This document shows positions 1 to 64,000 of a DNA stretch of 64,000 nucleotides, piece after piece. The notes under the pieces are model-generated. The model did no database searches. It saw nothing but the letters and a program-made list of their open reading frames with translations, and had not been told where the DNA came from. How positions within the stretch are numbered: the stretch's first letter is position 1; the number at the start of each line of letters is the position of its first letter. The stretch comes from Rhodobacterales bacterium HTCC2255 (GTDB taxonomy: Bacteria; Pseudomonadota; Alphaproteobacteria; Rhodobacterales; Rhodobacteraceae), in assembly GCA_000153745.1 (NCBI GenBank), contig DS022282.1, positions 602,027 to 666,026 of the forward strand. The letters run 5' to 3'. A program made the translations under genes and the position numbers.

Positions 1-1
1 T

Positions 2-895
2 TTTGCAGGTGGTCAAGGAGGTTTAGGTGATGTCGTTCTTCATCCAAATTTTACAGAGAATAAACTAGTTTATATTTCTTACATAAATTCAGACAATGCA
101 GGAAAAACACGATATGCGACCATAATACGGGGCACGCTAGAGAGGTTAGATAAACCTCAGCTGAACAATATTGAAACCATTTGGAAGCAAACGCCCGCTC
201 GATCAGGAAAAGGGCATTTTTCCCACAGAATTGTATTTGGCCTTGAAGGAACACAACACTCCAGAAAAATTTTTATTACGTCGGGCGATCGGCAAGAGCA
301 ATCTCCTGCACAAAGATGGGACATGGCATTAGGGAAAATTATCCGCCTTAATGAAGATGGAACCATACCTACAGACAACCCATTTCAGGACAAAGGTGAC
401 CTCGCAAAGACTTTTTGGACACTCGGTCATAGAAATGCCCTTGGAATTGCATTTGCCAAAAATGGTCAACTGTGGGCGCACGAAATGGGTCCAAGGCACG
501 GAGATGAGCTTAATTTAATAGTTGCAGGTAAAAATTATGGGTGGCCAGTAGTATCAGAAGGCAATCACTACAGTGGAGCAAAAATTCCAGTTCATGAAAC
601 AAGGCCAGAATTTATGGCGCCAAAACTTTATTGGGTGCCTACGGTAGCTCCATCAGGATTAATTTTTTATGAAGGAGATGAATTTTCTGAGTGGAAAGGA
701 AATGCATTTATTGGAGGATTAAAAAGTAAGGCACTGGTTAGAATTGACTTTAATAATGGAGAGCCGTTTGAGGCTGAACGCTTCAGTTGGTCTAAAAGAG
801 TTAGAGAAGTCGAAATAGACGATAAAGGTGCGATTTGGGTGTTAGAGGATGGTCAATCTGGTAGATTAATAAAATTCACAAAACCAAACAAATAG
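2..895 (+). CDS. PQQ-dependent sugar dehydrogenase (YliI/Asd-like), 3' part
   Basis: Frame 2 is open from the first base of the window, so the gene starts upstream and only about 297 residues are present. The visible part reads as a soluble quinoprotein aldose dehydrogenase (glucose/sorbosone dehydrogenase beta-propeller family). Typical blade motifs include [10 protein letters not shown] near the left edge, [27 protein letters not shown] and [12 protein letters not shown], followed by a W-x-P-x-V-A-P-SG blade and a C-terminal GxIWVLEDG blade. Family members oxidise sugars in the periplasm with PQQ and pass electrons to the respiratory chain. The protein ends naturally at a TAG. An internal ATG at 323 is not the start, because homology continues in frame upstream of it. 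Family assignment is confident, substrate unknown. Confidence 0.85.
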
Positions 896-1119
896 ATTGA
901 GTATAAGCCTGCCTTGGCGTTGAATTAGTTTTGCTACAGTTATAGCAATCGCAAAAGATGGAAAACTTAAATCGAATTTTTCTGAGCAAATTGCGACTAA
1001 TCTTCACTGGAAACTTTTAACCGTAGAGAATTGGGAAAACTGGCGCTAGACTGTGCTTGGTCTCAATTAGCATATGAAGACAAGATTATAGAGCTAGCGA
1101 AAGCAGTTCTTCTAAAAAA

Positions 1120-1734
1120 TTAGAAAATTTGAATGTCAGAATCTGAAGATTTTTCAATTACATAGCGTGCGTTTGGTAAATCATTACTTAACGTGCGCTT
1201 CTTTGCATCTTGTGTATCCAACCCATGCCTAAGCCATCTATTCAGCAAACGCTGCTCTAAGGTATCTATACCAGGATTTATGAAAATTGTTTGGTCCCAA
1301 GTTTTTTTTAATTTAGTCCATGGTTCTTCTTCAATGAGCAAATAATTTCCTTCAACAATCAACACCTTGTCTTTTGTTGATATGATGCTCGATCCAGCAA
1401 TAGATAAATCTTTATTTCTATCAAATTCTGGAATAACTACATCATCTTCAAAATTACTTAGCCTGTTCATCAAGTGAATAAATCCTGCAGTATCAAAAGT
1501 AGCTGGTGCACCTTTGCGATCTAATAGATTTCGGTCCACCAAGATTGAATTGTCCAAATGAAATCCGTCCATAGAAATAATTTTTGCTTGAATAGATTTT
1601 TCTTTTAACAATAAAAGAAGCGCCTGAGCAAATGTAGACTTACCCGCTCCTGGTGGCCCCGCAATAGCCACGATATAGCGTTTTCGACCTTCAGAATTTT
1701 CAATAATATAATCGCTGAGAGCCTCTGGTTTCAT
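1120..1734 (-). CDS. frcK: FrcK-like P-loop kinase of the sugar ABC operon
   Basis: A 204-residue protein of the uridine kinase/phosphoribulokinase-like P-loop family. It has a Walker A motif GPPGAGKST at residues 26-34, a DGFHLDN segment around residue 56 that is typical of nucleoside/sugar kinases in this family, and a lid-like stretch of Arg residues (RLLNRWLRHG). It is the last gene of a leftward operon and overlaps the 3' end of the ATPase gene by 4 bases (ATGA), indicating translational coupling. In rhizobia the fructose/mannose/ribose transporter frcBCA is followed by a kinase-like frcK, which is the basis for the symbol. Whether it phosphorylates the imported sugar is inference. Confidence 0.75.
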   Translation of the reverse strand: MKPEALSDYIIENSEGRKRYIVAIAGPPGAGKSTFAQALLLLLKEKSIQAKIISMDGFHLDNSILVDRNLLDRKGAPATFDTAGFIHLMNRLSNFEDDVVIPEFDRNKDLSIAGSSIISTKDKVLIVEGNYLLIEEEPWTKLKKTWDQTIFINPGIDTLEQRLLNRWLRHGLDTQDAKKRTLSNDLPNARYVIEKSSDSDIQIF

Positions 1735-2531
1735 TTTGCAGCCAAAGCTTCAGGTGGTGGCTCCATTGCTCCTGTCATCATGGCCACAGCATCAGACATC
1801 GAAATTATTTTTGGATCAACTGTGCAAAGGCGTCTACCCAAGCGATGAATGTGAATACGATCACAAACCTCAAAAATGTGAGGCATATTATGCGAAATTA
1901 GTACAATGGGAATACCTTTAGATTTTACATCTTGAATCAAATCTAAAACTCGGCGAGATTCTTTTACACCTAAAGCTGCTGTAGGCTCATCCATAATTAC
2001 AACTTTAGAACCAAAGGCAGCAGCTCTTGCTACTGCTACTCCCTGACGCTGCCCACCAGATAAAGTTTCGACTGCCTGGTTAATATTTTGAATTGTAAGC
2101 AGTCCCAACTCTGAAAGTTTATCACGTGCAAATGTTTCCATTTGTTTATGATCTAATTTGCGAAATAGCTTGCCCATTATCCCTTTTTCACGAATCTCGC
2201 GGCCAAGAAACATATTATCTGCAATTGATAAGGCTGGCGACAAAGCCAAGTTTTGGTATACTGTTTCAATACCAGCATTCCGAGCGTCATCTGGAGTATG
2301 AAAATTTACAAGTTTTCCGTCGAGCTCTATAACCCCATGGTCAGGTGCAGTAGCACCAGAAATGGCACGGATCAGAGTAGTTTTACCTGCACCATTGTCA
2401 CCTATAACTCCTAAAACTTCATTTGGATAAAGATCAAAGTCTGCACCATTCATCGCGACAACCGTGCCATATCTTTTCATCAAACCTTTAGCTTGAAGTA
2501 CGGGCTCTAAATTATGAGTAATATTCTTCAT
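1731..2531 (-). CDS. frcA: sugar ABC transporter ATP-binding protein (FrcA-like)
   Basis: A cytoplasmic ATPase of 266 residues with a single ABC domain, like FrcA and unlike the two-domain RbsA. Walker A GDNGAGKTT lies at residues 44-52, the signature is LSGGQRQGVAVARA, and Walker B is VVIMDEPTAALG followed by an ISH switch histidine. The start at 2531 is preferred over an in-frame ATG 21 bases upstream: it overlaps the permease stop as ATGA and has GGAGG eight bases before it. It should energise the permease encoded just upstream. The substrate is probably a monosaccharide, judged from the isomerase and mutarotase genes transcribed divergently. Confidence 0.87.
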   Translation of the reverse strand: MKNITHNLEPVLQAKGLMKRYGTVVAMNGADFDLYPNEVLGVIGDNGAGKTTLIRAISGATAPDHGVIELDGKLVNFHTPDDARNAGIETVYQNLALSPALSIADNMFLGREIREKGIMGKLFRKLDHKQMETFARDKLSELGLLTIQNINQAVETLSGGQRQGVAVARAAAFGSKVVIMDEPTAALGVKESRRVLDLIQDVKSKGIPIVLISHNMPHIFEVCDRIHIHRLGRRLCTVDPKIISMSDAVAMMTGAMEPPPEALAAK

Positions 2532-3607
2532 TGTGTAGCCCTCCGCAGCCATTGATCTAAGGCAACAGCGATTAAAACAAGATTACCCACGGCAAACATT
2601 TGCCAGTAATCATCCACACCAGCTAGCGATAATCCTGTAGTGAATACTCCCACAATTAATGCACCTAGCACGGAGCCAGGTATAGATCCTCGTCCTCCAA
2701 ACAATGATGTGCCACCAATTACAACGGCAGTAATGGTAGCCAAATTAATTTCTTCAAATGAGATTGGAGAAATTGAACCAACGCGTCCAATAGCAACCCA
2801 GGCTCCAAAACCACAAATTAGTCCAGCTACAGCATAAACAGAAATTAATGTTCTATCAGTTTTAATACCTGATAGGGCAGCAGCTTCTGGGTCGTCTCCA
2901 ATTGCATAAACATGACGGCCCCAAGCGGTGTGTTGCAGAATGAACCAAAAGACTGCGGCTAATAAAATTAATGCAATTCCACCATATGTAATAGTAGCCC
3001 CAAAAGGACGTGCTGCTGCTTCACCAAACCAAAGAAGTGAAGGTGCATTTGCTTCAATGTCAGAATTTCGAATAGATTCTGATCCAGAATACCACAATTT
3101 TAGTGCTGTAAATACAGATAGCGTTCCCAGCGTTACGATGAACGGAGGTAGTTTAATCTTAGCTACAAGGAAGCCATTAAAAGCACCCATCAGTGTGCCA
3201 ATTGCCATACCAGCGGCAATCGCAATTGGAAGTGGGACCCCATATGACACAGAAAGCCGACCCATCACAAATGTTGAAAGAACCAAAATTGCACCAACTG
3301 AAAGGTCTATCCCTGCAGTTAGTATTATCAACGTTTGTGCGATTGCAACAATGCCAATAACAGTTACCTGTTGAAGGACTAAAGACAAAACACCAGGACT
3401 TAAGAATCTAGGTGCAATGATACCAAAAATTAGAATGCTAACGATTAAAACTAATGCGGGGACAAGTGTTGGATAATTTCTTACAGCATTTCTCACATTC
3501 GATAGAAACGTCCGATCATCGCGCTCAAATACAGCAACTGCGCTATCTGCACTGTTTAAGTTTGTTTCAAATTCAGATTGACTCACTACACCCGAGCTCC
3601 CCAGCAT
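2528..3607 (-). CDS. frcC: sugar ABC transporter permease (FrcC/RbsC-like)
   Basis: An inner-membrane permease of 359 residues in the branched-chain/ribose permease superfamily. A hydrophilic N-terminus of about 45 residues is followed by roughly ten hydrophobic segments. Family motifs include TAGIDLSVGAILVL, the LPPFIVTLGTLS segment, and the cytoplasmic GIKTDRTL...VIGGTSLFGGRGS loop that contacts the ATPase. It overlaps the ATPase gene by 4 bases. The annotated ATG has little ribosome-binding sequence; a GTG seven codons downstream has GGGGAG in front of it and is an alternative start. A stem-loop separates it from the binding-protein gene. Confidence 0.86.
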   Translation of the reverse strand: MLGSSGVVSQSEFETNLNSADSAVAVFERDDRTFLSNVRNAVRNYPTLVPALVLIVSILIFGIIAPRFLSPGVLSLVLQQVTVIGIVAIAQTLIILTAGIDLSVGAILVLSTFVMGRLSVSYGVPLPIAIAAGMAIGTLMGAFNGFLVAKIKLPPFIVTLGTLSVFTALKLWYSGSESIRNSDIEANAPSLLWFGEAAARPFGATITYGGIALILLAAVFWFILQHTAWGRHVYAIGDDPEAAALSGIKTDRTLISVYAVAGLICGFGAWVAIGRVGSISPISFEEINLATITAVVIGGTSLFGGRGSIPGSVLGALIVGVFTTGLSLAGVDDYWQMFAVGNLVLIAVALDQWLRRATQ

Positions 3608-3633
3608 ATATTTTATTTATAAACTTTGAACAT

Positions 3634-3659
3634 AAAGGGCGGCAAATGCACCGCCCTTT
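3634..3659 (-). terminator. intercistronic stem-loop between frcB and frcC
   Basis: A perfect 9-bp inverted repeat (AAAGGGCGG, 8-base loop, CCGCCCTTT) lies in the 88-base gap between the binding-protein and permease genes. The uridine run after it on the transcribed strand is short, so it more likely acts as a leaky terminator or an mRNA 3' stabiliser than as a full stop. Such hairpins commonly allow more binding protein than membrane components to be made. The structure is seen directly; the role is inferred. Confidence 0.6.
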
Positions 3660-3695
3660 AATTTTACTTTAATCATATATTTTAAATTATTCAAA

Positions 3696-4715
3696 TTAAC
3701 CCCAGCAGAGTTCGGTGCCTTTTGTAGAGTCAATTGACGGAACACCATCAGCTGGTGAATCTGTTACAAGATTTACGCCAGTATTGAAGAATGTTAATCC
3801 ATCAGAAGCAGCAGGTTTGGTGCCATCTTTTGCGAATGCTGCAATAGCTTCGATACCTTTAGATGCCATAAGTAGCGGATATTGCTGAGAAGTTGCACCA
3901 ATTACGCCTGACTTAACACTGGCAACACCTGGGCAACCACCATCAACAGAAACAATTAAGACATCTTTTTCTTTTCCTGCTTTTTTCAATGCTTGGAACG
4001 CGCCTTCAGCAGCCGGTTCATTAATTGTATAAACAACGTTCATATCAGGTTCTTTTGCAAGTAGATTTTCTACAGAAGTAACTCCACCTTCAGGGTTTGC
4101 GCCTGATGATTCATGACCGATCACGCGTGAATCTGTCTCAGATCCCATTACATTTAGATTTGGCACATCGATACCAAAACCTACTAAAAAGCCAGTATCG
4201 CGAGCAACATCAACAGAAATATTGTCTTTATTAATATCTAGCATACCAATTTTTGCATCTTTTGCAGCGTCGCCCATCTTTGCTCTTGCCCACTTGCCAA
4301 TTAACAAGCCTGCTTCAAAATTATCAGTTGCAAAAGTCATATCTTGTGCTTCAGGGTCAGCTATTGGAGTATCAAGTGCTATAACAAGAATTCCTGCCGC
4401 ACGTGCTTTTTTCAAAGCTGGTATTACAGCGTCGTTTGATGCAGTAATTAAAATCCCTTTTGCACCAGATGCCATGCAATTTTCTATTGCAGTAATCTGT
4501 GGTCCAGCATCTCCGTCAACTTTTCCTGCATATGAGCTGAGGTCTATACCAGATTCATTTGCTTTTGCTTCAGCGCCTTCTTTCATTTTCACAAAGAAGG
4601 GGTTCGTATTATTCTTAGTAATCAAGCAAGCTGCGGTGCCTGCTGCAAAAGCACTTGTCGAAAGTGTTGTTACAGCAATTGCGCTTATTACTGATTTGAT
4701 AATAGTTTTTTTCAT
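3696..4715 (-). CDS. frcB: sugar ABC transporter substrate-binding protein (FrcB-like)
   Basis: A 339-residue periplasmic binding protein of the type 1 (RbsB/LacI-fold) family. It starts with a signal peptide (MKKTIIKSVISAIAVTTLS, then SAFA before the probable cleavage site) and continues with the usual LITKNNTNPFFVKMKEGA entry, an ITASNDAVIPALKKA segment, a VIALDTPI strand and VYTINEPAAEGAFQAL in the second lobe. The start at 4715 is chosen over an upstream in-frame ATG because GGGAG lies at a proper distance before MKKTII and the signal peptide then starts cleanly. It is the first gene of the leftward transporter operon. FrcB relatives bind fructose, mannose and ribose; the ligand here is not proven. 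Confidence 0.88.
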   Translation of the reverse strand: MKKTIIKSVISAIAVTTLSTSAFAAGTAACLITKNNTNPFFVKMKEGAEAKANESGIDLSSYAGKVDGDAGPQITAIENCMASGAKGILITASNDAVIPALKKARAAGILVIALDTPIADPEAQDMTFATDNFEAGLLIGKWARAKMGDAAKDAKIGMLDINKDNISVDVARDTGFLVGFGIDVPNLNVMGSETDSRVIGHESSGANPEGGVTSVENLLAKEPDMNVVYTINEPAAEGAFQALKKAGKEKDVLIVSVDGGCPGVASVKSGVIGATSQQYPLLMASKGIEAIAAFAKDGTKPAASDGLTFFNTGVNLVTDSPADGVPSIDSTKGTELCWG

Positions 4716-4800
4716 AAGTCGTTCTCCCATTTAGGTAAAAGCATAGATTTGCTTCTCACCAAATATACAAATCATAATGACATACATCCTGTCAATAGAT

Positions 4801-4815
4801 AAATCACTTTGATTT
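4801..4815. promoter_or_regulatory. inverted repeat in the frcB / ROK divergent region
   Basis: AAATCA and TGATTT flank three bases, giving a 6-bp-arm inverted repeat in the roughly 220-base region between the two divergent genes. A ROK-family repressor encoded next door would be expected to bind an AT-rich palindrome here. No second clear copy was seen, so this is only a candidate operator. Confidence 0.25.
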
Positions 4816-4934
4816 ATTAATTAATTTAGTATATTTATATTGATTAAATGCGCTTCTTAAGCCATCATAAATGAACATTAATCTCAGAATACTATCATGT
4901 ATGAGGTTAAAAATTCTAAAAAGTGATTTTTTAT

Positions 4935-6143
4935 ATGTTGAATGAACCTTCTGAAAAAAAGAATGATCCAAGTGGAGGAGCCAATCAAAGTCGTGTTCGA
5001 GATTATAATGAACGACTTGTCTTATCTCTTGTTCGGCGACATGGTTACCTTGCAAAATCTCAAATTGCGCGTAGATCAGGCCTATCTGCACAAACTGTTT
5101 CAGTAATTATGCGGTCATTAGAGAAAGATGGACTTTTACTAAGAGGTAAGCCACAACGTGGGCAAGTTGGGCAACCCTCTATTCCGATGAGCCTAAATCC
5201 AAATGGAGTATTTTCATTTGGATTGAAAATTGGTCGCAGAAGTGCTGATTTAGTTTTGGTAGATTTTCTAGGCCAAGAGTTAGGATCTATTAGCAAAGTT
5301 TTTGACTATCCTATCCCATCAGAAGTTATAGTTTTTGTTGAAACTGGCATTGCTACTCTCCGAGAACAATTATCGCCATCTCAACAAAAGCGCATTGCAG
5401 GACTAGGTGTTTCGATCCCATCAGAATTATGGAACTGGGCTGAAAAAATTAACGCACCTCAAGATTTAATGAATGTTTGGAAAAATAACGACTTTGAATC
5501 TAAATTAGAAACTATAAGTAATTTGCCGGTTAGTATGCAAAATGATGCTACTGCTGCTTGTGGCGCAGAGCTTGTTTTTGGCCATGGTAAAGAATTGGCT
5601 GATTTTATATATTTTTTCATTGGCACTTTTATAGGTGGTGGTGTTGTATTAAATCATGGATTATATTCTGGGCGAACCGGTAACGCCGGAGCTATTGGGC
5701 CAATGCCTATAATGAATAGTGATGGAGAAGTTACCACACTTATCGACAATGCATCTATTTATACACTTGAAATGCGCTTGAGAGCAAACGGGTTTACCCT
5801 ATCACACCAGTGGTCTGAACCTGAAGATTGGCATTCAATTGGGCCACTTCTCGATGAATGGATTGAAGATACAGCGAGACATCTAGCTTGGGCTATTGTT
5901 GCGTCTTCTTCAGTTATTGATTTTCAGGCAGCTGTAATTGATGGGGCATTTCCAAGTGACATAAGGCAAAAGATAGTAGATGCCATTCGCCTTGAAATTG
6001 AAAAGTTAGACACACGTGGAATCACTGAAATAAGTATTCTTGAAGGTATGGTAGGTCGCGGCGCCCGAGCACTTGGCGGCGCAAGCTTACCACTTTTTGC
6101 GCTTTACCTTCTTGACCAAAATGTTTTGTTTAAAGGAGCCTAA
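4935..6143 (+). CDS. ROK-family transcriptional regulator
   Basis: A 402-residue repressor-type ROK protein. An N-terminal winged helix (SQIARRSGLSAQTVSVIMR, about residues 40-60, then a basic wing) precedes a sugar-kinase-like domain with NDATAACGAELVFG, the FIGGGVVLNHGLYSGRTGNAGAIG stretch (in two blocks) and a C-terminal GRGARALGGASLPL helix. The classical CxCGxxGC zinc motif of many ROK proteins is absent after GAIGPMPI, as in FrcR-like members. ATG 4935 is chosen; an in-frame GTG lies 12 bases upstream. It is divergent from frcB and first in the rightward sugar operon, so it probably senses the sugar and controls both arms. Confidence 0.85.
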   Translation: MLNEPSEKKNDPSGGANQSRVRDYNERLVLSLVRRHGYLAKSQIARRSGLSAQTVSVIMRSLEKDGLLLRGKPQRGQVGQPSIPMSLNPNGVFSFGLKIGRRSADLVLVDFLGQELGSISKVFDYPIPSEVIVFVETGIATLREQLSPSQQKRIAGLGVSIPSELWNWAEKINAPQDLMNVWKNNDFESKLETISNLPVSMQNDATAACGAELVFGHGKELADFIYFFIGTFIGGGVVLNHGLYSGRTGNAGAIGPMPIMNSDGEVTTLIDNASIYTLEMRLRANGFTLSHQWSEPEDWHSIGPLLDEWIEDTARHLAWAIVASSSVIDFQAAVIDGAFPSDIRQKIVDAIRLEIEKLDTRGITEISILEGMVGRGARALGGASLPLFALYLLDQNVLFKGA

Positions 6144-6145
6144 TT

Positions 6146-6586
6146 TTGCTAAAAGGTATCAACCCAATACTAAGCCCTGAACTCCTCGCTATTTTGCGAG
6201 CCATGGGTCATGGAGATGAAATTGCTATTGTTGATGGCAATTACCCTGCATTGGAAAATGCTCGTAGACTTATTCGTCTGGATGGAATGAATTTAGTACC
6301 TGTTATAGATGCTATATTAAGTGTTCTGCCTCTTGATGATTTTACGGATCAAGCTTTGTTTCGATCAACAGTTGGCGAAAACCCAGAAGAATTGCATGAC
6401 ATACATCAAGAAATGCTCATGACTTGTAATAAATATGCACCAAACAAACCTCTTACAGCATTGGTTGGAAATAAGTTTTATGATCGTGTAAAAAAGTGTC
6501 ATGCAATTGTTTCAACAAGTGAACCTTGTCTTTATGCAAACCTCATTATCCGCAAGGGTGTCATTTACCCAAGTAAAATGGAATAA
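6146..6586 (+). CDS. RbsD/FucU-family sugar mutarotase
   Basis: A 146-residue protein with the FucU/RbsD fold signature: MLKGINPILSPELLAILRAMGHGDEI (in two blocks; the catalytic His lies in AMGHGDE), DGNYPA, and a C-terminal YANLIIRKGV segment. These enzymes interconvert anomers of pyranose or furanose sugars so that the right form enters catabolism. The start is a TTG with AAGGAG seven bases upstream, two bases after the ROK gene stop. The context (sugar ABC transporter, isomerase) supports a sugar-import role. FucU-like rather than RbsD-like is favoured by sequence; the actual sugar is open. Confidence 0.82.
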   Translation: MLKGINPILSPELLAILRAMGHGDEIAIVDGNYPALENARRLIRLDGMNLVPVIDAILSVLPLDDFTDQALFRSTVGENPEELHDIHQEMLMTCNKYAPNKPLTALVGNKFYDRVKKCHAIVSTSEPCLYANLIIRKGVIYPSKME

Positions 6587-6589
6587 AAT

Positions 6590-7279
6590 ATGAAACGCTC
6601 AATTATTAATAAGATTATACAAGAATCCGATGAATTTATAAAGTCATATGGATTTAGGTTGCCACCATTTGCTTATTTTCAACCTAGTGAACTCGTCGCA
6701 CGAAAGCTTGAGTTTCAAGCAATTTTTGATGCACGTTTAGGGTGGGATATAACAGACTATGGCGAAGGTCGTTTTAATGAAAAGGGATTATTCCTATTTA
6801 CTGTTCGAAACGGCTCAATGTCTGATCTAAGAAGTGGTAAAGGAATGTGCTATGCTGAAAAGATAATGATATCACGTCAAGATCAGGTATCTCCATCACA
6901 CCGCCATATAATTAAAACTGAAGATATAATAAATCGAGGTGGAGCAACCTTAGCCATAGAGATGTTTGAAAGTAATGCAAATGGTGAGATTGACTTAAAA
7001 GCTCCAGTACCAGTATTTTGTGATGGAGTTGCAAAGATGTTTAATGCTGGGGATATTCTTCGGCTTGCACCAGGAGAAAGTGTAACTCTTGCTCCAGGTA
7101 ATTGGCATAAGTTTTGGGGCGAAAATGGGGACGTACTGATTGGTGAAGTCTCAACGGTAAACGATGATTTAACAGATAACGTTTTTGCAGAACCTATTGG
7201 AAGGTTTTCAGAAATTGAAGAAGATGTGGATGCAATACATTTGTTGGTGTCTGATTATGAGAAATGGAACTTACTTTAG
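6590..7279 (+). CDS. D-lyxose ketol-isomerase (cupin type)
   Basis: A 229-residue protein matching the cupin-fold D-lyxose isomerase family (EC 5.3.1.15; formerly DUF1498). Seen are the conserved GWDITDYGEGRF block, metal ligands H104 and H106 in SPSHRHIIKTEDI, and H173 in APGNWHKFWGE. Characterised members interconvert D-lyxose with D-xylulose and D-mannose with D-fructose using a divalent metal. It sits four bases after the mutarotase gene. Given a FrcB-like transporter, which in rhizobia carries fructose, mannose and ribose, a mannose-to-fructose role is as likely as lyxose use. Visible composition becomes more GC-rich immediately downstream. Confidence 0.83.
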   Translation: MKRSIINKIIQESDEFIKSYGFRLPPFAYFQPSELVARKLEFQAIFDARLGWDITDYGEGRFNEKGLFLFTVRNGSMSDLRSGKGMCYAEKIMISRQDQVSPSHRHIIKTEDIINRGGATLAIEMFESNANGEIDLKAPVPVFCDGVAKMFNAGDILRLAPGESVTLAPGNWHKFWGENGDVLIGEVSTVNDDLTDNVFAEPIGRFSEIEEDVDAIHLLVSDYEKWNLL

Positions 7280-7342
7280 TTTTTTGGCACTGTATGATTT
7301 TGGTAAGGTTTCCACACAATAACACGCATTGGAGATTTTGAT

Positions 7343-8167
7343 ATGAAAACTGCTCGATTAAACCGACTATTCGGAACATCAGGAAACTGTTTTGATGTGG
7401 CCATAGATCACGGGATGTTTAACGAAAAGACATTTCTTGGTGGTATCGAAAATATGCAAACTGCTATCGATATTGTGGCTAAGGCAGCACCTGATGCCAT
7501 CCAATTACCACCAGGTACGGCACCCCTGCTCCAACAACGCGCTGGGAAGGATCGCCCAGCCTTAGTGTTGCGCACAGATATAGCGAACGTTTATGGTACT
7601 CCACTACCTCGATTACTTTTTTCCGAAACAATCGATCAACCTGTACAACAAGCAATCCGTCTAGATGCAACTTGTGTAGTCGTGAACTTACTTAGTCTTC
7701 CAGACGAACCTGATGTCTATCGCCAGTGTATTCGCAACATAAATGCATTAAAACATGCCTGTGATTTAGTATCGATGCCCTTGATGGTTGAACCACTGGT
7801 AATGCAAGATAACACCAATGGTGGCTACATGGTGGATGGGGATTTGGATAAAATCCTACCACTTGTTCGTCAAGCGGTCGAATTGGGAGCTGATATCATC
7901 AAGGCTGATCCTTGTGTCGATATAAACCAATATCATAAAGTTATCGAAATAGCGCAGGGCATTCCAGTATTGGTGCGCGGCGGCGGGAAAGTGTCCGATT
8001 TTGAAATCCTTACACGCACCAAAGAGCTAATGGATCAAGGTGCCCGTGGTATCGTTTATGGCCGCAACGTTATTCACCATGACAATCCCGGTGCAATGAC
8101 CCGCGCCTTGATGGCTGTGGTCCACGACGGCTCATCAGTCGATGCTGCTATATCGATATTAGGTTAG
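7343..8167 (+). CDS. class I aldolase (FbaB/LsrF/DeoC-like family)
   Basis: A 274-residue TIM-barrel protein of the DeoC/FbaB class I aldolase group. It begins with a short NRLFGTSGNCFDVAIDHGMF block, shows MPLMVEPLVM in the middle, and has a Schiff-base lysine candidate K187 in ADIIKADPC, followed by IPVLVRGGGKVSDFEIL and GARGIVYGRNVIHH for phosphate binding. It would cleave a sugar phosphate to two trioses or related products. It starts a GC-richer block 63 bases after the isomerase, with a GGAG site upstream, and is tightly linked to the next three genes. The PfkB kinase at the end of the operon may make its substrate. Confidence 0.78.
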   Translation: MKTARLNRLFGTSGNCFDVAIDHGMFNEKTFLGGIENMQTAIDIVAKAAPDAIQLPPGTAPLLQQRAGKDRPALVLRTDIANVYGTPLPRLLFSETIDQPVQQAIRLDATCVVVNLLSLPDEPDVYRQCIRNINALKHACDLVSMPLMVEPLVMQDNTNGGYMVDGDLDKILPLVRQAVELGADIIKADPCVDINQYHKVIEIAQGIPVLVRGGGKVSDFEILTRTKELMDQGARGIVYGRNVIHHDNPGAMTRALMAVVHDGSSVDAAISILG

Positions 8168-8171
8168 GCTC

Positions 8172-9317
8172 ATGAAAACTATTCGCTTTGGAATTATTGG
8201 CTGTGGCTTGATGGGGCGAGAATTTGCCTCCGCTGCTGCGCGCTGGTTACACCTAACTGAAAGCCGAGCGCGTCCCAAAATCGTAGGCGTTTGCGACACA
8301 AATGAAGCGTTGATGGGGTGGTTTAAAGCCCATTTGCCAAGCGTTAAACAAACAACAACAGATTTTCGCGAATTACTGAGTAATCCAGATATTGACGCAA
8401 TTTATTGTGCCGTTCCCCATCTGTTGCACGGAGATATCTATCCACAAATATTGGCAGCTGGCAAACATCTTTTTGGTGAAAAACCATTTGGTATGGATAT
8501 GGCCCAAAATAAAATCATCTCGCAGGCAATTTATGATCACCCTGATATTTTGGTTAGATGTTCCTCTGAGATGCCGTTCTTTCCAGGCGCACAACGGGTT
8601 ATTGAATTTGTTAAATCTGGTGAAGTAGGTGATATCATTGAGGTGGAGTCTGCATTCCTGCATTCATCTGACATCAATCCAGACAAAATCATCAACTGGA
8701 AACGGATGATTGACATTAATGGCGAATACGGCTGCATGGGCGACTTGGGAATGCATGTTTGCCATGTACCGCTTCGTTTGGGCTGGAAGCCAGAAACAGT
8801 CCACGCAAGCCTTTTGAAGCGTGTAGCAAATCGGCCAGATGGCAAAGGTAATATTGTTCCATGCGAAACCTGGGACAATGCCACAATCACCGGACACGTC
8901 GCAGCGCAAGATGGAGATTTCCCTTTGGTCTTTAAAACATGGCGCATTGCACCAGGCGAATCCAACACATGGTCCCTGCGGATTTTAGGTATGAAAGGGT
9001 CAGCCTTTTTCACTACTAAATCACCACGCCAGTGGCAGTTCATGAAATATGAACGAGGTGGCAAACAAACATGGCAAACCGAAGACCTTGGTTATCAGTC
9101 GCTTTTTCCAGCAATTACAGGCGGTATTTTTGAATTCGGTTTTGCCGATGCAATTCAACAAATGTGGGCGGCCTATGTGGATGAGCTTGCTGGGGGGGAT
9201 GGGAATGGTTTTCATTGTGCTACACCATCCGAGGCTAGCGATCATCATGCTATCCTGACGGCAGCACTCGCAGCAGGCAAATCTGGTCAGGTTAAAGACG
9301 TGGAATACTTGGCGTGA
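8172..9317 (+). CDS. Gfo/Idh/MocA-family NAD(P)-dependent oxidoreductase
   Basis: A 381-residue protein with an N-terminal Rossmann motif (FGIIGCGLMG, residues 6-15), the family EKPFGMD motif near residue 98, and a C-terminal alpha/beta substrate domain. Members oxidise or reduce sugars, inositols and their derivatives. It starts four bases after the aldolase and overlaps the next small gene by four bases, so the genes are probably co-translated. The residues DLGMHVCHVPLRLGW match the usual active-site helix (D..H). The substrate cannot be read from sequence. Confidence 0.85.
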   Translation: MKTIRFGIIGCGLMGREFASAAARWLHLTESRARPKIVGVCDTNEALMGWFKAHLPSVKQTTTDFRELLSNPDIDAIYCAVPHLLHGDIYPQILAAGKHLFGEKPFGMDMAQNKIISQAIYDHPDILVRCSSEMPFFPGAQRVIEFVKSGEVGDIIEVESAFLHSSDINPDKIINWKRMIDINGEYGCMGDLGMHVCHVPLRLGWKPETVHASLLKRVANRPDGKGNIVPCETWDNATITGHVAAQDGDFPLVFKTWRIAPGESNTWSLRILGMKGSAFFTTKSPRQWQFMKYERGGKQTWQTEDLGYQSLFPAITGGIFEFGFADAIQQMWAAYVDELAGGDGNGFHCATPSEASDHHAILTAALAAGKSGQVKDVEYLA

Positions 9318-9574
9318 AAAAGTCACATATCAACTGCACATTGATAGTTGCCAAAAAAACGCCCATCGAAAACGTATGGGCTCAGCCAAGATGGGCAAAG
9401 TGGGATATTGTGTGCCAAGAAACCCCATTTCATACCAATAAAACCAAGCTAAAAAATATCATTATGCGCAGTTATGTTTTAATTGAAAAATACTTTCTAA
9501 AACCTCTGGGGCAGTTCACAATTATCACTGAAGATGCCACGGCCCTACGCAAGCTATCTAAAGAGGTGCTGTAA
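9314..9574 (+). CDS. small hypothetical protein in the sugar operon
   Basis: An 86-residue product I do not recognise. It begins at a GTG overlapping the oxidoreductase stop by four bases and its TAA overlaps the start of the next gene (TAATG), so it fills the interval exactly. This tight coupling argues that it is translated. It is basic overall, contains two cysteines (one in the N-terminal INCTL, one in DIVCQET) and no obvious membrane segment or signal peptide. It may be a small accessory subunit or regulator of its neighbours, but no function can be assigned. Confidence 0.5.
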   Translation: MKKSHINCTLIVAKKTPIENVWAQPRWAKWDIVCQETPFHTNKTKLKNIIMRSYVLIEKYFLKPLGQFTIITEDATALRKLSKEVL

Positions 9575-10551
9575 TGACTGCGCAACGCGGCATTGTATGC
9601 GCAGGAAACTGGATTGTAGATATTATTCATGATATTTCACAGTGGCCTGAGAAATCTGATCTTGTAAGCATCACGAGCCAAACGGTCGGCGTTGGCGGTG
9701 GTGCAGCAAATGTTGCATTCAACCTGGCAGCATTGCAAGTTGATTATCCGATCTGGCCTGCAGGTTTGCTGGGCTGTGATAATCACAGTGATTTAGTTCG
9801 TCGCGCATGCCACGACGTTGGTTTGCCAGTTGAGCAGTTAGGATCAATTACTAATGTTTGTACGGCACATACCCATGTAATGAATGTGCCAGGTGACAGC
9901 CGAACATTTTTCTACAACGCCGGTGCCAATGCACATTTTGATGAACACACTTTATCAATGGAGGCCATTGCAGCAAATCGTCCTAGCATATTCTATTTAG
10001 GGTATCTGAACCTTTTACCACTTTTAGATGCCATAGACGGCCAAGGCCGAACAGGTGCCGCCAAGCTTTTGGCACAAGCACGAGCAGTGGGAATGATGAC
10101 TTGCGTTGATCTCGTGTCATCTCTAAGCGACACCTACGCCAAAACGGTTATGGGCACGTTGGCGGACATCGATTGGCTATTTTTGAATGAAGTTGAGGCG
10201 TCCCGAGCTACTGGAGTTATTTTAAACGGTGAAGAAGATCGTCCCAATATGGCCAAAGCCGCTACACATTTGATGTCGAAAGGGTTAAGTCGGGGATGTG
10301 TAATTCATACACCTAAGCTATCACTTTGGAAGACAGTTGATGATGAGCTTTGGTTCGAAGTACCTCAAATTCCAAAGAATGATATATTAAGCCCCGTAGG
10401 CGCCGGTGACGCCTTTGCTGCAGGTATACTTCACGGATTGCACGAAAGCTGGAATGCGCACGATTGCATTGTTTTGGGCAACAAGATGGCAGCTGCTTGT
10501 TTACGCGCACCAACTGCGACGGGAGGGACACTAGCTTTGAAAGAGCTGTAG
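9574..10551 (+). CDS. PfkB-family carbohydrate kinase
   Basis: A 325-residue ribokinase-like kinase. The N-terminal sugar-binding GVGGGAANVAFNLAAL motif and the C-terminal PfkB signature with catalytic base and anion hole (GAGDAFAAG, residues 276-284) are both intact. It is the last gene of the rightward operon, starting at TAATG. It probably phosphorylates the sugar or keto-sugar made by the isomerase, providing the substrate of the class I aldolase. Fructokinase-, ribokinase- or keto-deoxy-sugar kinase-like specificities are all possible. Confidence 0.84.
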   Translation: MTAQRGIVCAGNWIVDIIHDISQWPEKSDLVSITSQTVGVGGGAANVAFNLAALQVDYPIWPAGLLGCDNHSDLVRRACHDVGLPVEQLGSITNVCTAHTHVMNVPGDSRTFFYNAGANAHFDEHTLSMEAIAANRPSIFYLGYLNLLPLLDAIDGQGRTGAAKLLAQARAVGMMTCVDLVSSLSDTYAKTVMGTLADIDWLFLNEVEASRATGVILNGEEDRPNMAKAATHLMSKGLSRGCVIHTPKLSLWKTVDDELWFEVPQIPKNDILSPVGAGDAFAAGILHGLHESWNAHDCIVLGNKMAAACLRAPTATGGTLALKEL

Positions 10552-10677
10552 TTCTAATGTGAATGATAAGGATGTGGTGGCAAATCTTTATTGCAAAGTT
10601 CTCAATTTGGCAGCAATTCCAACATCTCAGCTCTCCTTATCTATCTTGGGATAAAACCAGTCAAAAACCCCTAGCAC

Positions 10678-11445
10678 TCATAGGTTTGGCCACTCCTCGA
10701 TATCATTTAATTCTGGCCGAAAATAAGCAATCATGCGGCCTTCGCTTGGGGCATAGGCACCTGCTTGCCATGGGGCAACCCCATGTAAAGCCAGCCTATG
10801 GATCGCATAAGCTTGGCCCGGCTCGGCATGAACAGCCACGCGCCTGCAGTTTTCAAAAGCCTCTCGGCGTGCTGCATGATACACATCGCTCAGATCAATA
10901 TCGGACCATTGCGCTGCAGGATAAGGGTTGAGTGCGGCCTGAAACGCTTTGTGCATAATCAGATGCGAGCCCTCCCAGACAACCATCGGGCTAGCTTTAA
11001 TATCGCATGTGTTCAAGGGTAATCCAAGCACATAGGCATGGGGTTCTCGCAACATACGGCGTCTCTCTGCACCAACGGGCAAAAGCCCGTCCACATGCGC
11101 CGCGTCCCTCGTCAGCCGATAAGCAAACCCAGCCTTGGTTTCGCCCTGCCGTGGTTTTGGATATCCCGGATAAAGAATTGAAACCTGCGCAGGGTGCAAG
11201 GGCTTTGTGACCACACTTCGAATTAGCTCAGAGACAGGCCCAGCCAGCTCAAAACCGTCAAAGCATCCGTCTTCATCCGAAGGCAAGACGTCTACGCCAA
11301 CATACCAAGTGCCTTCGCATTGCAACCATTTTTCTTTCAAGGCGGGGTTTTGCGCGGCGCCACTGGCAAATTTTTGCGCCGCGGTCGCCCATTTTTTTAT
11401 TTCATCATTGGCTTTGAACCGAAGCCAACCTGTTGTTCCAAACAT
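10678..11445 (-). CDS. 2OG-Fe(II) oxygenase-like protein (PhyH-type fold)
   Basis: A 255-residue protein with a plausible Fe(II)/2-oxoglutarate facial triad: H117-x-D119 in AAHVDGLLP, a distal histidine at H216 or H221 in AIHRLALHGVAPW, and R237 in GRMIAYFRPEL as the 2OG-binding arginine. The double-stranded beta-helix arrangement fits phytanoyl-CoA dioxygenase-like hydroxylases. It is isolated, with no operon partner. Its base composition is much richer in GC than the flanks (35 of 60 at 10801-10860), suggesting transfer or a different origin. Substrate unknown. Confidence 0.65.
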   Translation of the reverse strand: MFGTTGWLRFKANDEIKKWATAAQKFASGAAQNPALKEKWLQCEGTWYVGVDVLPSDEDGCFDGFELAGPVSELIRSVVTKPLHPAQVSILYPGYPKPRQGETKAGFAYRLTRDAAHVDGLLPVGAERRRMLREPHAYVLGLPLNTCDIKASPMVVWEGSHLIMHKAFQAALNPYPAAQWSDIDLSDVYHAARREAFENCRRVAVHAEPGQAYAIHRLALHGVAPWQAGAYAPSEGRMIAYFRPELNDIEEWPNL

Positions 11446-11687
11446 GCCTATCCCAATAGTTTTTTGTATTCGTATCTTGACGCATCAGAGAATAAAAAAC
11501 AACAAGCATCCAATTTTTCCGAAGCTACATTTGCCTGGACTTTGGACTTTTGGGGAGATGAAGTTCGTAGGCCTTGGACTACTCTTGGATGGCTATAATA
11601 TTTATTCATTAGTCCTAGATTAATATTATTTCAAGCTCGGAGTGCTAATTACAAAGCCCATTCATTAGTTTTCAAAAAGAAGGCACT

Positions 11688-12542
11688 TTAATTTACTACT
11701 TTTAATAGTGTTTCAGCAGCTAGCCTACCAAGTTTGTTAGAAGCGTATGGACTAGCACCTGTTATAAGGTTTCTATCAATATGACAGGTATCATCAGCTT
11801 TCTTGTTAATAATATGCATACCAAGTTCTTGCAACTTCTCACCTAATTCAAAAGGCATTTGTCCTGGCAAATAACCAATCATTGGAGTTTGTTTATCAAC
11901 CGCGTCAGGAAACAAAGCAATTTCATAACCATTAAAAATAAATTCATTATCAATTTTTGCAGACATCAATGTTCCTGGACCATGACAAAGTGTAATTATA
12001 TGTATATTTTTTTTCTGCGCCCAACGTAAAATTTTTCCAAGATTTGGATCACTTGGCAAGCCAAGCATCGCACCGTGGCCCCCTGGAATAAACACACCAA
12101 CATACGGTGAGTTATCTATTAATAAGTTGTTTGCAAAATCAATAAGGCTATTGGGCTTAGCCAGTGCATCATCATATTTAGCAAACAGTTTAGCGACTGA
12201 TTTATCATTATTAGGCATTGCCCACTGTTCAATAATTGCTGGAGCACCAGTGGGTGTAACAAGATCTAATTCAAAACCTGCATTAATAAGATGTAGCATT
12301 GGTAACGCCATCTCAACAGGATGGTTTCCAGTTGAAAATTTCTTACCGTTTGCCATCATCATGTTACGTTCTTCTGTAAGCACCACAAGTACACGAGCTT
12401 TTCCACCCGTGTAAGGATTTTGGTAAACTCCTCCATCATAATTAGTTTTGGCAGATGTCGCCAATTTCAAAGAAAGCCGTGAAGGGCTAAATGCGCCGTC
12501 TTCAGTTTGATTTGGTGCGATACCTAATAGTTTCTTAAACAT
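11688..12542 (-). CDS. hchA: HchA/Hsp31-like glyoxalase III / protein deglycase-family protein
   Basis: A 284-residue DJ-1/PfpI superfamily protein of full HchA length. The Hsp31 active-site residues are in place: E77 (GNHPVEMALP), nucleophile C186 followed by H187 in TLCHGPG, and D213 (LFPDAVD), with the HchA-typical N-terminal extension. The family acts as a holding chaperone and glutathione-independent glyoxalase converting methylglyoxal to lactate. It lies 71 bases downstream of a quinone oxidoreductase gene on the same strand; together they suggest handling of reactive carbonyls or quinones under control of the adjacent LysR protein. Confidence 0.87.
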   Translation of the reverse strand: MFKKLLGIAPNQTEDGAFSPSRLSLKLATSAKTNYDGGVYQNPYTGGKARVLVVLTEERNMMMANGKKFSTGNHPVEMALPMLHLINAGFELDLVTPTGAPAIIEQWAMPNNDKSVAKLFAKYDDALAKPNSLIDFANNLLIDNSPYVGVFIPGGHGAMLGLPSDPNLGKILRWAQKKNIHIITLCHGPGTLMSAKIDNEFIFNGYEIALFPDAVDKQTPMIGYLPGQMPFELGEKLQELGMHIINKKADDTCHIDRNLITGASPYASNKLGRLAAETLLKVVN

Positions 12543-12613
12543 AATATTTTCATTCCTATAAAATACATTAGCAAATTTATCTAAAATTTTTGTTATTATA
12601 TAATTTTAACTTT

Positions 12614-13537
12614 TTATTTTATTGTAATAACGATTTTACCTTTAGCTCGTCCCTTTGCTAATACCTCAAAGGCTTTTGGTGCCTGCTTCATCGGGTATGT
12701 GCTATCAATGACAGTTTTAACAATGCCCTGACTTATTAATGTGGCAAGTTCTGTTAACATGTCTCCATCAGGAGACATGAAAAACCATTCAAAATTTATA
12801 CCATAATCTTTAGCAAGGTTTTCAGTATCCTGCCCTTTAATAGAAATTAATCTCCCACCTTTTTTTAAAACTTTAAAAGACTTGGTTAATGTATCACCAC
12901 CAATCGCATCTATAACTAAATCATAGTCAGATAACTCATTTTCAAATGACTGGGTTGTATAATCGATTACTAGATCAGCTCCCAAACTTTTTACTAAGTT
13001 GCTATTTTTTGAACTTGTAGTTGTGGTCACCATTGCTCCAAAATACTTAGCAATCTGGATAGCAAACGTACCTACTCCACCAGAACCTGCATGGATCAAG
13101 ACTTTATCACCTTTTTTAAGCTCACCTTTTGTGACTAAGGCCTGCCAAGCTGTAAGTCCGGCAAGTGGGACAGAAGCTGCATCTATATGGCTCATATTTT
13201 TAGGTTTAATTGCAAGCTCATTTTCATGGACACGCGCAAACTCAGCAATTGAGCCAGCATCTTCTTGATTTGGCCGAGCAAATACCTCATCACCAACTTT
13301 GACACTTCGAACGCCCTTACCAACTTCAACCACAGTACCTGATACATCATAGCCCATAATATGTGGAAAGCTGAGCTCCAACATTTGGTGCAAATACCCT
13401 GCATGAAGAATATTATCGATTGGATTGATGCTTGCAGCATGCACTTCAATTAGGACAGATCTATCTTTAAGTTCTGGCTTTGCGGCTTCAATAATTTCAA
13501 TATTTGAGTTATAATTTTGATAAGCTACGGCTTTCAT
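12614..13537 (-). CDS. zinc-independent quinone oxidoreductase / MDR-family NADPH reductase
   Basis: A 307-residue medium-chain reductase. The N-terminal GroES-like domain contains EVHAASINPIDN; the Rossmann motif HAGSGGVGTFAIQIAK lies near residue 150, and no structural or catalytic zinc cysteines are present, as in quinone oxidoreductases. The start at 13537 (MKAVAYQ) is chosen over an upstream in-frame ATG because AGGGAAA precedes it and homology begins there. It is divergent from a LysR regulator and upstream of hchA. The likely role is NADPH-dependent reduction of quinones or enals. Confidence 0.85.
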   Translation of the reverse strand: MKAVAYQNYNSNIEIIEAAKPELKDRSVLIEVHAASINPIDNILHAGYLHQMLELSFPHIMGYDVSGTVVEVGKGVRSVKVGDEVFARPNQEDAGSIAEFARVHENELAIKPKNMSHIDAASVPLAGLTAWQALVTKGELKKGDKVLIHAGSGGVGTFAIQIAKYFGAMVTTTTSSKNSNLVKSLGADLVIDYTTQSFENELSDYDLVIDAIGGDTLTKSFKVLKKGGRLISIKGQDTENLAKDYGINFEWFFMSPDGDMLTELATLISQGIVKTVIDSTYPMKQAPKAFEVLAKGRAKGKIVITIK

Positions 13538-13657
13538 GAGGCTTTCCCTAGAATTTTGATAATTGTTATACAAACATAAATTTATAAATAAATATGGACA
13601 ATACATCATTTTTTAATAATACTATTGCCATATAGACAATAATAAAAGCTTTGCATT

Positions 13658-14578
13658 ATGGATCAACTGCGCGCACTTCGCTACTTTTCAAAATTAGCAG
13701 AAACACTAAGTTTTAGCGAAACTGCTGACTATTTCCGCGTACCTTCATCCTCAGTATCGCGACGGATAAAAGATTTAGAAGAAACCCTTGGAGTTGAATT
13801 ATTTTTGCGAACAACACGATCTGTCAGCCTAACTGATCTAGGAATACTTTATTTAGCTGAAATAAAAACTGCACTTCAAACTATCGAGATCGCTGACGAA
13901 ATGTGTAAAGCACAGTCTGTATCACCATCTGGTACTGTTAGAATTACTGCAATGCCAGGTTATGCTGAGCTTTATGTGCTTCCCGCAATAGATCGAATGA
14001 GAGCTCTATATCCAGATTTGGAATTTGATTTAAACGTTACAGATCAGATGCTAAACCTATCTAACAACGACGCAGACATAGCAATCAGAGCTACATCAGA
14101 TTTGCCTGACCAAGTCGTTGCTCGCCAATTAAATAAACACAACTTCATTTTGGTAGCTGCACCTGATTTTATAAATAAAAATGGAAGTCCACAAACGTCT
14201 GATGATCTAAACAAATTTCCTGTTTTTATGTACCGTACGCCTCGCGGTGTATTAAATTGGCAGGCACAAAAAAACCAAATATGGAAAGATATAGAGCTGA
14301 CACCAAAATATGTCACTAATCATGGTCCATCACTTTTAGAAAGCGTTGTCGAGGGACGAGGAATAGCTCTTCTACCAAGCTGGGGAGTTGCAAAAGAAAT
14401 AGCCGCAGGAGAATTGCAAAAAGTTGCGCTTCAAGATGGTAGGCTATCAACTAATGGTGATGTAGAGATGAGCATATATCTACTTTATCACCCTCCAAAA
14501 TTTCAGTTAAAAAAAATAAAATTAACTGTTGATTTTCTTTATAGAGAATTAAAACTGCAAGATGAAATTATTGCCTGA
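13658..14578 (+). CDS. LysR-family transcriptional regulator
   Basis: A 306-residue LysR protein: the winged HTH at residues 1-60 (LRYFSKLAETLSFSETADYF..SSSVSRRIKDLE) is followed by a periplasmic-binding-protein-like effector domain with RITAMPGYAELYVLPAI and a GRGIALLPSWGV C-terminal motif. It is divergent from the quinone reductase gene with 120 bases between, the usual LysR layout, and so probably controls the quinone reductase and hchA genes. Its stop codon lies 35 bases before repeat A1. Confidence 0.87.
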   Translation: MDQLRALRYFSKLAETLSFSETADYFRVPSSSVSRRIKDLEETLGVELFLRTTRSVSLTDLGILYLAEIKTALQTIEIADEMCKAQSVSPSGTVRITAMPGYAELYVLPAIDRMRALYPDLEFDLNVTDQMLNLSNNDADIAIRATSDLPDQVVARQLNKHNFILVAAPDFINKNGSPQTSDDLNKFPVFMYRTPRGVLNWQAQKNQIWKDIELTPKYVTNHGPSLLESVVEGRGIALLPSWGVAKEIAAGELQKVALQDGRLSTNGDVEMSIYLLYHPPKFQLKKIKLTVDFLYRELKLQDEIIA

Positions 14579-14613
14579 TTAGACCGCACTTCACTTTCAA
14601 TATCTCGCTCCCT

Positions 14614-14779
14614 CCAAAAGCCACCTTCGCCAAATTAGCATTTGAGTAAAGGCTATAGAAACGGTGATATCAAAGCCTCAGCCCATGCATCACACAAAAC
14701 GCACGCCTGTATCTCACTGAAACAAGGCGGTTATTCACGCAATTATGGGCTAGTTTGCAATCTGGGGAAGCAGATGGCG
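14614..14779 (+). repeat. repeat A, copy 1
   Basis: This 166-base segment is repeated at 18128-18293 in the same orientation with no gaps and about 10 mismatches by eye. The stretch upstream (14582-14645) also resembles repeat C (around 37119-37181), so A and C belong to one modular family. It continues into GGTGTCGTCAG, a motif also found at the left end of C2. No intact gene is present; one frame stays open for about 45 codons in both copies, but copy 1 has a TAG near its left end. The rest of 14579-14865 shows no recognisable gene. Confidence 0.85.
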
Positions 14780-14865
14780 GTGTCGTCAGCCATATGAGAT
14801 CGCGTATCTGAGCAAAAAATATTAGATGCTGATTATCATTAGTAATATATTAAATTCTTGAGTAA

Positions 14866-16410
14866 TTAACGCATAACACCTGCAAATTTTATTCCGCTTA
14901 ATTCCGCCATCTCGCGCTTCCAAGTAGTAATATCTTTATAGTTAAAATCTGATAAATTTTTATGTCCACATGCACGAGCTAAAACCTGCATTAATTCAAC
15001 GCTGGCTTCAAAGTAACGTGCCAATTTCTCTGAGCCTATTTGAACATCCAACATTTTGCGAAGTTCTGGCTTTTGTGTTGCAACTCCAACGGGACAATTA
15101 TTTGAATTACACATTCTAGCTGCAATGCAACCAACTGCTTGCATTGCAGAGTTTGAAACTGCAATCGCATCAGCCCCTAATGCCATAGCTTTTGAAAAAT
15201 CTTCTGCCACACGCAAACCACCTGTTATGATTAAAGTGACATCATTTCCAACTCTATTATTTAAATGCTTTCTAGCTCTCGCAAGAGCTGGAATGGTTGG
15301 AACCGAAATATGATCTCGAAATATTAATGGAGCAGCGCCGGTACCCCCTCCACGACCATCTAAAATTATATAATCTGCACTGGCTTCTAAAGCAAAATCA
15401 ATATCATCTTCGATATGATTAGCAGAAAGTTTAAATCCAATTGGGATGCCACCTGAACGTTCTCGCACTTCATCCGCTACTCTTTTAAAATCGGTAGGTG
15501 TATTAAGGTCAATAAATGACGCAGGTGAAATTGCGTCTTGCCCCTCTACTAGACCACGTACTTGAGCAATTTTACCTTGAACCTTTTCACCTGGCAAATG
15601 CCCACCTGTGCCAGTTTTGGCACCCTGCCCTCCCTTAAAATGAAATGCCTGAACCTTTTCAACCAGTTCTGGATTCCACCCAAATTGCGCTGAAGCAAGT
15701 TCATAGAAATATTTTGAGTTTTCATTTTGTTCTTCAGGAAGCATTCCACCTTCACCTGAACAAATACCAGTACCGGCTAATTCTGCTCCTCGTGCTAATG
15801 CAATTTTTGCTTCTTCAGATAATGCTCCATAACTCATATCAGATACAAAAAGTGGAATGTCTAATTTCAATGGTTTGATTGCTTTAGGCCCAATAACTAC
15901 TTTTGTTTCTACTCGGATATCATCTTGAAGAGGTTTACGTGCCATTTGAGCTGGTAAAATTTGAATATCATCCCAATGTGGTAAATCTTTACGAGGCACG
16001 CCCATTGAACCCATTTCCCCATGGTGACCAACTTTGGAAAGCCCATTTTTTGCCAGCTCATGAATTCGAGCAACAGTAGGTTCTTCTGGGGTTGGAGATG
16101 CTACGGGAATATCAGTTTTTATCGTTGGAGTTTGATCGCCAACATTGAGATTACCCAAACCAGCATGTGCCCCGTCACAAAAAGGTGCATTTGCACTAGC
16201 TTTGCATTGACATAGTGCTTTTGCGCCCGTCTCTTCGACTGAGAACTTCATTGGAGAAATGTCAGTTCCAATATGAGATCCATCACAAAATGGTTGCTTT
16301 TGTGATTTTCCACAACGGCACCAAAAATAATTTTTACCAGACTCCAAGTCTACTTTAATTGGTTTCTTATCTGCAATTATGGGAATTGATTTAGACATAT
16401 CTTTAATCAT
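14866..16410 (-). CDS. CDGSH-domain / glutamate synthase (FMN) domain fusion protein
   Basis: A 514-residue fusion. The N-terminus holds two CDGSH iron-sulfur motifs: C31-C33-C42-H46 (CRCGKSQKQPFCDGSH) and C67-C69-C78-H82 (CQCKASANAPFCDGAH). From about residue 150 it is a glutamate synthase central/FMN-type TIM barrel, with MSYGALSEEAKIALA, GTGICSGEGGMLPEE, GGQGAKTGTGG and ILDGRGGGTGAAP. It lacks the glutaminase domain, so it is a GltB-domain-2-like oxidoreductase rather than full GOGAT. The start overlaps the DoxX gene stop as TAATG; a second ATG four codons in is possible. The product is probably a cytoplasmic redox enzyme fed by [2Fe-2S] clusters. Its reaction is not established. Confidence 0.83.
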   Translation of the reverse strand: MIKDMSKSIPIIADKKPIKVDLESGKNYFWCRCGKSQKQPFCDGSHIGTDISPMKFSVEETGAKALCQCKASANAPFCDGAHAGLGNLNVGDQTPTIKTDIPVASPTPEEPTVARIHELAKNGLSKVGHHGEMGSMGVPRKDLPHWDDIQILPAQMARKPLQDDIRVETKVVIGPKAIKPLKLDIPLFVSDMSYGALSEEAKIALARGAELAGTGICSGEGGMLPEEQNENSKYFYELASAQFGWNPELVEKVQAFHFKGGQGAKTGTGGHLPGEKVQGKIAQVRGLVEGQDAISPASFIDLNTPTDFKRVADEVRERSGGIPIGFKLSANHIEDDIDFALEASADYIILDGRGGGTGAAPLIFRDHISVPTIPALARARKHLNNRVGNDVTLIITGGLRVAEDFSKAMALGADAIAVSNSAMQAVGCIAARMCNSNNCPVGVATQKPELRKMLDVQIGSEKLARYFEASVELMQVLARACGHKNLSDFNYKDITTWKREMAELSGIKFAGVMR

Positions 16411-16787
16411 TATAATTTAGCTTGAGAAAAATTTGCAAGTCCCAAAATTTCTGGAATTTCGGCGCGGTAAATATATAAAACTGCTGAACACAAGAGGCCT
16501 AGTACCATAGCGGGGACTGCGGATGGACCAAGAATAAACCAATGGGTCAGGACGGCACCTAGCATAGTGCCCCCTAGAACTGCTGCACCGATGACCTGAC
16601 GCCGTGGCAGCCACAGCAGTGCAACTCCTATTACCTCAATAGTCCCTGTCAGATAACGGAAGCCTTGCCCCCAGCCTATTTGATCAAACGTCATCACCAT
16701 CATATCGACACCGGCGAGCTTTGCACCTCCTGCACCCAAAAAGGCAATTGAAAGTAAAATTCGAAGTCCAACTGAGATATAAGTCAT
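16410..16787 (-). CDS. DoxX-family small membrane protein
   Basis: A 125-residue protein with four hydrophobic helices. The first helix carries LLSIAFLGAGGAKLAG, the hallmark start of DoxX/SURF4-type proteins, and the central part has the Y-LTGTIEVIGVALLWLP segment. DoxX proteins are thought to be small subunits of quinone-linked or thiol redox systems in the inner membrane. It lies between the CDGSH micro-protein gene (163 bases upstream) and the CDGSH-glutamate synthase fusion (overlapping), which suggests an electron-transfer module. Confidence 0.8.
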   Translation of the reverse strand: MTYISVGLRILLSIAFLGAGGAKLAGVDMMVMTFDQIGWGQGFRYLTGTIEVIGVALLWLPRRQVIGAAVLGGTMLGAVLTHWFILGPSAVPAMVLGLLCSAVLYIYRAEIPEILGLANFSQAKL

Positions 16788-16950
16788 TATTTTCCTATCT
16801 TAAATTTCTATCTTATTTGTTAAATGCTTTGCATGATTAGTTTCTTGCGTTCGTCCAAGCCAAATTAATCGCTAACGTTTGAAGCTCGAGACTATTCGAA
16901 GCATTGGCTGGGTGGCTGCCATTGCACAGTCACCCAGCAATTATTCATTT

Positions 16951-17082
16951 TCAAGATTTTTGAGCCTGACGCGCTTCATAGGCAGTTTTCTTTTCTTGAT
17001 ACTCTTCCTCAGAGAGAGCATGCCACCCAATACAGTTGCCTGTTGGGGAACGGCCACATCCACATTTTGGTGATTCAGTCAT
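16951..17082 (-). CDS. 43-residue CDGSH-like micro-protein
   Basis: A 43-codon gene with a strong ribosome-binding site (AAAGGAG eight bases before ATG). The product contains C7-x-C9, S12, C17 and H21 in KCGCGRSPTGNCIGWHAL, close to a CDGSH [2Fe-2S] ligand pattern (C-x-C-x2-S...C-x3-H) but one residue shorter between S and the third Cys and with CIGWH in place of CDGSH. A charged helix (EEEYQEKKTAYEARQAQ) follows. It shares strand and neighbourhood with the DoxX gene and the CDGSH fusion enzyme. Probably a small iron-sulfur or zinc protein serving that system; metal identity is inference. Confidence 0.7.
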   Translation of the reverse strand: MTESPKCGCGRSPTGNCIGWHALSEEEYQEKKTAYEARQAQKS

Positions 17083-17187
17083 TTTTATAACTCCTTTTTT
17101 TGCTTGCCCCTAACTATGCATTGCATCATTACTAGACACAATGAGCGTATATGCACATAAAGTGCGCGTAAAATAGGTATAACTAAT

Positions 17188-18060
17188 ATGGACAAATGGG
17201 CTGAGCTTCGAACAGCATACCAAGTGGCAAAGCTTGGCACTGTAAGTGCAGCGGCAACTGCACTTGGTTTCCACCGCGCGACTGTGAACCGTCACATCGA
17301 CGTGCTTGAGGAAGAGATGGGGGCCCGTATCTTTATCCGGCATGCACGGGGTTATACGCTTACAGAGTTAGGTGAAGATGTACTTCGGGTTGCACAAAAG
17401 ACGGAAGAACTTATTGAAGATTTAGCGGGCCGCGTGGAGGGAGGAAAAGATACGCTCGAAGGTGAGCTAAAGCTGACAATTCTAGCAGGTTTTGCCGAGC
17501 TAATTATGAAACCAATCTTAAATTTTAGAGCAGAAAATCCAAATTGTATTGTACATCTTGATGCTGGTGAAAACCTCGCGCGACTTGAATATGGTGAAGC
17601 ACATATTGCATTGCGTGCTGGTCCAAAACCAGATCATCCTGATTACGTTGTTAGTAAATTTGCGCAGATCAACTTTAACCTTTACGCCCACCAAAGCTAT
17701 ATCCAAAGGTTTGGGATGCCAAAAGATACTGATGACTTTGATAACCATCAGTTTGTCCTACCACCAAAATTTGGAGGAAATCTCTCAGTCCGAGAATGGA
17801 TACAAAACATTATACGCCCTGATATGATTGCGTTGTCGACCCAACACGTAAATGTCAACTTTAAGGCCGTTTTAGCCGGAATAGGTATTGGTTTTATAGA
17901 AGATTATAAAGCAAAAATGTTTGGTGGGTTTCACCGTGTTCTTGCCCCAAATCAGGAGTGGTCAGTACCAATCTGGCTGGTCACACATGTTGACCTCCAC
18001 CGTACAGCAAAAGTTCAAGCGATGCTAAGGTGCATAAAGTCTGCTCGTCAGGAAGAATGA
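17188..18060 (+). CDS. LysR-family transcriptional regulator
   Basis: A 290-residue LysR protein: the HTH (AYQVAKLGTVSAAATALGFHRATVNRHID) covers residues 9-37 and the effector domain contains LTILAGFAELIMKPIL. It is divergent from the 43-residue CDGSH-like gene with about 105 bases between, so it probably controls that gene, the DoxX gene and the fusion enzyme. The N-terminal half is visibly richer in GC than most of the window. Its 3' end lies 24 bases before the first recognisable element of repeat A2. Confidence 0.85.
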   Translation: MDKWAELRTAYQVAKLGTVSAAATALGFHRATVNRHIDVLEEEMGARIFIRHARGYTLTELGEDVLRVAQKTEELIEDLAGRVEGGKDTLEGELKLTILAGFAELIMKPILNFRAENPNCIVHLDAGENLARLEYGEAHIALRAGPKPDHPDYVVSKFAQINFNLYAHQSYIQRFGMPKDTDDFDNHQFVLPPKFGGNLSVREWIQNIIRPDMIALSTQHVNVNFKAVLAGIGIGFIEDYKAKMFGGFHRVLAPNQEWSVPIWLVTHVDLHRTAKVQAMLRCIKSARQEE

Positions 18061-18084
18061 CCTGGATATTTAACCAGGCATAAG

Positions 18085-18325
18085 AGATAAAGTATAGACA
18101 TCTTTCATTTTTAATACCTAGCCGTTACCAAAACCCACCCTCGCCAAATGAGCGTCTGAGTAAAGGCTATAGAATCGGTGATATCAAGGCCTCAGCCCAT
18201 GCATCACACAAAACGTACGCCTGTATCTCGCTGAAACAACGCGGTTATTCACGCAATTATGGGCTAGTTTGCAATCTGGGGAAGCAGATGGCGAAGTTGG
18301 TAGACTTTTGAGATAAGGTATTACT
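18085..18325 (+). repeat. repeat A, copy 2, with flanking modules (in the 18061-18426 intergenic region)
   Basis: The 166-base core 18128-18293 matches 14614-14779 (about 156 of 166 by eye, no gaps). It is flanked by two copies of an AGATAAGG-type module (18085-18099 and 18311-18325) also seen at repeats B2 and C. One frame is open from the conserved CCAAAAC end for about 57 codons to a TGA, without a credible start or ribosome-binding site. The 366-base region otherwise holds a weak CCTGG/CCAGG hairpin just after the LysR stop and the leader of the desaturase gene. Confidence 0.85.
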
Positions 18326-18426
18326 TGAACTAAATTTGTTTGAAATCGACATGCGCTGTCGCATTCGGGAAAGACCGGCTAAATCAGAAAAAGAATATTG
18401 TTAGTATAGACATGTGCGAGGTAATG

Positions 18427-19425
18427 ATGACAAACAAAATCAACCCAGAAGCGATTAGCAGGGAATGGAATTATCATCCCGAGCTACCGCTTGCTGACCC
18501 ATCATTATTCAAATGGCCACCAGACCCTCGCTTTTTGAGCCGTTGGGTCGTCCGTAACTGGCTTACAATGAGCGAGCGCGTAATGATGGTTTTGCTGGCA
18601 ACGCTATGTTGGTGGTTGTTCTACCCAGCCTTGGAGTCGGTGAAGACCTTTGCATTCGGATGGGTCCTTCAGGTCTGGCTCGTCAATCTATGCTTGATGA
18701 TCGGGATCGCGGGAGGGCTCCACTATTTTTTCTATATACGTAAGGAACAAGGCAAAAGGCTGAAGTTCGATCATCGAGACCTGGCACGCGGCAACAAACT
18801 CTGGAATTTCTCAAACCAAATACATGACAATATGTTTTGGTCTCTGGGCAGCGGTGTACTGCAACTTACGATGTACCAAGTCGTCATTATGTGGCTGATG
18901 GCGAACGAATACGTTCCAACGATCAATTTAGCCTCTAATCCTATCCTGTTTGTTGCTGGATTGGTTTTACTACCGATCTGGTCGGCGTTTCATTTTTACT
19001 GGATGCATCGGCTTTTGCATTTGCCATTCATCTATAAGCATGTCCATTCACTGCACCACCGCAATGTCAATATCGGGCCGTGGTCCGGGCTCTCCATGCA
19101 TCCCGTTGAGCACCTGCTCTACCTGTCTTCACTTTTGATCCATTTCGTTTTCCCCAGCCATCCGATCCTTGTGTATTTTCATGTGATCTATCTTGGACCG
19201 GGGGCGGCGATGACCCATACTGGCTACGAAGATTTGCTTGTTAGAGATAAACGCAGATTGGCGTTGGGAACGTTTTATCACCAGCTGCATCATCGCTATT
19301 ACGAGTGCAACTATGGTAATCAAGAAATGCCTTGGGACCGTTGGTTTGGAACATTTCATGACGGCAGCGACGATGGAACTCAAGATACTCGAACACGCAA
19401 GAAGACAATGCACCGCAATATTTGA
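18427..19425 (+). CDS. sterol desaturase / fatty acid hydroxylase-family protein
   Basis: A membrane di-iron hydroxylase of 332 residues. Several hydrophobic helices precede the histidine clusters: HRLLH, HSLHH within KHVHSLHHRNVNIGPWSG, HPVEH, and C-terminal HHRYYECNYGNQEMPWDRWFGTFH (two blocks), which place the eight-plus His ligands typical of the family. ATG 18427 is chosen: GAGG lies six bases upstream, whereas ATG 18424 is too close to it and the more distant TTG has no support. It is alone between repeats A2 and B1 and is GC-rich (32 of 60 at 18541-18600). Its substrate (sterol, carotenoid, fatty acid or hopanoid) is unknown. Confidence 0.82.
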   Translation: MTNKINPEAISREWNYHPELPLADPSLFKWPPDPRFLSRWVVRNWLTMSERVMMVLLATLCWWLFYPALESVKTFAFGWVLQVWLVNLCLMIGIAGGLHYFFYIRKEQGKRLKFDHRDLARGNKLWNFSNQIHDNMFWSLGSGVLQLTMYQVVIMWLMANEYVPTINLASNPILFVAGLVLLPIWSAFHFYWMHRLLHLPFIYKHVHSLHHRNVNIGPWSGLSMHPVEHLLYLSSLLIHFVFPSHPILVYFHVIYLGPGAAMTHTGYEDLLVRDKRRLALGTFYHQLHHRYYECNYGNQEMPWDRWFGTFHDGSDDGTQDTRTRKKTMHRNI

Positions 19426-19521
19426 TCATGGCTATCTATCATTTAAGAAGACTGTCACATTAACATGACACCTGCGCGCAGGCGCGTGCGCATGTCTACA
19501 TATATCACTTTAGTCAATACT

Positions 19522-19650
19522 GTGGGGGCTAACGTGGGGGCTAATTCTATAATATCATATTTTATTTATAGATAACAATTACTTAAAGCCAGTAAGTGGC
19601 GGTGTCGACTGACTTAGTAGATCAAGCATCAGGTTTTGCAAATGGGCGAA
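19522..19650 (+). repeat. repeat B, copy 1
   Basis: The 79-base core 19572-19650 is repeated at 23241-23319 in the same orientation with a single difference (gacT versus gacC). About 50 bases upstream of each core are two GTGGG-type direct repeats spaced exactly 12 bases apart; here they are GTGGGGGCTAA at 19522 and 19534. A perfect palindrome CCTGCGCGCAGG lies at 19471-19482, after the desaturase stop. The core contains GGCGGTGTCG, which also ends repeat A1. No gene is present in 19426-19671. Confidence 0.87.
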
Positions 19651-19671
19651 GATTAGATTCTATCAGCTTTA

Positions 19672-20541
19672 TTAATGAAATTGCGCATGTAACCATTCAT
19701 TAAAAATAAGGGCAGTTGTTTGTTTTTCTTTTCTTACATCTTTCTTAACTAGGTAATGTGATTGTCCAAGGGGAACCCGATCACCTACAATACTTATGTT
19801 CTGCCCTGAACTGAGAGCCCTTAATGCAAATCGTTCAATAACTACAGCGCGACCAAGATCGTTAGCTACCAATTCACAAGCTGCAACCGATGTATCAACT
19901 ATTAAACGCGTAGATTTTACTTCATGTTTTAAGTCAAATTCTGCCATATAACGTGTCCAATGATCATCAAAGCCCAAGATATGTATTGGATTTATTTTTT
20001 CCAAATCAGCAATAGAATGAATATTTTCTTTTGTTTTCAAACTACAAATTGGTACAATAAATTCATCTGCAAGTTTTTCTAAATTTGCAATCGTATGGGT
20101 GTTTGGCGCCAGAATAATGTCTATATCTATATTTTGACTATCAACATTTTCTTTCCAGATAGCGGTAATAAACTTAAGCCCAATTTCTGGATGAAGCATT
20201 TTAAACTCACCCAACTTAGGCGCAAGCCAAATAATTAATGCCATTGAAGCTCGAACAACAATAGTATTCCTTAAATCTGGACCAAATAGTCCATAAGTTG
20301 AAATTGTTAATGTCTCAAGGGTATTGCGGACAGATGGCAAATATGCCTTTCCAATTTCAGTAAGCTGAATACTTTTTGCTCTTCGAATGAATAATTCATT
20401 GCCAAGCTTCGTCTCCAATGCCTTTATTTGTAAACTTACAGCTGTTTGCGTTAAGCCCAATTCTTGGCTAGCTGCGGTAAACCCTGATAGTCGTGCTACC
20501 GCCTCAAATGTTCGAAGCCAATTTAAATTTAGATTTAACAT
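19672..20541 (-). CDS. LysR-family transcriptional regulator (GcvA-like)
   Basis: A 289-residue LysR protein with an N-terminal HTH typical of GcvA-type members (LNWLRTFEAVARLSGFTAASQELGLTQTAVSLQIKALE, split over residues 5-43) and an effector domain. It is divergent from the oxygenase gene at 20685 with about 140 bases between, so it probably activates the oxygenase, hydrolase and dehydrogenase unit. Its stop codon is 22 bases from the end of repeat B1. Confidence 0.86.
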   Translation of the reverse strand: MLNLNLNWLRTFEAVARLSGFTAASQELGLTQTAVSLQIKALETKLGNELFIRRAKSIQLTEIGKAYLPSVRNTLETLTISTYGLFGPDLRNTIVVRASMALIIWLAPKLGEFKMLHPEIGLKFITAIWKENVDSQNIDIDIILAPNTHTIANLEKLADEFIVPICSLKTKENIHSIADLEKINPIHILGFDDHWTRYMAEFDLKHEVKSTRLIVDTSVAACELVANDLGRAVVIERFALRALSSGQNISIVGDRVPLGQSHYLVKKDVRKEKQTTALIFNEWLHAQFH

Positions 20542-20684
20542 TTGTTAATTTATCCATATAATTTTTATGTTCATGAGGCATTAAGAATATGTTTTTCTTT
20601 TCCATATTTTTTGTCATATCATTCATATACTGTCAATTTGGTATCTAAAGTAAACGTTTAGCAAAGCTTTTAAATGGGGTGAAA

Positions 20685-21548
20685 ATGGATAATTCTTTTA
20701 CAACACATGGCGACATGGCACTTAATTTGGTTGATTTAGAAAAATATCCAATCGAGAATTTAGAATTTGGTGATGGTGCAAAATTTTTAAAAGATTGCCA
20801 GCAAAAAATGGATGAAAATGGTTGGTGTAACTTTGATGGATTTATCAAGCCCAATGCACTCAATGCATTAGAAGATGAAGCAACTGCCCTTCAATCAATT
20901 GCAGAAACACTTACAATAAAGCGAAATATCTATCAGGGAAAAGTCGATACAAGTGTACCGAAAGATGATCCAAGGCGCCGTGAGTACATTCATGTTGCAT
21001 CACAACTTGCAGATGATCAAATTTCTGAAAGCACATTGATTAAACAACTTTATAAATCTGAAAAATTAACCGATTTCATTCGTCGCGTTCAAAGAAAATC
21101 TGCGCTTTACCGTTGTGCAGATGAATTTCAAGCTCTTAATATTGTGGCGTTGCATCCAGGCAGCTGGCATGCATGGCATTATGATACAACTGAATGCACA
21201 GTCACTTTACTTCTTAAAGCTGCAGAAAAAGGTGGTGAGTTCGCTTTTCTACCCAATTCACGAACAGATGAAACTGAAGATCGTGAAACTGTCGACCAAT
21301 TACTTGCAGGAGATATGTCCAAAGCTAAAACATTTAGCCGAGGCGCAGGCACCTTCACATTGTTTCGTGGTGGTTATTCTCTCCATGGAGTTACTCAAGT
21401 TGAAGGTACAAATCCCCGTATTACCTCGATCATGACTTATAGCGAAGACCCAAATACCATCCTGAGTGACGAAGTGAATGTACGTATTTATGGGAAAAGA
21501 GTTGAAAAGATTTTGGCAGCAAGGAAACTAGCAAGAACAATTACATAG
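20685..21548 (+). CDS. BesD/HalD-like 2OG-Fe(II) oxygenase, predicted hydroxylase
   Basis: A 287-residue non-heme iron oxygenase. Fe ligands are H165 and D167 in AWHYDTTECTVTLLL and H234 in GGYSLHGV, with R245 (NPRITSIMTY) as the 2OG-binding arginine. The sequence around the triad (HYD..E.TVTLLL..AEKGGEFAFLPN) resembles the amino-acid halogenase family BesD/HalD, where the halogenating members carry Gly in place of the Asp ligand. Here Asp is present, so hydroxylation rather than chlorination is predicted. ATG 20685 with GGGG upstream is chosen over a GTG six bases earlier. First gene of a three-gene catabolic-looking unit divergent from LysR. Confidence 0.75.
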   Translation: MDNSFTTHGDMALNLVDLEKYPIENLEFGDGAKFLKDCQQKMDENGWCNFDGFIKPNALNALEDEATALQSIAETLTIKRNIYQGKVDTSVPKDDPRRREYIHVASQLADDQISESTLIKQLYKSEKLTDFIRRVQRKSALYRCADEFQALNIVALHPGSWHAWHYDTTECTVTLLLKAAEKGGEFAFLPNSRTDETEDRETVDQLLAGDMSKAKTFSRGAGTFTLFRGGYSLHGVTQVEGTNPRITSIMTYSEDPNTILSDEVNVRIYGKRVEKILAARKLARTIT

Positions 21549-21595
21549 AGATATAATAAATAAAATATCAATACTCTAAAATGGAAAGTAGAAGA

Positions 21596-22144
21596 ATGAA
21601 AACTGCATTAGTTGTAATCGACGTACAAATGGCACTAGCGCATGATGATGCAAATGGTGCAGAACGGTCCTGCCCTCAAGCTGAAAAAAATATCACAGCA
21701 CTCTTGTCTAAGTTTCGTGAGCGAGGAGATACAGTTGTTCATGTTCATCACCACGGGCGCGATCCAGAAGATCCATTTTATGAAAATGCTGAGGGCTCAC
21801 TCGTACAGCCTTATGCAAAACCAACAGATATTGAAACCCGATATATCAAATATGCAAGCAGCGCATTTACAGGCACATCTCTTGAAGCAGATTTACGCGC
21901 TCAAAACATTGAACGTCTTGTGATGTGTGGCGCAACAGCCAACCATTGTGTGGAGTCTGCTACACGTGCAGCAGCTGACCTAGGCTTTGAAACGATTTAT
22001 GCGGCTGATGCCGTATGGGCCTATGCTATCACTGGCCCTGATGGTGCAGAGCATTCTGCGGAAGAAGTGCATTCGATATCCCTCAGTACAATACAGGGTG
22101 AATTTGCCGAAGTATTAAAAACTGAACAAATTCTTTTGAATTAG
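21596..22144 (+). CDS. isochorismatase-family cysteine hydrolase
   Basis: A 182-residue amidohydrolase-type protein. The catalytic triad is visible: D9 in LVVIDVQ, K85 in RYIKYASSAF and C118 in ATANHCVESATRAA, preceded by the usual cis-peptide region (VMCGAT). Members hydrolyse amides such as nicotinamide, N-carbamoyl compounds or ureidoacrylate. The start MKTALVV at 21596 is preferred to an ATG five codons upstream because AGAAG precedes it and family homology starts there. It follows the oxygenase by 47 bases and precedes a dehydrogenase, suggesting sequential breakdown of a nitrogen-containing compound. Confidence 0.82.
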   Translation: MKTALVVIDVQMALAHDDANGAERSCPQAEKNITALLSKFRERGDTVVHVHHHGRDPEDPFYENAEGSLVQPYAKPTDIETRYIKYASSAFTGTSLEADLRAQNIERLVMCGATANHCVESATRAAADLGFETIYAADAVWAYAITGPDGAEHSAEEVHSISLSTIQGEFAEVLKTEQILLN

Positions 22145-22171
22145 CTTGAAAATAATAATAAGGAAGTTGAA

Positions 22172-23083
22172 ATGCGTATAGGATTTATTGGTCTTGGGAC
22201 AATGGGCGGGGCTGCATCACTAAACTTAATACGTGGTGGTCATCAATTGACGGTTTGTGACTTAGACCTCAAGCGAGCTACTAAACATTTAGAACTTGGA
22301 GCAAAATGGGCAGACACACCAAGTGAGGCTGCAAAGGATGTAGACATTGTTTTCACTATGGTCTTTGGCCCAAAACAAATTGAACAAATAATACGCGGTG
22401 AAAATGGATTATTGCATTCGATGGGGCCGGGGCAAGTCTGGGTTGATTTAACGACTAATCAACCAGAATTAGCACGTGAGCTTGCACAAGAGATAATAGA
22501 TACTGGAGCAATAGCCATTGATGCCCCAGTAACTGGTGCAGTTGATGGCGCTCGAAATGGAAATATGACACAATTTGCAGGAGGTGACAAAGAAACAATC
22601 GAGCGCATTAGACCCGTTATGGAATTGATGGGTCCAGTTCATTACATGGGTTCAAATGGGAGTGGCTCAATCACAAAGCTAGCTAGCAATCAACTATGGG
22701 CTATTCACGCCACTGCAATGGGCGAAGCATTGGTCATGGCAGTAAAATCTGGTGTAGAACTGTCACGCGCTTGGGAAGCCCTGAAAATAGGAGCAAGTGA
22801 AAGTTGGTGTATGCACCATGATGCACCTTCAGTGTTTGCAGGGCATTATGACCCCTCATTCACCCTTGATTTATGTCAGAAAGATCTAAACCTGATTGTT
22901 CAAGCATGTGATGATGCAGGAACAGAAGCCCCCACAACACGCCTTGTGTGTGATCGCTTTGAAATGGCCAAAAAGAAGTATGGAGGTGATAAAGGTGAAC
23001 TTCACGTAGTGAAGCTTGAAGAAGATGCCGCTGACGTTAGTCTGCAAATGGATGGAAATTGGACACCTCATTGGGAAAAATAA
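22172..23083 (+). CDS. 3-hydroxyisobutyrate dehydrogenase-family protein
   Basis: A 303-residue beta-hydroxyacid dehydrogenase. The NAD(P)-binding GFIGLGTMGGAASLNL motif is at residues 4-19, the substrate-binding DAPVTGAVDGARNG motif is near residue 123, and the catalytic lysine lies in GSGSITKLASNQL. It starts 27 bases after the hydrolase with AAGGAAG upstream. It would oxidise a 3-hydroxy acid or reduce a semialdehyde produced in the same pathway. It ends the unit; repeat B2 lies downstream. Confidence 0.84.
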   Translation: MRIGFIGLGTMGGAASLNLIRGGHQLTVCDLDLKRATKHLELGAKWADTPSEAAKDVDIVFTMVFGPKQIEQIIRGENGLLHSMGPGQVWVDLTTNQPELARELAQEIIDTGAIAIDAPVTGAVDGARNGNMTQFAGGDKETIERIRPVMELMGPVHYMGSNGSGSITKLASNQLWAIHATAMGEALVMAVKSGVELSRAWEALKIGASESWCMHHDAPSVFAGHYDPSFTLDLCQKDLNLIVQACDDAGTEAPTTRLVCDRFEMAKKKYGGDKGELHVVKLEEDAADVSLQMDGNWTPHWEK

Positions 23084-23132
23084 TCATAAAATAATCAAAA
23101 TCCATTTCAAAATTAGTGTTGTTTAAAATACG

Positions 23133-23319
23133 AGATAAGGTTTAGACCCCACCTCGTGGGAACATCTCACTTATACCTTCCATTACTTCATTGTGGGTAG
23201 TGTTGTGGGTAAGCATATGTAAATTATATTTTATTGATATATAACAATTACTTAAAGCCAGTAAGTGGCGGTGTCGACTGACCTAGTAGATCAAGCATCA
23301 GGTTTTGCAAATGGGCGAA
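23133..23319 (+). repeat. repeat B, copy 2, with AGATAAGG module (in the 23084-23456 intergenic region)
   Basis: The core 23241-23319 matches 19572-19650 at 78 of 79 positions. Two GTGGGT copies start at 23193 and 23205 (12-base period, as in copy 1). An AGATAAGG module starts at 23133 and a CCCAC/GTGGG mini-hairpin lies at 23148-23160. Between the core and the clpB fragment (23320-23456) I see no gene. The same-orientation pair B1/B2 brackets the LysR-oxygenase-hydrolase-dehydrogenase unit. Confidence 0.87.
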
Positions 23320-23456
23320 AACGCTTTCCATTCATGCTATAATGCACAACGCCACCAAACCTTTTTACCACTGCTTGAACTCATTACAGTGTCGGCTTGA
23401 CGGGCATGTCACAGAAATTAATTCCCAAGATTCTGTCAAGCAAGATGGTTTAATCT

Positions 23457-24047
23457 GACAAAGCCGTAGAAAAGGCACATCCTGATGTGTTCAACGTACT
23501 CTTACAAGTGTTAGATGATGGTCAATTGACTGATGGACAAGGTCGCGTTGTTGATTTCAAACAAACATTGATTATTCTGACATCCAACTTAGGTGCTCAG
23601 GCCTTGAGCCAATTATCAGATGGTGAAAATGTAGACGAAGCAAAAGGTCAAGTGATGTCTGCTGTTCAGGCTCATTTTCGTCCTGAATTTCTGAATCGTT
23701 TGGACGAGATTATTCTTTTTGATCGCTTAAGCCGTTAAAATATGGATGGGATCGTTGATATCCAGTTAGATATTTTGAACAAACGGTTGGCAGGGCGCAA
23801 AATTTTGCTAAAAGTCGACAAAACCGCAAAAACATGGTTAGCGGATCAGGGTTATGATACTGTTTATGGTGCACGCCCATTGAAACGTGTAATTCAAAAA
23901 GCGTTACAGGATGAGTTGGCAGAGGTGCTGTTGTCAGGTGAGTTGTTGGATGGCGCAGAGGTAAAGGTCAGTGCGAATGATGCTGGTCTGACTATCAATG
24001 ACAAAGGTCGCAAACCACGAAGGCCAAAAGGAGCGAGCATTCATTAA
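23457..24047 (+). pseudogene. clpB: clpB 3' fragment, interrupted by a stop codon
   Basis: The frame starting after a TAA reads [20 protein letters not shown], the ClpB second AAA+ domain from its Walker B region, and continues through [26 protein letters not shown] and the C-terminal YDTVYGARPLKRVIQKAL. A TAA at 23736-23738 interrupts the same frame after DRLSR, before MDGIVDIQLDIL. The N-terminal three quarters of ClpB are missing, including both Walker A motifs. This is a displaced, decaying copy; a functional clpB must be elsewhere. It sits directly after repeat B2, consistent with rearrangement at that border. Confidence 0.87.
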
Positions 24048-24154
24048 AAATGGCAATGCCAGAGTTGATGTTCAAGCTTTTTACTGTGTCGAAAAATATA
24101 CAAAACAAGGTATATGCTCTAAGTTTTAGAAATTATCTGCCTAAATTTTTGTGT

Positions 24155-24802
24155 TTATATTGAATTAGCTTCAATTGCTGTTCCATATTTTGGAAGCTCA
24201 GCCAAAGTTTTTCCATGTGCTGCCATCAAAGTATCTCTAACGTATGCAATATGCGCTGTTTCCTCGATAATTTCTGCTAAATACTGTGCTTTCATTAAAT
24301 TTTCTCCAACACCAATAGTCCCATGGTTCGCTAAAACAGCTGCGTGAATCTTTCTATTAGTGAAAACTGGACTTATATCTTTGGCAGTTTGCGGGCCACC
24401 CTGAGTTGATAGTGGAATAAGGGGCATTTTACCGATTTTTTCAATTGTTTGAACTGTAAGACAAGGTATTTCAATACCTGCACTGGCATATCCTGTTGCC
24501 CAAGGACTGTGGCAGTGAACAATGGCACGAATATCATCTCTAATACGATATAAATCTAGATGAAATCCAAGATCTTTTGATGGTTTCTGAGCTGATTTCT
24601 CAATTGATCCGTCTAAATTAACTATCTGTAGATTATCATGGGTACATTCATTAAATCCTATCCCAGATGGCTTAATGATTATAGCGTCTTGTTTTTCTAA
24701 GCGGACAGAAAGGTTACCTCCTGCATTAGTTTGCAAACGTAAATCAAAACACCTTTTGGCAGTAGCAATCAATTCTTCTTTTTTTTCATAAATTTCAGAC
24801 AT
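24155..24802 (-). CDS. class II aldolase (FucA/AraD-like)
   Basis: A 215-residue class II aldolase/epimerase. Visible are NAGGNLSVRL, the IIKPSG motif, metal-binding H in VHCHSP (two His), and the second His in VLANHGTIGVG. Such enzymes cleave sugar-1-phosphates (fuculose-1-P, others) to dihydroxyacetone phosphate and an aldehyde, or decarboxylate/epimerise related substrates, using Zn. The ATG at 24802 overlaps the stop of the upstream UPF0261 gene (TGATG) and AAGGA precedes it. Last gene of the leftward MalEFGK-type transporter operon. Confidence 0.83.
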   Translation of the reverse strand: MSEIYEKKEELIATAKRCFDLRLQTNAGGNLSVRLEKQDAIIIKPSGIGFNECTHDNLQIVNLDGSIEKSAQKPSKDLGFHLDLYRIRDDIRAIVHCHSPWATGYASAGIEIPCLTVQTIEKIGKMPLIPLSTQGGPQTAKDISPVFTNRKIHAAVLANHGTIGVGENLMKAQYLAEIIEETAHIAYVRDTLMAAHGKTLAELPKYGTAIEANSI

Positions 24803-25959
24803 CAATATTCCTTGTTAGTTGATGAGTATTCTTCGAGTGTATTTAATATTGAAACTGTTATTTCAGGATCGCTAATATGAACATTATGAGTTACTAACTT
24901 AATGTGACTTTTTAAATTTTGGTTAACCGTTTGAAGGAAGATATTTCTTAGATTTTCATCTTCAATGGCCCCACCAGAAATGTCCTGATGAGAAAAGCCA
25001 CCCATTGGAACGATTAATTTTGTCGGACCTTTTGTCAAATTCAAACTATCACAAAGTGCCTTTGCAACAATAATCATCTCAGTTTCAGAAACTTTAACAT
25101 GAGTAAAAAAACCAGAATGTTCATAGTGATCACGTTTAAGATATTTTTCTGGAATAAGTAATTTTTCACCTAGACCAATAAAGTTTAATCCCCCGGGTAA
25201 AACAATTCTTGGCAAATCCATAGAAACGCTAAATCTCGTTGGCATAGGCGCATGTGCACCTGCAATATGAAGGCGTGTAAGTTCATGAGGAGTTAAATCA
25301 ATTATTGTATGAAATGCATTTCGTTCAGCAAAACGCGCAAATGCAGCTCCACCATATCCATTAGCATGAAATACAGTGGTTTCTTTATTCTTTTGACGCA
25401 ATGCCGCCACAAGAGGAACAATTGCAGACTCTGTAGCTCCAAGAGCTGTAATCCCAATAGAAGATCCTGAACTGAAAGTATTTTCAACATTTTTTTTCAT
25501 ACACAATCCAGCAGTTATAGCCGCAGCATTATTCAAAACTTCACGTAGGGTTGTATTTAATCCACAAATATCTGCCAATGTTGGAACTAATATAATAGAT
25601 GTATCAGACATCGCTGTTCTTGGATCAAATGGTAATGTTGTGACTAGTATCTTGGGGAAAGTAATGGGTAATGCTCTCATAATCTGCAAGATTATTTCAC
25701 CACCTGTCCCTCCACCTAACCCAACAATTGCGCTGACACCATTTTCAATGGCATTCTCCACCTCGAGTATTGCTTTGTTACTAGTCAATGCCATTGCATT
25801 TATTTTTTGCACACCACTTAATACTTTTGAATCTGATATTAAGGACACATCTAATATTCGAACATCAATTTTATGTTCAATCAATTGTGTTCTGAGATAT
25901 TCTGCTTCTTCTAATTTTGTATTTAATGTACATAAAAGAAGAACACTGGAAGATTTCAT
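24802..25959 (-). CDS. UPF0261 / Tm-1-like ATP-binding domain protein
   Basis: A 385-residue protein of the UPF0261 family: an N-terminal Rossmann-like half with VLLLCTLNTKLEEAEYLR and GLGGGTGGEIILQIMRALP, and a C-terminal half with FHANGYGGAAFARFA and LPGGLNFIGLG. The plant Tm-1 resistance protein shares the N-terminal domain. The bacterial function is not settled, but family members often sit in sugar or sugar-acid catabolic operons beside TIM-barrel or aldolase genes. It overlaps the class II aldolase gene and follows the permease by four bases. Confidence 0.8.
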   Translation of the reverse strand: MKSSSVLLLCTLNTKLEEAEYLRTQLIEHKIDVRILDVSLISDSKVLSGVQKINAMALTSNKAILEVENAIENGVSAIVGLGGGTGGEIILQIMRALPITFPKILVTTLPFDPRTAMSDTSIILVPTLADICGLNTTLREVLNNAAAITAGLCMKKNVENTFSSGSSIGITALGATESAIVPLVAALRQKNKETTVFHANGYGGAAFARFAERNAFHTIIDLTPHELTRLHIAGAHAPMPTRFSVSMDLPRIVLPGGLNFIGLGEKLLIPEKYLKRDHYEHSGFFTHVKVSETEMIIVAKALCDSLNLTKGPTKLIVPMGGFSHQDISGGAIEDENLRNIFLQTVNQNLKSHIKLVTHNVHISDPEITVSILNTLEEYSSTNKEY

Positions 25960-25963
25960 AATC

Positions 25964-26893
25964 TTAACCTTTTACCGCTCCGGCTGTCATACCTGATATA
26001 ATCTGACGTGAAGCAAATAATGTAAAAATTATTGGTGGGATTGCAAGCAACATTCCAGTTGCCATTATAACACCCCATTCAATATTAAATTCTGACATAT
26101 TATTCACAATTAAAATAGGAACTGTTTTCGTTCCCCTATCCGATAAAGCTGATGCCAATAGGTACTCATTCCACGCTATTCTAAATGTAAAAATTGCTGC
26201 AGCTGCTAAACCTGGTTTTATCAACGGCAAAACTACAAGAAAAAATACTTGAAAAGGACCTGCCCCATCAACTCGAGCTGCTTCTTCTAATGACCGAGGG
26301 ACTTGAATTATAAAGCTTTGTAGTATCCATATAACGAATGGTAAGTTCATTGCTACATATATTAATATGATACCTGAATGTGTTCCTGCCAAACAAACAT
26401 CACCACGACCACCGAAGACATCACGAATTATTTCTCCAAAATAAGAATTTTTTGAAATGCAGAATTCATTATTCCACAGCCCAAAAACAGGCACAAGTAA
26501 TACTGCGGGAGGAACCATTCTAACCATTAATGTAGTCAAAGATGCAGTATCTCGTCCCATAAACTTAAATCGAACTAGAGCATAAGCTGCCATACAACCT
26601 ATCACCAATGTGAGTAATGTTGAAATCAAAGCAATAATAATAGAATTTATGAATGCTCCACCAAATTTTAAAGAACAAAAATCTAAATGATCAAGCTCGT
26701 ACCATAAAACATCACATAACGCCGTTTCGTAATTCTGGATTGTAGGAAGAAATAGCAAACCAGATGTTCCACCAATTATATCAACATCAAGTTTAAACGA
26801 ATTTGCAAGCATCAATACAATTGGACCCACAGCCATAAATATTAGGGTAATTAATAATGCGTAAAAAGCTGGGTTTTGGCGTTCATAATTCAT
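25964..26893 (-). CDS. sugar ABC transporter permease (MalG-like)
   Basis: An inner-membrane permease of 309 residues with about six transmembrane helices. The cytoplasmic EAA loop reads EEAARVDGAGPFQVFFLVVLPL. An inserted periplasmic loop (ALCDVLWYELDHLDFCSLKFG, broken in two) makes it slightly longer than MalG. It pairs with the MalF-like permease five bases upstream to form the membrane channel for the substrate-binding protein at 27880. Confidence 0.87.
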   Translation of the reverse strand: MNYERQNPAFYALLITLIFMAVGPIVLMLANSFKLDVDIIGGTSGLLFLPTIQNYETALCDVLWYELDHLDFCSLKFGGAFINSIIIALISTLLTLVIGCMAAYALVRFKFMGRDTASLTTLMVRMVPPAVLLVPVFGLWNNEFCISKNSYFGEIIRDVFGGRGDVCLAGTHSGIILIYVAMNLPFVIWILQSFIIQVPRSLEEAARVDGAGPFQVFFLVVLPLIKPGLAAAAIFTFRIAWNEYLLASALSDRGTKTVPILIVNNMSEFNIEWGVIMATGMLLAIPPIIFTLFASRQIISGMTAGAVKG

Positions 26894-26898
26894 TAGCT

Positions 26899-27822
26899 TT
26901 AATACTCTTCCTGGATTTGGCGTGCTAGTCGAGCCGCACGATTTTCTTGAATACGAGTTATTGCATACATGCTAACAGTTAGTATGAGCAGTATTATTAA
27001 AAGATAATTGGACATTGCTGCGGCAACACCCAGTTCACGAAATTCTGTTGCAGTACGTGAAATACGTAGAGCAAGAATTTCAGTGGAAAGGCCAGGTCCA
27101 CCTTCTGTCATTACTAAAATTACCTCGAGAACTTTAAAAGCATCAATCAACCTTAATAGCGCCGTTACTATCAAAACTGGCATCATTAATGGTAATTTTA
27201 TATGTATAATTTGTTGCCAAGATGTTGCACCATCAATTTTTGCAGCTTCAATTGCAGATCTTGGAAGAGACTGTAGTGCAGCCAATGAAAGTATAAAAAT
27301 GAAAGGTGTCCATTGCCATACATCAGCGATAATTACTGATAAAAGAGCATTTTGCCCTAACCAATCAATTCCATCCAACCCAAATGATTTTAGTGTTTTA
27401 TTAAAAGTTCCAACTGTTGGATGGTACATGTATCGCCACATCAAACCAACAACTACAGGTGCTATCATCATTGGAAGTATGAATAATGTTCGAAGTACAG
27501 ACATTCCACGAATATTTCTATCTAACATTAATGCTAAACCTACACCAATTACCAATTCCGAAAACACTACACAGACCGCAAATGTCAGTGTTACGACAAG
27601 ACTTTCACGAAATGCAGGATCATAAAAAAGTGTTATGTAGTTTTTCAAACCAACAAATTCAGATTCTGATATATTTTGACTTGGATCCCATGCCCTAAAT
27701 GAACCATAAACCATATATCCAAGAGGATACAATAAAGCGAGTATTATGATTATTATAGCCGGAGCCATGAAAGTGTATGGCGTGAATCTATTTAATTTCT
27801 GCTTAATCACCGTTAGCTCCAA
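26899..27822 (-). CDS. sugar ABC transporter permease (MalF/UgpA-like)
   Basis: A 307-residue inner-membrane permease with six predicted helices, beginning with a cytoplasmic basic stretch (KQKLNRFTPY). The EAA motif is IEAAKIDGATSWQQIIHIKLPL. It is separated from the upstream binding-protein gene by 57 bases holding a strong terminator-like hairpin, so its level is probably lower than that of the binding protein. Confidence 0.87.
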   Translation of the reverse strand: MELTVIKQKLNRFTPYTFMAPAIIIIILALLYPLGYMVYGSFRAWDPSQNISESEFVGLKNYITLFYDPAFRESLVVTLTFAVCVVFSELVIGVGLALMLDRNIRGMSVLRTLFILPMMIAPVVVGLMWRYMYHPTVGTFNKTLKSFGLDGIDWLGQNALLSVIIADVWQWTPFIFILSLAALQSLPRSAIEAAKIDGATSWQQIIHIKLPLMMPVLIVTALLRLIDAFKVLEVILVMTEGGPGLSTEILALRISRTATEFRELGVAAAMSNYLLIILLILTVSMYAITRIQENRAARLARQIQEEY

Positions 27823-27828
27823 AAAGCA

Positions 27829-27864
27829 TAAAAAAGATGCGACCCAATCTTCAGATTGGATCGC
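27829..27864 (-). terminator. terminator-like hairpin between binding-protein and permease genes
   Basis: On the transcribed strand GCGATCCAATCT and AGATTGGGTCGC form a 12-bp stem (one G-U pair) with a two-base spacer and are followed by ATCTTTTTT. This is a good rho-independent terminator inside the operon, probably with partial read-through, setting the binding protein above the permeases. Confidence 0.72.
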
Positions 27865-27879
27865 AATAGAGTATTTAAA

Positions 27880-29208
27880 TTATTGCCAAGTATAGTATCC
27901 TGCTTCGTCCATAATACCTTTTGCACGCTCGGCAACTCCATCAAGTGCAGTTTGTATGTCAAGGTCCTCTGTCAACACTTTAGATAATGTTGTTCCAAGA
28001 TCAGCGTTTATTTTACCCCAAACTGGAATAATTGGGCGCCAATCAGGATCTGCATGTTTTAATGCTTCACCAAATATTGACATATGTGGAAATTTAGCAT
28101 TCACATCAGCATCAGCATGTGTGGAAAAGCGAGAAGGATTACCACCAGCTAGTGCTGTAAGTTTATCGCCTGTTTTTGATGTTAACCATTGCATTAGTAA
28201 AAATGCTGCATCTTTATTTTCCGCATTTTTTGGAATACCAATACCAAAACCGCCAGTTTGCGATCCACGACGAACACCCATTGGGTGCATTGCCCATCCA
28301 ACTTTTCCTACTACTTTTGACTTCTTAGGATCATCAATTTGACCCGCTACAACTGTAGTATCTAGGAACATTGCTGTATCACCGTTTAGGAATGAACCAA
28401 GCGCTTCGCCAAATCCAAAACTTGCTGCCCCTTCAGGGCCACAATCTACGATTGTTTTTAGTGCATTTGCTGCTTCAACACCTGCAGCATTATTAACAAT
28501 AGGATTCCAACTGTTATCAAATACACGCCCACCAAGAGGAGCTAGATGCAGTAGAAATGCATGCGCTGCGTGATGTCCAGATGCTGCGCGAGAAGATAAC
28601 CCCCCCATACCGGGTTCAAGCTGTGGGATTTTACATGCGATATCTAACATTTCTTCGTAAGTTTCAGGAACTGCTAGATTATGCTTTTCAAAGATATCTT
28701 TTCGGTAACCAAGCACAGAAGTTTCGGAGCCATATGGAACTCCAAATAACGATCCAGTTTTACCAGCTAGATAACCTTTATTACCACCAGCAAAGCCAAT
28801 ATTATATACATACCCATCGATCAAATCATCAGGATCATAAGATGGATCTGCTAATTTTGGGTTCATGAAATATCGAGCAAGATTTTCTAATTGATCTGCA
28901 TATACATAATCAGCTTTTGAAAACACAACATAAGCAACTAAATCGTAGTCGCCTTCATCTTGTCCAAGTTCCAATGTTTGGCGTTCTCGCATTTTCATGT
29001 ATGGCAATTGATCAACTTCAACTTCAATGCCAGTTTCTTTTGTAAATTCAGGTAATACCTTCATTACAGCATTATAATGTGGATGCGCAGGAAAGTTAAC
29101 AACAAGTGTTGTACCCGCAAATTCATCATATGGGCCAGCAAAAGCAGCTGTTGCCAACGCAATTGCTGTTGATGCCCCAAGGGATATTCTCTTAAGTGTT
29201 TTTAGCAT
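27880..29208 (-). CDS. extracellular solute-binding protein of a sugar ABC transporter
   Basis: A 442-residue family 1 (MalE-type) binding protein. It has a signal peptide (LKRISLGASTAIALATAAFA, cleavage before GPYDE), an LVVNFPAHPHYNAVMKVLPEF opening, and a hinge/C-terminal MFLDTTVVAGQ...RGSQTGGFGIGIPKNAENKDAAF. Strong GGAGG precedes the ATG. It delivers an unknown sugar, polyol or sugar acid to the two permeases downstream. It is transcribed after the ATPase gene, 30 bases upstream. Confidence 0.87.
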   Translation of the reverse strand: MLKTLKRISLGASTAIALATAAFAGPYDEFAGTTLVVNFPAHPHYNAVMKVLPEFTKETGIEVEVDQLPYMKMRERQTLELGQDEGDYDLVAYVVFSKADYVYADQLENLARYFMNPKLADPSYDPDDLIDGYVYNIGFAGGNKGYLAGKTGSLFGVPYGSETSVLGYRKDIFEKHNLAVPETYEEMLDIACKIPQLEPGMGGLSSRAASGHHAAHAFLLHLAPLGGRVFDNSWNPIVNNAAGVEAANALKTIVDCGPEGAASFGFGEALGSFLNGDTAMFLDTTVVAGQIDDPKKSKVVGKVGWAMHPMGVRRGSQTGGFGIGIPKNAENKDAAFLLMQWLTSKTGDKLTALAGGNPSRFSTHADADVNAKFPHMSIFGEALKHADPDWRPIIPVWGKINADLGTTLSKVLTEDLDIQTALDGVAERAKGIMDEAGYYTWQ

Positions 29209-29238
29209 ATGTTTCCTCCATTTTGCTAAGTTAAGACG

Positions 29239-30324
29239 TCAAAGCGCCAGTTCTGTTTTGCTGTCAAAAAGATGTATTCCCTCTGATCTGACCGCAAACC
29301 TTAATGTTTCACCAAGTGCTATTGGTGTTTCAGACTTCAATTCAACTGTGATATCGGAGTCTCCGCACGCGCACATCAACACAGATTGTGCACCGACGTA
29401 TTCAGAGACCACAATTCGAAGATCTAATGCCCTGTCTGATGTGGCTTTAGGATCATATATTAAATCACTTGGACGAATTCCGATAATTACTCGCCCCTTG
29501 TATTTTTTGAGTGATTTTGCTTTCTTTTTGGGAATTGCAATTTTAAATTCTTTACCCTCGGCAAAAAGAACATCATTCTCTTCAACTATTCTTGCGTCCA
29601 TAAAGTTCATGGGCGGTGAACCAAGAAAGCCTGCAACAAATTTATTTGCAGGCTTCTTGAACAACATCTCAGGCGTTCCTTGTTGCTGAATATGACCATC
29701 ATTCATAACAACAATTCGATCAGCCAGTGTCATAGCCTCGATTTGATCATGTGTTACATAAATCATATTCTTCTTAACACTTTGACGCATGACGGCAAGT
29801 TCTGCACGCATTTGCCCTCTTAATTTGGCATCAAGATTAGATAAAGGTTCATCAAATAAAAAAACCTCACTGTCTTTTGCCAATGCTCGCGCCATGGCAA
29901 CCCTTTGACGCTGTCCCCCTGATAATGCACCAGGTTTTCGACTTAAAAAATTTGTTAAGCCCACTGTTTCTGCTACTTGTTTTACTTTATTTTCAATTTC
30001 AGCTTTGGGTAATTTTTGTAATCTAAGAGCAAATGATATGTTACGAGCAACATCCATATGAGGGTAAAGCGCATAATCTTGGAAAACCATTGCAAGATTT
30101 CGATCTTTCGGTTCAAGATGACTTATAGGATTATTATCAAAATAAATTTCGCCACTTGTCACAGTTTCTAGTCCAGCTATCATTCGAAGCGTTGTAGATT
30201 TTCCACATCCAGATGGCCCTACTAAAACTGTAAATTCGTTTTCTTCAATTTCAAGATTGATCCCATGCAATACCTTAAAGGTGCCATAACTCTTGGTTAA
30301 TTTTTCCAAACGGATTTTAGGCAT
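29239..30324 (-). CDS. sugar ABC transporter ATP-binding protein (MalK/UgpC-like)
   Basis: A 361-residue ATPase with Walker A GPSGCGKST, signature LSGGQRQRVAMARA, Walker B LFDEPLSNLD, switch THDQ and a C-terminal TOBE regulatory domain (GIRPSDL). The start MPKIRLEKL at 30324 is preferred to a longer in-frame start because GGAG is seven bases upstream and the extra N-terminal residues are low-complexity. First gene of the leftward operon; GTATAC-centred operator candidates lie immediately upstream. Confidence 0.88.
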   Translation of the reverse strand: MPKIRLEKLTKSYGTFKVLHGINLEIEENEFTVLVGPSGCGKSTTLRMIAGLETVTSGEIYFDNNPISHLEPKDRNLAMVFQDYALYPHMDVARNISFALRLQKLPKAEIENKVKQVAETVGLTNFLSRKPGALSGGQRQRVAMARALAKDSEVFLFDEPLSNLDAKLRGQMRAELAVMRQSVKKNMIYVTHDQIEAMTLADRIVVMNDGHIQQQGTPEMLFKKPANKFVAGFLGSPPMNFMDARIVEENDVLFAEGKEFKIAIPKKKAKSLKKYKGRVIIGIRPSDLIYDPKATSDRALDLRIVVSEYVGAQSVLMCACGDSDITVELKSETPIALGETLRFAVRSEGIHLFDSKTELAL

Positions 30325-30352
30325 GAATAATCTCCAATTATGATAATCATTA

Positions 30353-30366
30353 TTTTGTATACAAAA
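30353..30366. promoter_or_regulatory. candidate GntR operator 1 (perfect palindrome)
   Basis: TTTTGTATACAAAA is a perfect 14-base palindrome in the gap between the ABC operon and the GntR gene. The related motif TGTA-N4-TACA lies at 30372-30383, and GTATACAA recurs at 30428 and 31161. FCD-type GntR proteins usually bind short palindromes of the TNGTNxACNA kind, which this fits. Confidence 0.6.
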
Positions 30367-30371
30367 GCAAA

Positions 30372-30383
30372 TGTAAATATACA
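30372..30383. promoter_or_regulatory. candidate GntR half-site pair 2
   Basis: TGTAAATATACA keeps the TGTA...TACA arms of the stronger palindrome six bases to its left. It may extend cooperative binding in the divergent promoter region. Confidence 0.35.
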
Positions 30384-30427
30384 AAATTGCAAAAGGCTAT
30401 AAATAATGCTAAACATTGAGTTAAGCA

Positions 30428-30435
30428 GTATACAA
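30428..30435. promoter_or_regulatory. candidate GntR operator 3, next to its own ribosome-binding site
   Basis: GTATACAA lies directly before the GAGGTG ribosome-binding site of the GntR gene, consistent with autoregulation. Confidence 0.45.
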
Positions 30436-30447
30436 TGAGGTGAAACA

Positions 30448-31113
30448 ATGGCAGTAACGAGCTCTAAAACTAATATCCCGCCTAAAAGATCAACAGCTCA
30501 ACGAATCGAACGTGCTCTAGTTGAAGAAATTAGTGCAGGTGAATTAACCCCTGGCCAAAGACTTGATGAAGCTGGACTTGCCATTAGATTTGGCGCTTCT
30601 CGAACTCCTGTTAGAGAAGCATTATCAAGATTAACGGCCCAGGGCGTTTTAATAGCAGGACAAAAAAGAGGTGCATTTGTAGCAGAATACACACGCGAAC
30701 AACTTAGCCAAATCTTTGAAACAATGCACGAAATTGAGTCTGCATGTGCAAGAATAGTTTCTCAGAGGCTGGACTTATTAGCTAGAACAGAAATTGAAAC
30801 CGCACAATCAGAATGTTTAAGTGCTGCAGAATTAGGTGATAAAAAAGCTTACCTAAGAGCAAACGAAGCATTCCATATGGCAATATATAAAGCTACTGGA
30901 AATCCTTACATAACTGAAATTGCGAGCGAGTTTCGGCGTCGCACGGGACCATTTCGAGCCAAAAAATTCTTATCACATCAGGATTTACTTGATTCTGCAA
31001 ATAGCCACCAAGCTTTAATTAATGATATATTTTCCCAAGATTCGGCAACTGCTTCACAAGGTATGAGAGCCCATATGACAGAAAGTTTCATGCAAGCACT
31101 AAAAGCAAATTAA
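30448..31113 (+). CDS. GntR-family regulator (FCD type)
   Basis: A 221-residue FadR-type regulator: the winged HTH covers residues 15-80 (ISAGELTPGQRLDEAGLAIRF, SRTPVREALSRL, VLIAGQKRGAFVAEY, in blocks) and the C-terminal helical FCD effector domain carries metal-ligand-type residues (ANEAFHMAIYKATGN). GAGGTG precedes the start. It lies between two sugar gene arms that both have GTATAC sites upstream, so it is probably the local repressor. Confidence 0.86.
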   Translation: MAVTSSKTNIPPKRSTAQRIERALVEEISAGELTPGQRLDEAGLAIRFGASRTPVREALSRLTAQGVLIAGQKRGAFVAEYTREQLSQIFETMHEIESACARIVSQRLDLLARTEIETAQSECLSAAELGDKKAYLRANEAFHMAIYKATGNPYITEIASEFRRRTGPFRAKKFLSHQDLLDSANSHQALINDIFSQDSATASQGMRAHMTESFMQALKAN

Positions 31114-31157
31114 AAAAAACATCATCTTAGGCTTGTATATGTGTTCAATATAATGTT

Positions 31158-31167
31158 TTTGTATACA
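31158..31167. promoter_or_regulatory. candidate GntR operator 4, upstream of the lactonase-like gene
   Basis: TTTGTATACA lies within a wider TAATG...CATTA frame in the 82-base gap before the metallo-hydrolase gene. The same GTATAC core as at 30353 and 30428 links this gene and those after it to the GntR regulator. Confidence 0.5.
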
Positions 31168-31195
31168 TTATCGATTCTTATTACTTGGAGGACAC

Positions 31196-32131
31196 ATGGG
31201 CATCACAGAAACAAAGATTTATCCGATTAATACTGGATGGCTTGAAGCTGATCTTGGTACTTATATATTTTGGAAAGGTCCTGCAGGAAAAAAATACTGG
31301 AATCCGGTTTATTGTTATTATGTAGATACTGGCAAACATAAGATACTTGTTGACACTGGATTATGCGATGAAGAGCGAGCAACAAAATATCACCACAAAT
31401 GTGAAAAACGTGGATGCTTAGAAGTTCATGATCATTTAGAACAAAAACTCGGTGTTCATCCTGACGAAATAGATGCAATAGTCTTCACTCATTTACACTG
31501 GGACCATGTGCAAAATATGAAAAAATTCAAAAATGCACGTTACATAGCTCCAAAAGGTGAAATTGAAATGGCATATAATCCACTGCCATTATATTATAGA
31601 ACTTATGAATGCGGTATCTTAGATATTGAACCACCTTATGCCGGATGTGTTTTTGAAGCCGTTGAAGAGGAATGTGAAGTTTTACCAGGAATTACAATGT
31701 TCCATACACCTGGCCATTCTGTTGGACACATGGGCGTTACTGTAACAACATCAATGGGAGATATAGTTATTGCAGGAGATGCAATCTTCTGTGAACGTAA
31801 TTTAGATCCTAATCCATCCGAAAAATGGCGCCATTGGGTTCCTGCACGTTTTGTAAATTCTTTTGAAGGGTGGAAATCAGTTGAAGAAATTGATAAACGC
31901 GCTGATTACGTATTACCTTGTCATGATGAACCAGCAAATGCTCGCTCTACTGTCTATCCGTATGAGGGTATGCCAATTCGTAAACGGCGACAACCAATTC
32001 CTGGATATAAATTTTATTTTGGTGATATGCCCGCTGGAATGGCTAATAAAGCTGCACCTGCAATGTCAAAGAAAGAGGCAGATGAATTTATTGCAAGTCT
32101 AGTAGATCCAAAAGATATGGCTGAATACTAA
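31196..32131 (+). CDS. MBL-fold metallo-hydrolase (AttM/AHL-lactonase-like)
   Basis: A 311-residue metallo-beta-lactamase-fold hydrolase. Metal ligands are visible: H99-x-H101-x-D103-H104 (THLHWDHV), a later H in HTPGHSVGHMG, D in IAGDAIF and H in LPCHDEP, the pattern of AttM/AiiA-type lactonases. GGAGG precedes the ATG. In this sugar cluster it may open a sugar lactone rather than a quorum-sensing signal. It is followed by a HAD protein two bases later. Confidence 0.8.
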   Translation: MGITETKIYPINTGWLEADLGTYIFWKGPAGKKYWNPVYCYYVDTGKHKILVDTGLCDEERATKYHHKCEKRGCLEVHDHLEQKLGVHPDEIDAIVFTHLHWDHVQNMKKFKNARYIAPKGEIEMAYNPLPLYYRTYECGILDIEPPYAGCVFEAVEEECEVLPGITMFHTPGHSVGHMGVTVTTSMGDIVIAGDAIFCERNLDPNPSEKWRHWVPARFVNSFEGWKSVEEIDKRADYVLPCHDEPANARSTVYPYEGMPIRKRRQPIPGYKFYFGDMPAGMANKAAPAMSKKEADEFIASLVDPKDMAEY

Positions 32132-32133
32132 AA

Positions 32134-32973
32134 GTGACAACTCACATAAAATCTCTAAAAACAATAGCATCAAATTATGATGCTATTGTTTTTGATCAAT
32201 GGGGAGTACTTCATAATGGAAGTGCACCATATAAAAATGCTGTTGGACTTCTCAAAGAACTTTACAAAGATGGAACACGACTTGCAGTACTCTCAAATTC
32301 CGGCAAAAGAAGTGAATTAAATGCAAAACGTATTTCAGAAATGGGATTTTCTAAAAAGTTATTTGAACAAATTATGACTTCTGGAGAGGCATTATGGAAC
32401 GATATTTCGACTAAAGTGATAACAGAAAAGTGCTTTTTCCCAATTGAGCGTAACAAAGGCGATGCTTCAAATTGGGTTGGCGATTTATCTATAAAAATTA
32501 CTTATAATCTCAACTTAGCTGATGCAATAATTTTAATGGGGCTACCTGATGAGCCACAAAATGATGATTGGAAAAATTTGATTAAGAAGGCTTTAGTAAA
32601 AAAGTTGCCTTTATACTGCTCAAATCCAGACTTAATGTCGCCACGAGCAGATGGAAAAATTGTTACATCACCAGGTACAATAGCGAATTATTATGAAAAT
32701 AATGGTGGTAAAGTATTTTTTTATGGTAAACCACACCGTCCAATATTTGATGCACTACAGCTTAAACTTGGTGTCAATAATATATTGATGGTCGGCGACA
32801 GCTTAAAGCACGATATACAGGGTGCGCAATCTATCGGCTGGGATAGTTTATTTGTACTTAACGGATTGTATTCAACAGATTTTAGAAATGGTGAAATTGA
32901 TATGACTTTAAATAAATTGATAACAGAGAATGATTGCCAAAGACCCACATACTTGATTGAAGAGTTGCAATGA
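32134..32973 (+). CDS. HAD class IIA hydrolase (TIGR01459-type)
   Basis: A 279-residue HAD-superfamily protein. The nucleophile loop is FDQWGVLHNG (the DxWG form typical of this alphaproteobacterial group, not DxD), followed by LAVLSNSGKRSELNAKR and the class IIA cap, then GKPHRPIFDAL and MVGDSLKHDIQGAQSIGWDSLFV. Probably a sugar-phosphate phosphatase. The start is a GTG three bases after the preceding stop, without a good ribosome-binding site, so translation is probably coupled; the gene overlaps the next one by four bases. Confidence 0.78.
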   Translation: MTTHIKSLKTIASNYDAIVFDQWGVLHNGSAPYKNAVGLLKELYKDGTRLAVLSNSGKRSELNAKRISEMGFSKKLFEQIMTSGEALWNDISTKVITEKCFFPIERNKGDASNWVGDLSIKITYNLNLADAIILMGLPDEPQNDDWKNLIKKALVKKLPLYCSNPDLMSPRADGKIVTSPGTIANYYENNGGKVFFYGKPHRPIFDALQLKLGVNNILMVGDSLKHDIQGAQSIGWDSLFVLNGLYSTDFRNGEIDMTLNKLITENDCQRPTYLIEELQ

Positions 32974-33941
32974 AACTTAGCACTGAACTAATTACATCCA
33001 ATTTTCTTTCAATGTCTGCAAGACTTGGCAATGACCCACTTCAAGTCCAAGGTCCAGGTGGAAATACATCAATAAAAGATGAAAAAATAATGTGGATCAA
33101 AGCCTCAGGCACTGAGCTTGCAAATGCAGAAACGGAAAGTATTTTTGTAGCCGTAGATCGAATTGCAGCAAACGCTCAGGCGAATGGATATGGGGATGGA
33201 ACCTGCATAGATACTGTTATAGATCCAGAAATTAACTTACGCCCATCAATTGAAACAACTTTTCACGCTGCCCTAAATCACAAAGTTGTTGTACATACCC
33301 ATTCCATATCTACACTTACTCATGTCATAAGCAATGAAGGCCGGGATGTTGCTAAAAATAAATTAAAAGATATGCCATTTATAATGGTTCCATATGCAAA
33401 GCCTGGTGTTCCTTTGACTAATGAAATTCTTGCCCGCGTAAATAGTGATACAAAAATTATTTTACTGCAAAATCACGGGCTAATATGTTGTGGTGAAACG
33501 GTCGAAGAGGTTTCAAATCTGATAAAAGAAGTAGAAACTAGGCTTTATTTACCACCAAAAAATATTTCTCACACTCCTCCAAATAAAATTATTGATAAAG
33601 CTTTTTCATGGACGAGTGAAAGCTGGATGGCACAAGATAAAATAGTAAATTCCTATATTACTAGTGGCTCATTTTATCCTGATCATGTTGTATTTCTTGG
33701 ATCTGGCTTACCGGTCTCTGACGCAAACGGCAAAACACCAGTTGTACTCCATGAAGGTGAGGGCGTGGCTATAAGATCCGATACCACAAATAGCCAAAAA
33801 GCCATGCTAAAATGTTTATCTGATATCATGTGCCGTTTACCAAAATCATGGATACCACTAACAATTGGAGTAAATGCAGAAGCTGAACTTTTAAATTGGG
33901 ACGCCGAAAAATACCGCCAAAAATTAGCAGCTGAAAAATGA
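32970..33941 (+). CDS. class II aldolase/adducin-domain protein
   Basis: A 323-residue protein, longer than the usual 215-residue aldolase. The N-terminal two thirds hold the class II aldolase fold: QGPGGNTSIKDEKIMWIKASG (two blocks), HTHSISTLTHV with the metal His pair, and LLQNHGLICCG. The C-terminal about 110 residues are an extension with VVFLGSGLPV found in long members of the family. ATGA overlaps on both sides tie it to the HAD protein and the FGGY kinase. It may act on the phosphorylated product of the kinase. Confidence 0.8.
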   Translation: MKLSTELITSNFLSMSARLGNDPLQVQGPGGNTSIKDEKIMWIKASGTELANAETESIFVAVDRIAANAQANGYGDGTCIDTVIDPEINLRPSIETTFHAALNHKVVVHTHSISTLTHVISNEGRDVAKNKLKDMPFIMVPYAKPGVPLTNEILARVNSDTKIILLQNHGLICCGETVEEVSNLIKEVETRLYLPPKNISHTPPNKIIDKAFSWTSESWMAQDKIVNSYITSGSFYPDHVVFLGSGLPVSDANGKTPVVLHEGEGVAIRSDTTNSQKAMLKCLSDIMCRLPKSWIPLTIGVNAEAELLNWDAEKYRQKLAAEK

Positions 33942-35206
33942 GACTAAGTTTAGGAATTGATATTGGCACATCTGGAATTCGTACAGCGATAATAGATATG
34001 AGTGGTGAGCCAATTTCGATGATGCGGGTGAATCATAGAAAACAAAACCCTGATTTTATTAAAGCATCTTACTGGTGGTCTTCTGTACGTGACTGTATCA
34101 GAATGCAATTAGAACATTTAGAAAAAATTAATATTTCGCCCAAAAAAATAAGCCACATAGCCGTAGATGGTACATCAGGATCAATGGTTTTGACTGATAG
34201 TAATCTCACTCCTGTTACACGGGCTTTAATGTATAATTCAAAAGGGTTTGAAGCTGAGGCAAGCATTATAGAAAAATTTGCACCTTCTACGCATATTACA
34301 CGCGGGTCATCTTCTGCTCTTGGCCGAGCAATGCGACTGATATCAGAGGATAAATTGAATAGATCTAATTATTTATTACATCAAGCAGATTTTATAGCAT
34401 GTAATTTACTTGGACGTGGTGGTTTTTCGGATCATAACAATGCGCTAAAGTTAGGATATGATCCAGAATTAAATTCTTGGCCAAATTGGATTCAAAATGT
34501 AATTGATAAATCACTTTTGCCAGACGTAAGGCCTGTAGGCTCCTTACTTGGTAAAATTTCATTGGAAGTAGCAGATTCATTAGGCTTACCCAAAACAGCA
34601 CAAATTTATGCCGGAACTACAGACAGTATTGCTGCATTTTTTGCTACAGCCCCTCTGAAAAGTGGTAATGCAGTGACATCTTTGGGATCAACACTTGCAA
34701 TAAAAGTGTTAAGTAAAACTCGCATCGATGATCCTGAAATTGGTCTTTACTCTCATCGAATTGGTGATGCTTGGCTAGTGGGAGGTGCCTCAAATACTGG
34801 AGGAGCTGTGCTTGCGAATTTTTTTACTCAAGATGAACTAAAAAATCTCAGCAACAACATAGATACATCAACTCATACTGGCTTAAACTATTATCCCCTT
34901 TTGAACAAAGGGGAACGTTTTCCAATAAACAATCCAAACCTAGAACCTCAAATGAGCCCACGGCCAACTTCAAAAACAGTTTTCCTTAAGGCAATATTTG
35001 AGGGTATCGCAGATATAGAAGCAAAGTGTTACGAGTCCATAAAATTACGTGGCGGGCAATTCCCAGATAAGATTTATACAGCAGGTGGTGGTGCAAAAAA
35101 CCAAACATTTACTAACATAAGGGCAAATTGCCTCGGAGTAAAACTCTCTCAAGCTCAACACAGCGAAGCGGCTATTGGAGTAGCACGTATTGCGTTGTTG
35201 GAGTAG
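33938..35206 (+). CDS. FGGY-family carbohydrate kinase
   Basis: A 422-residue kinase of the xylulokinase/glycerol kinase family: LGIDIGTSGIRTAIIDM at the N-terminus, an ISHIAVDGTSGSM segment, the YAGTTDSIAAFFA motif mid-protein, and an ATP-site glycine motif TAGGGAKNQTF near the C-terminus. It is somewhat shorter than typical xylulokinases (about 490). Last gene of the rightward arm, overlapping the aldolase gene by four bases. Confidence 0.84.
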   Translation: MRLSLGIDIGTSGIRTAIIDMSGEPISMMRVNHRKQNPDFIKASYWWSSVRDCIRMQLEHLEKINISPKKISHIAVDGTSGSMVLTDSNLTPVTRALMYNSKGFEAEASIIEKFAPSTHITRGSSSALGRAMRLISEDKLNRSNYLLHQADFIACNLLGRGGFSDHNNALKLGYDPELNSWPNWIQNVIDKSLLPDVRPVGSLLGKISLEVADSLGLPKTAQIYAGTTDSIAAFFATAPLKSGNAVTSLGSTLAIKVLSKTRIDDPEIGLYSHRIGDAWLVGGASNTGGAVLANFFTQDELKNLSNNIDTSTHTGLNYYPLLNKGERFPINNPNLEPQMSPRPTSKTVFLKAIFEGIADIEAKCYESIKLRGGQFPDKIYTAGGGAKNQTFTNIRANCLGVKLSQAQHSEAAIGVARIALLE

Positions 35207-35280
35207 CTAGAATTTAACCACGATAGATTTATTATTTTATGAATACTATTTTAAATATTTCTGGTTTCATAAGAGGTGTT

Positions 35281-35343
35281 CTCAGACATGCTAGATAGGG
35301 CATGGACGCGTTTCACTTTTAATATCTGGGCTCTCCAAAGCCC
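35281..35343 (+). repeat. repeat C, copy 1
   Basis: A 63-base segment repeated at 37095-37157 in the same orientation without gaps and with six mismatches. It contains an AGATAGGG variant of the module seen at repeats A2 and B2. Its end lies 17 bases from the stop of the LysR gene at 35361. Together with C2 it brackets the LysR-oxidoreductase unit. Confidence 0.83.
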
Positions 35344-35360
35344 AAACTGTCGAAATGAAC

Positions 35361-36251
35361 TTATCCTCGATGAAGTTCCTCAGCCAAATAGTCATAAACC
35401 CTTCTAATGCGACGACTCGTAGTGAGCTCTCGATGTGAAACAAGCCAAATAGGAAAGATGAGCGGTTGAAAGTTAGGGAGGACGCGTCGCACGATTGGGT
35501 CCGCATCGCCAATATGAGCGTCCAGAATACCGATGGCCACTCCTTGGCGAACAAGTTCCCACATGACGAGATAGCTTTCTGTCAAAAGTGGAAAGTTTTC
35601 CTCGGTCAAACCAAGGCCAAGTTTATTGAGTGCTTTGATCATCATGCCGGCATGATCCAAATTAACAAAATGTGCATGCCGCAAATCTTGGGGCATTGTT
35701 GGGTTGCCAATTTTTTCGATATAATCAGGTGTTGCGTAAAGAACCGCATCAGCTTCACCTACCTTCTTAGCAATCAGATCGGGTTCAGTCGGTCGAAAGT
35801 TACGGATTGCGATATCGGCTTCGCGGCGGCGTAAATCGCTTGCTTGATTAGAAACGACAATTTCAACGTGTATATCTGGCTCCAAAATGCGCAACTTGGC
35901 TATAATAGGAGGTAACAACATAGCGGCATAAGTCTCGCTCGCTGAAATACAGACTCTTCCTTCTAAAGTTTGCGATTGGCCTAGAGCATTCATTGAAACA
36001 CGGCCTGCAGCATTTCCCATAACGCGAACATGATCTAATAGCTCTAAACCACCAGGTGTAAGTTGTAGTCCTCGACCAACACGTTCAAACAAAACGATGC
36101 CCAGTTCTTGCTCCAAGCCATCAACTTGACGACCAAGCGTTGGTTGTGCCATTCCCAAGGCCCGTGCTGCAGCAGACAATGAGCCTTCCTCCGCAGTCAC
36201 TAAGAAAGCTCGCGCTTTATTCCAATCAAATTTAACCGACCGCCAATCCAT
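35361..36251 (-). CDS. LysR-family transcriptional regulator
   Basis: A LysR protein of 296 residues from MDWRSVKFDWNKARAF. The HTH includes EEGSLSAAARALGMAQPTLGRQVDGLE, in two blocks at about residues 20-46; the effector domain has VCISASETYAAMLLPPI. Several in-frame ATGs lie up to 54 bases upstream, none with a clear ribosome-binding site; 36251 is chosen because related LysR proteins start with MDW. It is divergent from the NAD(P)-binding protein gene and is probably its regulator. Confidence 0.8.
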   Translation of the reverse strand: MDWRSVKFDWNKARAFLVTAEEGSLSAAARALGMAQPTLGRQVDGLEQELGIVLFERVGRGLQLTPGGLELLDHVRVMGNAAGRVSMNALGQSQTLEGRVCISASETYAAMLLPPIIAKLRILEPDIHVEIVVSNQASDLRRREADIAIRNFRPTEPDLIAKKVGEADAVLYATPDYIEKIGNPTMPQDLRHAHFVNLDHAGMMIKALNKLGLGLTEENFPLLTESYLVMWELVRQGVAIGILDAHIGDADPIVRRVLPNFQPLIFPIWLVSHRELTTSRRIRRVYDYLAEELHRG

Positions 36252-36353
36252 GCATATATGCATATCATAATACAAAAATTGGTCAATTTGCATAGTTGGG
36301 TTCATGCCCTAAAAATGTAGAAAAATACTAGAAACCAGTAGATTGGAACGAAT

Positions 36354-37076
36354 ATGAGCACTCTCATCGTAGGAGCAAATGGAGCCACAGGACGTTTACT
36401 TGTGGAGGAACTTCTAAACCGCGGCCAAAGAGTTAAGATCGTTGTGCGATCACTAAATAGCCTACCTGAAAAATTGAAAGGCCACGCGAACCTGTCCATG
36501 ATTGAAGAGAGCATTCTAGATATGAGTCATGCTGACATGGCAACTCTTGTGAGAGGATGTCATGCAGTAGTCTCTTGCTTGGGACATAACCTAACCTTCC
36601 GTGGAATATACGGAAGGCCACGTAGACTAGTAACTGATGCGACTAATCGATTGTGCAATGCCATTCGGAAAAATGAAGCAACTGAGCCAATCAAGTTCAT
36701 ACTTATGAACACAACTGGAAACAGAAATCACGATTTGGATGAGAGGATTTCAATAGGTCAGAAATGCGTTATTGGCTTGCTTCGTTTGTTACTGCCACCT
36801 CACGTTGACAACGAAAAAGCCGCTAACTACTTGCGTACAAAAATTGGCCAGAACGATCCTCATATTCGATGGGTCGCTGTTCGTCCTGACGGACTAATCG
36901 ATGATGCTGAAGTGACAAACTACAAGATTTTCAAGTCACCAACCCGAAGCGCGATTTTTGATGCCGGAGTGACAAGTCGTATAAACGTTGCATTTTTTAT
37001 GGCCGAGCTAATCAATACCAAAAAAACATGGGATATGTGGAAGGGCAAGATGCCAGTGATTTATAACTCTGTGTAA
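36354..37076 (+). CDS. NAD(P)H-binding atypical SDR (NmrA/YwnB-like)
   Basis: A 240-residue atypical short-chain dehydrogenase: TLIVGANGATGRLLVEELLNRG (two blocks) gives the GxxGxxG dinucleotide motif, followed by VVRS and a VVSCLGHN strand. An active-site YxxxK is not obvious, so it may be a sensor or an epimerase/reductase of unknown substrate. It forms, with the LysR gene, a two-gene unit bracketed by repeats C1 and C2. Confidence 0.78.
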   Translation: MSTLIVGANGATGRLLVEELLNRGQRVKIVVRSLNSLPEKLKGHANLSMIEESILDMSHADMATLVRGCHAVVSCLGHNLTFRGIYGRPRRLVTDATNRLCNAIRKNEATEPIKFILMNTTGNRNHDLDERISIGQKCVIGLLRLLLPPHVDNEKAANYLRTKIGQNDPHIRWVAVRPDGLIDDAEVTNYKIFKSPTRSAIFDAGVTSRINVAFFMAELINTKKTWDMWKGKMPVIYNSV

Positions 37077-37094
37077 TCTTGAGTTGGAGGTGTC

Positions 37095-37157
37095 GTCAGA
37101 CATGCAAGATAAGGCATTGACGCGTTCCACTTTTAATATCTGGGCTCTCCAAAACCC
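37095..37157 (+). repeat. repeat C, copy 2
   Basis: Second copy of the 63-base repeat at 35281-35343 (57 of 63 identical by eye). It starts 18 bases after the stop of the oxidoreductase gene and is preceded by GGAGGTGTC, similar to the junction at the end of A1. Its right end runs into CCAAAACCCACCCTCG, the left end of repeat A2, showing that A and C share modules. The 3' end of tRNA-Ser is about 150 bases further on; I see no gene between. Confidence 0.83.
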
Positions 37158-37309
37158 ACCCTCGGCAAATGACCACCTGAGGTTTAGCGGTAATTATCGC
37201 TGAAATGAGAGCTGATGTCGGGCATCAGTCGCACAACGCTGTTGTAAACCCCTGAAATTGCGCAGGAATATCGACAGAAATATCGGTAACAGAGATAGTA
37301 AGGATATGG

Positions 37310-37399
37310 TGGCGGACAGACAGGGATTCGAACCCTGGAGACGGTCACCCGCCTACACACTTTCCAGGCGTGCGCCTTCGACCACTCGGCCACCTGTCC
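37310..37399 (-). tRNA. tRNA-Ser (GGA)
   Basis: On the minus strand a 90-base cloverleaf with encoded CCA can be folded. The acceptor stem GGACAGG pairs with TCTGTCC (one G-U), the discriminator is G, the D arm begins GGCCGAGTGG, the anticodon loop is CTGGAAA with anticodon GGA, there is a long variable arm as expected for serine, and the T arm is CAGGG-TTCGAAT-CCCTG. It lies between repeat C2 and the MscS-type channel gene. Confidence 0.93.
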
Positions 37400-37446
37400 G
37401 TATCGGGCGTTTACACCGCTCACCTTGGCTGAGCAAGTAAAAAACT

Positions 37447-39801
37447 CTAGGATTTTTTGCTTGATTTACTTTGGAACACCTTACCCAATTCAGCGGCATT
37501 TTTAATAGTGATATCACGCTGCCCAAATGGTATTTCAATTCCTTCTTGTGCAAATCTACGAAGGATCTCAAAGTTCATATCTGACCGAGTTGAAGTAATT
37601 GAATTCACATCACGCAAAATGCCTCGTATTTCAAAATCAATACTGTCTGGGCCAAATCCAAGTAAAAATACTGACGGTCCAGGTGATTTTAAAATATTTG
37701 CATTTGATGAAACAATATCCATTAGAATTTCTTTAACAAAAACTGGATCACTATCATAAGCTACACCTACAGGAACTTTAACACGTCCCCTCTTACTAAG
37801 ATGTGTCATGTTCGTTACGGTACCAGATATAAAATCAGCATTTGGAATAATTACATTTGCTTGATCGAATGTATCGATAGTTGTCGCTCTAACAGCAATT
37901 TTACTTACATATCCGGAGTAAGCCCCTACTTGTATCCAATCACCAACTTTAATTGGCCGCTCAACTAATAGTATAATTCCTGAAAGGAAATTAGAAACTA
38001 TAGCTTGCAGGCCGAAACCAATACCCACAGAGAGCGCCCCTGCAACAATTGCTAAACTTGATAGATCTAATCCCATTGATGTAATCGCAATCAATGCTGC
38101 AAAGAAAATTCCTATGTAGCCAACACCGGTTACCAAAGCATTTTGTGCACCAGTATCAATTTTAGTATTTGGTAGAACAGAAAGTCTCAGTGCAGACTGC
38201 AATAGTCTTGTTAAAGTATAACCAATAGAGAAAATGATAATAAAAGTAATAAAGTCAGAGATTGATACACGGGTATCGCCTAACACAACGCCATCTTTTA
38301 AACTTAGCCAAACATCTTGAATATCTACTACTCGCGCACCCCAAATGAGAGCTAATAAAGGTATCGCACAGCAAGCTAAAATAAATGCTAAAAAGACACG
38401 AAATAAACTACCCTTAGGTGTGCTTTCCTGAACATCTTTATTTTGATTTTTTATGATTATTTCTGAAAACAAATAGGCAATCATTGTAAATACAACAAAT
38501 AGAGCGAACAAAACTGCTAATGTTAAAATTGTTGCAAATACAAGTTTTGATCCAATGTTAGAATATCCAATAGCCGCAGAAATAGGGCCCGCTAACCCTG
38601 TAGCCATAGTTAACATTAAAATAGAAGACGATAGCCTGTCAGAAATTGGAGTAATTTTCTTCTCTAAAATTAATCGTGCGCGGTACATCTTCACTCTTTG
38701 AGAAAAAGTGATCAATCCATAACTTCCAATTAAGAGTAATGGAAATTCCATAACAGCAATCGATGTCTCAGATAAATCTGCTAATTGTTTCAAGTCACCT
38801 ATCAACCAATATAGCCCGAGAACTACGCCCATTAAAATTGTGACCGTATAAGCTCCAACTAATCTGTTACTTTCAATTCCAAGCAATTCTCTTGTCAGTC
38901 CAGTTTCTTTAAAAAGGTTATGTGCAAGCCAATAAGACCCCACAACCGCAATACTCATTGCCATTATTGCTTGTGTTAAAGCCCCTCCACGATACCCAAA
39001 GATATCTAACATTTCTGTTGACCGTATTAGGAAACAAATTCCCAAAAGAGGCAGAATGAATACTAAGCATGAAAAAGCTAAATATGTAATTTTTTTCAAT
39101 TTTGCATCATGCCTTTGATTAGCAACCGACATATTTTGCGAAACCCACTTTGTAGCAGGAAATATTAGAGCCAAGCCCAGAATAGCGAAGAAAATAATAC
39201 CTGGTAAATTGTTTGATCTAATTACTTTTGAGCTTGGGTTATTTAGGGATTGAGCAACTTCTGAACTCACCTGTCCAAAATATTTTTTGATATCAGAAAT
39301 CATAGGGCCCCAAGTATTTGGGCTTAAGGGCGACACTCCAAGCTTCAAAAAGACGGATGCTGATCTCTCTCTTATAGTCTTATCAATTTCGGATATTAAG
39401 CCATTAGCTCTTCGAAAAGCTTCTTCAGCTACAATTAAAGGCGCCCTCGCAACTGCAAGCTGTTTGGATAATGATAATCGCAATTCAGAAATATCTTTTG
39501 CTTCAGTTTCTGAATCTTCTGGAATTGGGCCTAATGCATCAATTTGATCAGATATTATTTTTGATCTACCAGTTCTTGAGCTTTGCGCTTCAAGGGCATC
39601 TGAACGAGCTGATGATAAGGACGATCTAAGTTTTTCTAAAGCCTCATTTGATGTTTGGCCACCGTATACAGCCTTTTCTGCTCTGGCTGCTAATGCATTA
39701 AATGCATCAATATCAAAAATTGTTTGTGTTTGCGCACTCACCGGCGCAGATAAAAACATCAATGCTAGAATTACATGTATAAATCTATTTTTTAGAAGCA
39801 T
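37447..39801 (-). CDS. large mechanosensitive channel (MscS family, multi-helix type)
   Basis: A 784-residue inner-membrane protein. A signal peptide (ending APVSAQ) leads to a periplasmic helical region rich in coiled-coil-like sequence (about residues 25-170), then about ten transmembrane helices and a C-terminal MscS domain. The pore helix and beta domain show [21 protein letters not shown] and [21 protein letters not shown] (in blocks) and [16 protein letters not shown]. The layout fits the MscK/DUF3772-type large channels that release solutes on osmotic downshift. Confidence 0.87.
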
Positions 39802-39809
39802 GACTTTTC

Positions 39810-40844
39810 CTATTCAAAAACTGCAGGTATGTTTTGCGAACCATTTTTCAACCAATCTGGGATTGGCAGGCCTTTTGCCTCCAAAAAGGCGGGATTATAC
39901 AATTTGGACTGATATCTATTTCCCACATCACACAATATCGTCACAATTGTTTTACCAGGACCCATATCTTTAGCCATTCGAATAGCTCCAGCAATATTTA
40001 TGCCAGTTGAGCTTCCCATACATAGTCCCTCTTCTTTCAAAAGATCAAATACGATTGGTAATGCCTCATTATCAGAGATATTATAAGCTTTATCAACAGA
40101 TAATCCTTCAAGGTTTGCAGTAATACGACCTTGGCCAATACCTTCAGATATTGAAGAACCTTCAGATTTCAATTCGCCGTTAGTGTAAAAATTATAAAGT
40201 GCAGCGCCATCTGGGTCAGCCAAACCAATGGTTACGTCTTTATTTTTCTCACGAAGACCCGCTGCTACACCAGCCAAAGTACCTCCAGATCCAACGGCAC
40301 ATATGAATCCATCCACTTTGCCATCAGTTTGTTCCCAAATTTCAGGCGCAGTTGATATTATGTGGGCATCTCTATTGGCTACGTTGTCAAACTGATTTGC
40401 CCAGATAGCGCCATGAGGCTCAGTTTTTGAAAGCTTCTCAGCCAACCGAGCAGAATATTTTACGTAATTATTTGGATCTCGGTATGGTTTTGCAGGAACT
40501 TCAACTAACTCCGCACCTACAAGGCGCAGCATGTCTTTTTTCTCTTGGCTTTGTGTATCAGGTATAACAATAACTGTTTTGAAACCCATTGCATTTCCAA
40601 CTAAAGCCAAACCAATACCGGTATTTCCTGCAGTGCCCTCAACAATTGTTCCACCAGGTTGTAGCGCCCCACTTTTAATAGCATTTTTTATAATATTTAA
40701 TGCAGCACGATCTTTCACAGATTGCCCTGGATTTAAAAACTCAGCTTTGCCATAAATATCACATCCTGTGATTTCAGAAGCCTTTTTTAAACGAATTAGA
40801 GGTGTATTACCAACAGCATGAGGTAAATCAGAGTAACGGTTCAT
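39810..40844 (-). CDS. cysK: cysteine synthase
   Basis: A 344-residue PLP enzyme of the cysteine synthase/cystathionine beta-synthase family. The PLP lysine is K44 in NPGQSVKDRAA, followed by EGTAGNTGIGLALVGNAMG (substrate loop TAGNTG) and the phosphate-binding GSGGTLAGVAAGL. It converts O-acetylserine and sulfide to cysteine. It is about 30 residues longer than E. coli CysK, as in a common alphaproteobacterial subgroup. It follows the cfa gene in direction but is separated by 125 bases; the channel gene starts eight bases downstream. Confidence 0.87.
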   Translation of the reverse strand: MNRYSDLPHAVGNTPLIRLKKASEITGCDIYGKAEFLNPGQSVKDRAALNIIKNAIKSGALQPGGTIVEGTAGNTGIGLALVGNAMGFKTVIVIPDTQSQEKKDMLRLVGAELVEVPAKPYRDPNNYVKYSARLAEKLSKTEPHGAIWANQFDNVANRDAHIISTAPEIWEQTDGKVDGFICAVGSGGTLAGVAAGLREKNKDVTIGLADPDGAALYNFYTNGELKSEGSSISEGIGQGRITANLEGLSVDKAYNISDNEALPIVFDLLKEEGLCMGSSTGINIAGAIRMAKDMGPGKTIVTILCDVGNRYQSKLYNPAFLEAKGLPIPDWLKNGSQNIPAVFE

Positions 40845-40969
40845 TAAATATTCCTAGTAAATTAATTAACGCTCAAAAACGTTTTTTTGCATATTGAAAA
40901 GAATTCGGCTCGTTATAGCAATTAATAAAATACTATACCAGCAATACTAATCTAACATTTTCTAAGTTT

Positions 40970-42199
40970 TTATTTTGGCTTATTCATAGTAATTTGAATT
41001 AGACCTGTTCGATCAAATTCAAAAGCAGAGGCACAGCTGGTCAAATAGATATTCCACATCCTTCTGAACCGGTCATCAAACCCCATCTCAGAAATATCTT
41101 CCCATTTGGCATTAAAGCAATCAAACCACTGCCTTAGAGTTTCAGAGTAACTTTTACCAAACTCGATTGAGTTGCTGTACTCTAATCCTACTCTTTTAAT
41201 CTCACTTTTTAATCTGCTTTCTGTTGGCAACATGCCACCTGGGAAAATATACTTTTGTATAAAATCTACAGAATTTCTATAATCACTAAATCTATCGCCT
41301 GGAATTGTAATTATCTGCAATGTAGCCTTTGCAGCTGGTTTTAAGCATGAGTTAACTTTATCAAAGTAAATAGGCCAATACTTTTCACCAACTGCTTCAA
41401 ACATTTCTATCGATGCAATACCGTCATATTGATCTACTTCATCGCGGTAATCTTGCATTACAATTTGAACTTTATCACTTAAGCCAGCTTTATTTATCCG
41501 TTCAACTGCAAAATCATGCTGTTCTTGAGAAATTGTTAAACCTTTTACATTTGCGCCTCTATTACCGGCAGCATATTCTGCAAAACCACCCCATCCACAG
41601 CCAATTTCAAGAATATGATCACCTTCTTTAACACCAATTTCGTCACACATTTGGGCGTATTTATTTATCTGCGCATTACTTAGTGTCTCTTTTTTTTCTT
41701 TAAACAATGCGGATGAATATGTCATTGTTTCATCTAACCAGAGTTTATAAAAATCATTCCCAAGATCATAATGATAGGAAATATTTTTTTTAGCCTGGCG
41801 TTTACTATTTGAGTTCAGCCAATGCCTGAGCTTTTCATATAGTTTGATTAATCCTGCACCTGGAAAACTTGTGGCTAATTGATGAAAATTTTGAAAAGTA
41901 ACATCCATAAAATTTTGCAGATCAGGAGATGACCATTGGCCATCCATATAAGCTTCCATGAAACCTATATCGCCATCCCTCACCAAACGTGCAAAACAAT
42001 CTGGATCAATAATATCTACACGAGCATCGATGCCATTATTTTCACCATATACTTTAAAAATTCTCTCATCAGGTAATTTTACCTCGATAGAGCCCACTTT
42101 CAAATTGAGTAATATTTTGAATATGCGCCTAAAATATCTTGGCAAATTAGCCTGATCCTTAATTGAGGTGTAAATATTTGTATTCTCAACTTTATTCAT
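40970..42199 (-). CDS. cfa: cyclopropane-fatty-acyl-phospholipid synthase
   Basis: A 409-residue SAM-dependent enzyme. An N-terminal lipid-binding domain (residues about 1-130, GFMEAYMDGQWSSPDL) is followed by the methyltransferase domain with SYHYDLGNDFYKLWLDETM, the SAM motif LEIGCGWGGFAEYAA and EMFEAVGEKYWPIYF. It adds a methylene bridge to unsaturated membrane phospholipids, usually in stationary phase or stress. It lies downstream of the photolyase gene on the same strand. Confidence 0.88.
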   Translation of the reverse strand: MNKVENTNIYTSIKDQANLPRYFRRIFKILLNLKVGSIEVKLPDERIFKVYGENNGIDARVDIIDPDCFARLVRDGDIGFMEAYMDGQWSSPDLQNFMDVTFQNFHQLATSFPGAGLIKLYEKLRHWLNSNSKRQAKKNISYHYDLGNDFYKLWLDETMTYSSALFKEKKETLSNAQINKYAQMCDEIGVKEGDHILEIGCGWGGFAEYAAGNRGANVKGLTISQEQHDFAVERINKAGLSDKVQIVMQDYRDEVDQYDGIASIEMFEAVGEKYWPIYFDKVNSCLKPAAKATLQIITIPGDRFSDYRNSVDFIQKYIFPGGMLPTESRLKSEIKRVGLEYSNSIEFGKSYSETLRQWFDCFNAKWEDISEMGFDDRFRRMWNIYLTSCASAFEFDRTGLIQITMNKPK

Positions 42200-42259
42200 A
42201 TTTATTCACTACCTTAATCAAAATCATGCTTTAGTACTTAAAGCGATCTTTTTAAAATT

Positions 42260-43657
42260 CTACTGTTTCTTAAAAATTGCATATGCATCTAAAGCAATTT
42301 TACGGCCAAGAGACAAATCAATAATTTCATTTTGATTTATTTTATCAGCGCTTAATTTCCATGCAACTGGAATTGCATCAAAAAATGCCTTTGCATGTAA
42401 TTCTTTATCAGCTTCAAGCCATTTTTTTCGATATTGTCCGTCACTATCAAATTTCTCAGCCTGTAAATTTGGATTAAAAATTCTAAAATATGGAGCCGCA
42501 TCAGCTCCACAACCCGCTATCCATTGCCAACCCATTGCATTAGATGCTGGATCCCAATCAATTAAGCAATCTTCAAACCATTTGAGTCCAATACGCCAAT
42601 CTGTTTGCAAATGTTTGGTAAGATATGATCCTACAATCATTCTCAATCTGTTATGCATTGTTCCAGTTGTATACAGCTCACGCATTCCCGCATCTACAAA
42701 ACTTTGGCCAGTCCTGCCCTGCATCCATGCCTTTGCATTTTTATTTATACCTTTCCATGGAAAATCATTCCATTCGCCTCTCCAACATTGTGTATCAAGT
42801 TTTGGAAAGTGCCACAAAAGGTGATATGCAAACTCTCGCCAAACAAGCTCTTTTAAAAAATGTTCAGCTCCTAAATCATTTTTATCAAAAGTGTTTCGCA
42901 AACTATTAAAAATTAATCTTGGTGAAATTTCACCATAGGTTAAATTTTCAGATAAACCAGATGTTGCATGCCGCATTGGAAAATCTCGATCAATTTTATA
43001 CCCATTAACTTTAGATACAATAAAGTTTTCTAATTTATTTAATGCGACCTCTTCACCCACATTAATGTATTTTGAAACAACATTTCTTCCTCTGTTCATT
43101 TCCTCACCTAATCCCCAATTTGATAATAGGTCAGATTTTGGCCAAACATGCGGTGAATGTAGTTTTGATATTTTAGACAAAGTAGAATTAACAGTCAGTT
43201 GTGAGCTAACGTGACGCCAAAACGGAGTATAAACTTTAAAATTTTCACCTGATTTAGTTTTTGGCACCCATGGCTCAAAAAGAACATGTCCTTTAAAACT
43301 TGTTCCATTTAATAGCGATTTAACTTTTGTGTCTCGATGAATTGACACCGGATCATAAGCACGTGACCAATATACGTCCAATGCACCCGTTTCATTCACA
43401 AGCTCTTGAAGAATTTCACAGGCATTCCCACGGCGTAAAATGAGATTACTACCCATACGCTCCAATTTTTTCTTGAAACATTCGATTGCCAGACCCAAAC
43501 GCCACTTTGGCGCTGCGCCTAATGCCTCAAATACTTCGTCAAAAATAAATATTGGTATAATTGGCCGACCTGATGAATGAGCAGCACTTAATGCTTCGTG
43601 ATCACTAAATCTAAAATCACGCCGAAACCAGATAATTATTGGAGCTTGTGTCACCAT
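42260..43657 (-). CDS. phrB: deoxyribodipyrimidine photolyase
   Basis: A 465-residue class I CPD photolyase. The N-terminal antenna-binding domain starts IIWFRRDFRFSDHEAL, and the C-terminal FAD domain has LTYGEISPRLI, WREFAYHLLWHFP, TGQSFVDAGMRELYTTG, MHNRLRMIVGSYLTKHL and WDPASNAMGWQWIAGCG. It repairs cyclobutane pyrimidine dimers with blue light. A second FAD-domain protein of the same superfamily is encoded at 48079. Confidence 0.9.
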   Translation of the reverse strand: MVTQAPIIIWFRRDFRFSDHEALSAAHSSGRPIIPIFIFDEVFEALGAAPKWRLGLAIECFKKKLERMGSNLILRRGNACEILQELVNETGALDVYWSRAYDPVSIHRDTKVKSLLNGTSFKGHVLFEPWVPKTKSGENFKVYTPFWRHVSSQLTVNSTLSKISKLHSPHVWPKSDLLSNWGLGEEMNRGRNVVSKYINVGEEVALNKLENFIVSKVNGYKIDRDFPMRHATSGLSENLTYGEISPRLIFNSLRNTFDKNDLGAEHFLKELVWREFAYHLLWHFPKLDTQCWRGEWNDFPWKGINKNAKAWMQGRTGQSFVDAGMRELYTTGTMHNRLRMIVGSYLTKHLQTDWRIGLKWFEDCLIDWDPASNAMGWQWIAGCGADAAPYFRIFNPNLQAEKFDSDGQYRKKWLEADKELHAKAFFDAIPVAWKLSADKINQNEIIDLSLGRKIALDAYAIFKKQ

Positions 43658-43696
43658 ACACCGCCCCTAATTATACAAAATAAATAAGCTTCTGAA

Positions 43697-44920
43697 TTAC
43701 AGCACATTGTCCAAAGCAGTTATTAATTTATCAATTTCAGATTTATTTGTATAATGGACAAAACTTAAGCGTAATACTCCATGAGTGGGATCAATCCCTT
43801 GCGCTTCTATACAGCGAACAGCATAGAAGTCCCCACCACCTGCCATAATGCCATGCTTAGAGAGCTCATCTGCAACAGCCTCTGGATTATTTTTCAGAGC
43901 GATAGCAACTGTTGGGGCCTTTTTCGAAGCATCGGATGGTCCCAACAGTCTTACAGAATTCTTTACACTGAGATAATCCAAAAGAGGTTGAAGTAACATT
44001 TCTTCATGATCTCTAAAAAGATCATGTACAAATTCGCCACGACCAAGCGCATCATCATTACCCTTTGAATGATGTTTATAAACATCATCTATATAATCGG
44101 CCATTCCAGCACTTGCAGCAATTTGCGCATGATCTGGGCCTGCAGGTGTAAACCTTTTATAAAGACTATTTTCATTAAAATAATGCCCCTGATTTGGGAG
44201 CTTCATTCCAAGTTCACGACTTATAGTCATTATTCCTTGGTGTGGGCCAAATGTTTTGTATGCTGAGAATAAATAAATGTCTGAACCTAGTTTGCCAACA
44301 TTAGGTATTCCATGAGGTGCATAACTTACGCCATCAACGCAACTATAAGCACCAGCAGATCTAATAACTCCACAAATTTTCTGCACGTCATTTATTTCGC
44401 CAACTATATTTGAGCAATGTGGGAAGCATACAAGTTTTACTTTTTCGTCTAACATTGAATTCAAATCTTGAACATCAAGATGACCTGTTTCACTGTCTAT
44501 TTGCCACTCACGAACTTCTATTCCTCGATCGGCAAGACGGCGCCACGGCCCTGTATTTGCTTCATGATCCTGATTAGTAACAATGATTGCATCGCCTTCT
44601 TTCAAATATTGGCCAAAGGCTTGAGCTAAGACGTAAGTATTTTGTGTTGTTGAAGGGCCAAAACTTACCTCATCAGTAGCAACACCTAAAACTAAAGCTA
44701 AACGTTCTCGAGCCTCATCCATTTCCTCACCCGCCAGCTTTGAAGCTTCATAGGGCGCATAAGGTTGAACCTTCCGCTCATTATAATATCGCGTCAAACG
44801 ATCAATTACGGGTTTACATGTATATGAACCACCAGCGTTTTCAAAAAAAGCTTGACCCATAAGTGCTTTTTGATCGAACGCAGGAAACTGTTTGCGAATA
44901 TATTCGATATCAAGTTTCAT
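43697..44920 (-). CDS. cysteine desulfurase-like aminotransferase class V protein
   Basis: A 407-residue PLP protein of the cysteine desulfurase-like group (TIGR01976-type). Motifs are FENAGGSYTCKPVID, SFGPSTTQNTY, VTNQDHEANTGPWRRLA and the PLP lysine in FSAYKTFGPHQG. It has no obvious catalytic Cys loop like IscS, so its reaction may be different (for example a lyase or aminotransferase). It sits between photolyase and acuI on the same strand, with no clear functional partner. Confidence 0.8.
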   Translation of the reverse strand: MKLDIEYIRKQFPAFDQKALMGQAFFENAGGSYTCKPVIDRLTRYYNERKVQPYAPYEASKLAGEEMDEARERLALVLGVATDEVSFGPSTTQNTYVLAQAFGQYLKEGDAIIVTNQDHEANTGPWRRLADRGIEVREWQIDSETGHLDVQDLNSMLDEKVKLVCFPHCSNIVGEINDVQKICGVIRSAGAYSCVDGVSYAPHGIPNVGKLGSDIYLFSAYKTFGPHQGIMTISRELGMKLPNQGHYFNENSLYKRFTPAGPDHAQIAASAGMADYIDDVYKHHSKGNDDALGRGEFVHDLFRDHEEMLLQPLLDYLSVKNSVRLLGPSDASKKAPTVAIALKNNPEAVADELSKHGIMAGGGDFYAVRCIEAQGIDPTHGVLRLSFVHYTNKSEIDKLITALDNVL

Positions 44921-44998
44921 TATTTTTCCAATTTTCGTATTAATTCAATTCATGAGAATAAATTATATTTCTTTATTTTAAAGCAAACTTATTAAACT

Positions 44999-45991
44999 TT
45001 ATGCATTCACATCAACAACAACTCGGCCTTGTACTTGTCCTTTAAGGATATCTTTTCCTAATTTTGGCAAATCTTCTAATTTCGCATTAACAATCATACT
45101 TTCAAGTTTATCAAAGGGAAGTTCGCTTTCAATTCTTGACCATGCTTCTACTCGGTTATCATATGGCCTAAGTACACTATCTATTCCTAGTAAATTTATT
45201 CCACGCAATAAAAATGGAATTACAGTTGCTGGCAATCCAGCACCTCCTGCCAATCCAACAGATGCAATAGATGCCCCATATTTCATTTGACCAAGCACCC
45301 TCGCCAGCATTGCTCCACCAACGGCATCAATACAGCCCGCCCAAGTTTCAGATTCTAAAGGCCTTTTAACAGTTTCGTTAATATCTTCCCTTGCAACAAT
45401 TTGAGAAACCCCAAGAGATTTCAAGTAAGCCTCACTCTCTGGCCTTCCAGTTACACCAGCGACTTCATAGCCAATATTAGACAAAATGGCACTTGCCACA
45501 GATCCTACTCCACCTGCTGCACCTGTCACTAAAACAGGCCCATTATCAGGAGTTAAGCCGTGTGCTTCCAATGACATCACTGAAAACATTGCTGTAATAC
45601 CAGCCGTTCCAACTGCCATAGCTTGTTTTGTAGATATTCCATCAGGCAACCCAACTAGCCAATCTGCATTCACTCTAGTCTTTTGTGAGTATCCTCCCCA
45701 ATGAACTTCACCATAACGCCATCCCGTCAGAACAACCCTGTCTCCTGCTTTGTATCGAGGGTCGTCAGATGCTTCGACTACACCTGCCATATCTATTCCA
45801 GGGATATGAGGATAGTTTCTAACCATTCCACCACCAGATCCTAAGCAAAGACCATCTTTGTAGTTTACTGTAGAGTATTCTACCGCAACCGTAACATTTC
45901 CTTCAGGAAGTCGATCAATGGTAATATTTTCAATAGCAGCAGAGGTTTTGCCTTCATCGTCTTTGCGAACAATAAGCGAATTAAATGACAT
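44999..45991 (-). CDS. acuI: acryloyl-CoA reductase (AcuI/YhdH family)
   Basis: A 330-residue MDR-family enzyme of the AcuI/YhdH type: STVNYKDGLCLGSGGGMVRNYPHIPGID (in blocks) is the family's N-terminal hallmark, followed by AVGTAGITAMFSVMSLE and the NADPH motif VTGAAGGVGSVASAIL. It reduces toxic acryloyl-CoA to propionyl-CoA during dimethylsulfoniopropionate or 3-hydroxypropionate metabolism. The start MSFNSLIV at 45991 is chosen; GGAG lies six bases upstream. It stands alone, with 180 bases to the next gene. Confidence 0.86.
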   Translation of the reverse strand: MSFNSLIVRKDDEGKTSAAIENITIDRLPEGNVTVAVEYSTVNYKDGLCLGSGGGMVRNYPHIPGIDMAGVVEASDDPRYKAGDRVVLTGWRYGEVHWGGYSQKTRVNADWLVGLPDGISTKQAMAVGTAGITAMFSVMSLEAHGLTPDNGPVLVTGAAGGVGSVASAILSNIGYEVAGVTGRPESEAYLKSLGVSQIVAREDINETVKRPLESETWAGCIDAVGGAMLARVLGQMKYGASIASVGLAGGAGLPATVIPFLLRGINLLGIDSVLRPYDNRVEAWSRIESELPFDKLESMIVNAKLEDLPKLGKDILKGQVQGRVVVDVNA

Positions 45992-46183
45992 TAGATTCTC
46001 CAAATAGATTGAGTTACAAAAGACACAATTTTATGAGTTATGTCATCAAAAAAATAGATATATAATAAATTATTTATTTAGTAATTTACTTTGTAGATTC
46101 ATCTATAAATGCATCTTTGAAAATAAAATTTTCTGAACTTTTTTAGATAATGCAAAGCAATGCAGGTTGACCAAAATAATAAA

Positions 46184-47896
46184 TTACAAATCAGAATATG
46201 GCATAAGCCATTTTGGAATTTCATTATCTACACAACCATTTATTGAAGCATTTACACATGCTTCTAAGCTTCCAAAACGCACGTTTCGCCCTGTTAATCC
46301 TTTGCCGTAGTGCGCATATTTTCCAGAATTAGTTATCAATGCCTCCGTTTTTGATGGAAAAATTGGCTCTGTTATAGAACACCAACAAATATCTGGAACA
46401 ACTTGAACACTTAATTTAGAAAATTGTGATAGATAGCCCTGATCTTCTAATTTGCTAAGTGTTTCTCGACCAACAGTTAAAATAGTTGGAACAATTACTT
46501 TTTCATTTTTATGCATTAATAAGTCCAAAAATTGCATACATTCAGTTGTTGATGCGTGCGGACTTCCAATTGCTACCAAATCTATTTTGTTGCTTCCGGT
46601 ATTAAAATTTTGCCATAAATCATATAAATCACTCGGCATAATTATTTTAGATTTTGCATCTTCAGTAGTCGATAATTCACCTTCAGGCGTATGACCTTTA
46701 ATATGTAGCATTGGAGCAGCAGATGTAGTGCCAAATGCAGCACATAAAGCTTTCAAAGCATCATTATTAATTGAGATATTTTCGAGACCGTTTAATACCG
46801 GTATACCATTTGGTGATTTATGGCCTGCCAACCAACCTATCATTGGCCAAATAGCATCATCAAAATTTAAAGGTAAAGTGACTTGAATTTCACATACTGG
46901 TTTCCGGTTTTCTTCTAGATAAACACCTGTATTAGGAGTGCGACCTGTCATTGCAATGAATAAATCCAAATAATCTGGATGTTTTTGAGTGCGTGCTCCA
47001 ATTACAGAGTTTGCATAAATAACTGCGTTTGATTCAGACCATCCAATTGCTTCACCTTTTACTGGTATTGAATTTAGAAGATACGGTGCACATGTGAATG
47101 TAGGATAAGCACCCATTTTAACATATGCATCTGCAAGTCTGCTAGCTTTCCCACCGAGATCAGGAGCTACACCTTGTGATTTCCAGTTTTCTCTATCTAC
47201 TGAGATTGCGTTAATTGTAGTGGGGATAATTACACTTGCGCCCATATCAAGCATTTTTTCTGCAAAGTGGAGATTAGCATCATGCGCTAAAATACAGCCA
47301 TCAATATGCCCCCTGGACACATCAATCAATTTATCTGCATTTTGAGCAGCCGCCATTAAGCATAACACTTCCATAGCAATCTTTACCGCTTTACCATTGT
47401 CTCCTGCTAACATTTTTTTATCTGAATTGCTTAAATATATTTCATCTAAAGCAGGCTGAAATAAATCAATTAAAGTATTTGAAAAATGCAATTTACAATT
47501 ATCAATTTTTGCAAATTTCTCTTCAGATAATAAATTATATAGTTTTGGCACTAAACGTAGGACGGCAATATTCTTATCAAAAAGTCTTTCAGCTATCATT
47601 GCCCCAAGAGTTAATATATCTTCAGTTTCTCTGAATATTAGTGCAGCTGGAGCGTTTCCATTTTGTGCGAGCTGCAACAATACACCACTTCCACTACAAG
47701 AACCCCGCGATGTTGGCATTAATACAATTTTACCAGAAAGTTTTTCCCCACAATTGGGATGATGAATGTCAATTATAACACCAGTATCAGGATCAACTCC
47801 TCCCCAGAAACTCAAGCCCTCATCGCAAACAACAATATCAGAATCTACATCATTTTGCACATATATAATGGCATCATTATTTGAAATATTTTCCAT
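46184..47896 (-). CDS. aconitase X, fused swivel and catalytic domains
   Basis: A 570-residue protein joining the two parts of aconitase X. Residues about 1-140 form the swivel (DUF126) domain with GGVDPDTGVIIDIHHPNCGEK (split) and MPTSRGSCSGSGVLLQ; from about residue 155 follows the DUF521 catalytic domain with a conserved AHDANLHFAEKMLDMGA region and TGRTPNTGVYLEENRKP. Proteobacterial fused members have been shown to act as cis-3-hydroxy-L-proline dehydratases, while archaeal ones work in the mevalonate pathway. A hydroxyproline role is likely but unproven. No proline-catabolic partner is adjacent. Confidence 0.8.
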   Translation of the reverse strand: MENISNNDAIIYVQNDVDSDIVVCDEGLSFWGGVDPDTGVIIDIHHPNCGEKLSGKIVLMPTSRGSCSGSGVLLQLAQNGNAPAALIFRETEDILTLGAMIAERLFDKNIAVLRLVPKLYNLLSEEKFAKIDNCKLHFSNTLIDLFQPALDEIYLSNSDKKMLAGDNGKAVKIAMEVLCLMAAAQNADKLIDVSRGHIDGCILAHDANLHFAEKMLDMGASVIIPTTINAISVDRENWKSQGVAPDLGGKASRLADAYVKMGAYPTFTCAPYLLNSIPVKGEAIGWSESNAVIYANSVIGARTQKHPDYLDLFIAMTGRTPNTGVYLEENRKPVCEIQVTLPLNFDDAIWPMIGWLAGHKSPNGIPVLNGLENISINNDALKALCAAFGTTSAAPMLHIKGHTPEGELSTTEDAKSKIIMPSDLYDLWQNFNTGSNKIDLVAIGSPHASTTECMQFLDLLMHKNEKVIVPTILTVGRETLSKLEDQGYLSQFSKLSVQVVPDICWCSITEPIFPSKTEALITNSGKYAHYGKGLTGRNVRFGSLEACVNASINGCVDNEIPKWLMPYSDL

Positions 47897-48078
47897 TGAT
47901 AAGCTCCAAAAGACTACATAATCCGTTTAATCACTACCCAGTTGTGACACACTACATAAAATCATTTAATAGAATAAAGTATTAAATCTTATTTGAACAA
48001 ATTTCTTCATTTTTTTAATTTTAGAACTACATGATCGTAAAATTTAATTACTTAATTTATTAACAAGGCGCTTTTTAA

Positions 48079-49335
48079 ATGAATTTATCAAATAAATCCC
48101 CATCAGATCATATCGATAAATTTAATGAAGCATTCATTCCAACTCGTGAGGCAGGGTTGAAACGTCTAAAAGAATTTGCCCCATTAGCTGGTGAAATTTA
48201 TTCAAATAAGAGAAACTTTGATTTTTCTTCTATTGAAAAAAATTCTGTTTCAGCACTCTCTCCATGGATCAAACACCGGCTAATTACTGAAGAAGAGGTC
48301 ATAATTGAAATCCTTAAGTACCATAATCAACATTCAGCCATGAAATTCATTCAGGAAGTATTTTGGAGAGGTTATTTCAAAGGTTGGCTAGAACAGCATC
48401 CAACAGTCTGGTCTCATCACAATGACAAGTTAATTAAAGAATATGCTAAATTAGAAAATAATAGGTTTGTAAAAGAAAGTTACATGTCTGCCGTAAACGG
48501 GGAAACAGGAATAGAATGTTTTGATTTTTGGTGTGAACAATTAAAATCAACAGGATATTTACATAATCACGTTAGAATGTGGTTCGCGTCAATATGGGTT
48601 TTCACCCTCAAATTACCAATGGAGTTAGGCGCAGATTTCTTCATGCTACACTTAATAGACGCTGATGCTGCATCAAACACTCTTAGTTGGAGATGGGTAA
48701 GTGGCCTACACACAAAAGGCAAAGCATATGCAGCAAGGGCATCAAACATAGAAAAATTTACGAATGGGCAATTCAATCCATCAGGACAGTTAGTAGAAAA
48801 TATAGAGCCATTAATTGAGAATATTGATCACCCTCTAGTTTCGCTTCCCCAATTACACCAATCTATTGAAAAAGATGCAATTCTACTTCTTACTGAGGAA
48901 GATTGTAGTCCAGAAACGTCTCTTACTGACAACAATCTAGAAGTAGAAATATTACCACTATACCTTGATAAGAAATACCCACAATGGATTAAACCTAGTA
49001 AATCAGTAAGATCATTTTCTGACACTGCCATTCAAAATACGTGTCAGAGATTAGGCAAACCAAACGCAGAAGAAAGAAATAATACAAATTGGACAGACAC
49101 AATTTTGGAAACATCTGATAGGTTAGGTACAAAGAATATCATTATACCAAAAGTTCCAGTAGGCGCGGCTAAAAGCAAACTAAGGAAAATCAAAAAAACT
49201 CTTGCAGAGCATGATATCTATATCAATGAGCACTATAAAAACTACGATATGCATACATGGCAATATGCTTCAAAAGGGTTTTTCAAATTGAAAAAACAAA
49301 TACCCAATATACTTCATCAACTCGGCTTATCTTAA
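48079..49335 (+). CDS. photolyase/cryptochrome-superfamily protein with N-terminal FAD domain
   Basis: A 418-residue protein in which the FAD-binding photolyase domain comes first. FAD-domain motifs are IQEVFWRGYFKGWLEQHP, TGYLHNHVRMWFASIW, LIDADAASNTLSWRWVSG and ASNIEKFTNGQFNPSGQL, ending near residue 270. The remaining about 150 residues are not like a usual photolyase C-terminus and might be a Rossmann-like domain (RLGTKNIIIPKVPVGA, EHYKNYDMHTWQYASKGF). The N-terminal antenna domain is missing from its normal place. It may be light sensing or repair; it is divergent from the aconitase X gene. Confidence 0.75.
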   Translation: MNLSNKSPSDHIDKFNEAFIPTREAGLKRLKEFAPLAGEIYSNKRNFDFSSIEKNSVSALSPWIKHRLITEEEVIIEILKYHNQHSAMKFIQEVFWRGYFKGWLEQHPTVWSHHNDKLIKEYAKLENNRFVKESYMSAVNGETGIECFDFWCEQLKSTGYLHNHVRMWFASIWVFTLKLPMELGADFFMLHLIDADAASNTLSWRWVSGLHTKGKAYAARASNIEKFTNGQFNPSGQLVENIEPLIENIDHPLVSLPQLHQSIEKDAILLLTEEDCSPETSLTDNNLEVEILPLYLDKKYPQWIKPSKSVRSFSDTAIQNTCQRLGKPNAEERNNTNWTDTILETSDRLGTKNIIIPKVPVGAAKSKLRKIKKTLAEHDIYINEHYKNYDMHTWQYASKGFFKLKKQIPNILHQLGLS

Positions 49336-49353
49336 CAAAGCTTTGAACTTTGA

Positions 49354-49587
49354 TTAGATTTCTAGCCAGCCATTTTTTCTATATTGTGTAGCAATAATAT
49401 TTTTCGCAAAAAATGGATAAATGAACCATGAGACACCAAATGTGAATAAACCAATTGCCAAGCTTAAAACAAAATGGCGCCAGATTCCTTTATAAGCAAA
49501 ATAAAGTGACCCGAATACTAAACACCACAAAATAGAAAAGTTTGTAATGGTTTCTTGGTAACCATTATTAGGGTGCTCAAAAGTCAC
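49354..49587 (-). CDS. small membrane protein (DUF2628-like)
   Basis: A 77-residue protein with two hydrophobic helices (ILWCLVFGSLYFAYKGIWRH and LSLAIGLFTFGVSWFIYPFF) and a polar C-terminus, resembling short DUF2628 proteins. It probably sits in the inner membrane. The aldolase gene follows on the opposite side of a 29-base gap on the same strand. No function can be given. Confidence 0.6.
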   Translation of the reverse strand: MTFEHPNNGYQETITNFSILWCLVFGSLYFAYKGIWRHFVLSLAIGLFTFGVSWFIYPFFAKNIIATQYRKNGWLEI

Positions 49588-49615
49588 TTTAATTCTACTC
49601 CATAAAGGTAAATAT

Positions 49616-50389
49616 TTATTTTAGCTTTTCTCTAACATTACTTAAGGCATTATCGGTTGCTTTAGCAAGTAGATCACTATCAACAGCACTGGCTACAAAA
49701 GTAAAACCTTCATTTAAAAGCTCAGCAGCAAAATCTGTATCTAGAACTAACGTTCCTACAGGTATACCTTTTGAAATTAGTTTTTGAGCTACTGGTTTTA
49801 TTAATTTCCAAACATCTTCATGCATTGGCTGTCCTAAAAGCCCAATATCAGCGGCAATATCAGATGGTCCAAAAAATATCCCACTCACACCTTCAACTGA
49901 TCCGATTTCTACCGCTTTACTAATCGCCGCAGCAGACTCTATTTGAAGAATTATTGTAGTTTCATCTTCAATTTTTGACATATAATCAGAAATTCTACCA
50001 AATTTTGTTGCCCTAGATGAGCCAGACACTCCTCTAATTCCTTTTGGTGGGTATCTAGTTGCCGAAACAGCTTTTTGAGCTTCTTCAACACTCTCGATCA
50101 TTGGGAATACAAAACCTGGAGTCCCTAAATCAAGTAATCTTTTCACAATAACTGGATCATTCCATTCTGGTCGAACAAGTGCGGTAGTCCCACTCGAACT
50201 AAATGCTTGCAACTGACCCAGCACACTAAAATAATCGTTGGGTGAATGTTCCATATCAATGACTGTCCAATCATATCCTGAATGTGCAGTTACTTCAGCG
50301 ACAAACGGATTAGCAAGTGTCACCCAAAGGCCTATTTGCTTCTCACCAGCAGCAATTGCATGAGTAAATTTATTTTTTGCTAATTCCAT
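49616..50389 (-). CDS. HpcH/HpaI-family aldolase
   Basis: A 257-residue TIM-barrel class II pyruvate-type aldolase. Visible are GLWVTLANPFVAEV, VIDMEHSPNDYFSV, FPMIESVEEAQKAVSATRYPP, GIRGVSGSSRATKFG, metal ligand Glu in LQIESAAAI and Asp in FGPSDIAADIG. Members split 4-hydroxy-2-oxo acids to pyruvate and an aldehyde. It follows the hydantoinase B gene by 36 bases on the same strand, so it may act after ring opening in the same pathway. Confidence 0.84.
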   Translation of the reverse strand: MELAKNKFTHAIAAGEKQIGLWVTLANPFVAEVTAHSGYDWTVIDMEHSPNDYFSVLGQLQAFSSSGTTALVRPEWNDPVIVKRLLDLGTPGFVFPMIESVEEAQKAVSATRYPPKGIRGVSGSSRATKFGRISDYMSKIEDETTIILQIESAAAISKAVEIGSVEGVSGIFFGPSDIAADIGLLGQPMHEDVWKLIKPVAQKLISKGIPVGTLVLDTDFAAELLNEGFTFVASAVDSDLLAKATDNALSNVREKLK

Positions 50390-50424
50390 GAGTGCCCTTC
50401 TTGTTAAATTATTTTATTATATGA

Positions 50425-52128
50425 TTAAAAATCTTCGCCGTTTTCAATGGCTTTTTGAACTTCATCAACATCTTCTTTGTTAAGTCCATAATACTCAGCA
50501 GCAGTTTCTATAGATATATACCCTCGTAGAAGATCTCTTTTGACTTGATCAAGCGACCTGTCTTTAGCCTCTCCATAACCAGCTCCTCCTGGAAATGCCA
50601 TTATGACTTTTCTACCATTAGGTATAAATTGCTTTCCTTTTCCATTCATTTGAGTGCCATCATCTTGCTGAATTGTAGTTGGCGCACCAGCACCTCCCCC
50701 AGCACGGCCATTTGCAGGATGATTTACTCTATCAAACATTGCCTGAAAATCGAACTCATGACCGGCTTGAGCACCTACTTCCATATACTGCCCCAGTCCT
50801 CCACGTTGTTTACCATTTCCACCTGAGTCTGGACGTAATTCTTTTCTCCATATTATAACTGGTCCTGCATGCTCTGTAGCTTCTATTGGCATTGTCATGA
50901 CACCTGATGGAAATGCTGTTGCACTTAATCCGTCAAGCTCAGGTCTTGCTCCAGAACCACCCGAATTAAATGTTAAAACTTCAGAACGCTTTGCATTTTT
51001 ACTTAGCGTACTATCACTTGCTGGTCGAAGAGAAACTTGAAAATTACACAAGCATCCAGCACCCTCTGCTGGAACTATAGATGGCACAATTTTATCAAAC
51101 GCATTGAAAACTGCATCAGGAACAAAATGTCCAATAATGTGCCTCAAAGCAACTGGGGCAGGATGAACAGCATTCACTATTGTATCAACAGGTGCAATTA
51201 TTTCAAAAGGAGCTAGGGAAGCTGCATTGTTTGGTATTTCTGGTGCTATTGCTACTTTCAGTGCATAACATGCATAAGCCTTGGTATAAACAAGAGGACA
51301 GTTAATGCCTTTCTTATCAAGCCCAGAAGATCCAGTAAAATCCGAAATAATTTTATCATTTTGAATACTTATTTTTACTTTTAAATTAATTGGATGCTCA
51401 AAGCCATCAATCGTTAATTCTCCACTTGCAGATTTCTTTGGTAGTGATGCAATACGTTCAATTGTAGCCCTTCTAGAATTTTCAAAAATAAATTCGGCAA
51501 TTTTGATTAAATCAGAAATGCCAAACTCTTTCATCATATCAGTTAGACGACGATGACCTATCTCATTGCATGTTGAAAGCGCGAATATATCACCAACTAA
51601 TTGATCAGGTTCGCGTACGTTTCCCCGCACAATTTTCAATAAAGTTTGATCAACTTGTCCACGGTCAGCAAATTTCATTATTGGCAGGTATAAACCCTCT
51701 TCATAGATACTGGCCGCATCAGCTCCAAATCCCCTTCCCCCAATATCAACAATATGAGCGGTACAGGCAAAAAAACCAACAAGTTCTTTTTTATAAAATG
51801 ATGGTGTTACCATTGTTATATCATGCAGATGGCCTGTGCCTTCCCATGGGTCATTAGTAATATAAATATCACCTTCAAATATTTTATCTGTTCCAATTCG
51901 CCTTATAAAATGAGCAACTGCATCTGCCATAGCATTTACATGTCCGGGTGTCCCTGTAACTGCTTGCGCAAGCATCTGACCTTTCACATCATAAACACCC
52001 GCGGATAAATCCCCTGCTTCGCGAACAGAAGTTGAAAATGCTGTGCGAACAAGTGCTTGAGCTTGCTCTTCTACAACCGAAATAAGCCGGTTCCACATTA
52101 CTTGATAAGCTACATTAGAATGTTTCAT
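50425..52128 (-). CDS. hyuB: hydantoinase B / oxoprolinase family protein
   Basis: A 567-residue protein of the HyuB family: RLISVVEEQAQALVRTAFS near the start, DLSAGVYDVKGQMLAQAVTGTPGHV, ITNDPWEGTGHLHDITMV and a C-terminal GGAGYGEAKDRSLDQVKRDL. It is the partner subunit of the HyuA protein, whose gene overlaps it by four bases. Together they hydrolyse cyclic amides (hydantoins, 5-oxoproline) with ATP, or carboxylate related substrates. Confidence 0.85.
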   Translation of the reverse strand: MKHSNVAYQVMWNRLISVVEEQAQALVRTAFSTSVREAGDLSAGVYDVKGQMLAQAVTGTPGHVNAMADAVAHFIRRIGTDKIFEGDIYITNDPWEGTGHLHDITMVTPSFYKKELVGFFACTAHIVDIGGRGFGADAASIYEEGLYLPIMKFADRGQVDQTLLKIVRGNVREPDQLVGDIFALSTCNEIGHRRLTDMMKEFGISDLIKIAEFIFENSRRATIERIASLPKKSASGELTIDGFEHPINLKVKISIQNDKIISDFTGSSGLDKKGINCPLVYTKAYACYALKVAIAPEIPNNAASLAPFEIIAPVDTIVNAVHPAPVALRHIIGHFVPDAVFNAFDKIVPSIVPAEGAGCLCNFQVSLRPASDSTLSKNAKRSEVLTFNSGGSGARPELDGLSATAFPSGVMTMPIEATEHAGPVIIWRKELRPDSGGNGKQRGGLGQYMEVGAQAGHEFDFQAMFDRVNHPANGRAGGGAGAPTTIQQDDGTQMNGKGKQFIPNGRKVIMAFPGGAGYGEAKDRSLDQVKRDLLRGYISIETAAEYYGLNKEDVDEVQKAIENGEDF

Positions 52129-54209
52129 TTAAGAACCTTTAATCGCATATCTATAGAGCCATCTGATTGGCAAATTGCTGTTCGGTTTGCTGGAACGATT
52201 ATTGTTGTTTCATCTTCAGTAATGATAATTGGCCCATCAACACTCGATCCTGCAATCATATTATTTCTTAATACTACATCAACAACTTTAAAATCTTCTG
52301 TTTGATGATCATATAATTTACGCTGACCATCAGATGGCGTATTTTTAGTGTGTGAATTTTCCATTATTGATTTGACTTCTTCATGCGGTGTTGTTGCATT
52401 TACTGACCAAACTGTGATTTCTATATCCATTCCGTCAACAGCACGGCCAAACAACTTAACGTAATCTTCAATAAAACGTGATTTGAATATATCAACATCG
52501 GGTATCATTGCTTGATCCTTTGTTAATACAATTGGGATTTCCCACCCTTGACCAGAATAACGCATATAGACTTTAAATTCTGAAAGTATTTCACTTATAG
52601 GATCACAATCCTTTACAAATTTTGTAGCTTCTAATTGAAGTTCTGTAAAAATATTTTTAATTTTTTTATCATTAAAATTAGAAAGTGACATGTAAACAGA
52701 TCGATTAGCTTCAAAGCTGAAAGGTGCTCGTAAAAACCCTATTGCAGATCCTACACCCGCTCCTTGAGGAACTAGCAATCTATCTACCCCAAGCTTTTCA
52801 CACAAACGACCAGCATGCAGAGGTGCAGCACCACCAAATGCAATCATAGTGTATTGTGAAAGATCTTCACCATTTTCAACAGCATGAACACGAGCAGCAT
52901 TTGCCATATTTTCATCTACGACCTCAACCAATCCAAAAGCCGAAGTTATTGCATCCATATCAAGAGAATTACCCAAAACATTTTGCAATACAGTTTCTGA
53001 GGAGGATTTTTTGAGTTTAATTGATCCTCCAGCAAAATTTTCAGGATCTAATTTTCCTAAAACAAGATCTGCATCAGTTACAGCAGGCTTATCACCGCCC
53101 TTATTATAACAAGCCGGCCCCGGCTCTGATCCCGCACTTTCTGGCCCAACTCGTATTTGCCTCATAGCATCCACTTGTGCAAGGGACCCCCCACCAGCAC
53201 CTATTTCCACCATATCAATTACTGGTATTGAAATTGGCATGCCTGAACCTTTTTTGAAGCGATATGTTCTTGCAACCTCAAATACCCTCGAAGTTTTTGG
53301 TGTAAAATCTTTTATAAGACAAATTTTTGCGGTGGTTCCGCCCATATCAAAAGATAAAACCTTATCTAAATTATATTTTTCTGCGATATTTGCTGCAAAT
53401 ACTGCACCACCAGCCGGACCAGATTCAACTAACCTCACAGGAAAATTTGCCGCACTTTCGATTGAAATAATACCACCACCTGAATGCATTAAGAAAATAT
53501 TGCAATCTGCACCAGCTTCATTCATTTTTCCTTTCAATCGATCCAAATAAGACTTCATTAAAGGCTTGATATAAGCATTGGCGACAACAGTATTAAATCG
53601 TTCATATTCACGCATCTGAGGACTAACCTCAGAGGATAATGAAATCATAGTCTGTGGCATTAGCTCACAAACAACATCACGTACTAGTTTCTCGTGTGTG
53701 TCATTAGCGTATGAATGGATCAAACCAATCGCAACACTTTCATATCCTGCAACTGCGATTTTGTGGACAACTTTTTCAATATCTGCACGATCCAACGGAA
53801 CCAATTCATTACCATTTGCATCTATTCTTCCAGGTACTGTATATCGCATTTGGCGAGGTAGTAATGGCTCAGGCAAACTTAGATTTAGATCATATTGTTC
53901 AAATCTAGATTCAGTTCGCATTTCTATTACATCCCTAAAACCTTCAGTTGTGATCAAAGCTGTTTTTGCACCCCGCCTTTCAATCAATGCATTCGTAGCT
54001 AATGTTGTTCCATGAACGATTTGCTTTATGACAGAAGGGGATACTCTTGCTTTACTGCAAACCTGCGCCATTCCCTCAATAATTGCATTTTCTGGAGCGA
54101 TATAAGTCGTCAAAACTTTTGCAGAATAGGAACCTCCTGAAATCTCCAATACAACATCTGTAAAAGTACCACCAATATCAACACCAAGGCGTGCAGTTTT
54201 TTTCGGCAT
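52125..54209 (-). CDS. hyuA: hydantoinase A / oxoprolinase family protein
   Basis: A 694-residue ATP-dependent subunit: GVDIGGTFTDVVLE at the N-terminus, HGTTLATNALIERRGAKTALITTEGF, the LVESGPAGGAVFAA ATP-binding segment, and DMGGTTAKICLI. It forms a complex with HyuB. The aldolase downstream completes a three-gene unit. The substrate is not clear from sequence. Confidence 0.86.
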   Translation of the reverse strand: MPKKTARLGVDIGGTFTDVVLEISGGSYSAKVLTTYIAPENAIIEGMAQVCSKARVSPSVIKQIVHGTTLATNALIERRGAKTALITTEGFRDVIEMRTESRFEQYDLNLSLPEPLLPRQMRYTVPGRIDANGNELVPLDRADIEKVVHKIAVAGYESVAIGLIHSYANDTHEKLVRDVVCELMPQTMISLSSEVSPQMREYERFNTVVANAYIKPLMKSYLDRLKGKMNEAGADCNIFLMHSGGGIISIESAANFPVRLVESGPAGGAVFAANIAEKYNLDKVLSFDMGGTTAKICLIKDFTPKTSRVFEVARTYRFKKGSGMPISIPVIDMVEIGAGGGSLAQVDAMRQIRVGPESAGSEPGPACYNKGGDKPAVTDADLVLGKLDPENFAGGSIKLKKSSSETVLQNVLGNSLDMDAITSAFGLVEVVDENMANAARVHAVENGEDLSQYTMIAFGGAAPLHAGRLCEKLGVDRLLVPQGAGVGSAIGFLRAPFSFEANRSVYMSLSNFNDKKIKNIFTELQLEATKFVKDCDPISEILSEFKVYMRYSGQGWEIPIVLTKDQAMIPDVDIFKSRFIEDYVKLFGRAVDGMDIEITVWSVNATTPHEEVKSIMENSHTKNTPSDGQRKLYDHQTEDFKVVDVVLRNNMIAGSSVDGPIIITEDETTIIVPANRTAICQSDGSIDMRLKVLK

Positions 54210-54364
54210 ATATGAAACCTCAATTGATTATAAAAATATCAGTTTCTTTAATTTAAAACTCAATATAAAGTTAAATTCTTATATTATTTTACATAAACAT
54301 AAATATTGTATCAATTAATATTTTAATATAATTTTATATATAAATACAATTGGTTTATTGCAGA

Positions 54365-56431
54365 ATGTCATTTTCAGTTCAAAAAATTTTATTGAAGGCA
54401 GATCAGCATATAAAAAATAAAGAATTTAAAAAAGCAGAAGCTTTATACATAAAAATCTTATCAAAATTCCCAAAAAATTTAAAAGCTTTAACCGCCATTC
54501 GAATGCTTAATTTGGAAAATAAAGATAACCTTTTAGAAGTTACAAAAAATGAACATCTTAAAAAATTAATTCAATATTACAATATGAAGCAATTTTCAAA
54601 AGTTTTTATTAAAACTAAAGATCTAATTAAAATATACCCGAATGAAATTAATTTTTATAATATCTTAGGTGCATCAAACGCAGCAATTTTTGACTATGAT
54701 AATGCAATCAAAAATTATGAAAAAATAACTAAAATAAATCCAAAATTTGCAAATGCTTACTTTAATTTAGGAGTCATGTTTCAAGCTAAAAATTATTTCC
54801 AAAAATCAATTGCGAATTATGAGAAGGCAATATTCCTTAACCCAAATTATGCTGATGCATATAACAACATGGGAAATACTTTGAAAGAATTAGGAAAACT
54901 TGATGAAGCTTTGAAGGCATACGAAAAAACATTATCTTTAGTACCTAATCATGCTTTTGCGTATAATAATATTGGAAATATACTAGCAGAGCTGGGAAAC
55001 CGCAAAGAGTCTATTAATGCTTTTGAAAAAGCATTATCAATTAATCCAAATTATCCCAGCGCTTTGGCTGCTAAATTGCATCAATTATCTCATGTGTGTG
55101 CCTGGAAAGAAATTGAAAAGTATAATTCAAAAATTTCTGATATCGGTATCGATAATGATATTGTAACACCACATTTTATGCTATCATTGGAAGACTCGCC
55201 AGAGAGACATAGGCTACGTTCTGAAAATTTTATTAAGGATAAATATAATCAAAATTACTTACCAAAACGCAACATTCCACAAACAAAACCTAAACGTATA
55301 CGAATAGGATATGTTTCCTCAGACTTTAAAGAACATCCTGTTTCTTATCTAATTGCAAAGGTACTTGAGTCCCATAATAAAAATGAATTCGAAGTTTATG
55401 GATATTCAATAAGTCAAATTCAAAACGATAATATACACAAAAGATTAGTTAAATCATTCGAAGTATTTAAAGTTTTAAATAAAAAGAACGACGAAGATGC
55501 TGCATTAACCATACAAAAAGACAAGATTGACATTTTAATAGACCTAAATGGCTATACGGAGAACTCTCGTCCTGGTATATTTGCTTACAGGCCATCAAAT
55601 ATACAGATTAATTATCTCGGTTATCCCGGAACAATGGGATCAAATTTTATAGATTACATTATTGCAGATCCTGTGTTGATTCCCAATGATTTCAATCACT
55701 TTTATACCGAATCTATTATCAGAATGCCAAATTCTTATATGCCAACAGACGATACTCGTATAATATCAAATGAAAATTTATCGCGAAGTGAGTTTGGGTT
55801 ACCAGAAAATGAAATTGTTTTTTGTTGCTTCAACAATAACTATAAAATAACCGCAGATGAGTTTAATATCTGGATGCGTATTTTAATAAAAAATAAAAAA
55901 AGTGTCCTTTGGCTTAAAAAAAGTAACAAATGGTCAAAAGAAAATATTCAACTTGCGGCCAAAGAACGAGGGGTGAATCCTAAAAGGATAATTTTTGCTG
56001 AAAAATTACCAATTGAGAAACATCTTGCAAGTTATAAGCTGGCTGACATCTTCATCGATACGTTTTCTTATAATGCACACACAACTGCTACTGAAGCTCT
56101 TTGGGCAGGCTTACCAGTAATAACCAAAATAGGAAAAGGATTTGCAGCAAGAGTTGCTGGTAGCTTACTTTCAGCATTAGACTTAAAAGAGCTAATAACA
56201 GCCTCAGAGATAGAATACGAAAATTTAATCAAAAAACTAGCCTCAGATCCTATTGAACTTAATAAGATCAAACAAAAACTAGATAGAAATAAATTATCTT
56301 CACCACTATTTAACAGTACCGAATATACATTACACTTAGAAAAAGCGTTTGTGAAAATTTACAAAAACTATTTTAAAGGAGAAAATCCAAAAAATATTGA
56401 TGTAATATCAAATGAGGCCAATGATGTTTGA
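54365..56431 (+). CDS. TPR-containing O-GlcNAc transferase-like protein (GT41)
   Basis: A 688-residue protein. The N-terminal about 240 residues hold TPR repeats (YFNLGVMFQAKNYFQKSI, YNNMGNTLKELGKLDEAL, YNNIGNILAELGNRKESI), followed by a GT41/SPINDLY-type catalytic region: IRIGYVSSDFKEHPVSYL, LIDLNGYTENSRPGIFAYRP, INYLGYPGTMGSNFIDYI, FCCFNNNYKI and HTTATEALWAGLPVIT. It would transfer a sugar from a UDP-sugar to proteins or surface polymers. It is very AT-rich (12 of 60 G+C at 54421-54480). ATG 54365 is preferred to a TTG upstream. Confidence 0.85.
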   Translation: MSFSVQKILLKADQHIKNKEFKKAEALYIKILSKFPKNLKALTAIRMLNLENKDNLLEVTKNEHLKKLIQYYNMKQFSKVFIKTKDLIKIYPNEINFYNILGASNAAIFDYDNAIKNYEKITKINPKFANAYFNLGVMFQAKNYFQKSIANYEKAIFLNPNYADAYNNMGNTLKELGKLDEALKAYEKTLSLVPNHAFAYNNIGNILAELGNRKESINAFEKALSINPNYPSALAAKLHQLSHVCAWKEIEKYNSKISDIGIDNDIVTPHFMLSLEDSPERHRLRSENFIKDKYNQNYLPKRNIPQTKPKRIRIGYVSSDFKEHPVSYLIAKVLESHNKNEFEVYGYSISQIQNDNIHKRLVKSFEVFKVLNKKNDEDAALTIQKDKIDILIDLNGYTENSRPGIFAYRPSNIQINYLGYPGTMGSNFIDYIIADPVLIPNDFNHFYTESIIRMPNSYMPTDDTRIISNENLSRSEFGLPENEIVFCCFNNNYKITADEFNIWMRILIKNKKSVLWLKKSNKWSKENIQLAAKERGVNPKRIIFAEKLPIEKHLASYKLADIFIDTFSYNAHTTATEALWAGLPVITKIGKGFAARVAGSLLSALDLKELITASEIEYENLIKKLASDPIELNKIKQKLDRNKLSSPLFNSTEYTLHLEKAFVKIYKNYFKGENPKNIDVISNEANDV

Positions 56432-57173
56432 TCATATAGATATTATATATCTTTTAATAATGTTACTTATCGTATATTTTTCTGGCATCATTCGTGGTTA
56501 TACTGGATTTGGATCAGCTTTATTAACGGTTCCAGCTTTGGCTATTCTTTTTGGACCAGTCCAGGCGGTAGCAATCGAAATTCTAATCGAAATACCAGTA
56601 TCGATTGGTCTCTTACCAAAAGCAATGAAGAGCTTTGAGAAAAAAACTGTTCTACCAATATTGTTAACATTTGTAATATTTGTTCCTTTAGGTACTTTTT
56701 TATTGATATTGATAGATCAAAATATAGTAAAAATTGTTATTTCATTATTTGTTTTATTTTCTGTATATTTGTTGTCTCAACAGTCACAAATAAAAAGTTT
56801 AATATCAACCAAAGCAAATCTTATTATTGGCGCACTATCAGGTTTTTCGCAGGGCTTAACAGGTATGGCAGGCCCTTTTTTTGCTACTGCATTACTTGCA
56901 AGAGGCGATAGTAGCTCAATCACTCGTGCCAATATTGTAATGCTTTCTGCAGCAATTATAGGTCTTTCAGTTGCCAGTTTTTTTATATTTGGGCTTATTA
57001 CTAATCAAACTATTTTCTATGCCTTAATGGCTAGTCCCGCAATATTATTAGGGGCTTGGACTGGATCGGTATTGTTTGAAAAATATTCTAGTAAAAATTT
57101 TAAAACAGTAATGCTCTGCGTTCTAATAGTGTCAGCATTATTTACACTTTTTGATAGTTTGTATTTTAGATGA
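56424..57173 (+). CDS. sulfite exporter TauE/SafE-family membrane protein
   Basis: A 249-residue protein with about eight hydrophobic helices and the family's GFGSALLTVPALAILFGPVQA motif in the first repeat and GFSQGLTGMAGPFFATALLA in the second. These proteins export sulfite, sulfoacetate or other organic anions. It overlaps the end of the OGT gene by eight bases; ATG 56424 has GAGG six bases upstream, while ATGs at 56412 and 56421 are poorly spaced. Any link to the overlapping glycosyltransferase is unclear. Confidence 0.8.
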   Translation: MFDHIDIIYLLIMLLIVYFSGIIRGYTGFGSALLTVPALAILFGPVQAVAIEILIEIPVSIGLLPKAMKSFEKKTVLPILLTFVIFVPLGTFLLILIDQNIVKIVISLFVLFSVYLLSQQSQIKSLISTKANLIIGALSGFSQGLTGMAGPFFATALLARGDSSSITRANIVMLSAAIIGLSVASFFIFGLITNQTIFYALMASPAILLGAWTGSVLFEKYSSKNFKTVMLCVLIVSALFTLFDSLYFR

Positions 57174-57195
57174 GCGCTCAAAATACAGAAATATT

Positions 57196-58386
57196 CTAGG
57201 AAAAGCACTCTACAGTTAAGGCTATTCCCATTCCACCACCAATACACAAAGTTACCAATCCTTTAGAAGAGTTTCGACGTTTCATTTCATGTAAAAGAGT
57301 TACAAGAACGCGACAACCAGATGCGCCAACTGGATGACCAATTGCAATTGCTCCACCATTAACATTAACATTTTTGGGGTTCCATCCCATTTCCTGATTG
57401 ACTGAAATGGCTTGCGCAGCAAAAGCCTCATTTGCCTCAATCAAATCAAGATCATTCACATTCCAACCCGCTTTGCTAAGAGCTTTTTTTGATGCTGGGA
57501 TAGGTCCAGTCCCCATTACTTTTGGATCAACACCTGCTGTTGCCCACGACGCAATTCGTGCAAGCGGTGTCAGCCCTCGCCTGATTGCATCTTTCTCTCT
57601 CATCAATAGTACAACTGCAGCTCCATCATTTAAGCCAGAAGAATTTGCCGCAGTAACAGTCCCCAAATCATCGAATGCAGGCTGTAACTTTTCTATTGCC
57701 TGCAAATTTATATTAGTTCGAATATATTCATCATTTTCAAATATTTTATTTTCTTTTTTAGATTGAATATTTATCGGAGTTATTTCATCTATAAACTTTC
57801 CATTAAGTTGAGATTTTGATGCTTTAAGTTGTGAATTTAATGCAAATGCGTCTTGTTTTTTTCGGGATATTTTAAATTTTTTAGATATATTTTCAGCCGT
57901 GACACCCATATGATATCCAAATAAGGCATCGTTTAAACCATCTTTAATCATCGTATCTTCTATATGCATACTACCCATTTTTTTGCCCAACCTTAAAAAT
58001 GCGCTGTGATGTGATTGCGACATACTTTCTTGCCCTCCAGCAATAATAATATTTGCATCACCCAAGATTAATTGCTGAGCACCAAGAGCAACAGCTCTGA
58101 GCCCAGATCCACATAATTGATTGACTAAAAAAGCAGTTTTTTCTTCAGGCACACCGGCCTTCATTGCTGCTTGTCGTGCAGGATTTTGGCCTTGTCCAGC
58201 AGTAAGAATTTGACCCAAAATTACTTCATCAATTTCACTCAAATCAATTTTAGCACTCTCAGCAACTTTTTTTATTAACACTGCACCAAGATCATGGGCT
58301 GGAATTGTAGCAAGCCCACCACAAAATGAACCAACTGCAGTGCGGGTAGCACTTACTATAACAACAGATTCATTTCCGTTTTTCAT
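57196..58386 (-). CDS. acetyl-CoA C-acetyltransferase
   Basis: A 396-residue thiolase. C92 (LVNQLCGSGLRAVALG) is the acyl nucleophile, GGQESMSQSHHSA follows, NEAFAAQAIS and GGAIAIGHPVGASGCR provide the active His, and CIGGGMGIALTVE contains the second Cys. It splits acetoacetyl-CoA into two acetyl-CoA. The start overlaps the stop of the acetoacetate-CoA ligase gene by four bases, a clear functional pair. Confidence 0.88.
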   Translation of the reverse strand: MKNGNESVVIVSATRTAVGSFCGGLATIPAHDLGAVLIKKVAESAKIDLSEIDEVILGQILTAGQGQNPARQAAMKAGVPEEKTAFLVNQLCGSGLRAVALGAQQLILGDANIIIAGGQESMSQSHHSAFLRLGKKMGSMHIEDTMIKDGLNDALFGYHMGVTAENISKKFKISRKKQDAFALNSQLKASKSQLNGKFIDEITPINIQSKKENKIFENDEYIRTNINLQAIEKLQPAFDDLGTVTAANSSGLNDGAAVVLLMREKDAIRRGLTPLARIASWATAGVDPKVMGTGPIPASKKALSKAGWNVNDLDLIEANEAFAAQAISVNQEMGWNPKNVNVNGGAIAIGHPVGASGCRVLVTLLHEMKRRNSSKGLVTLCIGGGMGIALTVECFS

Positions 58387-60353
58387 GAAATAACATTCAA
58401 TTCTTTGATATTCTTAAAATATTCTATTGCTTCTGGGTTTGCCAGTGAAGCCATATTTTTTATATTATGACCATGCACAGTATCCCGAACAGCAATTTCT
58501 GCAATTTTTCCAGACTTTGTTCTTGGAATATCTTCAACTTTTAAAATTACTGCTGGTACATGTCGCGGTGTTGCTTTCGCTCTGATTTCTAGTTTTATTT
58601 TCTTAACAAGAGCTTCATTAAATAATACATTTTCTTTTATTCTTAAGAATAATACGACACGTTGATCACCATCAATATTTTGTCCAATGACGACACCTTC
58701 GATTACTTCCTCCATTGCCTCAACAACTCGGTAAATCTCTGCTGTCCCAATTCTTACTCCGCCGGGATTCAAAACAGCATCAGAGCGTCCAAAAAATCTC
58801 AATCCTTTGTTAGGCGTCAACTCAACAAAATCACCTTGGTGCCAAACATTTTCAAACTTTTCAAAATAAGCTGATTTATACCTCACATTATCTTTATCAT
58901 TCCAAAATCCAATGGGCATAGACGGATGTGGACTTTCACATACTAATTCACCTCGGGTATTTTGTATTTCTTTGCCATCATCATTATAAACTTTAACATT
59001 CATGGCCAAATGGCGTTTTTGACATTCACCTTTAAAAACTGGACTTGTTGGACTACCACCAACAAAACATCCTAAAATATCTGTCCCTCCGGCTATCGAA
59101 GATAAACAAACATCTTTTTTCCAATTCTTATATACATAATCAAAGCCAACTTCAGATAAAGGCGAACCTGTCGACAGGATTGTTCTTAATTTAGTCAAAT
59201 CATGAGTTTTCATTGGCTTAACATCTGCTTTTGAGCATGCATCTAAATATTTAGCTGATGTCCCAAAGTGCGTTACTTTTTCTTCAGAAATAATATTGGC
59301 TAATCTATTACCATCTGGAAAAAAGGGCGATCCATCAAATAAAACCAAAGTTGCACCTGAAGCTAATCCAGAGACCATCCAGTTCCACATCATCCAACCA
59401 CAGGTTGTAAAATATAATAACCTATCATTCATTTTTATATCTGACTGAAGTTGGTGTTCTTTTACGTGTTGAAGTAAAGTTCCACCAACAGAATGGAGTA
59501 TACACTTGGGCAATCCCGTAGTTCCAGATGAAAACATGATAAACAATGGGTCGTTGAAGTTTACTCTTTCATAATGAATTTTTTGAACAGCAAAAGGTGC
59601 AAGATAATCGCTCCACAAAATACCCTTTTCGCCGATTGGTGATATATCTGCTTCAACATGATTTAATGGAAAAATAATAGTTTTCTGAATACTAGGAACT
59701 CTAGAAGTTAAATCTGCCGCAATCTTTATGTTAGATATTTCTTTCCCATTGTATTGATATCCATCGGCACAGAATAAAACTTTTGGCTCTATCTGACTAA
59801 TCCTGTCAAGTGCAGCACTGAGACCAAAATCTGGAGAGCACGAGCTCCAAACTGCCCCAATGGATGAGACGGCCAATAACGCAACTATGGTATAAGGTGA
59901 GTTTGGTACTATACCTGCAACTCTATCACCTTTTTGGACTCCACTTTCACGTAATGATTGTTGAAGTAAAGATACTGAGTTATACAATTCTTTCCAAGAC
60001 CACTCAGTACGTGCTCCACCTTCATCATGAAAAATAATTGCAGGGCCATTATTTGAAGCATTTAAAACATTTTCTGCATAATTTATTTTTCCATTTGGAA
60101 AAAACTTCGCATTTATTATCTCTTTACAAGGAGTTAAAACAACATCCCCCTTTGAGCCTTGTATATTGCCATAATCCCAAAAAGCAGACCAAAAATTTTC
60201 AATATTTGTAACAGACCAATCCCATAATGCGTCATAGTCTTCAAAATTTCCCAATTCAGATTTTTGTAAATATTCACAAAAACTTGTTACATTCGCTTTT
60301 TTGACTCTTTGAGTGCTAGGACGCCAAATTGGTTCTTGTTTATCAATGCACAT
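58383..60353 (-). CDS. acetoacetate-CoA ligase
   Basis: A 656-residue AMP-forming ligase of acetoacetyl-CoA synthetase type. N-terminal NFWSAFWDYGNIQGSKGD fits the family, with the P-loop MFSSGTTGLPKCILHSVGG, GRSDAVLNPGGVRIGTAEIY, and catalytic lysine in RTKSGKIAEIAVRD. It activates acetoacetate with ATP and CoA, and the coupled thiolase then yields acetyl-CoA. Confidence 0.86.
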   Translation of the reverse strand: MCIDKQEPIWRPSTQRVKKANVTSFCEYLQKSELGNFEDYDALWDWSVTNIENFWSAFWDYGNIQGSKGDVVLTPCKEIINAKFFPNGKINYAENVLNASNNGPAIIFHDEGGARTEWSWKELYNSVSLLQQSLRESGVQKGDRVAGIVPNSPYTIVALLAVSSIGAVWSSCSPDFGLSAALDRISQIEPKVLFCADGYQYNGKEISNIKIAADLTSRVPSIQKTIIFPLNHVEADISPIGEKGILWSDYLAPFAVQKIHYERVNFNDPLFIMFSSGTTGLPKCILHSVGGTLLQHVKEHQLQSDIKMNDRLLYFTTCGWMMWNWMVSGLASGATLVLFDGSPFFPDGNRLANIISEEKVTHFGTSAKYLDACSKADVKPMKTHDLTKLRTILSTGSPLSEVGFDYVYKNWKKDVCLSSIAGGTDILGCFVGGSPTSPVFKGECQKRHLAMNVKVYNDDGKEIQNTRGELVCESPHPSMPIGFWNDKDNVRYKSAYFEKFENVWHQGDFVELTPNKGLRFFGRSDAVLNPGGVRIGTAEIYRVVEAMEEVIEGVVIGQNIDGDQRVVLFLRIKENVLFNEALVKKIKLEIRAKATPRHVPAVILKVEDIPRTKSGKIAEIAVRDTVHGHNIKNMASLANPEAIEYFKNIKELNVIS

Positions 60354-60527
60354 TTTTAAAAAAGATTCCCCAATTTATTCTGCACAATACATATGGATAG
60401 CGTAATCTTGTGTCCATAATGAAATTTAAAGCCATAATTAACATTCATAACAAAATAAGGTCAAAATTTAGTATAGACTGAGAACTTGATCAGTGATTAT
60501 GGTTATTCTCAAAGATTGGGGGCTTTT

Positions 60528-61568
60528 ATGTTTTTAAAAAATGCATGGTATGTTGCAGCATGGGCAGATGAAGTGACCCATAATTTACAACAAATTACAG
60601 TTTTAAATCAAAAAATATGCATTTTTAAATCTCAATCTGGAGATTTTGTTGCATTAGAAGATGCTTGCCCACATCGCAAATTACCACTTTCAAAAGGTCG
60701 AATTAAAGGTGACACAGTAGAATGTGGCTATCATGGCCTTACATTTGATTGTTCTGGAAAGTGCGTATGGGCACCTGGGCAAGGTAATATTCCTTCAAAT
60801 GCAAAAGTTCATTCATACCCACTACATGAAAAATACGGTTTAATTTGGATATGGATGGGCAATAGTGCCTTAGCTGATCATCACGACATATTTGAGATAA
60901 AAAATTATAATGATCCATCATGGGGAATAAACCGTGGTGATGCCATGGAACTTGAATGTAATTATCTACTCATGTGCGATAATCTATTGGATCCAACCCA
61001 TGTTGCATGGGTACATGCTGGTAGCTTTGGACAAGCAGCCACTAAAAGTGCTCCACTACGCGTAAAGAAAACTGATGATGGTGTGATTGTTCACCGTTGG
61101 ATGTTGGATGTGGAACCAGCCCCTTTTTACAAAAAAGTAGTAGGATTTAAAGGAAATTGCGACCGATTACAGCATTATGAAGTTAGATATCCATCAAATG
61201 CACTTATTAAAGCCATTTTCACACCCGCAGGAACAGGTGGCTCAGAGGGAAAACTTCATGAAGATGTATTTATAATGGATAGCTATAATTTCATGACACC
61301 AGTTACGGAAAGTAAAACGCGTTATTATTGGTTTCAATTACGAAATATACGTCCTGATGATCCTGAATTATCCCAGTTAATGACTGATGATGTTCAACAC
61401 GCATTTGAAGAGGATCAAAATGTTCTCAACGAAGTGCAAAAAGGTATGACCAATAAAACATCGCCACATATTGATTTGCCAATAGACGCAGGTCAACTTC
61501 GTTTTAGACGCCAATTACAAGCAATGATCAATGAGGAAGTGCAAGTAGATAAACAGATGGCTCAATAA
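60528..61568 (+). CDS. Rieske non-heme iron oxygenase, alpha subunit type
   Basis: A 346-residue protein of the vanillate O-demethylase oxygenase (VanA)-like group. The Rieske ligands are C47, H49, C66 and H69 (ACPHRKLPLSKG, VECGYHGL), and the mononuclear iron site is in NLLDPTHVAWVHAG. The start MFLKNAWYVAAW at 60528 is chosen because GGGGG lies six bases before it and family homology begins there. A reductase subunit is not adjacent. It starts a rightward cluster with two redox enzymes and a histidinol dehydrogenase-like protein. Confidence 0.85.
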   Translation: MFLKNAWYVAAWADEVTHNLQQITVLNQKICIFKSQSGDFVALEDACPHRKLPLSKGRIKGDTVECGYHGLTFDCSGKCVWAPGQGNIPSNAKVHSYPLHEKYGLIWIWMGNSALADHHDIFEIKNYNDPSWGINRGDAMELECNYLLMCDNLLDPTHVAWVHAGSFGQAATKSAPLRVKKTDDGVIVHRWMLDVEPAPFYKKVVGFKGNCDRLQHYEVRYPSNALIKAIFTPAGTGGSEGKLHEDVFIMDSYNFMTPVTESKTRYYWFQLRNIRPDDPELSQLMTDDVQHAFEEDQNVLNEVQKGMTNKTSPHIDLPIDAGQLRFRRQLQAMINEEVQVDKQMAQ

Positions 61569-61592
61569 ACTTTAGCAACGGCAATTAATCAT

Positions 61593-62813
61593 ATGTACAC
61601 AAATCAATTATTAGCAGAACCAAAAAAAAGTACCTACGATGTAATAATCATTGGTGGAGCGATGCTTGGATCATCAGTTGCTTGGTTTTTGGCAAAGAAT
61701 GCTGACTTTGATGGATCAATATTAGTCATAGAAAAAGATCCAAGCTATGAATTTACGTCCACATCACACACCAACAGCTGCATGCGCCAACAATTCAGTG
61801 CTGAAATTAACATAAAAATTTCTCAATTCGGGGCAAATTTTGTAAAAAACTTTCAGGAATATATGGGAGGTGATGAGCGTGTGCCTCAAATACCGTTTCA
61901 TCAATATGGATATATGTATTTGGCTGATAATCCAATATTTGCACAAACATTAAAAGAAGCTCAAATTATACAAGAAAAATGCGGTGCTGGCACAAAACAT
62001 ATGTCAGTTGATCAAATAGAAAATGATTATCCGTTTTATATGCTAGATGACATAATCGCAGCAAATCACAATTTGATTGATGAAGGTTACTTCGATGGTA
62101 ATACAATTTTCGATTGGTGGAAAAGATCTGCAAAAGAAAACGGTGTTGAATATGTAAACAACGAAGTTGTCTCAATAGAAAAAAACTCTACGGGTAACTA
62201 TGTCGAAACTATAACATTAAAATCTGGTGAAAAAATCAATGCGGGGCAAGTTGTCAATGCTACCGGACCTCGGGCTAGCTTAACTGCACGAATGTTAGGC
62301 ATTCAATTACCAGTTGAACCGCGTAAAAGATATACATTCATTTTTGATGCTGAAAAGCCCCTTGACCGAGACTTACCACTTACCATTGACCCGTCTGGAG
62401 TTCACATGAGGTCAGAAGGTCAGTACTATTTAGCTGGGTGTCCTCCTGATGTAGATCCAGCAGTTGAATATGATGATTTTACACAAGACCATAACATTTG
62501 GCAGGAAAAAGTTTGGCCAATACTGGCAAACAGAATTCCACAATTTGAATCCATCAAATTACTAAATTCTTGGGCAGGTCATTACGCTTTCAATACTCTT
62601 GATCAGAACGCAATTGTTGGACCCCATTCGTATGTAAAGAATTTTTTGTTTGTAAACGGATTTTCTGGGCATGGATTTCAACAATCTCCTGCAATGGGTA
62701 GAGGTATAGCAGAAATGATTACTTATGGTGAATATAGAACTCTCGATCTTTCTCCATTTGGCTTTGCACGAATAGAAAATAATGAACCATTTATAGAAAA
62801 AGCTGTGATTTAA
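61593..62813 (+). CDS. FAD-dependent oxidoreductase (DAO family)
   Basis: A 406-residue flavoprotein: the FAD motif is DVIIIGGAMLGSSVAWFLA near residue 15, followed by SHTNSCMRQQFSAEINIKIS, an NATGPRASLTARMLG segment and C-terminal NGFSGHGFQQSPAMGRGIAE. It resembles sarcosine/glycine oxidase- and DadA-type enzymes that oxidise amines. It follows the Rieske gene by 24 bases. The substrate is probably an N-methyl or amino compound, by family only. Confidence 0.84.
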   Translation: MYTNQLLAEPKKSTYDVIIIGGAMLGSSVAWFLAKNADFDGSILVIEKDPSYEFTSTSHTNSCMRQQFSAEINIKISQFGANFVKNFQEYMGGDERVPQIPFHQYGYMYLADNPIFAQTLKEAQIIQEKCGAGTKHMSVDQIENDYPFYMLDDIIAANHNLIDEGYFDGNTIFDWWKRSAKENGVEYVNNEVVSIEKNSTGNYVETITLKSGEKINAGQVVNATGPRASLTARMLGIQLPVEPRKRYTFIFDAEKPLDRDLPLTIDPSGVHMRSEGQYYLAGCPPDVDPAVEYDDFTQDHNIWQEKVWPILANRIPQFESIKLLNSWAGHYAFNTLDQNAIVGPHSYVKNFLFVNGFSGHGFQQSPAMGRGIAEMITYGEYRTLDLSPFGFARIENNEPFIEKAVI

Positions 62814-62825
62814 AGGATTTAAAAA

Positions 62826-63662
62826 ATGAAAAAAATTGTACTCACTGGAGCCGCTGGAAGACTTGGTTCGTATCTTCGAGAACCATTATTAAGACTAGCA
62901 CAGGAGCTTGTATCATCAGACATTATTGAAAGTATTGGAACACTTCACCCAAATGAAACATATGTAAGAGCCGATCTATCAGATTTATCAGCAATGATTG
63001 ATCTACTCAAAGGTGCCGACATGGTAGTTCATTTTGGTGCAATAGGCGACGAAGCACCCTTTGACGCAATATTACAGGCAAATATTGTTGGAGCATATAA
63101 TATTTGGGAAGCGGCTCATCAAAACGGAGTGAAGCGTGTCGTTTATGCAAGCTCAATTCATGCCGTAGGAATGCATAAAAAAACAGATTTTATTGGTACT
63201 GACGTTCCACATAGGCCTGACACTTATTATGGACTAGCAAAGTGTTTTGCCGAAGACCTCGCTTCTCTTTATTGGGATAAACGCGGATTAGAATCTGTTT
63301 GTATGCGTATTCTATCGTGTGCTCAGGTATCTAATCCTAGAGCTGTTGGTTCTTGGTTATCGTATGATGATTTAATTCAGCTTGTTGAAAAATCTATCAC
63401 TACACAAATAACTGGTTTCTCAATTGTTTATGGTGTTTCGAATAATGACCGTGCAACTGTTGATAATAGTATGGCTAGCCATCTTGGGTTTAAACCAAAA
63501 GATAACGCTGAACAATTTGCAGAAAAAATTTATTCTGAAGAAGAAAAGCTAGATCCATACGATCAAGGTGCAGTTTGCCAGGGAGGGCCTTTTGCATCAG
63601 TCGAGTTAGGTCATAGTGGTGTTGCCACAATGAAAATAGCAAATGATAAAAAAGTAATTTAA
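62826..63662 (+). CDS. NAD-dependent epimerase/dehydratase-family protein (uronate dehydrogenase-like)
   Basis: A 278-residue extended SDR of the length typical of uronate dehydrogenase (EC 1.1.1.203). The NAD motif is VLTGAAGRLGSYL, with ASSIHAVGMH around S110 and Y135-x3-K139 in TYYGLAKCFAE. Uronate dehydrogenases oxidise galacturonate and glucuronate to aldaro-lactones. The neighbours do not form a complete uronate pathway, so the assignment is tentative. It starts 12 bases after the FAD oxidoreductase. Confidence 0.75.
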   Translation: MKKIVLTGAAGRLGSYLREPLLRLAQELVSSDIIESIGTLHPNETYVRADLSDLSAMIDLLKGADMVVHFGAIGDEAPFDAILQANIVGAYNIWEAAHQNGVKRVVYASSIHAVGMHKKTDFIGTDVPHRPDTYYGLAKCFAEDLASLYWDKRGLESVCMRILSCAQVSNPRAVGSWLSYDDLIQLVEKSITTQITGFSIVYGVSNNDRATVDNSMASHLGFKPKDNAEQFAEKIYSEEEKLDPYDQGAVCQGGPFASVELGHSGVATMKIANDKKVI

Positions 63663-63783
63663 TAAATTTAAAACATAAAGATCTGGAACATTAGGTTTTG
63701 AAAAACCGAAAGTTTTAAAAACCTCTATGCCTTATTAAAATTATAAGCCAATATTACGCAAAATTTACCATAAAGGATAACCC

Positions 63784-64000
63784 ATGGCTCGTGTATATTT
63801 AAAGAAAGCAGAAAAGACTGCAAAAACTGATGCAGGCTCAACTCAGGATATTGTACGTGGCATTCTTTCGGATATCGAAGAAGGTCGTGAAAAAGTTGCA
63901 TTAGAGATTTCTGCTAAATTTGATAAATACTCAGGCAATGCAATATTATCACGTGATGAAATTGATGAAGCTAAAGAAAAAATTCCCCAAAAATTACGTG
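63784..64000 (+). CDS. histidinol dehydrogenase-family protein, 5' part
   Basis: The first 72 residues only; the window ends inside the gene. The sequence (MARVYLKKAEKT, IVRGILSDIEEGREKVALEIS, KFDKYSG, ILSRDEIDEAKEKIP) fits the N-terminal half of the histidinol dehydrogenase family, most like HpsN-type sulfopropanediol dehydrogenases and related catabolic members rather than biosynthetic HisD. AAGGAT precedes the start. It belongs to the rightward catabolic cluster. Confidence 0.78.
   Translation, partial: MARVYLKKAEKTAKTDAGSTQDIVRGILSDIEEGREKVALEISAKFDKYSGNAILSRDEIDEAKEKIPQKLR

Follow-up and report, generated by a model that had tools for sequence, protein, structure and literature searches.

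A family of microproteins with the core C-x-C-G-R-S-P-T-G-x-C-x-G-W-H-x-L-[ST]-E is conserved in largely marine bacteria and in viral contigs. One member, here called micro, is encoded in Rhodobacterales bacterium HTCC2255 next to a divergent LysR gene, and the DNA between the two genes is conserved; the locus belongs to a stretch of 64,000 nucleotides that was analysed as a whole (the window). The best explanation may well be right, though the balance tips slightly against it: micro would be an inducible microprotein with a 3Cys-1His metal site that acts in oxidant or quinone stress and belongs to an uncharacterised family. Gene finders readily overlook small metal proteins, and this one, which occurs in several marine lineages and hundreds of viral contigs, is without useful annotation in the libraries that were searched.

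Results

The Locus and Its Neighbours

An earlier note on this DNA had located a small gene, a DoxX gene, a CDGSH/GltS gene and a divergent LysR gene, and the open reading frames bear out all four positions (Table 1). The good ribosome-binding site that it had attributed to the small gene is an AGGAG motif 8 nt upstream of the ATG, and the motif residues have the claimed spacing, C7-x-C9-x7-C17-x3-H21. The large neighbour, described as an FMN-type enzyme with two CDGSH motifs, indeed matched Glu_synthase (2.6e-92) and, in two stretches, zf-CDGSH (1.1e-20) in Pfam, and its PDB matches were 3tbn and glutamate synthases. The DoxX gene cleared both Pfam cut-offs (DoxX 30.0 bits, cut-off 23.6; DoxX_2 51.7 bits, cut-off 26.3). 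The neighbours of micro are known kinds of protein, CDGSH-GltS being an already published type 5 CISD, and micro is the interesting part of the locus.

Table 1. Features of the micro locus, given in window coordinates.
Feature	Position	Strand	Basis
micro, 43-aa CxC-x7-C-x3-H microprotein	16951..17082	-	ORF, homologues, AlphaFold2 model
LysR-type regulator gene, divergent from micro	17188..18060	+	ORF; Pfam HTH_1 and LysR_substrate
DoxX-family membrane protein, 125 aa	16410..16787	-	Pfam DoxX_2 1e-13, DoxX 8e-7
Type 5 CISD (CDGSH-GltS), 514 aa, two CDGSH motifs and glutamate-synthase FMN domain	14866..16410	-	
First CDGSH motif of CDGSH-GltS, CRCGKSQKQPFCDGSH	16273..16320	-	translation
Second CDGSH motif of CDGSH-GltS, CQCKASANAPFCDGAH	16165..16212	-	translation
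Shine-Dalgarno AGGAG of micro	17091..17095	-	sequence; invariant in 8-locus alignment
Putative LysR operator TTTACGCGCACTTTATGTGCATA, intergenic region	17150..17172	-	8-locus intergenic alignment
Stable hairpin 3' of micro	16907..16938	-	no T run in this direction

The DoxX and CDGSH-GltS genes overlap by 1 base. The earlier proposal that all three genes lie under one promoter stands in so far as joint transcription of micro and DoxX is likely, and it is weakened by the gap of 163 nt between these two genes, which contains a hairpin of -21.3 kcal/mol (z -3.5). Similar hairpins were present in loci L017, L018, L021 and L022 and absent from L020 and L024. It is possible that the hairpin is an attenuation or processing site.

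The intergenic region had a mean column identity of 79% in an alignment of eight loci, and this DNA was conserved also in L024, where no LysR gene adjoins micro. A longer form of the operator pattern gave a single match each in the own genome and in genome G002 (at up to three mismatches), against 0 in the control; a further match of the operator pattern at window position 13115 had three mismatches and is near chance. Because the pattern was found once per genome in the two genomes searched, a wide LysR regulon was rejected, and a local regulator is therefore more likely.

Conservation of Micro in Bacteria

The earlier note had made its idea hinge on conservation of the small gene, and the gene is conserved. 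The open reading frame is regarded as more than a chance one because a second copy, 68% identical, is present in the own genome (G000:C1:580886), because relatives are encoded at 70 loci of named genomes, largely from marine groups by title, and because most codon differences are synonymous. Comparison with six close relatives over 40 codons each yielded 39 synonymous and 18 nonsynonymous differences in all (L017 1/0, L018 4/1, L020 4/2, L022 5/4, L023 12/6, L025 13/5). Most family members have 40–80 aa. Ten positions were invariant across 81 aligned bacterial and viral sequences, a figure that is biased upward because all of them had been gathered with patterns derived from the core. Locus L016 (E 5e-4) was devoid of the motif frame, was treated as a chance match and was dropped, and L008, a weak copy, was left out of the alignments.

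Searches in Pfam, NCBIfam and PHROGs revealed nothing convincing for micro, the best PHROGs value being 0.0031 for one of the 81 members. The sequence search of the PDB gave one weak match per query, namely a CRISPR protein for A1 (2.1) and a chromatin protein for alignment A4 (0.21). One of the 81 members, most likely L149, matched DUF1674, the SDHAF4 family, at 1e-11. Neither the family nor the string "CGRSPTG" was found in print in the literature search; the family may be listed in a global catalogue of small proteins (PMC11364881) or covered by a review of small proteins in phages (PMC11323111).

Gene Company in Window-Type Loci

Twenty loci were classed by us as window-type. In 15 of them a LysR gene adjoins micro, and redox genes lie downstream of micro in loci of this type, in agreement with the redox company and the adjoining LysR gene that had been described for the window; in the other five (L024, L028, L041, L047, L050) no LysR gene lies beside micro. 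The adjoining LysR genes were of at least three types, judged by eye.

The proposal of one module made of micro, DoxX and CDGSH-GltS lacks support in that form, since the trio is not a constant unit. The trio was found in 4 of 17 loci tested besides the window (L017–L020), and in these DoxX is partly displaced or a remnant. When 17 of the 20 window-type loci were searched with tblastn (L041, L047 and L050, which had no LysR, were left out), DoxX was found in 11, a YqjG-like GST in 7 and CDGSH-GltS in 7, while a CDGSH-GltS match was absent in 10. Loci L026 and L029–L031 contained a cytochrome b561 and gave no DoxX match. CDGSH-GltS genes without micro within 4.5 kb were present at seven loci of six other Rhodobacteraceae genomes. 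The genes downstream of micro thus vary and comprise DoxX, cytochrome b561, YceI, YqjG-like GST, pirin and CDGSH-GltS; the closest PDB entry to the GST of L017 was E. coli YqjG (E 5e-135). Bacterial copies outside the window type occurred mostly in varied contexts, and four alphaproteobacterial copies (L010, L011, L060, L081) had no LysR, DoxX, GltS or GST match in the stretch examined.

Viral Copies and Their Contexts

The core of micro was encoded in at least 582 stretches of viral contigs. No tblastn match to micro was obtained in 50,697 records of cultured phages or in 72,556 plasmid records. A 66-aa neighbour gene served as positive control and matched 158 phage records, showing that the absence of micro from cultured phages is not simply a failure of short queries.

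Several viral copies lie in redox or Fe-S contexts. At L379 micro is flanked by FeS_assembly_P and ferredoxin genes, at L399 by genes for ribonucleotide reductase, NifU, Fe-S_biosyn and NifU_N, and at L377 a peroxiredoxin gene is nearby. At 19 of 80 homologue loci micro is fused to a radical-SAM protein (15 with GWH, found with the strict motif, and 4 with GMH, added by a looser test), and the fusions represent one closely related lineage. Micro was absent in the stretch examined at all 61 unfused homologue loci, one of which is cut by the contig end. A cluster of genes resembling the omega subunit of RNA polymerase, with PF01192 for its representative, lies near phage micro at 13 of 80 loci.

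At least one of five markers (queE, folE, phosphoribosyltransferase, HIT-like and RNase H) was present at 126 of 276 distinct viral loci, and at least two at 120, a company that may be inherited synteny. Loci L408–L447 were included in the fusion and five-marker counts and left out of some other analyses of viral loci. The near neighbours (n=150, drawn from 168 cluster representatives) included 2OG-FeII_Oxy_3 four times, Pyr_redox_2, Redoxin, AhpC-TSA, Radical_SAM and SPASM twice each, and Sod_Cu and Ribonuc_red_sm once each, whereby some family pairs may be the same proteins. Among the far neighbours (n=131) one Fe-S family, NifU_N, was found among the 25 families listed. The counts in this near/far comparison are small, and 25 families were listed of 134 and 119, respectively.

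Structure Model and Possible Relatives

The AlphaFold2 monomer of micro had a mean pLDDT of 87.0 and a pTM of 0.54. It contained one helix (residues 25–42), a one-residue bridge between residues 6 and 16, and no strand of three or more residues. Foldseek did not retrieve a PDB match, and the BFVD matches were five proteins of uncultured Caudovirales (E < 5e-3), all uncharacterised. As part of the best explanation, the core C-x-C-G-R-S-P-T-G-x-C-x-G-W-H is tentatively predicted to form one metal site of three Cys and one His, which precedes an amphipathic helix.

Such a protein could also be a zinc knuckle, with a structural Zn at the 3Cys-1His site and a helix that binds a partner, e.g., RNA polymerase, as do small phage takeover proteins; in that case micro would be tied to redox genes through regulation or by accident. 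This alternative is distinctly possible, albeit not probable. A protein of about 40 residues with one CCCH site and a helix is suited to Zn, and the one-residue bridge and single helix of the model, the omega-like gene that recurs beside phage micro and the many copies without redox company all fit in. However, the zinc knuckle accounts poorly for the oxidant, Fe-S and quinone genes at the LysR loci and in several phage contexts, and for the fusion to a radical-SAM protein.

Micro is unlikely to be a truncated relative of the DUF1289 family (PF06945, E. coli YdhL) that shares the function of that family. DUF1289 proteins are also small cysteine proteins, with GC-x-R-[ST], W-x-x-[LM]-S-x-x-E and then a helix, as in micro, and the hhalign score of 18.9 (probability 27%) was reached by none of 200 full and none of 200 ligand-kept shuffles and exceeded the maximum of 77 unrelated families (16.3). 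However, this score is level with that for CDGSH, and the mirrored profile still scored 13.5. The alignment spans C9-R-S, W20 and the helix, while the other cysteines are out of register: DUF1289 has C-x3-C and C-x-G-C pairs, whereas in micro a CxC is joined by a third Cys and a His that is invariant. The Pfam matches to DUF1289 were weak (5 of 81 members, best 0.016) and remained below the curated cut-off, and the surely unrelated families BTRD1 and SHOCT obtained as many (5 of 81 each, best 0.0089 and 0.033). In addition, the own genome already has a separate DUF1289 gene.

Still less probable is a minimal CDGSH-type [2Fe-2S] protein that passes electrons between quinones or thiols and CDGSH-GltS. 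The designation "CDGSH-like" in the earlier note is justified as a motif resemblance, since micro shares CxCGxS....CxGxH, with three Cys and one His, with the CISD family (PF09360), and 8 of 15 motif positions are identical to bacterial CDGSH such as CRCGRSKLQPHCDGSH. The hhalign score of 19.1 was also higher than those of the 77 unrelated families and was reached by 1 of 250 full column shuffles, but by 17 of 250 ligand-kept shuffles. The designation fails at the CISD consensus, C-X-C-X2-(S/T)-X3-P-X-C-D-G-(S/A/T)-H (PMC5859297): all 81 aligned rows read C-X-C-X2-S-X4-C-X-G-W-H, with a loop that is one residue shorter (x7 instead of x8), no P before and no D after the third Cys, and W before the His in place of S/A/T, and DUF1289 fits about equally well. 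A beta-sandwich and dual iron-sulfur modules are common to the known CISD structures, of which one with as few as 53 residues still has four strands (PMC3174974), whereas micro seems to have no room for a beta-sandwich and its monomer model lacks strands of three or more residues. PF09360 matched 1 of the 81 members in Pfam (0.034).

The SEC-C zinc motif, CXCX8C[CH], was rejected as an origin, as its spacing differs and its hhalign score of 13.3 lay within the range obtained with 60 full shuffles (maximum 18.2).

Discussion

The reading of micro as an inducible metal-site protein for oxidant or quinone stress is supported by its conservation, the company of LysR and quinone or redox genes, the conserved intergenic DNA, the Fe-S and redox contexts in phages, the radical-SAM fusion and the DUF1674 match. 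It is weakened by the five window-type loci without an adjoining LysR gene, the varied bacterial contexts, the possibility of inherited synteny, the small near/far counts and the restriction of the fusion to one lineage, and the omega-like phage neighbour points to transcription instead. The LysR protein would sense an oxidant, a quinone or another electrophile and switch on micro first and most, and the hairpin would then damp the genes downstream. DoxX or cytochrome b561, the YqjG-like glutathionyl-hydroquinone reductase, pirin and the CDGSH-FMN protein might handle quinones and the flow of electrons through flavins and Fe-S clusters. Alongside them micro, as a small metal or cluster protein, could protect, load or reduce oxidant-sensitive redox enzymes, and phages may have it so that their own iron, Fe-S or radical enzymes stay functional.

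A more far-reaching version, speculative and rather doubtful, is that the "CGRSPTG-GWH" microdomain of marine bacterioplankton and of uncultured aquatic phages (probably Far-T4 and others) acts as a minimal redox factor based on Fe-S or iron that supplies or protects radical-SAM enzymes, ribonucleotide reductase and other oxidant-sensitive enzymes, and that in Rhodobacteraceae a LysR switch places it first in a cassette for quinone and oxidant defence. Should micro prove to be a redox or cluster protein, it would rank among the smallest of these and would be an auxiliary gene common to aquatic phages and the bacteria that share their waters. The LysR locus provides an entry point, as it has a promoter that is a candidate for induction, a gene that can be deleted and stressors that are defined.

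Three further known systems can be compared. In many viral loci micro lies among genes for queuosine, GTP cyclohydrolase and phosphoribosyltransferase, a set that is also present in Far-T4 clade 1 (PMC4360716), which suggests that these viral contigs are Far-T4, although the relevant passages of that article do not mention a micro-like gene.

The bacterial locus recalls the E. coli YhaJ regulon, with its divergent yhaJ-yhaK pair and yqjF, in that several related loci combine a LysR gene with neighbours of the pirin, DoxX and YqjG types. YqjF is DoxX-like and sits with YqjG. YhaJ, a LysR protein, regulates yqjF and yhaK and has been linked to quinol-like compounds (PMC5031710), and a screen placed yhaJ and the DUF1289 gene ydhL among 27 candidate genes common to H2O2 and HOCl resistance (PMC8228696). 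The differences are that no chain named YhaJ was among the PDB matches of the window LysR and that the excerpts of PMC5031710 do not name a micro-like gene. Lastly, the large neighbour has exactly the tandem CDGSH motifs and glutamate synthase FMN domain of the type 5 CISD described in 2011 (PMC3174974), and differs from it in nothing notable.

The Small Gene, Its Family and Its Control Region

The cysteine and histidine positions that an earlier note had given for the small protein, C7, C9, C17 and H21, were correct as read from its open reading frame. The observation of the locus as a whole was likewise correct, and the small gene itself is its most interesting part. It is followed on the same strand, at a spacing of 163 nt, by genes for a 125-residue membrane protein (DoxX_2/DoxX in Pfam) and a 514-residue protein with two zf-CDGSH stretches and a Glu_synthase domain (CDGSH-GltS), which overlap by one base. 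Hairpins similar to that between the small gene and DoxX were found at the loci L017, L018, L021 and L022, and not at L020 and L024. The hairpin has no T run in the direction of transcription; it may therefore serve as an attenuator or a processing site.

Features of the window and of related loci (L, individual genome or viral-contig loci)
Feature	Location	Orientation	Remarks
Small gene, 43 aa, ATG	window, 17082 to 16951	minus	AGGAG 8 nt upstream
LysR gene	window, 17188-18060	divergent from small gene	
Hairpin between small gene and DoxX	window, 16907-16938		-21.3 kcal/mol; equally good fold in 0/200 shuffles
Another LysR/zinc-binding-dehydrogenase pair	window, 12614-14578	divergent	near the small gene's locus
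Genes around small gene on viral contig	L399:2106-6748		B12-type ribonucleotide reductase directly before; NifU, Fe-S_biosyn and NifU_N after
Radical-SAM fusion	L375:2139-3311		small protein as C-terminus
Small gene with SDHAF4/DUF1674-like tail	L149:3995-4183		GGPKGAEPTRYDTWESKGREIDF
Omega-like gene	L405:9208-9435		PF01192
Tandem pair of small genes on viral contig	L259:3001-3400		second copy GLH instead of GWH

Conservation of the small gene was confirmed by relatives at 70 loci among named genomes and by a second copy in the HTCC2255 genome, located between copC/copD-looking genes and a dimethylamine-dehydrogenase-like gene (by eye). The gene was retrieved from 4 of 101 genomes by a single-sequence search, and profile searches yielded 4 of 33 genomes at the genus, 6 of 385 at the class and 2 of 398 at the phylum level, HTCC2255 always included; the other phylum-level match was probably due to chance. 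In the order of the genome G301 the profile search found it in 24 of 32 genomes, and thus it looks like a core gene there. Labeled carriers included the Rhodobacteraceae Amylibacter, Ascidiaceihabitans, Planktomarina and HIMB11 as well as SAR116, SAR86, SAR92, Luminiphilus, Woeseiaceae, Methylophilales HTCC2181 and KB13 and some lake bins. For a few contigs with the labels Bacteroidetes, Flavobacteriaceae, Verrucomicrobia or Euryarchaeota, errors in binning may explain the label. C7, C9, R11, S12, P13, G15, C17, G19, W20 and H21 were invariant in 81 aligned bacterial and viral members, an invariance that is overstated because the collection patterns were derived from this core. Departures from GWH were GMH in four of 19 radical-SAM fusions and GLH in one tandem copy.

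Twenty bacterial loci were grouped with the window copy by the peptide of the small protein, a class of our own choice (window type). LysR adjoined the small gene in 15 of them, 13 times divergently and in L018 and L034 in the same direction, and was not found beside it in L024, L028, L041, L047 and L050. Four loci with peptides not far from this type (L010, L011, L060, L081) had no match to LysR, DoxX, GltS or GST in the stretch examined. With tblastn, 17 window-type loci yielded DoxX-like sequences in 11 cases (some of them remnants), CDGSH-GltS in seven and a YqjG-like GST in seven; the number of independent loci is smaller, because L029 and L030 lie on a single contig and L031 is almost a duplicate. 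Other downstream genes encoded YceI, cytochrome b561, pirin, DUF3764 and FMN reductase. The remaining bacterial copies had mostly varied contexts, and DoxX also adjoined the small gene outside the window type (L063 by Pfam, L069 by cluster).

The intergenic region between the small gene and LysR had a mean column identity of 79% across eight window-type loci, and in the window it contains the quasi-palindrome TACGCGCA-N5-TGTGCATA. This pattern occurred once in the HTCC2255 genome and once in another genome (G002), and the control gave none. L024 retains the region, although its contig stretch yielded no LysR gene. In another set of loci the LysR was of another type, and the region differed too, being AT-rich and less conserved (69% in six sequences, two nearly identical); therefore, unlike regulators stand before the same small gene.

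Viral Relatives

A profile search of IMG/VR matched at least 600 stretches, and 582 of those listed encoded a relative, as did 243 of 258 stretches from a second query; two DNA-pattern scans of viral contigs gave at least 120 matches each. By a motif test, 276 of 380 viral loci were distinct. Of these, 126 carried one or more of the five marker genes queE, folE, phosphoribosyltransferase, HIT-like and RNase H, 120 carried two or more and 150 none. A smaller set of 239 loci comprised 174 distinct ones, 94 with and 80 without markers, and the latter 80 are the base of the neighbor counts. PHROGs names for neighbor representatives included QueE-like radical SAM, GTP cyclohydrolase, exonuclease and phosphoribosyl transferase. 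Among 50,697 phage records three queries gave no match to the small protein; a neighbor gene as query gave 158. Many viral members (L249-L328) carried a second conserved tail, ...LW-x-DSCTSGRAE, and 74 of 351 distinct core-plus-tail peptides had a similar tail with CT[STGA].

Possible Functions of the Small Protein

The family of the small protein and its distribution are established, as are the link to LysR across most members of one subfamily, the conserved control region and the repeated redox or Fe-S company; a metal site, a stress role and a transfer of electrons or clusters are inferred. A stress- or redox-related metal-site protein is our tentative preference, held at somewhat below even chances. 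Iron and redox families headed the Pfam list of the 150 near neighbors (same strand, marker-less loci) and not that of 131 far ones, albeit with small counts. An Fe-S assembly (PF01883) and a ferredoxin gene flanked the small gene in L379, a peroxiredoxin gene was near it in L377, and of the 80 marker-less viral loci a carboxymuconolactone-decarboxylase cluster (AhpD-like by eye) lay near it in five and an AhpC-like cluster in four. A ribonucleotide reductase small chain was seen by eye in L111, and one such Pfam member was among the near neighbors. Several Fe-S assembly parts lie on L399, a contig presumed to be from a phage. The small protein formed the C-terminus of a radical-SAM protein in 19 of 80 homologue loci (e.g., L448-L461, L472-L476), and it was not found in the stretch examined around the 61 unfused homologues. 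One of 81 members matched DUF1674 (SDHAF4) at 1e-11; this is evidently L149, by its tail.

An RNA-polymerase-omega-like gene cluster, near the small gene in 13 of the 80 marker-less viral loci, argues for a role in transcription instead of iron or redox metabolism. A zinc knuckle that binds a partner is a plausible, though less probable, alternative. AlphaFold2 predicted a helix at residues 25-42 and a one-residue bridge 6/16 (mean pLDDT 87.0, pTM 0.54); Foldseek found no PDB chain with this model, and five uncultured Caudovirales proteins matched it in a BFVD fold search.

Kinship with DUF1289, which would overlap with the other readings, is unlikely. The profile score of 18.9 was equaled by 0 of 200 full and 0 of 200 ligand-kept shuffles (three Cys and His fixed) and required the whole chain. 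Weak Pfam DUF1289 matches occurred in 5 of 81 members (best 0.016), and two surely unrelated families performed just as well. The designation "CDGSH-like" in the earlier note holds for the motif only. The CDGSH profile score of 19.1, which comes from residues 6-29, was equaled by one of 250 full shuffles and by 17 of 250 with the ligands kept, and by 0 of 150 full shuffles in a separate run; the protein departs from the CDGSH consensus, and a true CDGSH-type cluster protein is highly doubtful. For comparison with both scores, the highest value among 77 unrelated families was 16.3, and the mirrored profile gave 13.5 and 9.6. Both likenesses are suggestive and neither proves descent.

Comparison With Known Systems

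Queuosine genes are present in clade 1 Far-T4 phages, and a figure legend of that source names GTP cyclohydrolase and phosphoribosyl transferase (PMC4360716); thus the marker-bearing viral loci, judged from neighbor genes, are probably Far-T4-like. For the GST of L017 the nearest PDB chain was that of E. coli YqjG (3r3e, E 5e-135). In E. coli, the LysR-type YhaJ, which has been linked to quinol-like compounds, controls yqjF and its own divergent neighbor yhaK (PMC5031710), and ydhL (DUF1289) and yhaJ are listed in one screen among 27 candidate genes common to H2O2 and HOCl resistance (PMC8228696). Glutamate-synthase-like matches were found in 21 of 100 family genomes, HTCC2255 included (E up to 1e-80), and seven of them, from six other genomes, included the CDGSH part. 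In about 4.5 kb at each of these seven loci neither DoxX nor the small-protein motif was found, and YqjG-like or related GST genes adjoined CDGSH-GltS in four (L631, L633, L634, L635). L631 and L635 also had a hemerythrin-looking ORF (by eye). The large neighbor is a known architecture, the type 5 CISD (CDGSH iron-sulfur domain protein), which was described in 2011 as tandem CDGSH motifs joined to a glutamate synthase FMN domain (PMC3174974).
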